This document shows positions 1 to 41,131 of a stretch of 41,131 nt of DNA, in pieces. Made by a program: the position numbers and the translations under genes. Below the pieces are notes generated by a model, which searched no databases, was not told the origin of the DNA, and saw nothing but the letters and a program-made list of their open reading frames with translations. Each line of letters begins with the position of its first letter. Within the stretch, counting starts at the first letter, position 1. Where the stretch lies: positions 1-41,131 of the forward strand of contig JACAEW010000217.1 in the NCBI GenBank assembly GCA_013388675.1, read 5' to 3'. The stretch comes from Syntrophaceae bacterium (GTDB taxonomy: Bacteria; Desulfobacterota; SM23-61).

Positions 1-615
1 GCCCGCTCCGGGGAGACCCCGGAAGCGGCGGAAAGGGAAGCGGTCGTTTATTCGCTCGTTCTGAGAGACTTTTCCTTCCCGCTGATGACCCTGGAGATAT
101 CCTGCGGAAGGGGGACCTACATCCGAAGCCTTTGTTCGGATATCGGCCGGGCGCTGGGCTGCGGGGCCCACTTGGTGGGACTTCGACGAACCCGCTCCGG
201 TAGGTTTACCCTCGATCAGGCCATGACCTTGGAAGACCTTTCCAGGTGGATCGAAGAGAAGAATGTGGAGAATAAGGTAATCCCCCTGAAAAACGGGCTG
301 GACTTATCGAGGGAGGTCCGGCTGGAAGAAAAAACGGCCGCCAGGGTCCGACAGGGCCAACCCCTTCTCGTGAGCGACCTGCCGACCCAGGAGAGGGAAA
401 GACTGCGGAGGGGTCAACGGTGGGGCCTTCTTCGGGGGGCCCATGAACTCGTGGCCATTGCCGAGGCGGAGGTGGACGCAGGGCCGCGGCTTGCGGCGGA
501 TTCGCGGGCCCTGCGGATTCTCCGGGTCTTTCACGGGTCCAACATAGAGAATCCCTGGGGCCGATCCCGGGATCGGGGAAAATTCAACGGTGAAAGCATT
601 TCCAATTCTGAATGA
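1..615 (+). CDS. truB: tRNA pseudouridine(55) synthase TruB, C-terminal part (5' end outside window)
   Basis: Frame is open from base 1 ([69 protein letters not shown]); Tru[11 protein letters not shown] and LRRTRSGRF motifs; followed by rpsO-pnp. Confidence 0.95.
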
Positions 616-636
616 CGGGTTAGAAAGGAGAAAGAG

Positions 637-906
637 GTGACACTACTGCCAGAGCGGAAGAAGACCCTCATCGAGGGAAACAAGAGACACCCCACGGACA
701 CGGGGTCTCCCGAAGTCCAGGTCGCCATTCTAAGCGAGCGGATCAACTACCTGACGGAGCATTTTAAGACCCATACGAAGGATCACCATTCCCGGAGGGG
801 CCTCTTGAAACTGGTCGGCCAGCGGCGCCACCTCCTCGACTATCTCAAGAGGAAGGATGTGGAGCGCTACCGCTCCCTGATCCAGAAACTGGGAATCCGG
901 AAATAA
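637..906 (+). CDS. rpsO: 30S ribosomal protein S15
   Basis: 89 aa; [76 protein letters not shown] is S15. GTG start after AGAAAGGAGAAAGAG. Confidence 0.97.
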
Positions 907-1013
907 GAAAGACTCAGGGGTGCGGCAGCGGACCTCATTCTGTCGCCATCGAGAAAGGTCCATCCTTTTCAGGGGTGGAGGAAGAAGACTCTATTCGGAG
1001 AGAGGTTGAATTT

Positions 1014-3227
1014 ATGAGTACCATAGGAAAGCGCCTCGAGGTTCGCTGTAACCTTGAAGGCAGAGATTTCATTTTTGAAACAGGGGCGGTGGCCAAACAA
1101 GCGGATGGGGCGGTCCTCGTTACCTTTGGAGAAAGCATGGTCCTGGTCACGGCGACGGCCTCCAGAACGATCCGGGAGGGGATCGATTTCTTCCCCCTGG
1201 TGGTTGACTACCAGGAGATGGCCTATGCGGCGGGAAAGATCCCCGGCGGGTTTTTCAAGCGCGAAGGCCGGCCCAGCGAGAAGGAGATCCTCACCGCGCG
1301 GCTGATCGATCGGCCCTTGCGTCCCCTCTTTCCCAAAGGGTTCTTCAACGAAGTCCAGATCATCGCCACCGTCCTGTCGGCGGACCAGGAGAATGACCCC
1401 GATGTTCTGGCCATCTGCGGGGCTTCGGCGGCCCTGCAGATTTCCGACATTCCCTTCCAGGGTCCCATCGCCGGGGTCCGGGTGGGGAGGGTCGAGGGCC
1501 AGTGGGTCTGCAACCCCACCGGCAGCCAGCTCGCCCGGAGCGACGTGAACCTGGTAGTCGCCGGGAGCCGGGAAGGGGTGGTCATGGTGGAAGGCGGGGG
1601 CCAGGAGATTTCCGAAGAGGAACTGCTGGAGGCCATTTTTTTCGGCCACCGTTCCCTCCAGCCCATCCTGGATATTCAGGACGAACTGAAAAGGAAAAAG
1701 ATCGAAAGCGCAAACGAGGAGCGAAGGGCCGCCGGAGAAGGCGAGATCGCGCACATCGAAAAGAGGCCCACTCCCCAGCTTTTCCCGGACCCGGTTCTGG
1801 GGAAATCCGTTCTGCTGGCCGATGAGTCGATCCGGGAACGGATCCGCACCGCCGGGCAGGAAAGGATTGTCCGGGCGCTGTCCATTTCCCAGAAGAAGGC
1901 GCGCAACGAACAGCTGGAGAGGGCGCGGGAGGATACGCTGAAATCCCTTCTGGAAGAGTTTCCCGAAAAAGCGGGAGAGATCAAGGCCTACTACGAGGCG
2001 CTGGAGAAATTCGTCGTGCGGCGGCCCATCCTGCAGGAGAACCGCCGGGTGGATGGACGACGTTTCAACGAGGTCCGCCCCATTCACATCCAGGTCGGTT
2101 GGCTGCCCAGGACTCACGGGTCGGCCCGCTTTACCCGGGGAGAGACGCAGGTCTCCGCGGTCGTTACCCTGGGGTCAGCGGAGGACGAGCAGAAGATCGA
2201 CGCCCTCACGGGCGAGACCTTTAAGTCCTTCATGCTCCACTATAACTTTCCGCCCTACAGCGTGGGCGAAGTCCGCATGCTGCGGGGCCCCAGCCGCCGG
2301 GACATCGGCCACGGCGCCCTGGCCGAGCGGTCCATCAGCCGCATTCTGCCGTCCAGCGAAAAATTCCCCTACACCATCCGGATCGTCTCCGAGGTTTTGG
2401 AATCCAACGGGTCCTCCTCCATGGCCACCGTTTGCGGTTCTTCCCTGGCCCTAATGGACGCCGGCATCCAGATTAAACGGCCGGTGGCCGGAATCGCCAT
2501 GGGTTTGATCAAGGAGGGGGAAAAGGTGGTCGTTCTCACCGACATCCTGGGCGACGAAGACCATCATGGGGACATGGATTTCAAGGTGGCCGGATCACGG
2601 GTCGGGATTACCGGGTTCCAGATGGACATCAAAATCTCCGGGGTGACCCGGGAGATTCTACGCCAGGCCCTGGCCCAGGCGCGGGAAGGAAGGGAGTTCA
2701 TCCTGCAGAAGATGGAGGAAGCCCTGCCCGGGCCCAGGTCCGAGCTTTCTCCCTATGCCCCCCGCTTCCTCACCATACGAATCAAGCCCGACCGAATCCG
2801 GGAGGTCATCGGACCCCAGGGCAAAGTCATCCGGGGGATTCAGGATGAGACCGGGGTAAAGATCAACGTGGAAGACGACGGATCGGTCCATATCTTCTCG
2901 CCCGATTCCCGGGCGGCCCAGAATGCGGCGAACAAGATCCGCGATTTGATCAAGGAAGCCGAAGTGGGTCAATTCTACATGGGGCGGGTTACCTCCATCG
3001 CCCGGAAGCCGGACGGCAAGGAGTTCGGGGCCTTCGTGGAGATTTTTCCGGGAACCGACGGGCTGATCCATATTTCCCAGCTGGCCAAGGAGCGGGTTCG
3101 CAACGTGGGCGATGTGCTCAAAGAAGGGGACGAGGTGCTGGTCAAGGTCATCGGAATCGATGAGCGGGGCAAGATCAAGCTCAGCCGGAAAGAAGCCCTG
3201 GGCCACCCCTGGCCGCCTAAGGAATAG
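1014..3227 (+). CDS. pnp: polyribonucleotide nucleotidyltransferase (PNPase)
   Basis: RNase PH-like domains, KH ([27 protein letters not shown]) and S1 ([38 protein letters not shown]). ATG at 1014 preferred over the ORF-track start at 975. Confidence 0.97.
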
Positions 3228-3287
3228 TTTCGGGTTCCGGGTTTCGAGTTTCAAGCGGAAGCTTCCAATGCGCAAACGTAAAGAGTC

Positions 3288-4544
3288 ATGATCGTCAAAA
3301 CCACCCTGGAAAACGGGATTCAGGTCATAACCGAAGAGGTCCCCAGCGTGCATTCCGTATCGGCGGGGATCTGGGTTCATGCGGGCTCTCGCGACGAGAC
3401 CCGGGAGGAGAACGGGATCTGTCATTTCATCGAACACATGCTCTTCAAGGGAACGAAGCGTCGCTCGGCCCGCCGGATCGCCATGGAGATCGACTCCGTC
3501 GGCGGGGTGCTCAACGCCTTTACCAGCAAGGAGTTCTCCAGCTTCTACGCCAAGGTGCTGGACGAACACCTTCCCATCGCCCTGGACCTTCTCTTCGACC
3601 TCTACCTGAATTCCACCTTCTCCGCCGAGGAGATGGAAAAAGAGCGCCAAGTGATCGCCCAGGAGATCAACATGGTCGAGGATACGCCCGATGAATACAT
3701 CCACGACCTTTTCAACGAATCCTTCTGGCCCCGTCATCCCCTGGGCTTTCCCATCCTGGGCCGTCTGGAGACCATCGAAGGCCTGAGCCGAACCCGGATC
3801 AAAAATTTCTTCATGGAGAATTATCTCCGGGTTCAGCCGATTTTCGTCGCTGCGGGAAAGCTGAAACATGAAGACATTTTGAAGCCCGTGCAGGAGGTTT
3901 TGGGAAGGATTCGCCTGCGCCCCCGGCAAAACCATCGTCGGCCGCCCAAGGCGCATCCCCAGGTCTTGGTAAAGAACAAGCCCCTCGAGCAGGTTCACCT
4001 GGTCCTCGGAACTCAGGCCTTTTCCGCGGTCCATCCCCGGCGGTACGTCTTTTCGGTCCTGAACACGATTTTCGGGGGCGGGATGAGCTCCCGGCTCTTT
4101 CAGGAGGTCCGGGAAAACCGGGGTCTGGCCTATTCGGTCTATTCTTTCCTCTCTTCTTTCAAAGACAGCGGGATGATCGGGGTGTACGTGGGAACCGGAG
4201 AAAATACCCTTTCTTCCGTCCTGAAGATCATTCGCCGGGAGATGAAGAAGCTGGCGGAGGATTCGGTAAAACCCAAGGAGCTCAGGTCCGCAAAAGAGCA
4301 GCTGAAGGGGAATCTTCTTCTGAGCCTGGAGAGCACGGACAGCCGCATGGGCCGCCTGGCCAAGAGCGAGATCTATTTCCACCGCTTCGTATCGACCGAA
4401 GAGATCATCGAGGGAATCGAGCGCGTCTCAGCGGAGGAAGTGGCAGAGCTGGCCGGGCAGGTGTTCCAGAAGAATTCCCAATCCCTCACCGTCCTGGGTC
4501 CGGTCACGGAAAAAGAAATTCCCCGGGAGGTTCTTGAGCGGTGA
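3288..4544 (+). CDS. M16 family (insulinase/processing-peptidase-like) zinc peptidase
   Basis: [16 protein letters not shown] (HxxEH) and downstream E; follows pnp and overlaps dut, a common order. Confidence 0.93.
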
Positions 4545-4999
4545 GCGGAGAGCGGGTCAAGGTGCGGGTGAAACGACTGAGGGAAAAACCCGGGGAGCAG
4601 GTCTTTCTCCCTCGGTACATGACCGAGCATTCCGCGGGGATGGACCTTTTTGCCGATGTGGAGGGCGAAATCGTGCTGAAGCCGGGGGAAAGAAAACTCA
4701 TCCCCACGGGAATCGCCCTGGCCATACCCCCCGGGTACGAAGGGCAGGTGAGGCCCAGGAGCGGGCTGGCCCTTCGGGAGGGGATTTCGCTGGTCAACAC
4801 CCCCGGCACGATTGACGCCGATTACCGCGGGGAAGTGGGAGTCCTGCTGATTAACCTAGGACAGCACCCTTTTCGGGTAAGGCGAGGGGATCGGATCGCT
4901 CAACTGGTTGTTGCCCCGGTATGCCGGGCAGACCTGGAATTGACGGGCGAGCTCGAGACCACTTTCCGGAATGAGGGGGGGTTTGGACATACGGGATAG
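4541..4999 (+). CDS. dut: dUTP diphosphatase
   Basis: [53 protein letters not shown] motifs 1-5; GTG start overlaps the preceding stop. Confidence 0.96.
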
Positions 5000-5235
5000 G
5001 AAAACCCGAAATCCGAAACCATAAACAGGATTTAAAACGGCCCATCTTTATGAAGGTTTCTTCGATTTTCGTTTCAGGCGTTTCGAATTTTTTTGGGATT
5101 TCGCTGGGCGGGTTTCTGAATTGTATTCGCCCGCTGATGGATTCCTTTCCTTGACAAGTTCAAGGTCCATGCTTATTGTTAAGCATATGAAAGGAAATGT
5201 ATTTTGGATGTAGAGAGGGAATCGGAGGTAAACAG

Positions 5236-5538
5236 ATGCCCATTTACGAGTATAGTTGCGATCGTTGCAGTAAGATCATTGAGGTCATGCAGAAGTTCAC
5301 GGACAAACCCTTATCCCGATGTCCTTCTTGCGGGGGCAGAGTCTCCAGACTCATATCCAACTGCAGCTTTCAGCTCAAAGGAACCGGTTGGTATGTGACG
5401 GATTATAAGAAAGGCGATTCGGGCTGGAAAGATAAGAGCAAAGACGAGAAAACGACCGAGACCCCGAAGAGCGAGACCAAAGCCGATTCTCAAAAGAGCG
5501 AGACCAAAAACAGCAAAGGCGCGGCAAAAACGGCATAA
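5236..5538 (+). CDS. FmdB family zinc-ribbon protein with Lys/Ser/Glu/Thr-rich tail
   Basis: MPIYEYSCDRCSKIIEVMQKFTDKPLSRCPSCGGRVSRLIS; ATG at 5236 preceded by GGAGG. Confidence 0.9.
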   Translation: MPIYEYSCDRCSKIIEVMQKFTDKPLSRCPSCGGRVSRLISNCSFQLKGTGWYVTDYKKGDSGWKDKSKDEKTTETPKSETKADSQKSETKNSKGAAKTA

Positions 5539-5561
5539 GGCGGGCTTTTTATTCCCGGCCT

Positions 5562-6071
5562 TCAGAATTTCCACAATCCCAGCACTGCCAAAAGAGTAAG
5601 CCCCACCCCGGCTATCAAAGCCCCAACCCAGCCCAAGAGGCACAGGGTCAAAACAATTACCCCGGCAATGACCACCCCCAGGGCAATGGGCCAAAGGGCG
5701 CTCTTGAGGTCCATGGCCAGAAGAAAGGCGATGAGCGCCCCGGTCCAGGCCCCGGTCCCGGGCAACGGGACCGCAACGAAAACCATCAGACCGATCCTTT
5801 CGTACTTTTTGACCAGTTCACTCCGCCGGCGGGTCCTTTCGAAAATCCAGTGAAGGACCCTTTCCATCCATTTGACCCGGGTTAAGAGTCTGCTGACCGG
5901 TTCGAGAAAGAGAAGGATAAAAGGGACCGGAAATATATTTCCGAGCAGGGAGACGAAAAAAACCCAGGGCCAGGGAAGATGCAAGACAAACATTCCTGCG
6001 GGAATTGCCCCCCGGAGTTCCCAGACGGGGGTCGCGGCCATGAGAAAAACCCACAGGTAATTCAAGTCCAT
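5562..6071 (-). CDS. small multi-drug export protein-like membrane protein (COG2426 type)
   Basis: MDLNYLWVFLMAATPVWELRGAIPAGMFVLHLPWPWVFFVSLLGNIFPVPFILLFLEPV; ELRGAIP signature. Upstream part of the ORF-track frame overlaps uppP, so start set at 6071. Confidence 0.8.
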   Translation of the reverse strand: MDLNYLWVFLMAATPVWELRGAIPAGMFVLHLPWPWVFFVSLLGNIFPVPFILLFLEPVSRLLTRVKWMERVLHWIFERTRRRSELVKKYERIGLMVFVAVPLPGTGAWTGALIAFLLAMDLKSALWPIALGVVIAGVIVLTLCLLGWVGALIAGVGLTLLAVLGLWKF

Positions 6072-6085
6072 CCCCTCGATTCCCC

Positions 6086-6913
6086 CTAGCCCTTCCAGAA
6101 AACCCAGAAAATGACCAACGCGGCCAGGATTAGCCGGTAGCCGACAAAAAGATTCAGGGTATGCACTCTCAGGTAACGCATGAGAAGGGCGATAGCTAGG
6201 TACCCTACGACCGCGGAGGAAATAAAGCCGACAGCGATCAAAAGCCAATCGTCGGGTCCCGCAGAGAGCAGGTGACGGACCTGAAGGAGGGTTGCTCCGC
6301 CGATGGCCGGAGTGGAGAGAAGGAAGGAGAACCGGGTAGAAGCTTCCCGCCGGTACCCCTGGAGCAAGCCTGCGGTGATGGTGATCCCGGAGCGGGAGAC
6401 GCCGGGAAGCAGGGCTACGGCCTGGGCAAATCCGATCCCCATCGCGTCCTTCAGGGTCATCCCCTCCAGAGGGTGGGAAAGTCGGCTTCGCTTTTCGGCG
6501 TAAATCATCAGGAAACTGACGAGTATCAGGGGCAACGTGATCAGCAGGGGGTTGCGAAAAGTGCTCTCGATGGTTTTTTCAAGAAGGAACCCGACAATTC
6601 CGGCGGGAATCGTTGCCAGGATAATATAGAGAATGAGTCGCTCCTGAAAATCCTGGGCGCTCCTTTTGGCCAGAATTCTAAAAAAACCTCCGATCAGGCC
6701 CAGCCAGTCCCGCCAGAAATACCATAACACAGCCAGAAGAGTCCCCGCGTGGAGGGCCACGTCGAAAGGCAGGCTGTCCAGGAGGGGGTGGTTCCACTGG
6801 AAGAACCAGGGAAGAAGGATCAGGTGGGCGGAGCTGCTGATGGGAAGAAATTCGGTCAGGCCCTGAAGGATACCCAGAAGAAGGGCCTGAAAAGGAGGGG
6901 AGGAAAGGTCCAT
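6086..6913 (-). CDS. uppP: undecaprenyl-diphosphatase (BacA/UppP)
   Basis: LGILQGLTEFLPISSSAHLILLPW and GFAQAVALLPGVSRSGITITAGL signature motifs. Confidence 0.96.
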   Translation of the reverse strand: MDLSSPPFQALLLGILQGLTEFLPISSSAHLILLPWFFQWNHPLLDSLPFDVALHAGTLLAVLWYFWRDWLGLIGGFFRILAKRSAQDFQERLILYIILATIPAGIVGFLLEKTIESTFRNPLLITLPLILVSFLMIYAEKRSRLSHPLEGMTLKDAMGIGFAQAVALLPGVSRSGITITAGLLQGYRREASTRFSFLLSTPAIGGATLLQVRHLLSAGPDDWLLIAVGFISSAVVGYLAIALLMRYLRVHTLNLFVGYRLILAALVIFWVFWKG

Positions 6914-7246
6914 ATTTTAGTTCTTTTTCCCCCCCGGAGCGTTAACCGGTAGGACAGGGATTCTCACCTGCCGGGCATCCTTTCTGAATCTTTTCGTTAT
7001 TTTTATCATCGGTTTCGAAGGTTGAAATGTCAAGGAATTTTTCCCTCTTGCCCCCCTTCAGTTTGAGGAGTCCTTTTTCTGCTCCAAACCAAACTTGTGG
7101 CCTGAATTTCAATCACCTTTTAAACTACTTGGCAAAAACTGAAGGTAGGCAAACATTCTCGGCAGGAGGCCGTGCCATTTTGCTTGGCGTGCCGCGTCTT
7201 TATACTTCGCATGACAACCGGTCCTTCGATGGCGATAGATGCAGCC

Positions 7247-10200
7247 CTACCCCTTGATCCCCCGCACCCCCTTGCTGAACCTTCGCTTCTCGCTCAGGTA
7301 ATACAAAACGGGGACGGTCATCCGCGACAGGAGGAGGGAGGCCACCTCACCGGCCATGAGCGAAATGGCCAGGCCCTGGAAGATCGGGTCGAAGAGGATT
7401 ACCGAAGCTCCCACGATAACCGCCGCCGCGGTGAGCATCATGGGCCGGAAGCGCACGGCCCCGGCATCGATGACCGCTTCGGCCAGGTCCATGCCCTGTT
7501 GCAAGCGAAGTTCGATGAAGTCCACCAGGATGATGGAGTTGCGGACCACGATCCCCGCGCCGGCGATGAAGCCGATCATGGAGGTGGCGGTGAAGAAGGC
7601 GCCCAGCAGGCCGTGGGCCGGCAGGATTCCCACTAGGGAGAAGGGGATGGCGGCCATGATGACAATGGGGGTTTTGAAGGATTGGAACCAGCCTACCACC
7701 AGGATGTAGATCAAAACCAGGACCGCGGCAAAGGCCAGGCCGAGGTCGCGGAATACCTCGTAGGTAATGTGCCACTCTCCATCCCACTTCATGGACAGCT
7801 TTTCCGAAGTGAAAGGCTGTCGAGCCACGTACCGCTCCAGACGATAGCCTTCGGGCAGTTTCAGCTTGTCCAGGGCCTGGTTGATCTTCAGAATGGCATA
7901 GACCGGGCTTTCCTACACCCCGGCCACGTCGGCGGTCACATACACCACCGGCATCAGGTTCTTGTGATAGATGGACTTTTCCCCCAGGTCCTTCTCCACC
8001 CGGACGATCTCCCCCAGGGGAATGAGGTTTCCCTGCTTTCCCATCACCCGGATCGCCTTGAGGTCTTCAACCCCGGAACGTTGCTCCCTGGCGAGCCGGA
8101 GCAGGATGGGAACATCCTCCTTTTCCCTTGCCTGGTGTAGGAGGCCGGCCTCCATCCCCGAAACAGCCAGGCGCAGGGTCACGGCCACCTGCTCGGCGGT
8201 CACCCCATTCAGCGCCGCTTTTTCCTTATCCACTAGGAACCGGTACCGGGTCTGGTCGTCCTCCACATACCAGTCCACGTCCACCACTCCCTCGGTCTTT
8301 TCGAGGATGGCGCGGACTTGGCGGGCCACCTCGATCTGACGGGAGTAATCCGGACCGTATACCTCGGCCACCAGGGTCTGCAGGACGGGAGGACCCGGCG
8401 GAACCTCGGCCACTTTGATCCGCCCCTGATACCGGGCGGCTATGGGTTCGATCAGGGGACGGACGCGCTTGGCGATGTCGTGACTCTGGGCCGTTCTTTC
8501 CCCCTTGGGTGCTAAGTTGACCTGAATGTCAGCCGCATGAGGAGCCCGGCGAAGGAAATAGTGGCGCACCAGTCCGTTGAAATTGTAAGGCGACGCTGTG
8601 CCGATGTACATCTGGAAATCGGTCACCTCGGGAACTTTGCCGATAATCTCCCCAATCTCCCGGGTCAGCGCCGCGGTTTCTTCCAGGGTCGTTCCCTCCG
8701 GCATGTCCACGATGACCTGGAACTCGCTCTTATTGTCGAAGGGCAGCATCTTCACCCGGACAAATTTTACCGCTAGAAGGGACATGGCCCCCAGGAGAAG
8801 CAGGATCACCAGGAGGAGGAAGCCATACCGCCACAGGGGTTTGTGAATGAGAGGGGTCATGGCCTTTCGGTAAAGACGGGTGGTCCAACTTTCCTCTCCC
8901 TGATCGCCGCCCTTCTCCCCGCGGAGAAGCCGCAGGCTTGCCCAGGGTGTTACGATGAAGGCTACCAGTAAGGAAAAGATCATGGCTGCCGAGGCCCCCA
9001 CCGGAATGGGCCGCATGTAGGGTCCCATGAGACCCCGCACGAAGGCCATGGGGATGATCGCGGCGATGACCGCGAAAGTGGCCAGGATGGTTGGATTCCC
9101 CACCTCATCCACCGCCTCAACCGCGACCTTCAAAATAGACCTTCCTCGGTTTTCAGGAAGGTGGGAATGGCGGACGATGTTTTCCACCACCACGATGGCG
9201 TCATCCACCAGAATTCCGATGGAGAAGATCAAGGCGAAGAGGGTGATCCGGTTCAGGGTGTACCCGTAGAGGTAAAAAACTGTGAGGGTCAGGGCCAGGG
9301 TCACGGGGATGGCGATGCCCACGATTCCCGCCTCCCGGAACCCGATGGCCAGCCAGATCAGGACCGCCACCGAAAAAACGGCGATCATCATATGCAGGAG
9401 GAGCTCGTCGGACTTTTCTTTGGCGGTCTCCCCATAATTGCGAGTGACCGTAAGCTGAACGTCCCCGGGGATCAGCCGGCCCTTCAGGTGATCCACCTTG
9501 TGAATGACCTGGTCGGCGATCCGGATGGCGTTGGTTCCTTTCCTCTTGGCCACGGAAATCGTAACCGCGCTCCTTACCCCCGACCTTTGGGCTTGAATAT
9601 TCTTCAGAGAAGCGGACGGGCCGGACCCGAAGAGGACGTAATCGGCCGGCTCCTCGGGTCCGTCCTCGATGCGCGCCACATCCCGCAGGTAAACGGGCCG
9701 ATTCTGGTGGACGCCCACGACTACCCGGGCCACTTCATCGGCGTCGGTCAGGAAGCCCCCGCTCTCCACCGAGAATTCCTTGTTGCCGGAAGAGAAGCTC
9801 CCGGCGTGGAGCTGCTGGTTGGCCTGGGTCACCATGGGGACGATCGCCGCCGGGGCGAGGCGATAGGCCGACATTCGGTTTTCGTCAAGGATGACCCGGA
9901 CCTGCCTCCGCTGGCCGCCGATGATCCTAACTTCGGAGACATCCGGCACTTCCTTGATCTGGTCATGAACCTGGGCGGCGATCCGCCTCAGCATGAAAGG
10001 GCCCTGGGTATCGCTCCAGAGTGTCAGGGCCAGGATGGGAACATCGTCGATGGAGCGGGGCTTGATCAGGGGAGGGTTGGCCCCGGAAGGGATTAGGTCG
10101 AAGTTGGCGAACATCTTCTGGTTGAGGCGGACGATGGATTTTTCCTCATCCTCGCCCACATAGAACCGGACGACGGCCAGGGATTGGCCGGGGGACGAGG

Positions 10201-10471
10201 TGGAATATATATACTCCACCCCGGGTATCTCCCAGAGGAGTTTTTCCATGGGTTTGGTCACCCGTTCCTCGACTTCCTTGGCGGAGGCGCCGGGCATTTG
10301 GACGAAGATGTCGATCATGGGCACGATGATCTGGGGTTCCTCTTCCCGGGGGAGCAGCAGAACGGCGCCGATTCCCAGAAGGATCGAAGCGGCCACGAAG
10401 AGAGGAGTCAGTTTGGAATCGATGAAGGAATGGGCCAGTTTACCGGCCGATCCCAGTTTTTCGCTTCTCAT
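7247..10471 (-). pseudogene. efflux RND transporter permease (HAE1/AcrB-like), reading frame interrupted by one in-frame TAG at 7913-7915
   Basis: ORFs 7913..10471 (852 aa) and 7247..7828 (193 aa) are in the same frame; translating through TAG gives ...[69 protein letters not shown]..., a continuous RND sequence. Confidence 0.85.
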
Positions 10472-10558
10472 GGAACGTAGTTTCCTTTTAGGACTAAAAG
10501 CAGTTTGGAGTTTTTTTATTTCCTCCGGACTTCAAACGGGCAACCCGGCGCGTCGCCC

Positions 10559-11776
10559 CTATTCTATGCGGTTTCCGTCATTCACCCGTTCCACGCCTTC
10601 CACGACGATTTTTTCCCCTTCCCCCAGCCCGGAAAGGACTTCGATGCGCTCCCCATACACCTTTCCCGTCCTGATCAGCCTCAGCCGGGCTGTCTGGGAG
10701 GAGTCGACCACAAATACCTGGAGAAGCTGGCCTCTCTGGAAGACTGCCTTATGGGGGATGGTGATGACTTCCCTCTTTCCCGCCGAGAACCGGGCTTTGC
10801 CATAAAGCCCGGACCGGAGGATTCTACCGGGCGCTTTTTTCAAAAGGCCTTCCGGTAGATCGATCTTCACCCAGGAGCTCCGGCTTGCCGGGTCTGCCGT
10901 GGGCTGGACCTCCTCTACCCGTCCGATCCATTCCCGATCCCCCAGGGCATGAATGGTGACCCGGACCGAATCCCCCAAACGGATTTTTCCGAGCCTGGAT
11001 TCTTCCACTGCGGCTTCCAGGCGGTAGCGGGTATCGTCTTCCACGGTCAGAAGCGGAGTCCCCGGGGCGGCGAGCACACCCAACTCGGCCAGCTTCTGGG
11101 TCACGATCCCCCGGATGGGAGACTGAATCCGGCCGTATTCGACAGAAACCTGGGCTTGGGAAATCTCCGCCCTGGCCTGGTCGATTCGGGCCACCACCTG
11201 CTCCCTTTTGGCCTGCATGGACCGCAGCACCTCCTGGACCCGCTCGACTTCGGCCGTTTTGGCCCGGTATCGGGCCTGGGCCTCGTCGAACTCCTGCTGG
11301 CTCACGGATTTCCGTTCGAGCAGCGCCTGGTAGCGGTAAAAGGTTGAAGCCGCCAGGGACTGCTCCGCTTCCGCTGCGATCTTGGCCGAAGCGTTGGCCT
11401 GAATCATCCGTTCCGTCTCCTGGAGCATCTCCTCCGCCTCTCGCAGGCCGGCCTGGGCTCTTCGAAGCTGGGCGGCAGCCTCCCGGTTATCGATCTCCAG
11501 CAGAAGCTGTACGGCCTGAACCCGGTCTCCCTCCGCCACATGAACGGCCATAATATATCCCATGACCCGGGAGGAGAGAACGGACGTGGTTTTGGAACGA
11601 ACGGTCGCCGCCGCTTCATAAAAATCTTCCTGGGGGGAAACTTTCACGGTCTCCACTTTCACCCCGGTCACGGCGGCCCCCTTCTCCGGCCGTTTCTCTT
11701 CCTTCTTGCCGCAGGAAGGAAATCCAGCCAGGAGCACAACCATGCAGAGGAGGACCATTTTCTTTTTCATTTTCAT
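10559..11776 (-). CDS. efflux RND transporter periplasmic adaptor subunit (HlyD/MFP), lipoprotein
   Basis: MKMKKKMVLLCMVVLLAGFPSCGKK lipoprotein-like signal, coiled coil, VAEGDRVQAVQLLLEIDNREAAAQLRRAQ lipoyl-like segment, IQSPIRGIVTQKLAELGVLAAPGTPLLTVED; adjacent to RND and TolC genes. Confidence 0.92.
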   Translation of the reverse strand: MKMKKKMVLLCMVVLLAGFPSCGKKEEKRPEKGAAVTGVKVETVKVSPQEDFYEAAATVRSKTTSVLSSRVMGYIMAVHVAEGDRVQAVQLLLEIDNREAAAQLRRAQAGLREAEEMLQETERMIQANASAKIAAEAEQSLAASTFYRYQALLERKSVSQQEFDEAQARYRAKTAEVERVQEVLRSMQAKREQVVARIDQARAEISQAQVSVEYGRIQSPIRGIVTQKLAELGVLAAPGTPLLTVEDDTRYRLEAAVEESRLGKIRLGDSVRVTIHALGDREWIGRVEEVQPTADPASRSSWVKIDLPEGLLKKAPGRILRSGLYGKARFSAGKREVITIPHKAVFQRGQLLQVFVVDSSQTARLRLIRTGKVYGERIEVLSGLGEGEKIVVEGVERVNDGNRIE

Positions 11777-11841
11777 CCTCAAAATATTGGAACGCAGATT
11801 TCCGCAGATATACAGGGCGTTTAATTCCATTGCGCATGCTC

Positions 11842-11870
11842 GTAGGGGCGGGTTTGAAACCCGCCCCTAC
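11842..11870. repeat. near-perfect palindromic intergenic repeat
   Basis: GTAGGGGCGGGTTTGAAACCCGCCCCTAC. Confidence 0.85.
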
Positions 11871-11979
11871 AGACGGGCCTTAGGCGGCGGATTGGGCATC
11901 CATATGCGCATCCTTCAAGGGCGCTTTGTCTAAAAAAACATGTTTAAAAAGCAAGTCTTTTTCCTGTTACCCATTTTGC

Positions 11980-12076
11980 CTTTTGAAATAGCCTTCTCAA
12001 ATCCTCCCTCCGTCCCCCTTTTTCAAAGGGGGGAACGGGGGGATTTCTGCGAGTCTATTGGCAATAGATAGATGAG
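11980..12076. repeat. dispersed G/C-palindromic intergenic repeat, copy A
   Basis: GAAATAGCCTTCTCAAATCCTCCCTCCGTCCCCCTTTTTCAAAGGGGGGAACGGGGGGATTTCTGC...CTATTGGCAATAGATAGATG. Confidence 0.75.
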
Positions 12077-12174
12077 GAAAAATGCATCGGCCTCCTTCAA
12101 AAAGTCAAAATGAACCTTTTTTCTTATTCCGTTCTTTATCCTGTAAATCCGCTTTCATCTGCGTCCCATTCCCA

Positions 12175-13578
12175 TCATGGGTTAAATGCCGCCACGTCGG
12201 TCAGTTTTCCCGTGGCCATGAGAACCCGGGCATAGCCGATATAATGCTCATATCTCGAAGAAACCAGATTCAAGCGCGTCCGCAGCAGAGCCGTCTCCGC
12301 CCGGAGGACCTCGGTGATCGTGGTCAATCCTTCTTTGTAGCGGTCCTGGACGATGCGCAGGGCTTCCTGGGCCTGGGTCACGGTCTGGTCCGCTAACTTC
12401 AACCGTTCCCTGGCGGATACATAATCCTGGTAGGCCTGGATCACTTCCAGGCGGATCTGGTTGGCCAGATGCTCCTGCTCCGCGGCCGCCGTGGATTGCG
12501 CCGCCCGGGCCTTGTCCAACCGGGCGCCCCGGCCGGAATCAAACAGGTTAAACGTCAGTCCCGCTCCGACGGCATAATCCGAACTGCCGCTGGTCAGGTC
12601 TCTTCCGCTGATTCCATAGCTGGAGAATAAATCCACCCGCGGGAGATAATTTCCCTTGGCGCCCCGGACCCCCTCCTCGGATAGCTTGACCGCAGAGCCG
12701 GCCCGGGCGTAATCCGGCCTGTTTTGCAGAGCCTGGCGGATCAACTCATCGGGTTCAGCCAAAAAAAACAATTTGTCGGTCAATTGGCCGGCCACCCTCC
12801 GGATAGTTTGAACCGGAGTTCCCAGGACGGTATTCAAAAATGCGTGGGCTGTGATGATGTCTCCGGAAGCCTGGACCTGTTGCTGGCGGAATTCGGAGAG
12901 CTGAACTTCCGCGGAGAGCAGGTCCGATTGGACTACCATGCCGGTCCGGAAAAGGGCCTCCACCCGCCTCCGGTCCGATTCGGCCATCTTCACCGTCTCT
13001 TCGGTGACCTCCTTGCGCTGTTGGGCCAGAAGGACCCCGAAGTAGGCCCGAAGGACTTCGAAGCGGACTTGCTGCCTCACCATCTCCCCCTGGTGGTCTG
13101 CCTGTTCCTGGCCGATGCGGGCCTGCGCCACGCGGGCGCTGGACTGCATCTGGTCGAAAACGGGCCATTTCAGGTTAATGGCGGTGCGGAAATTGTTGAG
13201 CGAGTCCGGGTTATTTAGGGAATCGACGACAAAGTTTTCAACCCCGAACCGGCTTTGCTCCAGGAGAGAGCCGAAGACGAAGACCGGGTTATTGCTCCGG
13301 GTAAAAGTCTCGCTGAATTGGAGAAGCGGCCACCAGCCGGACCGGGCCTCTCGGACCTGCGCATCCATTTCCTCCCGGGTTGAAAGAGCTGCTTTAATCC
13401 GGGGGTTGTTTAGCAGGGCCAGGTCGACGGCCGCCGACAAAGTCAGGCCCTCCGATTCTTCCCCGACGGGGGGAGGGGTGAATGACTGGGCCAGCAAAGT
13501 TTGGCCGATTTGTACATTCAGGCAAAAAATCAGAAACCCTGCGAGCAGAACTCTCGCACAGGGGCCATGCCGATCCAT
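12175..13578 (-). CDS. TolC family outer membrane efflux protein
   Basis: LTLSAAVDLALLNNPRIKAALSTREEMDAQVREARSGWWPLLQFSETFTRSNNP and LRLEVIQAYQDYVSARERLKLADQTVTQAQEALRIVQDRYKEGLTTITEVLRAETALL repeats; start at 13578 with GGAGG. Confidence 0.93.
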   Translation of the reverse strand: MDRHGPCARVLLAGFLIFCLNVQIGQTLLAQSFTPPPVGEESEGLTLSAAVDLALLNNPRIKAALSTREEMDAQVREARSGWWPLLQFSETFTRSNNPVFVFGSLLEQSRFGVENFVVDSLNNPDSLNNFRTAINLKWPVFDQMQSSARVAQARIGQEQADHQGEMVRQQVRFEVLRAYFGVLLAQQRKEVTEETVKMAESDRRRVEALFRTGMVVQSDLLSAEVQLSEFRQQQVQASGDIITAHAFLNTVLGTPVQTIRRVAGQLTDKLFFLAEPDELIRQALQNRPDYARAGSAVKLSEEGVRGAKGNYLPRVDLFSSYGISGRDLTSGSSDYAVGAGLTFNLFDSGRGARLDKARAAQSTAAAEQEHLANQIRLEVIQAYQDYVSARERLKLADQTVTQAQEALRIVQDRYKEGLTTITEVLRAETALLRTRLNLVSSRYEHYIGYARVLMATGKLTDVAAFNP

Positions 13579-13734
13579 AATCCCTCCTCCTAAGCCTTTC
13601 GTCCAGGAATCTAAAAGCCAACCCATTTTAGAAAGACCTTTCCGATGCAGGCTTCAATCTAAGGACCAAAATCCGAAGTGGGAAGAACAGGCAGGAAATC
13701 AGACCTGGCAAAGGGTCCCAAAGCCTATTGGCTC

Positions 13735-13762
13735 CAGGGGGGAAGAGCTCCCTTCCCCCCTG
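13735..13762. other. perfect 11-bp-stem hairpin between the VOC gene stop and the tolC-like gene
   Basis: CAGGGGGGAAG-AGCTCC-CTTCCCCCCTG read directly; no clear T-run on either side. Confidence 0.55.
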
Positions 13763-13779
13763 ATCGTCTTGCCGATCGG

Positions 13780-14172
13780 TTAGCTCCGCTCCACAAACTC
13801 CACGATGTTTCCATCCGGGTCTTTGACCATGGCGATCCGAACTCCCGGGCGAACCTCGGCCTCCGGCACCGCGAACTCGATTCCTTTTCCCCTGAGCTCG
13901 GCGCAGAGTTCGGAAAGATTCCGGATGACAAAGGTTACGTAGCGAAAACCCAGTTGTTTCTCCAAGCCGACGGCCCCCCTGGGGGGAACGGTCTTGGGTT
14001 CGATCAGCTTGAAGTCACTGGCGCCGAACCGCAACCGATGCATGGTCCCAAACCAAACGGGGGTAATTCCCACAAACTCCAGCCCCAGAATATTCTGGTA
14101 GAAATTGAGGCTGGCCTTGATGTCGCTCACCAGAATGCCCAGGTCCAGAGAGTCTTTCGCCGCTTTCATCAT
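13780..14172 (-). CDS. VOC (glyoxalase/bleomycin resistance) family protein
   Basis: LDLGILVSDIKASLNFYQNILGLEFVG ... RIAMVKDPDGNIVEFVERS. Confidence 0.9.
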   Translation of the reverse strand: MMKAAKDSLDLGILVSDIKASLNFYQNILGLEFVGITPVWFGTMHRLRFGASDFKLIEPKTVPPRGAVGLEKQLGFRYVTFVIRNLSELCAELRGKGIEFAVPEAEVRPGVRIAMVKDPDGNIVEFVERS

Positions 14173-14460
14173 GATGATTTTCTCCTTTCCTAATAGACTA
14201 TCCTCTTCTGAAGTTTTCCTGCCTTTTTCCCTTTCTCACCCGAGGAGAGGTTCAATTTACTAAATTCTTGCGGCAATCGTCAATCCCGCCCAAGCAAGCC
14301 CTTCTTTCCTTTCTTCTTTCCGGCCCCGTTCCCCCGAAGGACTAGGATTATAATCTTTAAAATTTTCGCCGCCTCCATTGACATTTGACAACAAAGTAAT
14401 TATTTTTTTCTCAGAAAAAAATAACAATCAATAATTCCTGCTATATAGAATTCTAATGTA

Positions 14461-14514
14461 TTTTTTTTGATCGGTAACGCGCAAGAAAACAGCGATTAAA
14501 TGAAAGGAGGAAAA
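14461..14514 (+). promoter_or_regulatory. candidate U-tract / Shine-Dalgarno pairing RNA thermometer in hsp20 5' UTR
   Basis: UUUUUUUU (14461-14468) can pair with GAGGAAAA (14507-14514) covering the SD; inner stem TAACGC (14475-14480) / GCGATTA (14492-14498). Manual pairing only, no folding run. Confidence 0.35.
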
Positions 14515-14519
14515 TTGAA

Positions 14520-14981
14520 ATGGCCCTTATTCGATGGCCGGCAGGACCGGGCGAATTATCAGAACCGACTTCGGACTTTGAACGTCTTCGGCAGGGGATG
14601 GAATGGCTGCTCGACAGCTTCACTTCTCCGACCCCCGCTTTTACCAGCCGGGTTTTCCCCTCGATCAACCTTACGGAGGATAAAGACAACTATTACCTTC
14701 GTGCAGAGCTCCCGGGGGTGAAACCCGAAGAACTGGATATTTCGGTGGTGGAAGACCAGGTTTCCATCCGCGGAGAGCGGAAAATTCCCTTGGAGAGTAA
14801 GGAATTCGGTTACCATCGACGAGAGCGGGAAGATGGGACATTCCGCAGGACTATTTCCCTCCCCATGGGGGTGGAATCCGAAAAAGTAAAGGCGGAGATG
14901 AATAAGGGGATCTTGAAAATCACCATGCCGAAGCACGAAAAAGCCAAACCTCGCAAGATTCAGATTTCTACGCCCAAGTAA
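14520..14981 (+). CDS. Hsp20/alpha-crystallin family small heat shock protein 1
   Basis: PSINLTEDKDNYYLRAELPGVKPEELDISVVEDQVSIRGERK ... GILKITMPKHEKAKPRKIQI; AAAGGAGG SD. Confidence 0.95.
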   Translation: MALIRWPAGPGELSEPTSDFERLRQGMEWLLDSFTSPTPAFTSRVFPSINLTEDKDNYYLRAELPGVKPEELDISVVEDQVSIRGERKIPLESKEFGYHRREREDGTFRRTISLPMGVESEKVKAEMNKGILKITMPKHEKAKPRKIQISTPK

Positions 14982-15005
14982 TAACCGGAAGGAGGGCTGG
15001 GGAAA

Positions 15006-15407
15006 ATGGAAGAAAAGGAAATGGTTCGCCAGGAAAAAAGGGAAGTGAAAAAGGCGGGGGAAGCAATGCGGCCGGGACCGGTGTTCATCCCGGCGGTCGA
15101 TATTTTGGAGAATTCCAATGAGATTATGATCTTGGCAGACATGCCCGGGGTAGATGGCAAAAACGTAGATATTAACCTGGGAAATGATATTCTTACAATC
15201 CGGGGGACCGTGAGTCCGGTAGAGGACGAAAAAGAGGTCCCGGTGTATCGGGAAATCAACTGGGGAGATTATTTTCGCCAGTTCACGCTTGCAGAAACGA
15301 TCGACCAGGAAAAGATTGCCGCAAAGATGGATAATGGCGTTCTCCGCCTGACTCTTTCCAAGAAAGAAAAGGTCAAGCCCAAGAAAATTCAAGTCTCCGT
15401 CAGTTGA
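15006..15407 (+). CDS. Hsp20/alpha-crystallin family small heat shock protein 2
   Basis: PAVDILENSNEIMILADMPGVDGKNVDINLGNDILTIRGTV ... NGVLRLTLSKKEKVKPKKIQVSVS. Confidence 0.94.
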   Translation: MEEKEMVRQEKREVKKAGEAMRPGPVFIPAVDILENSNEIMILADMPGVDGKNVDINLGNDILTIRGTVSPVEDEKEVPVYREINWGDYFRQFTLAETIDQEKIAAKMDNGVLRLTLSKKEKVKPKKIQVSVS

Positions 15408-15414
15408 TGAAGTG

Positions 15415-15440
15415 GGGAGTAATCCGCCGGGATTACTCCC
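15415..15440 (+). terminator. hairpin between hsp20-2 and dnaJ-like gene (terminator, attenuator or processing site)
   Basis: GGGAGTAATCC-GCCG-GGATTACTCCC, perfect 11 bp stem, followed by TTCCATCC rather than a T-run. Confidence 0.5.
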
Positions 15441-15481
15441 TTCCATCCATCGAAAAAAAACCAGTATCCTGTTAAGCCATT

Positions 15482-16120
15482 ATGAAAAGAAATCTATACA
15501 GGATTCTTGGTGTAAAAAAAGATGCTGATCTCGCCACCATAAAGAAAGCGTATCGCCGGGCTGCCAAACGCTTTCACCCCGATATTTCTGCGGGAACGGA
15601 AAGGCAATTCAGAGATGTCCAGGAGGCCTATGAAATTCTTTCAGACCCCCAAAAAAGGTCCGTTTACGACAGGGAAAATGTGAGCAAGCCTCCGATTCGG
15701 ATGGCCTCTACCAAAACAGCTTTCGTTACTCCTCATTCCTTGGATTTTTTCGAACAATTCTTTTTCGGTCTCAAAGAGCCTTGGTTCGGTTCTTTCCCTG
15801 ACATATTTGCGGAAAGCAAAAGAAGACCCGGCAGCCTGGCCGTTGAAGTCATCTTGACACCGGAGGAAGCCGAACAGGGCGGCGAGATCCTCCTGCCCGT
15901 TCAATTTGAAATTTTCTGTGAGCCCTGTCATGGAAGCGGGCGATTCGCCCGGTTTATTTGTGATCATTGTCTGGGTTCCGGGAAAGTCGGGCGGGAAACA
16001 AAAATCCGATTGCGAATCCCAGCCGGGGTGAGAAACGGTCTCGTCCAGAGAATTCCTCTATGGAATTCCGGCTATCAAGAAATCGATCTAACCCTTACCT
16101 TTCTTGTACGTCCGAATTAG
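15482..16120 (+). CDS. short J-domain protein (DnaJ-like) with reduced Cys-rich region
   Basis: YRILGVKKDADLATIKKAYRRAAKRFHPDISAG (HPD) and only two CxxCxGxG-type motifs, CEPCHGSGR and CDHCLGSGK, then RIPAGVRNG; 212 aa. Confidence 0.9.
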   Translation: MKRNLYRILGVKKDADLATIKKAYRRAAKRFHPDISAGTERQFRDVQEAYEILSDPQKRSVYDRENVSKPPIRMASTKTAFVTPHSLDFFEQFFFGLKEPWFGSFPDIFAESKRRPGSLAVEVILTPEEAEQGGEILLPVQFEIFCEPCHGSGRFARFICDHCLGSGKVGRETKIRLRIPAGVRNGLVQRIPLWNSGYQEIDLTLTFLVRPN

Positions 16121-16339
16121 CAATTCTATCTTCCTTTCATTCCGGTAGCTTCTCCCTTTCAGAACCTTTAAAAGGAACGAGCCGGGAAACGATTCAATTT
16201 TTGAGGGGAGAAGCATTCGGCAAAACCATTTCGGGGGTGAAAATGCTGCCAAAATATACATTATCAAAGGATTGCAAACCTTCCCCGAAGGAAGCTTTCA
16301 TCGCCCATCTCACAACGAATACGGTTTACCCGGGAAAGC

Positions 16340-18145
16340 TCAAAGACTGTTGTTGTTCGGCTGGCCCATGCGCAGGGGGCCGCCGCGGGCTGTCGGCCAG
16401 AGCACGCAGTTGCCGGCGGACCCGGGAACGGTGAAAACATCCATGCCGTGATCGAAGGTCTGGATAAAAATTTCCAACTGACCGTCCCCATCGAGGTCGT
16501 AAACCGCCGGGGCAGCGGGAGCGCCGTTTCCGTTTCCGTTCCGGCCGGGGTTGGGGAGAGGTATGTCATGGAGAAGCCTGCCGTCTGCCCCCAAGATAAC
16601 CAAATATCCCGAGTCGAGAACATTAGGGTCCCCGTAGGTTGCGAAGATGACCTCTGGCGATCCGTCCTGGTTGAGGTCCGCGACGGTTGCCTCGGTGGCA
16701 TACATTACCGTTTTCGCGTGGGTGTAGTTGAACCGCCAGATCTCTTTCCCATCGGCGCTGTAAGCCCGCATATACCCGTCATTCAGGGAGACGATGATCT
16801 CCGGACGGCTGTCCCCCTGGATGTTGACCGTAGTTGCTGCCGGGATGCCCATGGGGGGGTACCACCCGCTTACCTGGATGGGGGGACCTCCTCGGGGCAG
16901 TGTCTCCCATCCGGCTTTGCGCATGGCCGAGCGGCTGCCATCGCCATGGGACCCTTCCAGGACCATGATGGCATAGGCCTGAGTCTCGTAAGGCTCATTT
17001 TTCTCCACGTTCGGGACCGCGAGCACTTCATTCTTACCGTCGCCATCCAGGTCGACGATGTTCGGGGGGGAAGCGGTCCACTGCAGCCATTCCTGCCGGC
17101 TCGGGTGTGGCCATTCGCCGGTATGCAGGTGGTAGTGGTTTTCCTCGACCTGGGGATCGGCCCAGCGAATGAACTGTCCCCAGGTCATACGATTGCCCAC
17201 ATAGGGACTTGTACGGTTGGTAAACCAAGGGGAAGCGTTAATGGCCACACCATTGAGGTCGAAGGCCTGGATTAAATGGTTGTCATAGGTGACCACGATT
17301 TCGAAGCTCGGGTCGTCGTCGATATTGCCCACGCCCACATTGAGTCCATAACAGCCGTAGCCGGAATGGCCCGGTCCGTTGCGGTCGGCATCGCCGCCTT
17401 CGCCGGTTCGGTTGTTGTAACGCGGCCATGCCGGATAGCTGAGGCCGGGAGGCTGAAAGAGTTTACCATCGCTGGAAAACACGAACACCTGAGCCCCGCC
17501 GTTTGACGTGCTTTGGGTTTGGGTGGTGGTGGCGATGATTTCGATCAAACCGTCCCCATCGAGGTCAGCGGCAGCCAGCCCGCGAACCTCCGGGGATTGC
17601 CCGGCCGTGGTCGTATCGGCCGGCCACCCCGCCTTCAGGACCAATGCCTTGTTTTTCCACTCGTAGGCGTAGACCTGGGAGCCTTTTCCGAAGATGATTT
17701 CCACGATGCCATCCCCTTCCAGATCAACCACTACGTGGGGGGCGTATACGCGCCCACTGCCCGCATCCGCCTGGGAGAGCAGAGTGCCGTTGCTTCCATA
17801 GATATAGACTGAATAATAGGCCGCGATGATCTCCTTCTTTCCATCCCCGTCCAGATCGGCGACAATCGGGGAGGCAAACCAACTGGTCTGACCCCTCAGG
17901 TTCATCCGAAACTGGGGCCTGGCCACCTCGCCTCGGCTGCTTCCGGTTGAACAAACGGGATTGCGCCCTCCCCCGGTGGCGCTTCCGCCGCTAGGGGGCG
18001 GGGTTCCTCCTCCTCCCAAGGTCCCGCCGGACCCTCCGCTTGAGCTCGGGCTGGATCCTTCCCCTCCTCCGCCGCCGCAGTTCACCAGGATCGTCCAAAA
18101 TACTAATAGACCCAATATTCCGATGCTCGTAAATAATCTTCGCAT
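16340..18145 (-). CDS. FG-GAP/VCBS-repeat (integrin-like propeller) putative lipoprotein
   Basis: N-terminal hydrophobic segment then CGGGGGEGSSPSSSGGSGG linker; repeated DLDGDGxxEI motifs (DLDGDGKKEIIAA, DLEGDGIVEIIFG, DLDGDGLIEIIAT, DLDGDGKNEVLAV, DLNQDGSPEVIFA, DLDGDGQLEIFIQ). Confidence 0.85.
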   Translation of the reverse strand: MRRLFTSIGILGLLVFWTILVNCGGGGGEGSSPSSSGGSGGTLGGGGTPPPSGGSATGGGRNPVCSTGSSRGEVARPQFRMNLRGQTSWFASPIVADLDGDGKKEIIAAYYSVYIYGSNGTLLSQADAGSGRVYAPHVVVDLEGDGIVEIIFGKGSQVYAYEWKNKALVLKAGWPADTTTAGQSPEVRGLAAADLDGDGLIEIIATTTQTQSTSNGGAQVFVFSSDGKLFQPPGLSYPAWPRYNNRTGEGGDADRNGPGHSGYGCYGLNVGVGNIDDDPSFEIVVTYDNHLIQAFDLNGVAINASPWFTNRTSPYVGNRMTWGQFIRWADPQVEENHYHLHTGEWPHPSRQEWLQWTASPPNIVDLDGDGKNEVLAVPNVEKNEPYETQAYAIMVLEGSHGDGSRSAMRKAGWETLPRGGPPIQVSGWYPPMGIPAATTVNIQGDSRPEIIVSLNDGYMRAYSADGKEIWRFNYTHAKTVMYATEATVADLNQDGSPEVIFATYGDPNVLDSGYLVILGADGRLLHDIPLPNPGRNGNGNGAPAAPAVYDLDGDGQLEIFIQTFDHGMDVFTVPGSAGNCVLWPTARGGPLRMGQPNNNSL

Positions 18146-18525
18146 GCTGTTTTCCGTTTCCGAAGGCTTAATGGCCCATCTATGAATATCCCATCGATGA
18201 AATGAAATTCAGCCAGATCATAACCAGGCTGCTCGTTCGCCCGTCCTCTGATGTCCCCGAAGGAAACCTAAATTTTTCATCCTAAGGAAAACCCGCGAAA
18301 ATAAAAGGCCCAATCCCCCAGGTGAAAAATAGGAAATCCTTTCCGCTTGTCGGTTCATGATCAAGAAGAGTGCCAATCATCCCGAAAATTTATTCGAATG
18401 ATTTCGAGGGATAATATAAATTTACGAAGAAGATGTGAAGGAAAAACCCTACTGGAGGCACGGAAAAGACCCTGCAGGATAGGATCTAACCTCTTAGGGA
18501 TCAGTTCCCAGCCGCTTGCGGCGGG

Positions 18526-19386
18526 TTACCCCTTCATTTGTCGTATATCCTCCAGTATGGGATTTAGGTACTTTCGGAATTGGGCGGGGTTTTCGCTCAT
18601 TGGGAAGTGGCCTACCTCTTTCATGATGGTCACCTTAACACCCGGTATGGTCCTCGCGGTGCGAAGGGTGTCTTCGGGCTGGCAGGAAAAGTCGTATTCT
18701 CCGGTGAGTAAATAGAGCGGGCAGGCGGCGGTGTCGATCCCGTCCAGCTTTCCTCTTAGGTCGGCATCCACCCGGTAAAAAAAGAGGTCCCCCCGAAATA
18801 CGCCGGGGCCGCCCTGCATGTATTGCCAGAGGGTCTCATGGCGGTGCTCATCAGGGCTTTGCGGAGCGATCAAGCCGGATATTAAGGCAGCGCATACCTC
18901 ACCCCCATGGACATTGCTTCGATGAAGCCAGCTCGTGTCGTACCAGGGCTGCTGAAAGTCCGCCGATTCCAGGCCGATCAAGGCCCGGAATTCAGAACCA
19001 TGAGCATGAGCGAGGTGGAGAATGATTCGGCCACCGATGGAACACCCCATGGCCACGGGGCGCTCCAGCCCCAGGGCCGCGCAGAAAGCCCGAATGGTCG
19101 CCACATATAGCTCGGTGGTGAGCCGGTATTCGCGCTTTTCCCACCCTGCCGGGGGATAGGACTTGCCGTGCCAGGGCAGGTCGAAAGCGATCACGCGGAA
19201 ATCCTTTGTTACCGCCTCATCGCACATCAGGTGGCGGAATTGGCGCGAGTCGGCCCCGGCGGTGTGCAGGCACACCAGGGGAATCCCCTGTCCTGCTTCT
19301 TCGAAATAGACCCGGCAGTCCTCCTCCATGATCCGAATTTTCATATACCGCCCGATGATGGGCTCAAAAAGGGGTTTCACACTCAT
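18526..19386 (-). CDS. alpha/beta fold hydrolase
   Basis: GIPLVCLHTAGADSRQF (oxyanion region), MGCSIGGRI (GxSxGG nucleophile elbow), late GHFPMSENPAQFRKYLNPIL. Confidence 0.92.
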   Translation of the reverse strand: MSVKPLFEPIIGRYMKIRIMEEDCRVYFEEAGQGIPLVCLHTAGADSRQFRHLMCDEAVTKDFRVIAFDLPWHGKSYPPAGWEKREYRLTTELYVATIRAFCAALGLERPVAMGCSIGGRIILHLAHAHGSEFRALIGLESADFQQPWYDTSWLHRSNVHGGEVCAALISGLIAPQSPDEHRHETLWQYMQGGPGVFRGDLFFYRVDADLRGKLDGIDTAACPLYLLTGEYDFSCQPEDTLRTARTIPGVKVTIMKEVGHFPMSENPAQFRKYLNPILEDIRQMKG

Positions 19387-19805
19387 CGGTCACCTCCTTT
19401 TCGCGGTAGAGCCAGGATATCCTTAATATACTGGAGATTGGCCATGAGAGGATGGAGGTTACCTTCCAGGGTCATCTCGCCCCGCTTCGCTAGGGCGAAG
19501 ATATCGTGCCATCCCGGCGGGGGAGGATCCTGCCACAGGGCCTCCCAGCCTTTCGCCGAGCCGCGCACCGCGAATACCCAGGAACACAGCAAGGGCAATC
19601 CCTTTAGACATTCACGGACCCTTCCCTCTTCAATTCGCAGCAGAAAGGGAACGGTCCCGATCTGTACCAGGCAAACCGCCGTCAGATTCCGACCCCGCCA
19701 GACCAGATGGGCGTCCGAATTCACTCCCATTGGAACTGCTCGCTCAAATCGACCGCAGAGTTCTTGCTCCAGGCCTACAAGGGAATCCTTTGAATCCTCC
19801 GGCAT
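19383..19805 (-). CDS. SCP2/sterol-carrier-like hypothetical protein
   Basis: MPEDSKDSLVGLEQELCGRFERAVP...GWHDIFALAKRGEMTLEGNLHPLMANLQYIKDILALPR; stop overlaps the hydrolase start (ATGA). Family call from pattern resemblance only. Confidence 0.6.
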   Translation of the reverse strand: MPEDSKDSLVGLEQELCGRFERAVPMGVNSDAHLVWRGRNLTAVCLVQIGTVPFLLRIEEGRVRECLKGLPLLCSWVFAVRGSAKGWEALWQDPPPPGWHDIFALAKRGEMTLEGNLHPLMANLQYIKDILALPRKGGDR

Positions 19806-19837
19806 AGTCTTCCTCCCTGGTACCTGTTTTCCCCTTG

Positions 19838-19922
19838 GAAATAGCCATACAAAATCTCCCCCTCTCCCCTTTTTCCAAAGGGGAACGGGGGAATTTCTGC
19901 TTGCTAATCGTTCCATCTATTC
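19838..19922. repeat. dispersed G/C-palindromic intergenic repeat, copy B
   Basis: GAAATAGCCATACAAAATCTCCCCCTCTCCCCTTTTTCCAAAGGGGAACGGGGGAATTTCTGC; same layout as copy A. Confidence 0.7.
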
Positions 19923-19956
19923 GGGGCTTTCCCGGGCACAAATCTGCATCATCTGC

Positions 19957-20856
19957 TTATGCTTCACTTCTCACTTCGACCCCCGCCAGCTTTTCCAAAG
20001 GCCGGATGACCGCGGGATGGTATTTCTTGCTCTCCCCTGCAGCCCCGGCTGCAATGTATTGCTGGGCGGATAGGGCCGCAAATTGAAGGGGAATACGCAA
20101 TTTCGTTCCCGTTGACAGCGCCAAATCCAAATCCTTTAACATGTAATCAACGGGAAAGACTCCTTCTTCGAACTTCCCCTTCAGGACGCTATTCTTGTAA
20201 TGGTTCTGGAGCACAAAACTATTTCCCGACCCGCTGGAGAGGGCCTCAAAAAGGATATCCGGCTTAACTCCCGCCTTCACCCCCAGAACCAAGGCCTCCG
20301 CCAAGGCGCAGGTCGTGACCGCCACCATGATATTGTTCACGATTTTCACCACTTCCCCGTTCCCGATGTCCCCTACGTGGTAAATATCTGTCCCCATGGC
20401 CGCCAGAATCGGGCGGGTTCGGTCGAAAACCTCTCTTTTCCCACCCACGTAAATCACCAGCGTACCGGCGACGGCGGCGGGTACCCCGCGGGCCACGGGA
20501 GCATCGAGCATCTCGGCTCCCTTCTTTTCAAGAAACTCGGCAATTTCCCGGGTGGTAATAGGGTCGATCGTGCTCATGTCGATAAGGACAGACCCCTTTC
20601 CGATTCCTTCCGCCACGCCGCGTTTCCCAAGGACTGCCTCCCGCACGTGAGCGGAAGCCGGCAGCATGGTAATCACCACGGGGCATTTCTCCGCCGCCTC
20701 TTTGCAGGATGCAGCCGTTCCGGCTCCCTCAGCTTTGAGCGGCGCCATTCTTTCTGCGACGATATCGAACACCGTAAGGGGAAAGCCCTTTTTAATCAAA
20801 TTCCTGGCCATGGGTCCTCCCATGGCTCCCAATCCAATGAATCCGATGTTTTGCAT
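19957..20856 (-). CDS. NAD(P)-dependent oxidoreductase, 3-hydroxyisobutyrate dehydrogenase-like
   Basis: MQNIGFIGLGAMGGPMARNLIKKGFPLTVFD (Rossmann), DAPVARGVPAAVAGTLVIYVGG, NIMVAVTTCALAEALVLG. Confidence 0.93.
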   Translation of the reverse strand: MQNIGFIGLGAMGGPMARNLIKKGFPLTVFDIVAERMAPLKAEGAGTAASCKEAAEKCPVVITMLPASAHVREAVLGKRGVAEGIGKGSVLIDMSTIDPITTREIAEFLEKKGAEMLDAPVARGVPAAVAGTLVIYVGGKREVFDRTRPILAAMGTDIYHVGDIGNGEVVKIVNNIMVAVTTCALAEALVLGVKAGVKPDILFEALSSGSGNSFVLQNHYKNSVLKGKFEEGVFPVDYMLKDLDLALSTGTKLRIPLQFAALSAQQYIAAGAAGESKKYHPAVIRPLEKLAGVEVRSEA

Positions 20857-21235
20857 TTCCCCCTCCTGCAAAGGGTGAAAAGATCTTATTCCTTTTGCGC
20901 AGGATTTCGCCCCCCAAGGCACCTTCGAGCCGTATCCGTGGCAAGGGCGATTCACGAAACGCCCCTACATCATGCTTTCGAGATCGATTTTTACCCCCAG
21001 CCGCCATAATTCTTGAAAATTTACCCTTGCGAGCAAAGCAAGACCGTCATCCCGGCGATGTCTGTTTTCCCCGGTATTTTCCAAATCCTGGCCCCTTTGC
21101 CCGACGGCTGTCTTTTATCTTCTCCGAATTATTATGTCAATACTTTTTTGCCCCTGGGCCCACTGCAGACCCTTGCTGTTGTAGGGGTCCCGGGATAAGG
21201 TGTTTGTTCAAAAAAAGGCCTATGTCGAGGAGGCT

Positions 21236-22102
21236 TCATGAAGAAAAAATAAGGATTAATAATCCTGTCATCAGGACCAGGCAGCCTAGCCATATAGTCT
21301 GGACCTGCTCGCGTTCATTGAAGAAGAGAACTCCCACTAAGAGAGTGACCGGAATTTCGATCTGCTTAACCGCCTCCACGTAGGCGGCTGCGGCGCGGGT
21401 GTAGCCGATGGTCCCAAAAATGGTGGAAGTAGCGGCAAATAGGCCCATGGCCAAGAAGGGACCGAGATACCGGGGAAGAACCGGGAGGTAGCGGGCCGAA
21501 TTCTTGATCACCAAAGGGAAGGACAGGAGGGAGGCGAAAACATAGTTCGTTAGCGTACAGAAGTAGGGGTCGCCGAGCAGGGCTGTCTTTTTGAAAAGAA
21601 GGATGGTGGGGGTAATGGTCAAGGCTGAAAGAAGGGCAAAACGCATCCCCCTTTCCCGAACAAGAAGAAGGATAGGTTCGGCCAGGGATAGGCGGGCTTC
21701 GCGCACATTGAGCAGGTAAACGCCAAAAAGACTGACCAGAATTCCGGCAAAGCCGACCAGAGTTATAGTTTCACCCAAAAAGATAATTCCAAAAACGGCG
21801 AGTAAAACAACCTGGAGTTTCCAGATGGTTACGGTTACTGAAATCTCGCCGTACTTGAAGGATTTGGAAAGCAGGAGAGTTGAAAAGACCTGGGAAAATC
21901 CGGCTAGGAAGGAGTAGATCCAGTAATCCACTCCCACACGGGGAAACCCGACAATCCAGCTTGCCGCTAGGGCGAAGGGAAGAAGGAAAAAAAACCTTCC
22001 CCAAACATTGATGTATTCATCCAGACTGTGTCCCAGGTTCTTCATGACCGCGTTTCGACCCACCTGGCACAGCGCGGACGCGATCGAAAATATCCACCAC
22101 AT
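21236..22102 (-). CDS. EamA/DMT-family transporter
   Basis: About ten hydrophobic segments; YTRAAAAYVEAVKQIEIPVTLLVGVLFFNEREQVQTIWLGCLVLMTGLLIL and IFLGETITLVGFAGILVSLFGVYLL repeats typical of EamA halves. Confidence 0.85.
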   Translation of the reverse strand: MWWIFSIASALCQVGRNAVMKNLGHSLDEYINVWGRFFFLLPFALAASWIVGFPRVGVDYWIYSFLAGFSQVFSTLLLSKSFKYGEISVTVTIWKLQVVLLAVFGIIFLGETITLVGFAGILVSLFGVYLLNVREARLSLAEPILLLVRERGMRFALLSALTITPTILLFKKTALLGDPYFCTLTNYVFASLLSFPLVIKNSARYLPVLPRYLGPFLAMGLFAATSTIFGTIGYTRAAAAYVEAVKQIEIPVTLLVGVLFFNEREQVQTIWLGCLVLMTGLLILIFSS

Positions 22103-22228
22103 GGATAGCCTCTATTTTAAAGGATTCTTTTGGCCCATTTCAACACTCTCCGGAGCCAAGGGCCGACCGGCTCATCGAACCCTTTAGCGAGAGCGCCCGG
22201 CGGAAAAGGGGCTATAGAGAGCATAGCA

Positions 22229-22993
22229 TCAAGACCCCAAGAAGGTCGAATAGCCGAAAACAAAAAGAATCAGGATCAGGAGGACGATGAGAGCGAGGCG
22301 AAGAAATCGGACCGGCATCCGGCGGCTCACCCAAGGACCGATTACGGCTCCGGTTATGGAACCGGAAAGAACCAGGAGGGTGATGGGTATATGAATGTGC
22401 CCGACCCCAAACTTGGCCCAGATGGTGCCCAGGCTGGTAATAAAAATGAAAAGAAGGGACGTTCCGATGGCCACCCGGAGGGGGATTTTTAGAAAGTAGA
22501 TCATAAGCGGAACAGTGATGAAGCCGCCGCCGACACCCAACAAACCGGCCAAGGCCCCTACTCCCAATCCGGTGGCGATGCCCAAAGCCAGGTTGAAATC
22601 TCCCTTCCGGTAGCCTTCGAACTCGAGCGGCGCCGGCAGGAATAGAATGAGGGCCCCTAAAGCAACCACAAAAAGATAAATTACCCGGAGGACGAAAGGG
22701 GAGAGGGGGACGGAGAGAAAAGACCCCAGGAGTCCTCCAGCGATCCCCGCTAATCCAAGAAAAAGGCCAACTTTGAAATCTACCATTCCTCCCCGGTAAT
22801 GGGAAATCGTGCTGGTCGCCGAGGTTACCAGAACATGGACCAAGTCCGTTCCAGTAACCAACTTCAGGGGGACTCCTCCCAATAAGGTCAACAGGGGCAA
22901 CATGATCACGCCCCCTCCCAAACCGAGCAAACCCGAGCAAAACCCTCCGGCCAAGCCAATAAAGGGCAAAGCAACCCAGACAATATTGTCCAT
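22229..22993 (-). CDS. TSUP (TauE/SafE) family membrane protein
   Basis: GFCSGLLGLGGGVIMLPLLTLLGGVPLKLVTGTDLVHVLVTSATSTISHYRGGMVDFKVGLFLGLAGIAGGLLGS and GVGALAGLLGVGGGFITVPLMIY. Confidence 0.93.
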   Translation of the reverse strand: MDNIVWVALPFIGLAGGFCSGLLGLGGGVIMLPLLTLLGGVPLKLVTGTDLVHVLVTSATSTISHYRGGMVDFKVGLFLGLAGIAGGLLGSFLSVPLSPFVLRVIYLFVVALGALILFLPAPLEFEGYRKGDFNLALGIATGLGVGALAGLLGVGGGFITVPLMIYFLKIPLRVAIGTSLLFIFITSLGTIWAKFGVGHIHIPITLLVLSGSITGAVIGPWVSRRMPVRFLRLALIVLLILILFVFGYSTFLGS

Positions 22994-23535
22994 CCTTGCT
23001 ATTTCACCCCAAACTAAATCTTGGTTATTCGAGCAACCTGAAGAATCACCCGAGGAAGAAAAAGGGACCCTCCCAGCCCTTTCGGAAGACCTCCCCACAA
23101 AACGTACTCAAGACCTTTTTATCTAATCTATTCCGTTTGTTTAGGGAATTCAAGAAAACATATTCCCGATATCAGAAGGAATGGGGCTGGGCGGGTACTC
23201 GCGATTTTTTTAGCAGCCGACAAAAAGATCAGAAGCTATAAGGGTTGGAATCAGCCCGAGGAAGTGAAAAACGAATCCTTAAAAAGTCGGTCCGGTTAAA
23301 TCGAGGAAATTTTCTTTCTCCTGGCATTTAGCGCAAATCTCATGGGTCACACCGGGTTGCCCCCTTCCCGCATTATCGTGTGGCACCAAGCGCAGCCCTC
23401 GCGGAGGGGCGGATTACCCCGGGCCGGGATTTTCTGATGGAAACTTGTCGCCTCCCCTTTTGGAAACAAGAATTACTGTCTCCAGTTCCTCCTGTGGCCT
23501 TTGGCAGTCGTTAGAAATTGCCCAAAGGGCTTTGG

Positions 23536-23799
23536 CTACTCCGGGAGATTCGACATATCCCAGGTGGCCTGGGCGGCTTTCTTCTGTTCGTAATTTTTTT
23601 GAACCAGAAGGGACTCTGCGTTGGTCAAACGGGAAATGAGCTGAAAATATCGCAAGGCAGCTTTCGGAACCCGGCTCTCCTGCCCGCCGTCGAATAGAGT
23701 AATATAATCCTCCCCATTTTTGGCGTAAAAGACCTTTCCCTTGGAAAAAGGAATCATCAGGCTCGGGCGCACGACTTTGCACCTCCACCAATTGGCCAT
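23536..23799 (-). CDS. hypothetical protein (87 aa)
   Basis: Coherent composition MANWWRCKVVRPSLMIPFSKGKVFYAKNGEDYITLFDGGQESRVPKAALRYFQLISRLTNAESLLVQKNYEQ; no recognised family. Confidence 0.45.
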   Translation of the reverse strand: MANWWRCKVVRPSLMIPFSKGKVFYAKNGEDYITLFDGGQESRVPKAALRYFQLISRLTNAESLLVQKNYEQKKAAQATWDMSNLPE

Positions 23800-23886
23800 T
23801 TCTAAAGGTCCTCTACTTTCTGCGGTCCCTCAACCGTCCGAGGGGGAAAGCCAGGGAGGGCCAGAAAGGAGGTCCGGAACCTTTTT

Positions 23887-25344
23887 TCAGATCCCGTACC
23901 TTCTTTTGAAGCTGTAAACCGTGGGGCGGCTAACCCCCAGCATCTTGGCGGCCTTTGAAATGTTATGGCGGCATGACTCCAGGGCATCGATAACCTTTTG
24001 TTTTTCGATCACCCTGCGTCCGTTCCCATCCGTGGACGATCTTGTCCTTTCCCCGGGCGCTTCCGGATTGGGGAGGTCCAAATCTTTGGGTTGGATGGAA
24101 TGATGGTTGGCCAAAACCACGGCTTTTCTGATTTTATTGTTGATCTCCCTCACATTCCCGGGCCATTCATATTGGCCCATGGCCCTTAATGCCTCTTCGG
24201 AAAAATCCCGGAGCAACCCGGTCTCCCAGCAGGCCTTTTTCAGAAAATGTTGGGCGAGAAGGAGCTTGTCTTCTCCCCGCTCTCTTAAGGGAGGGAGTTT
24301 TATGGTGAAGGCATCCAGCCGGTAATACAGATCGGGCCGGAACTGGCCCCGGGTCATGGCCGCCTGAAGGTCCGTGTTGGTCGCGGCGATGAAACGAACA
24401 TCGATTTTCTTTCCATTCACCGCTCCGATTCTCTCGATGACCTGGTTTTCCAGGAAGCGAAGGAGCTTGGCCTGCAGGGCGGGGGATAGTTCGGCGATCT
24501 CGTCCAGGAAAAGGGTCCCTCCGTCGGCACATTCAAACTTACCGATTTTACGAGAATAGGCGCCGGTGTAAGAACCCTTTTCATAACCGAACAATTCGGA
24601 CTCCAGAAGATTTTCCGGTATAGCCGCACAATTGATGGGGACGAAGCCCTTATCCTTCCGGGCGCTCCTTTGATGAATGGCGAGAGCGGTCAGCTCTTTT
24701 CCCGTCCCGCTTTCCCCCAGGATGAGAACGGGCACGTCCGTGGGGGCGACCTTGCGGATCTTGGCATACACCTCTTTCATGGCCTGGCTGGTCCCCACGA
24801 AATCCCGAAAATCATCGCAGGAGGATTTTTTCATCAGGTCCGTTTCCAGGAGATCGATCACCTGGCGGATTTGACCGGCCGATAACTTTTCCACTTGAGA
24901 ATGGAGCTTCTTCAGAAGGTAGGTCTTTTCGTGGTACTCCGGGTAGGTCGTGGAATGAAAGTCGAGGTTCCAACCGCATCGGGTGCACTGCGGGGGAAGC
25001 GGGGATTCTGCATGACCACAATAGGGACACTCCCTCAAATTTTTCAAATGCTCGGATAGGTATCCCCATAGTTTGACCTTCGACGAAGAATCGAGGCCGG
25101 AAAAAACAACCGCCACCCCGGACGGGTCTTTCCGAACTGTTTTTCCGCTGTGGTCAAAATAACCATAGCCGGGCAGGTCGTATTTCAGGAAAAGAGAATC
25201 CCCCTCCCTGACCGAGGGGAATTGCCCCCTGATTCTGATGAAGGCCCCATTCAGGCTCAGGTCGGTGAAAGCGGCGCTGGACCCGGAAAACCTACCATTC
25301 AGAGTTACCGGAAGATCAAGCTTGGCTCGGGCGAAGAAGCGCAT
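23887..25344 (-). CDS. PilZ - zinc ribbon - sigma54-interaction AAA+ - Fis-type HTH transcriptional activator
   Basis: PilZ motifs RFFAR (RxxxR) and DLSLNG (DxSxxG); CPYCGHAESPLPPQCTRCGW zinc ribbon; Walker A GESGTGKE; GSYTGA loop; C-terminal HNISKAAKMLGVSRPTVYSFKRRYGI HTH. Confidence 0.92.
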   Translation of the reverse strand: MRFFARAKLDLPVTLNGRFSGSSAAFTDLSLNGAFIRIRGQFPSVREGDSLFLKYDLPGYGYFDHSGKTVRKDPSGVAVVFSGLDSSSKVKLWGYLSEHLKNLRECPYCGHAESPLPPQCTRCGWNLDFHSTTYPEYHEKTYLLKKLHSQVEKLSAGQIRQVIDLLETDLMKKSSCDDFRDFVGTSQAMKEVYAKIRKVAPTDVPVLILGESGTGKELTALAIHQRSARKDKGFVPINCAAIPENLLESELFGYEKGSYTGAYSRKIGKFECADGGTLFLDEIAELSPALQAKLLRFLENQVIERIGAVNGKKIDVRFIAATNTDLQAAMTRGQFRPDLYYRLDAFTIKLPPLRERGEDKLLLAQHFLKKACWETGLLRDFSEEALRAMGQYEWPGNVREINNKIRKAVVLANHHSIQPKDLDLPNPEAPGERTRSSTDGNGRRVIEKQKVIDALESCRHNISKAAKMLGVSRPTVYSFKRRYGI

Positions 25345-25711
25345 TTGGTAAGTCCTTTGAATGAATGATTTGACAAAATGGAATGATCTGGGGCCTTTGG
25401 TTCACGCCTTATTCACCCCTGCATAGCCAAAATCATGCCATGAGTGTAAAGGAGGACCTGACGAATAAGTATTTAATAATAATCGGGAAAATACGGTTAT
25501 GGGATGAAGATCCGCTGGTTTTTAACAAAAATGGTGGGTTCAAGCTATGGACCGGTTTCCCCATCTTTTGTGAGTCCTTTCCATATCTGGACCCTATCCG
25601 GTCTTTCTTTGATGGGGGGATGGGACCCCGCCATTCGCCTTTTTTTGGAACGGCGGATTATCAAAATAAGGAAAAACCAGCCCCCCCGGGAATCCCCAGG
25701 GGATTCACATT

Positions 25712-27172
25712 CTAAGGGTAGGATGAAGTGGGAGAGTCGGAGCCGGGTTCAATCCGGGTTTTTGAGGACCTGCCCGTATCTATCTGGATACCCAGCTTCT
25801 TGACCTTTTCGTGAATGGTCTTGTAATCGATCTGGAGCAAACGCGCGGCTTTTGCCTTATTGCCACCGGTTTGTTTCAACACCTGGTCGAGTACCTCCCT
25901 TTCCACGGCGGTGATGCTCTGCTGGAGAATTTCCTTCAAAGACAAATTCTTCCAGGGGGCTCCCTGAACCTTGGGGGTAAAGGCCATCCCCGGAACATCC
26001 ACCCGCTTCAGTTCCAGGTGCTTTTCGGTGATCAGGTCATCGGCCAGAAGGGCGGCGCGGCGAATGATGGACCTGAGCTGACGGACGTTGCCGGGCCAGT
26101 TATAGTTAAAAAGAACATTGATGGCCGATTCGGAGAATCCCTTGATCTGCTTGCTCAGTTCCTTATTGGCGTTATCCAGAAAGCGCTTGGCCAGGTAGGG
26201 AATATCTTCTTTCCGCTCCCGGAGCGGAGGGATGTAGATGGTGAATTCGTTCAGCCGGTAAAAGAGGTCCCGCCGGAAGGACCCCGAAAGGGCCAGCTCG
26301 TGCAGGTCTTGATTGCTCGCCACCAGCAGCCGCACATCCACCTGGATGGGTTTGTTTCCCCCCACCCGGTAAACCTTCTTTTCCTGGAGGACCCGGAGGA
26401 GCTTGGCCTGGGAGCCCAGGGGCATGTTGGAGATTTCATCGAGAAATATGGTCCCCCCCTGGGCCACCTCGAATTTCCCCGGCTTTTGGATCTCGGCCCC
26501 GGTGAAAGCCCCCCTTTCGTGACCGAATAGTTCGCTCTCCAGCAGGGTTTCGGGAATGGCTCCGCAATCGACCGGGATGAAGGGTCCCTTAGCCCTGGAA
26601 CTGGAATCGTAAATGGCCCTGGCCACCACCTCTTTTCCGGACCCGGTTTCTCCGATAATGATGACCGTAAAATCCGATTGGGCCACCCGGTTGACCTCCG
26701 ATACCAAGCGGGATACTGCGTCGCTGGGCCCCATCTTCTCCTGAAGGGGAGAGCTGCCTTTGAGCTGGTTGGACAGATCGCGGACCTTCAGCTTGAGCTC
26801 CCGCTCGGCCAGGGCCCGGTGAACGACCCGAATCACTTCATTGTTATCAAAAGGTTTCGAAAGGTAATCATGGGCCCCGGCCTTGATAGCTTTGACCGCC
26901 CCCCGGGAATCGGCATGGGCAGTGATGAACACCACGGGCAGTTCCTGGTCAAGCTCGCGAACCTTTTTCAGGACTTCCATCCCGTCCATTCCCGGAAGCA
27001 TCATATCTACCAGAAGCAAATCCGGTGATTCGGACTGAATGGTTTTTAAGGCCTTTTCCCCATCATAGACGGTCAGGGCTTCGAACCCCTCCTTCTTCAT
27101 CAGGTCGGAGAGGATCATGCAAATGCCCTTATCATCGTCAACGATAAGAATACGTGCTTTTTTCTGGTTCAT
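25712..27172 (-). CDS. sigma54-dependent response regulator (NtrC family)
   Basis: Receiver ILIVDDDKGICMILSDLMKKEG...DLLLVDMMLPGMDG...ITAH...KPFD; GETGSGKE; GAFTGA; Fis HTH GGNKAKAARLLQIDYKTIHEKVKKLGI. Confidence 0.95.
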   Translation of the reverse strand: MNQKKARILIVDDDKGICMILSDLMKKEGFEALTVYDGEKALKTIQSESPDLLLVDMMLPGMDGMEVLKKVRELDQELPVVFITAHADSRGAVKAIKAGAHDYLSKPFDNNEVIRVVHRALAERELKLKVRDLSNQLKGSSPLQEKMGPSDAVSRLVSEVNRVAQSDFTVIIIGETGSGKEVVARAIYDSSSRAKGPFIPVDCGAIPETLLESELFGHERGAFTGAEIQKPGKFEVAQGGTIFLDEISNMPLGSQAKLLRVLQEKKVYRVGGNKPIQVDVRLLVASNQDLHELALSGSFRRDLFYRLNEFTIYIPPLRERKEDIPYLAKRFLDNANKELSKQIKGFSESAINVLFNYNWPGNVRQLRSIIRRAALLADDLITEKHLELKRVDVPGMAFTPKVQGAPWKNLSLKEILQQSITAVEREVLDQVLKQTGGNKAKAARLLQIDYKTIHEKVKKLGIQIDTGRSSKTRIEPGSDSPTSSYP

Positions 27173-27981
27173 TTTCTCCTACCTTTTTGATCCGAAGTTC
27201 CTGGGGAATCCATGTGTTCGGCGCCATCTTATCCGAACCCAGGTTGAATAGTCTTGCATGAAATCAATTGGATCGTAAACCGAGCTAACCCGGGTCAAGG
27301 GCCGGGCTCTTGAAAATCCCGAAAAAACGGGGTACCGGGGGGTGAAATTCCATCCGGTGCCAAGCCCGGCGGCAAGAACCCAAGCCTCATGGAAAGGCAA
27401 ACTTTAAGATTCCCCCCCCAAAAGAGCCGAGAGGGCTCCTGAACGAAAGCAATAATTCATCCCCTTGAAACGGCAATATACGGGAAGAAAATAATCAGCC
27501 GGCTCCCCTTTTATTTACCCCTCCGAACAAAAAAGCCGATAGGCTGCCCCCCGGAAAACCTCTACCCAAAAAATTGACATTTTTATGGGAAAATAACCAT
27601 GGAATTGACGCTATTATTTTAAAAAACTATCTCTTTTTTCTCTGGAAAGAGACCCATATAGATATAACTGTTTAGATTTTTTAATTTTTATAGAAGAAGA
27701 AGGAAGCTAGCCTTTCTCCCCGCGATCCTTAATTTGCAAGCTAGATGCCAGATATTGCCCGAAATCCATATATTCTGAGCCCCTAGTAAAACTCCTGATT
27801 CCGGAAAAAAATCTCCTTCCGGGCAACCCCGGTGAACGCCGGGGTGACCCGGAATCTCGATTCTTGAAATTAAGCACCCCGGTTTTCGTAGGAATGACTG
27901 GGTAAGTAACCTTTCGAAAGGAGTCTTTTGAATGGATAAACCGCGAGACTTTTAATGGCGTAAAATAATTCTGGCTTGGAC

Positions 27982-28905
27982 TTAGGTCGGTCCGGGCGTT
28001 TGGGACTTCGGAAAATCCTTTTTTTCCCCCCTTTCTGGGGGGGGACCACTCTGGCTGACCGGCAACAAGACAGTGACCGTCGTTCCCTTCCCAACCTGGC
28101 TTTCGATGGCAATGGTCCCTTTGTGCTGGTGAATGATGGACTGACAGATGCTTAAACCCAACCCATACCCGGTCTCCCTGGTGGTATAAAAAGGTTCGAA
28201 AAGGCGTTCCTGCTGTTCCTTGGGTATTCCCTCTCCGTTATCGATAATTTGGATCTCCACTCTGTCCCGGGAAGGGAGAAGGCGGGTCTCCAGGATCACC
28301 TTTCCTTCATTGGAAACGGCATAGATGGCGTTAATGAAGAGATTCAAGAAGACCCGTTCTAAGTTCTCCCGGCTGGCCATGATTTCGGGAAGACGTTTGT
28401 CCAACCGGGTTTCAAAGGCCACCCGGCAGGGAGCGCTTTCGAGTTTGCTCATCTTCCACATGCTCAGGAGGACCTGGTGCAGCTTGATGGGTTTGAAGTC
28501 CAGAAGAGATGTTTTGGTGTAATCCAAAAATTGTTTGGTTAAGTCCTGCGCCTTTTGAGAGTTTTCGAAGATCGTCTGAACTTTTTCTCGGGTCGCCGGG
28601 TCTAGATCGACGTTTTCCAGACAGAACTGAGCACAAGAACTGATGACGCCAAGAGGATTTCTCAGGTCATGGAGGAGCCCGGCGGCAATCATCTTCCCTT
28701 CCCTTTCTTTGCGGGAAGCCTCATAGTGCCTGTTCTCCAGTTCCCGAATCAAAGCCGAAGCCCTTACCAACTGTTCCACCAGGGAGCGATTTTCTTTTTC
28801 TAACCCCTGAAGAGCTTCGCGGACGGACTTTCCCCGACTTCCGGCCGGCTTCCTTTCCCGGTGCTCTTCTGGCAAGGGACTTTTCTTTTTCACCTTTTCG
28901 GTCAA
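27982..28905 (-). CDS. sensor histidine kinase (soluble; HisKA + HATPase)
   Basis: MIAAGLLHDLRNPLGVISSCAQFCLEN H-box, NAIYAVS N-box, IQIIDNGEGIPKE, LFEPFYTTRETGYGLGLSICQSIIHQHKGTIAIES. Confidence 0.93.
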   Translation of the reverse strand: MTEKVKKKSPLPEEHRERKPAGSRGKSVREALQGLEKENRSLVEQLVRASALIRELENRHYEASRKEREGKMIAAGLLHDLRNPLGVISSCAQFCLENVDLDPATREKVQTIFENSQKAQDLTKQFLDYTKTSLLDFKPIKLHQVLLSMWKMSKLESAPCRVAFETRLDKRLPEIMASRENLERVFLNLFINAIYAVSNEGKVILETRLLPSRDRVEIQIIDNGEGIPKEQQERLFEPFYTTRETGYGLGLSICQSIIHQHKGTIAIESQVGKGTTVTVLLPVSQSGPPPERGEKKDFPKSQTPGPT

Positions 28906-29521
28906 ATTTATCCCTTCGATCGGACCCGGATCGATGCCCGGCTTGGGAGGGCGGATCTCGTTTCCAAAGATTCTAAGGGCCCATGAAATCCTTGGCAGAG
29001 TCCACAGCGTCTATTTTATTATCTACCCGAACGGACATATAGCAAAAAAAACGAACCCTTTGCTTTACCTAATTAAGAAGGGGACCATTCATTGCGACGC
29101 TTTGCCTGCCGTCGGAATTTCGCCAACCCTCGCGTTCCTCCCAAAGAACCCGCCAAAAAGGCTTTAATGGGTTTATAATCATCAAAGCTTCATATCGTCA
29201 ATCGCATGCTATCACCAAAAGTGAAGAAAAGCAAGGGCAAAAAGAAACTTTTGGGCCGGAAAAACCCCGAAAGGAAGGGGAATCTGGGATCCCTCAAATA
29301 TTGGGAGCTATTTTCTCATGGCCCTAAACAGTTACAATCTTTTTGATTCGCTGCAAATCATCGGTTATCATAAATGAAGGGCGGAAAAACACCAAGTGTC
29401 GATAGTGGCGGTTTACGGACCGCCCCCACGCCGGCCTGGTTAAGCGAACATTTCCTTCCAGCCAGCATATATGGATTCATAGGGGGCTGAACGCCCGAAT
29501 CGTCTCCATAAATTTCCTAGC

Positions 29522-30184
29522 TTGATTATACTAGGCGATAAGGAGGTAGGAATGGGTTTAAATCACAAGGATGAGCGGGCGACCCACAAAATCTATTGGG
29601 AAAGCCTGGAAAAGACGGAGCCCAACGAGGTTTGCCGCAGGACCGGGGCTTCCTACCGCCAGGATCGGAAAGGATACCTTCTCCCTGTCCTGAACCAAAA
29701 ATATCTGATCCTGCCGGGGGAAAAGCGAATGCTCTGTATGCGGGGAGACCTCTGCGAGGAAGAATCCTTACGCGATTATTTCTTCCTCATGGTCTTACTT
29801 TATCTTTTGCATGGTCAAGGACAAGATCCCACCCATACCTGGATCAGCGAAAAGGAGCTTAAGGGGGGCACCACCTTCTTCCGGGGGCCTCATGCCCTAA
29901 GAACAGAGGAATTGACGGAGACTTTTGGAAAAGACCCGGAGGGTTTCTTGCAAGTGGGGAAGAGACTGGGCGGGGTAGAGCTTCTCTTCGGTGACAAGGC
30001 GTTTGCCTTGACCGTCCTTCCAAGAGTCCCTCTCGCCTACCTTCTGTGGAAAGAAAGTGAGGAGTTTCCGGCCCGAGTCAATGTCCTTTTTGACTCCACA
30101 ATCCAGAAGCACTTTTCCCTGGATGGAATCTGGTGCCTCGTGGCTGAGGTGAGCCAGCGCCTCCTGGAAGCCAGAAGTCGGTGA
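29522..30184 (+). CDS. DUF3786-like protein
   Basis: PNEVCRRTGASYRQDRKGYLLPVLNQKYLILPGEK...FFRGPHALRTEELTETFGKDPEGFLQVGKRLGG...FGDKAFALTVLPRVPLAYLLWKESEEFPARVNVLFDSTIQKHFSLDGIWCL resembles DUF3786; recalled pattern, not searched. Confidence 0.7.
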   Translation: MIILGDKEVGMGLNHKDERATHKIYWESLEKTEPNEVCRRTGASYRQDRKGYLLPVLNQKYLILPGEKRMLCMRGDLCEEESLRDYFFLMVLLYLLHGQGQDPTHTWISEKELKGGTTFFRGPHALRTEELTETFGKDPEGFLQVGKRLGGVELLFGDKAFALTVLPRVPLAYLLWKESEEFPARVNVLFDSTIQKHFSLDGIWCLVAEVSQRLLEARSR

Positions 30185-31074
30185 AAGGCAAAATTGCCTA
30201 CATCGTTGCCGACCTGGAAGGGTCCACCGGGGCCTGGACCAAGGCCCACACCCTTCTGAGAACCCCCGAGTGGCAGGAAGCAAGGGTCGAGCTGACCCGG
30301 GATATAAATGCGGTGACTGACGCCCTCTTAGCCAGAGGAGTCAGGGGCGTGGTGGTCAAAGACTTCCACCGGACGGGTTATAATATCATACCCGCCTATC
30401 TGGATAGGAGGGCCAAGCTGGTCTCCGGCTATTATACCGGGCCGGCAGTCGGGTACGGTAATTTGTATGGGGCCGATTTCGCCCTCTTTGTCGGCCTCCA
30501 CGCCGCAGGGGGGAATGAAAACGGGTTTCTGGCCCACACCCTGACCAGCCGGATAGCCGAAATCCTGGTAAACGGAAATAGGGTCTGCGAATCCGAGCTC
30601 TTTTCCACGGTTCTTTCTTCCTTTGAGGTGCCGGTGGCCTTTTTTTCCGGCTGCCCGGCCGCTTGCCGGGAGGTAAAGGACAGGATGGATTGGGTGGTCA
30701 CCTGCGCCGTGCCCAAAGACCTTTCAATTTACCAGGACCCGGATAAAAGGAAAGAGCATATCCAGAGAGCGAGGGGAAGCCTGCGAACCAGTGTGCTGGA
30801 GATGCCCTGGGTGGAGGGACTGGCGCTCTTTGCCATGAAACCGCCTTTTGATTGTGAGGTGATTTTCCAGGAAGAAAAAGAGGCAAATCGAATGAATGCT
30901 TGGGGCTTTCCCCGGGAGGGAAGGATCATTCGTTTCCACGCCGAAGAATTTCTGGAAATGTATGAAAATCTTCTAAAGATCGCTTATTTTCCCAAATTGG
31001 CCTACGCCCTCCGATATCTGGTAATTCCCCTGACCCGGGTCGTATGGGGAATCCAATCTTTAAAACACCTCTAA
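30181..31074 (+). CDS. M55 family (DppA-like) D-aminopeptidase
   Basis: KIAYIVADLEGSTG (DxEG), VVVKDFHRTGYNI, ALFVGLHAAGG, NGNRVCESEL; GTG start overlaps the upstream stop as GTGA. Confidence 0.82.
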   Translation: MKGKIAYIVADLEGSTGAWTKAHTLLRTPEWQEARVELTRDINAVTDALLARGVRGVVVKDFHRTGYNIIPAYLDRRAKLVSGYYTGPAVGYGNLYGADFALFVGLHAAGGNENGFLAHTLTSRIAEILVNGNRVCESELFSTVLSSFEVPVAFFSGCPAACREVKDRMDWVVTCAVPKDLSIYQDPDKRKEHIQRARGSLRTSVLEMPWVEGLALFAMKPPFDCEVIFQEEKEANRMNAWGFPREGRIIRFHAEEFLEMYENLLKIAYFPKLAYALRYLVIPLTRVVWGIQSLKHL

Positions 31075-31190
31075 CGCTTGCGGATTATGGGAAGCAAAGA
31101 ATTCCGCATTCCCCATTTCGATTGCCGAATTGGGCAGTCCCACATTCCCCTTGATTTTCCAGGCGTTTCTTTTTATCATAGAAACATAAA

Positions 31191-31267
<77 letters not shown>

Positions 31268-31396
31268 ATGAAATCAATGGGGTTAGCCCTACGGCGAAGT
31301 AAGGGCCATCCCTTTCGGTAGCGGGTTCGGAAGCGGATATTTTGCGGGCCTAGTTTGTGGATTTTGGAAACCTGGCCGATGGGGGTATGGGAAAAA

Positions 31397-31428
31397 GGGG
31401 GAAGACCAATGGCCTTCCCCTTTTTTTT
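31397..31428 (+). terminator. Rho-independent terminator-like hairpin downstream of tRNA-Pro
   Basis: GGGGGAAGACCAATGGCCTTCCCC followed by TTTTTTTT. Confidence 0.75.
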
Positions 31429-31722
31429 CGATGCCAAAATCTGGCCAGAAAGAAACTCTCAAGTAGAGAGAGGACTTCTTCCTACGGTTGACACGATTTC
31501 CTGAGAGGTGTAGTTATCAAAACCGAACTCGAAGCTCGGATATAATTTTCATTCCTCCAATTTTGCTCAGCTGCGGAGATTGGCACGCTCTCCACTATTA
31601 GGAATGCCCAGCTAATGCGATGAAAATTGGTGATGCTTCCCAGGATTTAATTACGTTTGCCCTAAAGATAAATGGCCAATCTCATACTGACGAAGAATCG
31701 CATGACCTTTGAGAAAATCTAA

Positions 31723-34140
31723 CTATCGCACCAAAGTAAAGGGTACAATTCCCCAGTCATTACAAGAGAAATACATATTTTTCCCTTCCTGGGTGCCGCT
31801 GGGATTTTTGAAAAAAGTCCCACAAGATTCGATTCCCCAATTTGTTTTCTGCCACTTACTGCAGACCATGTCCCCTTCAATGCGGCTTTTGCCGGTATCG
31901 GCATAAACCGGTCCTCCTCCCTGCCAGGCAAATTCTCCATTCGACTTACGATCAAGAAACCATTGCTGGCCGTCAAAACCAAATCCTGTCAACTTTGCTC
32001 CGAAAAAAAGTCTTCTAATTTCATCCCCGGTTAATTGGTTTTCTGGGAAAGCAGGGAAATATCCCGAGGGCGTCCCCGGCAGTCCCGCTTTGATTATCCC
32101 CTCGGCATACCGGTTCGCAACGCTTTGGTCCTTGAAGGGGAAGAAGAACATGACCAAAGGCAGTTTTTGTTTGATGGTCCACCCTTTTTGGTAGATCTCC
32201 AATGCTTGACGGGCCTCTTTCTCCCGGCCGAGCAGCCCATAGATAGATGAAAGCCAGGCAGCCCAGCCGGTCAAATCAGGATTTATTCGTTGGGCTTTCT
32301 CCATCAACGTTGCCGCCTCTTCCAGGTTCCCCAGGCAGAATTGGGCGATCCCAAGTTGAATTAAATAGCGGGCCGGGTTATGAGGATCGAGGCGCAGGGC
32401 GCGATTGAAGAAGTCGATTGCCGTCCTCGGTTTACCGCTGAAATTCATGACAAAGCCCATCCCGAGATTGCAGGAAGGATCGTTGGGATCTAAAGCGAGC
32501 GCCCTTTGCTGTTCGGATATTGCCTTGTCATGCTGACGTCGGAATAGGTACAGCATGCCATTAACATGATGCGCAATGGCCGATGGATTTTTCATGGCTA
32601 GCTCAAGATACTCCCTAACCCGCAAACGCGCCTCATTTATGTTGATATCCAATCCCTTCCAGAATCCGACAACATACGTGCCTGTCCAAAGAGCAAGAGC
32701 CAATTCCCCGAATGCCCGCGCAAAGTTTGGATCAATTTCGGTCGCGTTTTTATAAGATTGAACCGCCTTGCCTATATCTTCGGGGGTGTACCGGAGATAA
32801 TGCGACCGTCCCCGCAGGAACAGGTCATACGCTTTCACATTGTTGGTCCCCTTCCAGGCCATCTGATCTTTTTCACTGCCAGTCAGCTTCACTGCCAGAG
32901 CAGTAACAATATTCTGGGTGACCTTGTCCTGCAAAGCAAAAACCCTGTCCATTGTTCCGTCATACCGCTCTGCCCATAGGTGATGGCCGGTCATGGCATC
33001 AATAAGTTGGGCATTAATTCGGATTTCCTCTCCGGCCTTCCGTACACTTCCCTCCAGGATGTAGCGTACCCCGAGATCTTCGGCTACATGTTTGGCTTTT
33101 ACAGGTTTCCCCTTGTAAGTGAAGGACGAATTCCGGGAAATCACCAAAAGGCCGGAGATCCTGGAAAGATCCGTTATCAAATCGTCCGTAATGCCATCAA
33201 CGAAATATTCCTGCTTTGGATCTTCGCTCATGTTCACAAACGGAAGCACGGCAATAGAAGGACTTTCCGGAAGGGGGTATTTCATCCTATCAACGGATGC
33301 GACCTCGGTTGGGACAGGTCTCAAATAAAGTCTCCAAATTACCCCCGCCACGATCCCGATCACGGCGACCAGAATCACCCAGCGATACCCGGAAAGCCGG
33401 GAGATTTTGGGTTTTTGAGGCATAGAGAACGGAACTGCAAGGGGTCCGGGAACCGTGGTTTCTAACATCGGCACAGGTTCTTTTTCCTTACCCCTTTTCA
33501 GGCTGGCGATGAATTGATCCCAGGCCTCGCCGTTTCGATAATCACCGAAGATGATTGAAATTTCATTCAAACCTACCCCGATTTTATCTATTGCGAATTT
33601 CAGCCTCACATTCTCTTCGCTTCCCATGTAATCAAAGAGATTCGCCCACCCATCCTTTTCGGCATCGGTAAAGGAATAGACCTTGCCGATGGCTCCATCC
33701 CCCTCCTCTTTCTTCTTCTTTCCCTCAACCTTGAAAAGCGGGGCATCTTCCAAGTTTGGAAGGGCGTCCCTCCACTTCGTGTAAATCCGGTGCAGCAGAT
33801 TCTCCCTCTGGGAGGATCCCGCCGCACCCCCGATGGTTTCATTTAAAAGGGCAAGCAGATCAAGGTGTTCCTGGAGAGGTATGGACTTGTTTTTCCCCGA
33901 TTTTTTCATCTCATTGACGACCAAGGAGATCACCGAGAGATAAAAACTTCGGGAAGGGGAGTTGAAATGCAGGATGAATGGAGTTCTGCCCTTGAGATGA
34001 AGGTGGAGCTTGAATTCATTTAGATCGATCTGGAGGGAAGGTCTCGAACTTTCAGCCATTTTTATCCCCATGGCTTGGGCTTTAATCCTGGATATTCTTA
34101 AAGGCAGGGAAGGTCTAAAAATAATCGCACGGTAAACCAC
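31723..34140 (-). CDS. membrane-anchored TolB-like (FlgO-type) / TPR protein with uncharacterised N-terminal and C-terminal domains
   Basis: TM segment WVILVAVIGIVAGVIWRLYL; SIAVLPFVNMSEDPKQEYFVDGITDDLITDLSRISGLLVISRNSSFTYKGKPVKAKHVAEDLGVRYILEGSVRKAGEEIRINAQLIDAMTGHHLWAERYDG; TPRs. Start could be an internal ATG (34071 or 34059). Confidence 0.85.
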   Translation of the reverse strand: MVYRAIIFRPSLPLRISRIKAQAMGIKMAESSRPSLQIDLNEFKLHLHLKGRTPFILHFNSPSRSFYLSVISLVVNEMKKSGKNKSIPLQEHLDLLALLNETIGGAAGSSQRENLLHRIYTKWRDALPNLEDAPLFKVEGKKKKEEGDGAIGKVYSFTDAEKDGWANLFDYMGSEENVRLKFAIDKIGVGLNEISIIFGDYRNGEAWDQFIASLKRGKEKEPVPMLETTVPGPLAVPFSMPQKPKISRLSGYRWVILVAVIGIVAGVIWRLYLRPVPTEVASVDRMKYPLPESPSIAVLPFVNMSEDPKQEYFVDGITDDLITDLSRISGLLVISRNSSFTYKGKPVKAKHVAEDLGVRYILEGSVRKAGEEIRINAQLIDAMTGHHLWAERYDGTMDRVFALQDKVTQNIVTALAVKLTGSEKDQMAWKGTNNVKAYDLFLRGRSHYLRYTPEDIGKAVQSYKNATEIDPNFARAFGELALALWTGTYVVGFWKGLDININEARLRVREYLELAMKNPSAIAHHVNGMLYLFRRQHDKAISEQQRALALDPNDPSCNLGMGFVMNFSGKPRTAIDFFNRALRLDPHNPARYLIQLGIAQFCLGNLEEAATLMEKAQRINPDLTGWAAWLSSIYGLLGREKEARQALEIYQKGWTIKQKLPLVMFFFPFKDQSVANRYAEGIIKAGLPGTPSGYFPAFPENQLTGDEIRRLFFGAKLTGFGFDGQQWFLDRKSNGEFAWQGGGPVYADTGKSRIEGDMVCSKWQKTNWGIESCGTFFKNPSGTQEGKNMYFSCNDWGIVPFTLVR

Positions 34141-34265
34141 CGTGTTCCACCGTTCAGATTATAACAGAAAGGTAATAATGATAGTAAATAATATTTAATG
34201 AATGAATAAGGAGCTTTATTATAGATATCGCTCCAATTGAAGGGCACCTTAATAATCAATTTATT

Positions 34266-34287
34266 TAATAATTTCAAATAATTATTA
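34266..34287. promoter_or_regulatory. A/T inverted repeat in the divergent intergenic region, possible operator
   Basis: TAATAATT-TCAAAT-AATTATTA; perfect 8-bp arms between the divergent genes at 34140(-) and 34401(+). A/T-rich context lowers significance. Confidence 0.3.
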
Positions 34288-34400
34288 ATTTTTCCTTCAT
34301 AGTATAAAGGGAGGTGAGGTCCTATGAGATGATCGATTTGGGAAGAAGGAGGGCGATTGTTCAGTTGGCGAAAACTTAAAAAAATAAGGAGGAAAATATC

Positions 34401-34931
34401 ATGACTGCAAAAAAATCAATAAGGGACCTCTTCGTCGTTATGGTAATTTTTGCGTGGTTTCTTGGGTTCGCCATTCCGGTAAAGGCCGAGACACAGACCT
34501 TAAAATATAAAGTCTACACTTATGTCATCAGGAGTGAAAATATCCCTGTCGAGGACGTGGAAGGACACACGGTGGGTTTGCATGTGCGTGGGGCATTTCT
34601 GGTGTTTGAGAATGGGGAAATCGGGACCATCAACCATGTTTCTACCACTGATTTGGTAAAAGGTTCAGGATCGGTTATGCAGTATGTGACCATAAAATTT
34701 GAAGATGCCTCCACCATTACCTTTAAAAGTCAAGGGACCCTTGGAGGAACCCCTACGGGGTCCTTGGCCGCAGGAGGATGGACAAGCGAAATCATCAAAG
34801 GCACAGGCCAGTTCGCCGGAATCAAGGGGACGCAAGCTGGAAAAGTCAAATATCTCCCCGTCGAAAAGGGAGAATCTGCGCCAAAAGGCTATGGGGAAGG
34901 CTCCCTGACTTTCACACTTCCTCCCAAGTGA
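34401..34931 (+). CDS. secreted AOC-barrel-like (allene oxide cyclase/dirigent-like) hypothetical protein
   Basis: Signal peptide MTAKKSIRDLFVVMVIFAWFLGFAIPVKA; VEGHTVGLHVRGAFLVFENGEIGTINHVSTTDLVKGSGSVMQYVTIKFEDASTITFKSQGTL...GTGQFAGIKGTQAGKVKYL pattern; AAGGAGG SD. Confidence 0.65.
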   Translation: MTAKKSIRDLFVVMVIFAWFLGFAIPVKAETQTLKYKVYTYVIRSENIPVEDVEGHTVGLHVRGAFLVFENGEIGTINHVSTTDLVKGSGSVMQYVTIKFEDASTITFKSQGTLGGTPTGSLAAGGWTSEIIKGTGQFAGIKGTQAGKVKYLPVEKGESAPKGYGEGSLTFTLPPK

Positions 34932-35095
34932 TTTTTGAGGATTGCGGATCTATGGAAGGGATTTTCCAGAAGGGTCTGAATAGGAAGGCTCCAGGGAATT
35001 CAAAAATTCTTTTGAAGCCATTCTTGCTTGCCCCTCCTGAATTCTTCCTTCTTCCTTAAATCGACTAGCTCTTTAATATTAAAAAGGAGAGAATC

Positions 35096-36799
35096 ATGGA
35101 GAAATACTTATTTATATCTGTAAGAAGGGGGGCATTAAATAAAACCCCCCTGTATCCTTACTCGTTGGTGATGTTCATACTTGCTGGTTTATTGCTGGCC
35201 AATGTGGCGGCCTTTGCACAGGGCGGCAGCGGGATTCCCGAAACCATCGCGGTCGAGGGCGGAAAAATATCCGGGGTTTTATTGGGAGAAAATAAGGACG
35301 TCCGGGCATTTAAAGGTATCCCTTATGCTAAACCCCCGGTTGGGCCTTTGCGCTGGAAACCACCACAGCCGGTTGATCTTTGGGAAGGAATTCGTCAATG
35401 TAATGAATTTGGTTCAGTTTGTATGCAGCCGGGTATTTTTAAAGCAATGGGTTTCCCCCTCGGTGATAAATTTAGTGAAGATTGTCTATCCCTTAATGTT
35501 TGGACTGCTGCAAAGAACGAAAATGCGAAACTGCCAGTAATGATGTGGATTCATGGGGGCGGCAATGTTGCCGGGGGAAGCACACTTCCAGTTAACGATG
35601 GTGAGTCTTTAGCCCGGCAGGGAGTCGTTCTGGTATCCTTTAACTATCGCTTGGGGATATTTGGTTATTTTGCTCATCCGATGCTTTCGAAAGAGTCCCC
35701 TAATAACGTCTCAGGCAATTATGGTCTGCTTGATATAATCGCAGCACTTAAATGGGTACAAAAGAACATCCAGGCTTTTGGGGGCGACCCTGGAAATGTA
35801 ACTATTTTTGGGCAATCAGCAGGCGCCTATAATGTTTGTTATTTAATGGCTACCCCCTTAGCTAAGGGCCTCTTCCATCGTGCCATTGCCCAAAGTGGGC
35901 ATGCTTTAGCGCCTCTTACCAATCGGCATTTGCGAGAGGGTTGGTACATGTTGGAACCCATGGAAAAGCAGGGTGAACGACTTGCCAAGGACCTGGGTTG
36001 TTCTGACGCAGCTGACCCAGTAGCTGCACTTCGTGCTTTGAGCGCTGAGAAAGTACTTGTCACCTCCAAGGCGGTAATGTTTGGTGCTGGAGGTGTTGTT
36101 TATCCACCCGGCAATACTTTCGGGCCAGTCGTAGATGGATGGGTTCTTCCTGATGATGTACTGACCATCTTCGAAGAAGGGAAACAGAATCTTGTACCCC
36201 TCATCGTGGGAGCGGCTGCAGACGAAGCCACGATTTCTATTCCCCAAAAAGTTTACGATACTGTAGAAGCCTATCGGACAATGTTGAACAATATTTTTGG
36301 GAAATATGCGGATGACATCTTGGCCAAGTATCCTGCAAATGGGCCTAATGAAATCCGAAAGAGCTTTTGTGACTACGTTGGAGATCTTCTATTTGTTACT
36401 GGAGCACGCCGCTTTGTCAGAGCGATGGAAAAAGCTGGAGGAAAAGCATATTTATATCTCTTCACAATGGCATGGCCTGGACCTATGGCCGCCGCCGGGG
36501 CACATCACGGAGGCGACATGGTATATATTTTTGATAATATCCACATTGCTAAAGGCATAAGAAAATTGCCATTTGACGAGAAACATCAAGCGCTTGCTAG
36601 GGCCATGAGCGGTTATTGGGTCCAGTTTGCAAAAACAGGAAATCCAAACAAAGAGGGATTGATTGAATGGCCGGCTTATGATTCAGCTAAAGATCAGCAT
36701 ATCGAATTAGGAGAGCTTATTAAGGTAGGCCAAGGCTTACGAAAGGATAAACTGGACTTTTGGGACAAATTTGATGCTGAACGACGAAAAAAACGTTAA
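35096..36799 (+). CDS. secreted type-B carboxylesterase (carboxylesterase/lipase family)
   Basis: AFKGIPYAKPPVGPLRWKPPQPV, SEDCLSLNVWTA, VMMWIHGGGNVAGGS, GDPGNVTIFGQSAGAYNV (GxSxG), AAGAHHGGDMVYIF (His); N-terminal hydrophobic signal. Confidence 0.94.
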   Translation: MEKYLFISVRRGALNKTPLYPYSLVMFILAGLLLANVAAFAQGGSGIPETIAVEGGKISGVLLGENKDVRAFKGIPYAKPPVGPLRWKPPQPVDLWEGIRQCNEFGSVCMQPGIFKAMGFPLGDKFSEDCLSLNVWTAAKNENAKLPVMMWIHGGGNVAGGSTLPVNDGESLARQGVVLVSFNYRLGIFGYFAHPMLSKESPNNVSGNYGLLDIIAALKWVQKNIQAFGGDPGNVTIFGQSAGAYNVCYLMATPLAKGLFHRAIAQSGHALAPLTNRHLREGWYMLEPMEKQGERLAKDLGCSDAADPVAALRALSAEKVLVTSKAVMFGAGGVVYPPGNTFGPVVDGWVLPDDVLTIFEEGKQNLVPLIVGAAADEATISIPQKVYDTVEAYRTMLNNIFGKYADDILAKYPANGPNEIRKSFCDYVGDLLFVTGARRFVRAMEKAGGKAYLYLFTMAWPGPMAAAGAHHGGDMVYIFDNIHIAKGIRKLPFDEKHQALARAMSGYWVQFAKTGNPNKEGLIEWPAYDSAKDQHIELGELIKVGQGLRKDKLDFWDKFDAERRKKR

Positions 36800-36856
36800 T
36801 CCAGTCTGCTGATCAAAAAAGGAAGTTAACCCCAAACAACGACATTGAGGGAAAAA

Positions 36857-36890
36857 AGGCAGGGTCAGAAATGGCTCTGCCTTTCTTCTT
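36857..36890 (+). terminator. terminator-like hairpin after carboxylesterase
   Basis: AGGCAGGGTC-AGAAAT-GGCTCTGCCT followed by TTCTTCTTT. Confidence 0.55.
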
Positions 36891-37161
36891 TCCACACTAC
36901 ATATTGGGGTGTTAGCGTTAGAGCAAAAGCTTCGTTATCTGCTATCTATGTTCTATTCTCAGGGTGGTGAAAAGATTTCGTTATGCTCTTCATTTATTTC
37001 ATCGGGATGCGTCATTTTGCCAAGCTGGGGCGTTTTCGGAGTCAGTGGATAGGATAAATTTATAAGCCTCGTTTGTGGATTTTGCCTTGGGCGTCGTCGC
37101 ACGCAGGTGAGCCATCCGGTGTCGCGGGGATCAACCTTTGCGGTAGGGTCCGCACAAAAAA

Positions 37162-37190
37162 GAGGGGGAGGCTTTTAACCTCCCCCTTTT
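37162..37190. terminator. terminator-like hairpin
   Basis: GAGGGGGAGG-CTTTTAA-CCTCCCCC-TTTT, preceded by an A-run, so could act in either direction. Confidence 0.6.
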
Positions 37191-37507
37191 CGTTTCCTGC
37201 CTCCCCAATCCCGGCATCCGGTTTTATCGAGAACCGCAAAAGTAATGCAACACGACCCAATCATTTTAGTGGGTATTTTGGGGCTTTTCACAATATCGAG
37301 AGTTGCATTATTTGAATTGCTTTCTATAATCAGCACGGCTTCCGGCGCTATGACTATGATCCTCGGCACGTCCCCGTTGATCAAAATGATTGCGCCAGGG
37401 TCTTCCTTCCCCCCGTTCTGCTCAGGGGAAAATACTTCCATGGTAACCCTATTCTTGTCCGGATTATGCTCTGCCCTCCTTCCGGCCACGATAACCACGG
37501 GCTTCAT
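37175..37507 (-). CDS. hypothetical protein (110 aa), third member of a small-ORF cluster
   Basis: MKPVVIVAGRRAEHNPDKNRVTMEVFSPEQNGGKEDPGAIILINGDVPRIIVIAPEAVLIIESNSNNATLDIVKSPKIPTKMIG; GAGGA SD and ATGA overlap with upstream ORF. Confidence 0.4.
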   Translation of the reverse strand: MKPVVIVAGRRAEHNPDKNRVTMEVFSPEQNGGKEDPGAIILINGDVPRIIVIAPEAVLIIESNSNNATLDIVKSPKIPTKMIGSCCITFAVLDKTGCRDWGGRKRKGGG

Positions 37508-37626
37508 TCGGAATCCTCGTTGGGGAACATCATGGGTATGGCGGCCTCCCGGTTGTCACCTGGTCCGCAGGCGGGCTTTCGATTTATCGTTTTGCTGGGT
37601 TCCAGGTCGTTGTTCACCACCTCCAT
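37504..37626 (-). CDS. hypothetical small protein (40 aa), not in supplied ORF track
   Basis: Translated by hand: MEVVNNDLEPSKTINRKPACGPGDNREAAIPMMFPNEDSE*, stop overlapping the next ATG (ATGA). Confidence 0.3.
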   Translation of the reverse strand: MEVVNNDLEPSKTINRKPACGPGDNREAAIPMMFPNEDSE

Positions 37627-37644
37627 TTGAAAGTTGATCTCTGT

Positions 37645-37824
37645 CTAAGTGTTCGGGCTCTTTTTGATCCCATGGCGCAGGCACGTCAACAGATCGTTCA
37701 GGCGGCCGAGATCGTCTTTCCAGGTGGCAACCTCCCTCGGTGAGATCACAACCTCAGCCCATACCCTCTCGGTCACGGCCATGGGGTAAATAAATCCATG
37801 CCCTGCTATGGCGACCGGGCTCAT
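37645..37824 (-). CDS. hypothetical small protein (59 aa), not in supplied ORF track
   Basis: Translated by hand: MSPVAIAGHGFIYPMAVTERVWAEVVISPREVATWKDDLGRLNDLLTCLRHGIKKSPNT*; starts next to the tRNA-Pro remnant. Confidence 0.3.
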   Translation of the reverse strand: MSPVAIAGHGFIYPMAVTERVWAEVVISPREVATWKDDLGRLNDLLTCLRHGIKKSPNT

Positions 37825-37842
37825 GTCGATCGTTAATCCGTC

Positions 37843-37884
37843 TTCGGAGCAAGGAGTCGCTGGCTCAAATCCAGTCGCCCCGAC
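37843..37884 (+). repeat. partial duplicate of tRNA-Pro 3' half (att-like), lacking CCA
   Basis: TTCGGAGCAAGGAGTCGCTGGCTCAAATCCAGTCGCCCCGAC versus TTCGGGAGCAAGGAGTCGCTGGTTCAAATCCAGTCGCCCCGAC in the tRNA: one deleted G and one T-to-C. Confidence 0.9.
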
Positions 37885-38106
37885 GAGAAAATTGAAAAGA
37901 CTCCATTCAGGAAGGTTTAGTCATTTCTTTTTTTTAACGGACTTTCGAGAAGGCAGCAAGAGCGAGGGCCGCGGGCCGATCCCCCGGCGGAGTTGAAGGA
38001 AGGGATCAACACGGTTCTTGACATATATTGATCTCATAGCAATGATTGAATTGAATCAAATTCTGACTCCCTTATTGTTCCCCGCTTTTTTATCCGCCGG
38101 TTTCAC

Positions 38107-38478
38107 CTAAAATCGCTCTCCCAGTATCCGATCGATCACGGAAATTATCTGGCTGATGTTAAAGGGCTTGCAGATGAAATCCCTTGCTCCGTATTTGAGG
38201 CTCTCTTTTTCATCTTTCTGCGTCCCGTAGCCGGTTATCATGATGACCGGAACCTCGTCGTCTATCTTTCTTAATTCCCTCAGGGTCTCAATCCCTGAAA
38301 GCCCCGGCATATTTAAATCCAGGGTAATGAGGTCGAATTTTCGCTCCTTAAGAATCCCAAGGGCCTCCTCTCCATCCGCGGCAGTGTGGATTTCATAATA
38401 AGATTTTAGAATCATTTTCAGCGACTCTCGGACTCCGAATTCATCATCCACAACGAGGACTGAGTTTTTGGGCTTCAT
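38107..38478 (-). CDS. single-domain response regulator (receiver only)
   Basis: KNSVLVVDDEFGVRESLKMILKSYYEIHTAADGEEALGILKERKFDLITLDLNMPGLSGIETL...VIMITGYG...KYGARDFICKPFN. Confidence 0.95.
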   Translation of the reverse strand: MKPKNSVLVVDDEFGVRESLKMILKSYYEIHTAADGEEALGILKERKFDLITLDLNMPGLSGIETLRELRKIDDEVPVIMITGYGTQKDEKESLKYGARDFICKPFNISQIISVIDRILGERF

Positions 38479-38824
38479 TTCGTTCGGCCCCTCGGCCGGT
38501 CATATCCCTGATCTCTTGAGCGGGCGGATTCCGGGGACAGGTCACTTAATTCTATATGCCCCTTCGAAATATGCGAGGTACCCGAGAATTCATTACCCCC
38601 TCTTTTCTTTACGCAACCCGGAATCTCCTCGAACATCTTCCCATGTTCCAGACAGATAGACAGGAGGACCGTTTCCCTCGCCACGGATTCGACATACAAT
38701 CCCCGGCGCTCGCAGGCATTTTCGCCCGGTCAAAAAGACGATCAAACGCTTCTAGGTCTTCCTTGCTCCAAGCCCGCCGAAATGACCCAACCCTTTCCCG
38801 TTCAAAACTGCGGGGACACATCAC
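38475..38824 (-). pseudogene. frameshifted small ORF flanked by GGGGACA..CACTTAATT repeats
   Basis: AWSKEDLEAFDRLFDRAKMPASAGDCMSNPWR (frame of 38609..38824) appears to continue as ETVLLSICLEHGKMFEEIPGCVKKRG in the frame of 38475..38699. Confidence 0.5.
38533..38552. repeat. REP-like repeat unit
   Basis: GGGGACAGGTCACTTAATTC; resembles the 38812 copy. Confidence 0.6.
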
Positions 38825-38874
38825 TTAATTTCCTTTCACCCTTTCATATAATTGGAAATAGGTGATGTGTCCCC
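38812..38874. repeat. REP-like inverted repeat hairpin
   Basis: GGGGACACATCACTTAATTTCC ... GGAAATAGGTGATGTGTCCCC, imperfect inverted repeat. Confidence 0.75.
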
Positions 38875-39001
38875 TGATTTCCAGGGACCGAAAAATAAAA
38901 GCACTTGACTCTGAAGAGTCGAGTCCTTTCTTTTATGGCAGGGCTTCCGCCGGCGGAAAAGCGGGGGGGGAAACTGCCGATTCCCCCTAAAAAAACATGG
39001 A

Positions 39002-40390
39002 TTACTCCCCTATCCAACAATGAAGACATAGTTTTTCCCGGGGCAGGCCGATGGCTTGAACCATGTCCTCGAGGGTTTGATACTTGAGGGTGGTGGCCCC
39101 CAATTCCCGGCGGATCCATTCCACCATCCTGGCATACTTTTCCGAATTCGCATCCAGATACTCGGAGACATCCTCGATATCCCGGCCCTCGATGCTCCGG
39201 ATGGCGCGGCGGGCCGCCAATTCGGAGGTGGAGCGGGTGGAAAGGGCGAATTTGCAGGGGAACATGAGGGGGGGGCAGGCCGGGCGGATGTGGACTTCCT
39301 TGGCCCCGTTTTCCCAAAGTTTTCTCAGGGTGTAATTCTTGAGCTGAGTGCCCCGGACGATGGAATCCTCGCAGAGAACGATTCGATTCCCGCAGATGAT
39401 CTCCTTGATGGGGATCAATTTCATGGTGGCCACCAGCTCGCGGATTTCCTGGGAGGGGGGAGTGTAGCTCCGGCCGTATCCCGGCGTGTACTTGGTCAAA
39501 GGCCGCCGGTGGGGAAGGCCGGACTCCATGGAGTATCCGATGGCATGCCCCACTCCCGAATCGGGAACGCCGGCCACCAGGTCAGCCTGGACTTTATCCC
39601 TCTTGGCTAGAAACCGGCCGCAGTTTTCCCTAACCAACTCCACATTAATCCCTTCATAGCTGGAAGCCGGGTACCCCGTATAAATCCAGAGAAAGGCGCA
39701 AATCTGGCTGGTTCCCCGACCGCTGGCTTTCTGCTTGAGGCCGTTTTTATCGATTAAGACTACCTCTCCGGGTTCGAGAAATTTGATGACCTTGAAGCCC
39801 AGGTTCAGGAAGGAGCTGGATTCGGTGGCCACGGCAAAATCGCCCCCTTTTTCCCCCACCACCAGGGGGTAACGGCCCAGGCGGTCCCGGGCCGCATAGA
39901 TCCCTTCCTTGGTTAAAAGAAGAAGAGTTGCGGACCCGTTGATTTTGTCGAACATTTTATCGATGCCATCGACTAGGTCCTTGCCGGTGTTTATTAGTTT
40001 GGCGATGAGCTCAATCGAGTTGATTCCCCCGCTCGTCATTTCTCCAAAGGAATGCCCTTCCTGCAAGAGTTCGGTGCCCAAAGCCTCCAGGTTTTCGATC
40101 AGGCCGGCGCTGACGATGGCGAAGGTCCCGAACCTGGAGCCGACGATGAGGGGCTGAGGGTCCCGGTCGCTGATTACCCCGATTCCCATGGGTCCCTGCA
40201 TGGTCTTGTATTCGTCCACGAATTTGGATTTGAACTGGGACTGGCTGATGTCATGAATGGCCCGGTTAAAGCGGGCGCCCAACACGGCCATGCCGCCGTA
40301 CTCGGTTCCCATGTGGGAATGGTAATCGACGCCGTAAAAAAGGGTGGAACCACAATTGTTCTTCGACACGATTCCAAAAATTCCGCTCAT
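39002..40390 (-). CDS. amidophosphoribosyltransferase (PurF)-like protein with degenerate glutaminase domain
   Basis: PRPP loop IVLCEDSIVRGTQL, AGVPDSGVGHAIGYSMESGLPHRRPLTKY, Ntn-like N-terminus MSGIFGIVSKNNC lacking Cys2. Confidence 0.88.
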   Translation of the reverse strand: MSGIFGIVSKNNCGSTLFYGVDYHSHMGTEYGGMAVLGARFNRAIHDISQSQFKSKFVDEYKTMQGPMGIGVISDRDPQPLIVGSRFGTFAIVSAGLIENLEALGTELLQEGHSFGEMTSGGINSIELIAKLINTGKDLVDGIDKMFDKINGSATLLLLTKEGIYAARDRLGRYPLVVGEKGGDFAVATESSSFLNLGFKVIKFLEPGEVVLIDKNGLKQKASGRGTSQICAFLWIYTGYPASSYEGINVELVRENCGRFLAKRDKVQADLVAGVPDSGVGHAIGYSMESGLPHRRPLTKYTPGYGRSYTPPSQEIRELVATMKLIPIKEIICGNRIVLCEDSIVRGTQLKNYTLRKLWENGAKEVHIRPACPPLMFPCKFALSTRSTSELAARRAIRSIEGRDIEDVSEYLDANSEKYARMVEWIRRELGATTLKYQTLEDMVQAIGLPREKLCLHCWIGE

Positions 40391-40569
40391 ACCCTGCCCT
40401 TTCCCTTAGTGAGGATTTTCCCGGAGAAAAAAGAGGGTCATGATTCCTCTCCTGAAAAATAAGAATTATACCAAAAAAAAATCTAACCTACATTTTTTTT
40501 CTTGGGAACCGAACCCAACCCGAGACGAGTTAACCTTTCGAATTTTTTTATCAACCATTTTAGATGACT

Positions 40570-40662
40570 TCGTAGAAAGGTAAATCTCCCCTCTCCTTGT
40601 GGGAGGGGAATCAGGGGAGGGGGCTTGAAAAGCCATTTAAATCTTTCTATCTATTGCCCAGA
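40570..40662. repeat. related G/C-palindromic intergenic repeat, copy C (opposite orientation)
   Basis: AAATCTCCCCTCTCCTTGTGGGAGGGGAATCAGGGGAGGGGGCTTGAAAAGCCATTTAAATCTTTCTATCTATTGCCC; shares the CAATAGATAG edge with copy A in reverse. Confidence 0.55.
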
Positions 40663-40915
40663 CCCTGATCCTCCCCCGAGGGGTGAAAAATTCTCCTGTA
40701 TCACCCCCCCTTTGTCCTCCGGCGTTAAGGGGGATAAAAATTCTTCTTGTATTTCAACGAGTCTTCCCGATCCCCAATGGAGGGGGAGGGCCTGTTTCGG
40801 ACTTTTAACGAGACCATTATTTCGGGTTAATCGCCAAGGCGCTTGCGCATGTTCGTTCGATTTCTTAATTGAAAAACCACCCCCAATCCGCGATAATGTT
40901 AAAAAAGGAGGATTG

Positions 40916-41131
40916 ATGAGGCAAGCTTTTTACCGATTCGGATTCATTATCGTTTTGATGTCCATGATCGTTAGCCACGGGTACCCCGCGAGGGCCGGTT
41001 TCATCACCCGACCGCTTTCTTTCCAAAATCTTACTGCCAAGGAAGGGTTGTCCAGCGATATGATTTTCGCCATCGCCGCGCGAGGGGACGAAATCTGGTT
41101 CGGCGCCTATGCCGGGGGAACGACCCTGTAC
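40916..41131 (+). CDS. secreted two-component-regulator-propeller-like protein, N-terminal part (runs off window)
   Basis: MRQAFYRFGFIIVLMSMIVSHGYPARAGFITRPLSFQNLTAKEGLSSDMIFAIAARGDEIWFGAYAGGTTLY: signal peptide plus propeller blade LSSDMIFAIAARGDEIWFGAYAGG; AAGGAGG SD. Confidence 0.7.
   Translation, partial: MRQAFYRFGFIIVLMSMIVSHGYPARAGFITRPLSFQNLTAKEGLSSDMIFAIAARGDEIWFGAYAGGTTLY

Follow-up and report, generated by a model that had tools for sequence, protein, structure and literature searches.

Cys-less PurF homologues as probable ammonia-dependent phosphoribosylamine synthases

We analyzed a 41,131-nucleotide contig of a Syntrophaceae bacterium (the window, meaning this whole stretch of DNA) and found a Cys-less PurF-family gene encoding a protein of 462 amino acids (MSGIFG...CLHCWIGE; 39002..40390, minus strand), which was recognized through its ORF and through profile, phmmer, and Foldseek searches. 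As judged from sequence, Cys-less PurF is probably an ammonia-dependent synthase of 5-phosphoribosylamine (PRA), forming this product from PRPP with ammonia, not glutamine, as the nitrogen donor. In many anaerobes, the gene is the sole PurF copy and there most likely performs the PurF step, which suggests that anaerobes with Cys-less PurF alone start purine synthesis from ammonia. The glutaminase half, having neither the nucleophile nor the glutamine loop nor the substrate Asp, would be unable to use glutamine, and the phosphoribosyltransferase (PRTase) half, which keeps the PRPP site and the Fe-S-aligned cysteines, would make PRA. The nitrogen would come from free ammonia, as we infer because the glutaminase has been lost and because Cys1 mutants of E. 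coli PurF keep their ammonia use. As cited in PMC3261824, replacement of E. coli PurF Cys1 with Ala or Ser abolished the glutamine activity, and the ammonia activity was kept.

The ORF begins with MSGIFGIVSKNNC, in which codon 2 (40385..40387, minus strand; sequence and residue audit) places Ser at the position of the PurF catalytic Cys1. Extension of the frame in the 5′ direction to the preceding stop added only GKGQG ahead of the Met; therefore, no upstream start can yield an MCG N-terminus, and an alternative start restoring the Cys was ruled out, since the stop-to-stop frame supplies none. An upstream ATG at 40441 is led by a Shine-Dalgarno sequence and is in frame with the Cys-less gene, but it is closed by TAA. 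The resulting 11-codon ORF preceding the PurF-like gene (MTLFFLRENPH; 40406-40441, minus strand) has a good Shine-Dalgarno sequence and starts just downstream of a TATAAT, and no similar ORF was seen by eye upstream of the close relatives L014, L015, L058, and L059. Comparison of the window gene with an 88%-identical congener fragment gave a dN/dS of ~0.06, indicating purifying selection, and this value together with the intact frame ruled out a pseudogene. A viral or mobile origin was also rejected, as the viral scan yielded no relative, and the Rfam scan near the gene found no riboswitch or other RNA. Elsewhere in the window, the gene at 30181-31074 (plus strand) resembles, as judged by eye, that of a DppA/M55 D-aminopeptidase (MKGKIAYIVADLEGSTG).

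The window protein scored 200.5 bits against the TIGR01134 purF profile, under the 350-bit equivalog cut-off, and the members of the Cys-less family scored about 139-208 bits, all below this cut-off. The best phmmer matches were the PurF structures 1ao0/1gph, which aligned over the whole length (E 1.6e-53). An AlphaFold2 model built from 93 aligned sequences (pLDDT 92.3, pTM 0.90) showed the PurF two-domain fold, and Foldseek ranked the B. subtilis, Arabidopsis, and E. coli PurF at the top, with a TM of 0.84 to 1ao0. The Ntn-hydrolase (GATase_7-like) domain, whose catalytic residues are lost, covers approximately residues 1-225 (39716..40390, minus strand; Pfam PF13537 at residues 73-195).

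The residue audit covered 119 Cys-less members, 5 Cys-retaining sister members, and 53 canonical PurF proteins in E. coli K-12 PurF numbering, and the glutaminase pocket was assessed from the alignment. At the Cys1 position, the Cys-less members contained Gly (83), Ser (34), Val (1), or a gap (1), and Cys in no case; the canonical controls contained Cys1 in 53/53 and kept the glutaminase positions in 52 or 53 of 53. The R26 position was Leu or Met, with Arg in none of the 119, R73-Y74-x-T76 was deleted in 119/119 in the alignment, N101 was lost in 113/119 and kept in 6, and D127 was retained in 0/119. The family as a whole therefore does not carry the glutaminase set of an N-terminal Cys plus R26, R73, N101, and D127. 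The preliminary description had claimed both Ser instead of the catalytic Cys and the loss of the other glutaminase elements, and these counts agree with it. It had also read the RYPTAG region as substituted by VISDRDPQPL; the region is indeed altered, but by removal of 8 alignment columns rather than by substitution. In the window protein, this deletion of the 8-residue glutamine loop (canonical RYSTMGSS) is marked by the S74/D75 junction (40168..40169, minus strand; alignment and residue audit).

Ser2 of the window protein could be taken to mean that the enzyme is glutamine-dependent after all, with the N-terminal Ser or another residue as the nucleophile, and Ser can act as a nucleophile in other Ntn hydrolases. 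However, the nucleophile position is Gly in 83/119 members, no member retains the glutamine loop, Arg26, or Asp127, and Cys13 is not invariant in the family. Furthermore, E. coli PurF Cys1Ser is without glutamine activity (PMC3261824), and we consider glutamine dependence hardly credible. The mean pairwise identity within the Cys-less family was 0.53 for the N-terminal domain and 0.56 for the PRTase domain, compared with 0.50 and 0.51, respectively, within canonical PurF. The glutaminase-like domain, although dead, has thus been kept as well as the PRTase half, with a conserved DYHSHxGT/GIGVIS surface, and so still does something, perhaps in structure, ammonia intake, or ligand sensing. This conservation is unaccounted for by the ammonia-dependent reading.

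The PRPP-binding loop (IVLCEDSIVRGTQLK, residues 336-350; 39341..39385, minus strand; alignment and residue audit) was intact, as had been described from the window protein. P302, S304, G305, K326, R332, K349, D367, S368, R371, G372, and T373 were invariant in 119/119 members, so that K326, R332, K349, and the P302/S304 loop are intact as well; D366 was D or E, and I369/V370 showed 1-2 conservative changes. The family thus has the features of a type I phosphoribosyltransferase, i.e., the DDSIVRGT loop, the pyrophosphate loop, and the flexible-loop Arg332 and Lys349. The position of E. coli T374 was Gln in all 119 members. The positions of E. coli Y74, Y329, I335, and D408, which presumably belong to the NH3 channel or to interdomain signalling, were also altered, and we counted this against the ammonia-dependent reading. 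The invariant Gln in place of T374 in the PRPP loop, together with the changed Y329/D408, would fit a phosphoribosyltransferase that uses another amine or nucleophile and makes a different phosphoribosyl product. We regard such a product as very improbable, however, since the gene occupies the operon slot of purF and shows covariation with purD, whose product consumes PRA, as detailed below.

Four cysteines of the window protein (minus strand; alignment) were located at positions corresponding to B. subtilis PurF Cys236, Cys382, Cys437, and Cys440, which we take to be the ligands of its 4Fe-4S cluster. Cys231 (39698..39700) is aligned with Cys236, Cys379 (39254..39256) with Cys382, and Cys455-x-x-Cys458 (39017..39028) with the canonical PurF CxxC (Cys437/Cys440). 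Across the family, Cys231 and Cys379 are invariant, and Cys455 and Cys458 are present at 90% or more. With four Cys at the aligned ligand positions, the Cys-less proteins would be of the Fe-S PurF type.

At least 590 loci of the Cys-less family were confirmed in the named-genome scan, of which 80 include Desulfobacterota, Omnitrophota, Planctomycetota, Lentisphaerae/Kiritimatiellae, and Spirochaetes, and also span Bacteroidales, Clostridia, Acidobacteria, and Asgard archaea (Lokiarchaeota/Heimdallarchaeota). In a FastTree phylogeny of 429 columns, the family was monophyletic (0.87) and separate from canonical PurF. The MGGFFGV-type branch mentioned in the preliminary description does exist and is the same Cys-less family as the window protein. 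A common occurrence of the MGG type in Bacteroides species was unsupported for Bacteroides ihuae, where the match was weaker than 1e-38. A sister PurF clade (L022-L026, from G003, G004, G006, G007, and G037) keeps Cys1, and its glutamine loop is absent; its joint support with the Cys-less family was 1.0. This clade shares with the Cys-less family the same glutamine-loop deletion and the GTQ and LCLKCW motifs, but it differs in having kept Cys1, H25, and R26 (CGVFG, HRGQ). At N101 it contains Ser, Asp127 is kept in 1/5, and VPMSG replaces VPDSG. This type was the sole PurF-like match in G003 and in G037, the latter a single contig, and both contained purD. The occurrence of Cys1 and HRGQ without the glutamine loop suggests that the loop may have been lost earlier than the nucleophile. 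We also observed a divergent PurF of ~630 amino acids (L106:8491-10395, plus strand), of the Bacteroidales type by eye, in tandem with a Cys-less type; it gave only two weak TIGR01134 pieces, and therefore automatic searches can miss it.

PurD consumes PRA, the product of PurF. Among 60 genomes of one Clostridia family, around G067, 28 contained canonical PurF, 23 contained Cys-less PurF only, and 8 contained neither; G103, with a partial canonical PurF match at a contig edge, was set apart. The purD gene was found in 21/23 Cys-less-only, 26/28 canonical, and 0/8 PurF-free genomes (Fisher test, p=6e-6 for Cys-less-only vs neither and p=1 for Cys-less-only vs canonical). Thus, the two PurF types are interchangeable with respect to purD. 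Similarly, 6 of 70 genomes in a second family, that of G065, contained Cys-less PurF only, all six with purD. A full-sensitivity search of 25 Cys-less-only genomes found no second full-length or divergent PurF at E<=1e-3, and the Cys-less copies read were of the form M[GS]GxFG...DYHSHLGT or close variants. Because many of the genomes are metagenome assemblies, a missing canonical PurF could in any one of them reflect a gap; that gaps explain the pattern in general is made less likely by the absence of purD from all eight genomes without PurF and by the replacement in operons, described below.

The frequent co-occurrence of Cys-less and canonical PurF, and the co-occurrence with carB/guaA, nitrogen entry points of nucleotide synthesis, could point to a pseudo-enzyme with a PRPP-sensing or regulatory role, acting on canonical PurF or on nucleotide flux. 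We consider this improbable, however, because Cys-less PurF is the sole PurF in many purD-positive genomes and all its PRTase catalytic positions are invariant, including the flexible-loop K349 and R332, to which K324 and R307 of the window protein correspond.

The gene order at locus L178 was purC, the Cys-less gene, purM, purN, a purO-like gene, purH (AICAR formyltransferase), purD, and purL, and at L187, purE was located upstream of the Cys-less gene. In the control locus L204, the identical operon slot was held by canonical purF. The Cys-less gene and purD lay ~5 kb apart, in the same orientation, in at least 12 of the Cys-less-only genomes. Among the 80 loci listed, 23 had purF, purL, purQ, purM, purD, purC, purE, carB, guaA, or pyrG at <=3 kb, where the density of these nucleotide genes was 3.5 times that at 6.5-9.5 kb; genes in the loci were called by longest ORF, so that some were missed in GC-rich contigs, and the neighbour seeds for a Bacteroidales-type purF, an archaeal purF plus purL, and pyrG were named by eye. 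The Cys-less gene is therefore both linked to and co-occurring with purine-pathway genes. The PurO-like gene of L178 (3615-4379, minus strand) encodes a bacterial PurO-like IMP cyclohydrolase, scoring 66 of the 150 bits of the curated cut-off; it adjoins a stand-alone AICAR formyltransferase, an arrangement seen in pur operons of Clostridia.

A separate partner glutaminase could dock on the vestigial Ntn domain and pass ammonia to the PRA synthase. The Ntn domain, as conserved as the PRTase domain, would fit such docking, as would the frequent position of the gene beside those of the glutamine-dependent enzymes carB, guaA, purL/purQ, and pyrG. However, in the operons read, the stretch from purC/E to purM contained no amidase gene, and a survey of class-II amidotransferases at E<=1e-3 found no further one in the five Cys-less-only assemblies G091, G101, G116, G117, and G145. 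A partner glutaminase is unlikely and is less likely than direct use of free ammonia. Being the sole PurF of many purD-keeping genomes and occupying the purF slot of pur operons, the Cys-less gene most likely provides the PurF activity of those genomes. Of the four roles offered in the preliminary description, this evidence favours the use of free ammonia and disfavours both a different product and a role in regulation alone, each of which is unlikely.

In the genome of the window itself, a canonical Cys-PurF is encoded on contig C138 (524 bits), directly downstream of carA-carB (carA by eye), and this copy ruled out that the genome lacks canonical PurF. No purine genes adjoin the Cys-less gene in the window; in G040 and G042, it is the Cys-less gene that adjoins carB. 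By orthology, we infer that the window protein would supply a second route to PRA, from ammonia, alongside the canonical glutamine-using enzyme. In G187, the canonical purF (C1:606936-608277) is split over two overlapping frames, through either gene decay or a frameshift error of the assembly, and an intact Cys-less PurF is also present.

Purine synthesis is taught to depend on glutamine at its first committed step, and for this step many anaerobes appear to rely on an enzyme unable to use glutamine. This would change the annotation of purine prototrophy, the predicted DON/azaserine sensitivity, and nitrogen-economy models of gut bacteria. As a broader and tentative proposal, widespread ammonia-only PRA synthases may have replaced glutamine-dependent PurF in whole anaerobic lineages of gut Clostridia, the PurF having lost its glutamine loop by deletion and then its nucleophile, and the conserved ex-glutaminase domain would have taken a new role, e.g., in ammonium intake or allosteric sensing; taken jointly, these three parts seem to us somewhat more apt to fail than to hold. 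Our literature search, with most subscription journals outside its range, found no paper on the replacement of purF by the Cys-less type, and none beyond PMC3261824 on bacterial Cys-less PurF or an ammonia-dependent amidophosphoribosyltransferase.

Among known systems, the B. subtilis-type Fe-S PurF (EC 2.4.2.14; 1ao0, 1gph) shares with the Cys-less family the fold, the PRPP site, and the four aligned cysteines, and its operon position is taken by the Cys-less gene in many genomes. In contrast to this enzyme, the Cys-less family is without Cys1, R26, the R73-T76 loop, and D127, has mostly lost N101, contains Gln for T374, and scores below the TIGR01134 cut-off. Brown et al. 2011 (PMC3261824) described a crenarchaeal PurF′ with Ala/Val at the Cys position, encoded near purF, and proposed its ammonia dependence as a hypothesis. 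PurF′, which we compared by description only, is likewise a second PurF without the catalytic Cys near purine genes, with an ammonia role proposed; however, it is described as always standing beside canonical PurF and as having Ala/Val at the Cys position, whereas the Cys-less copy is often alone and has Gly/Ser. The Cys-less family offers a single-copy, operon-level system for the study of the role of Cys-less PurF′. The asparagine synthetases AsnA (ammonia) and AsnB (glutamine) form an analogous pair for one step, but these two have unrelated folds, whereas the putative ammonia form of PurF derives from the glutamine form.
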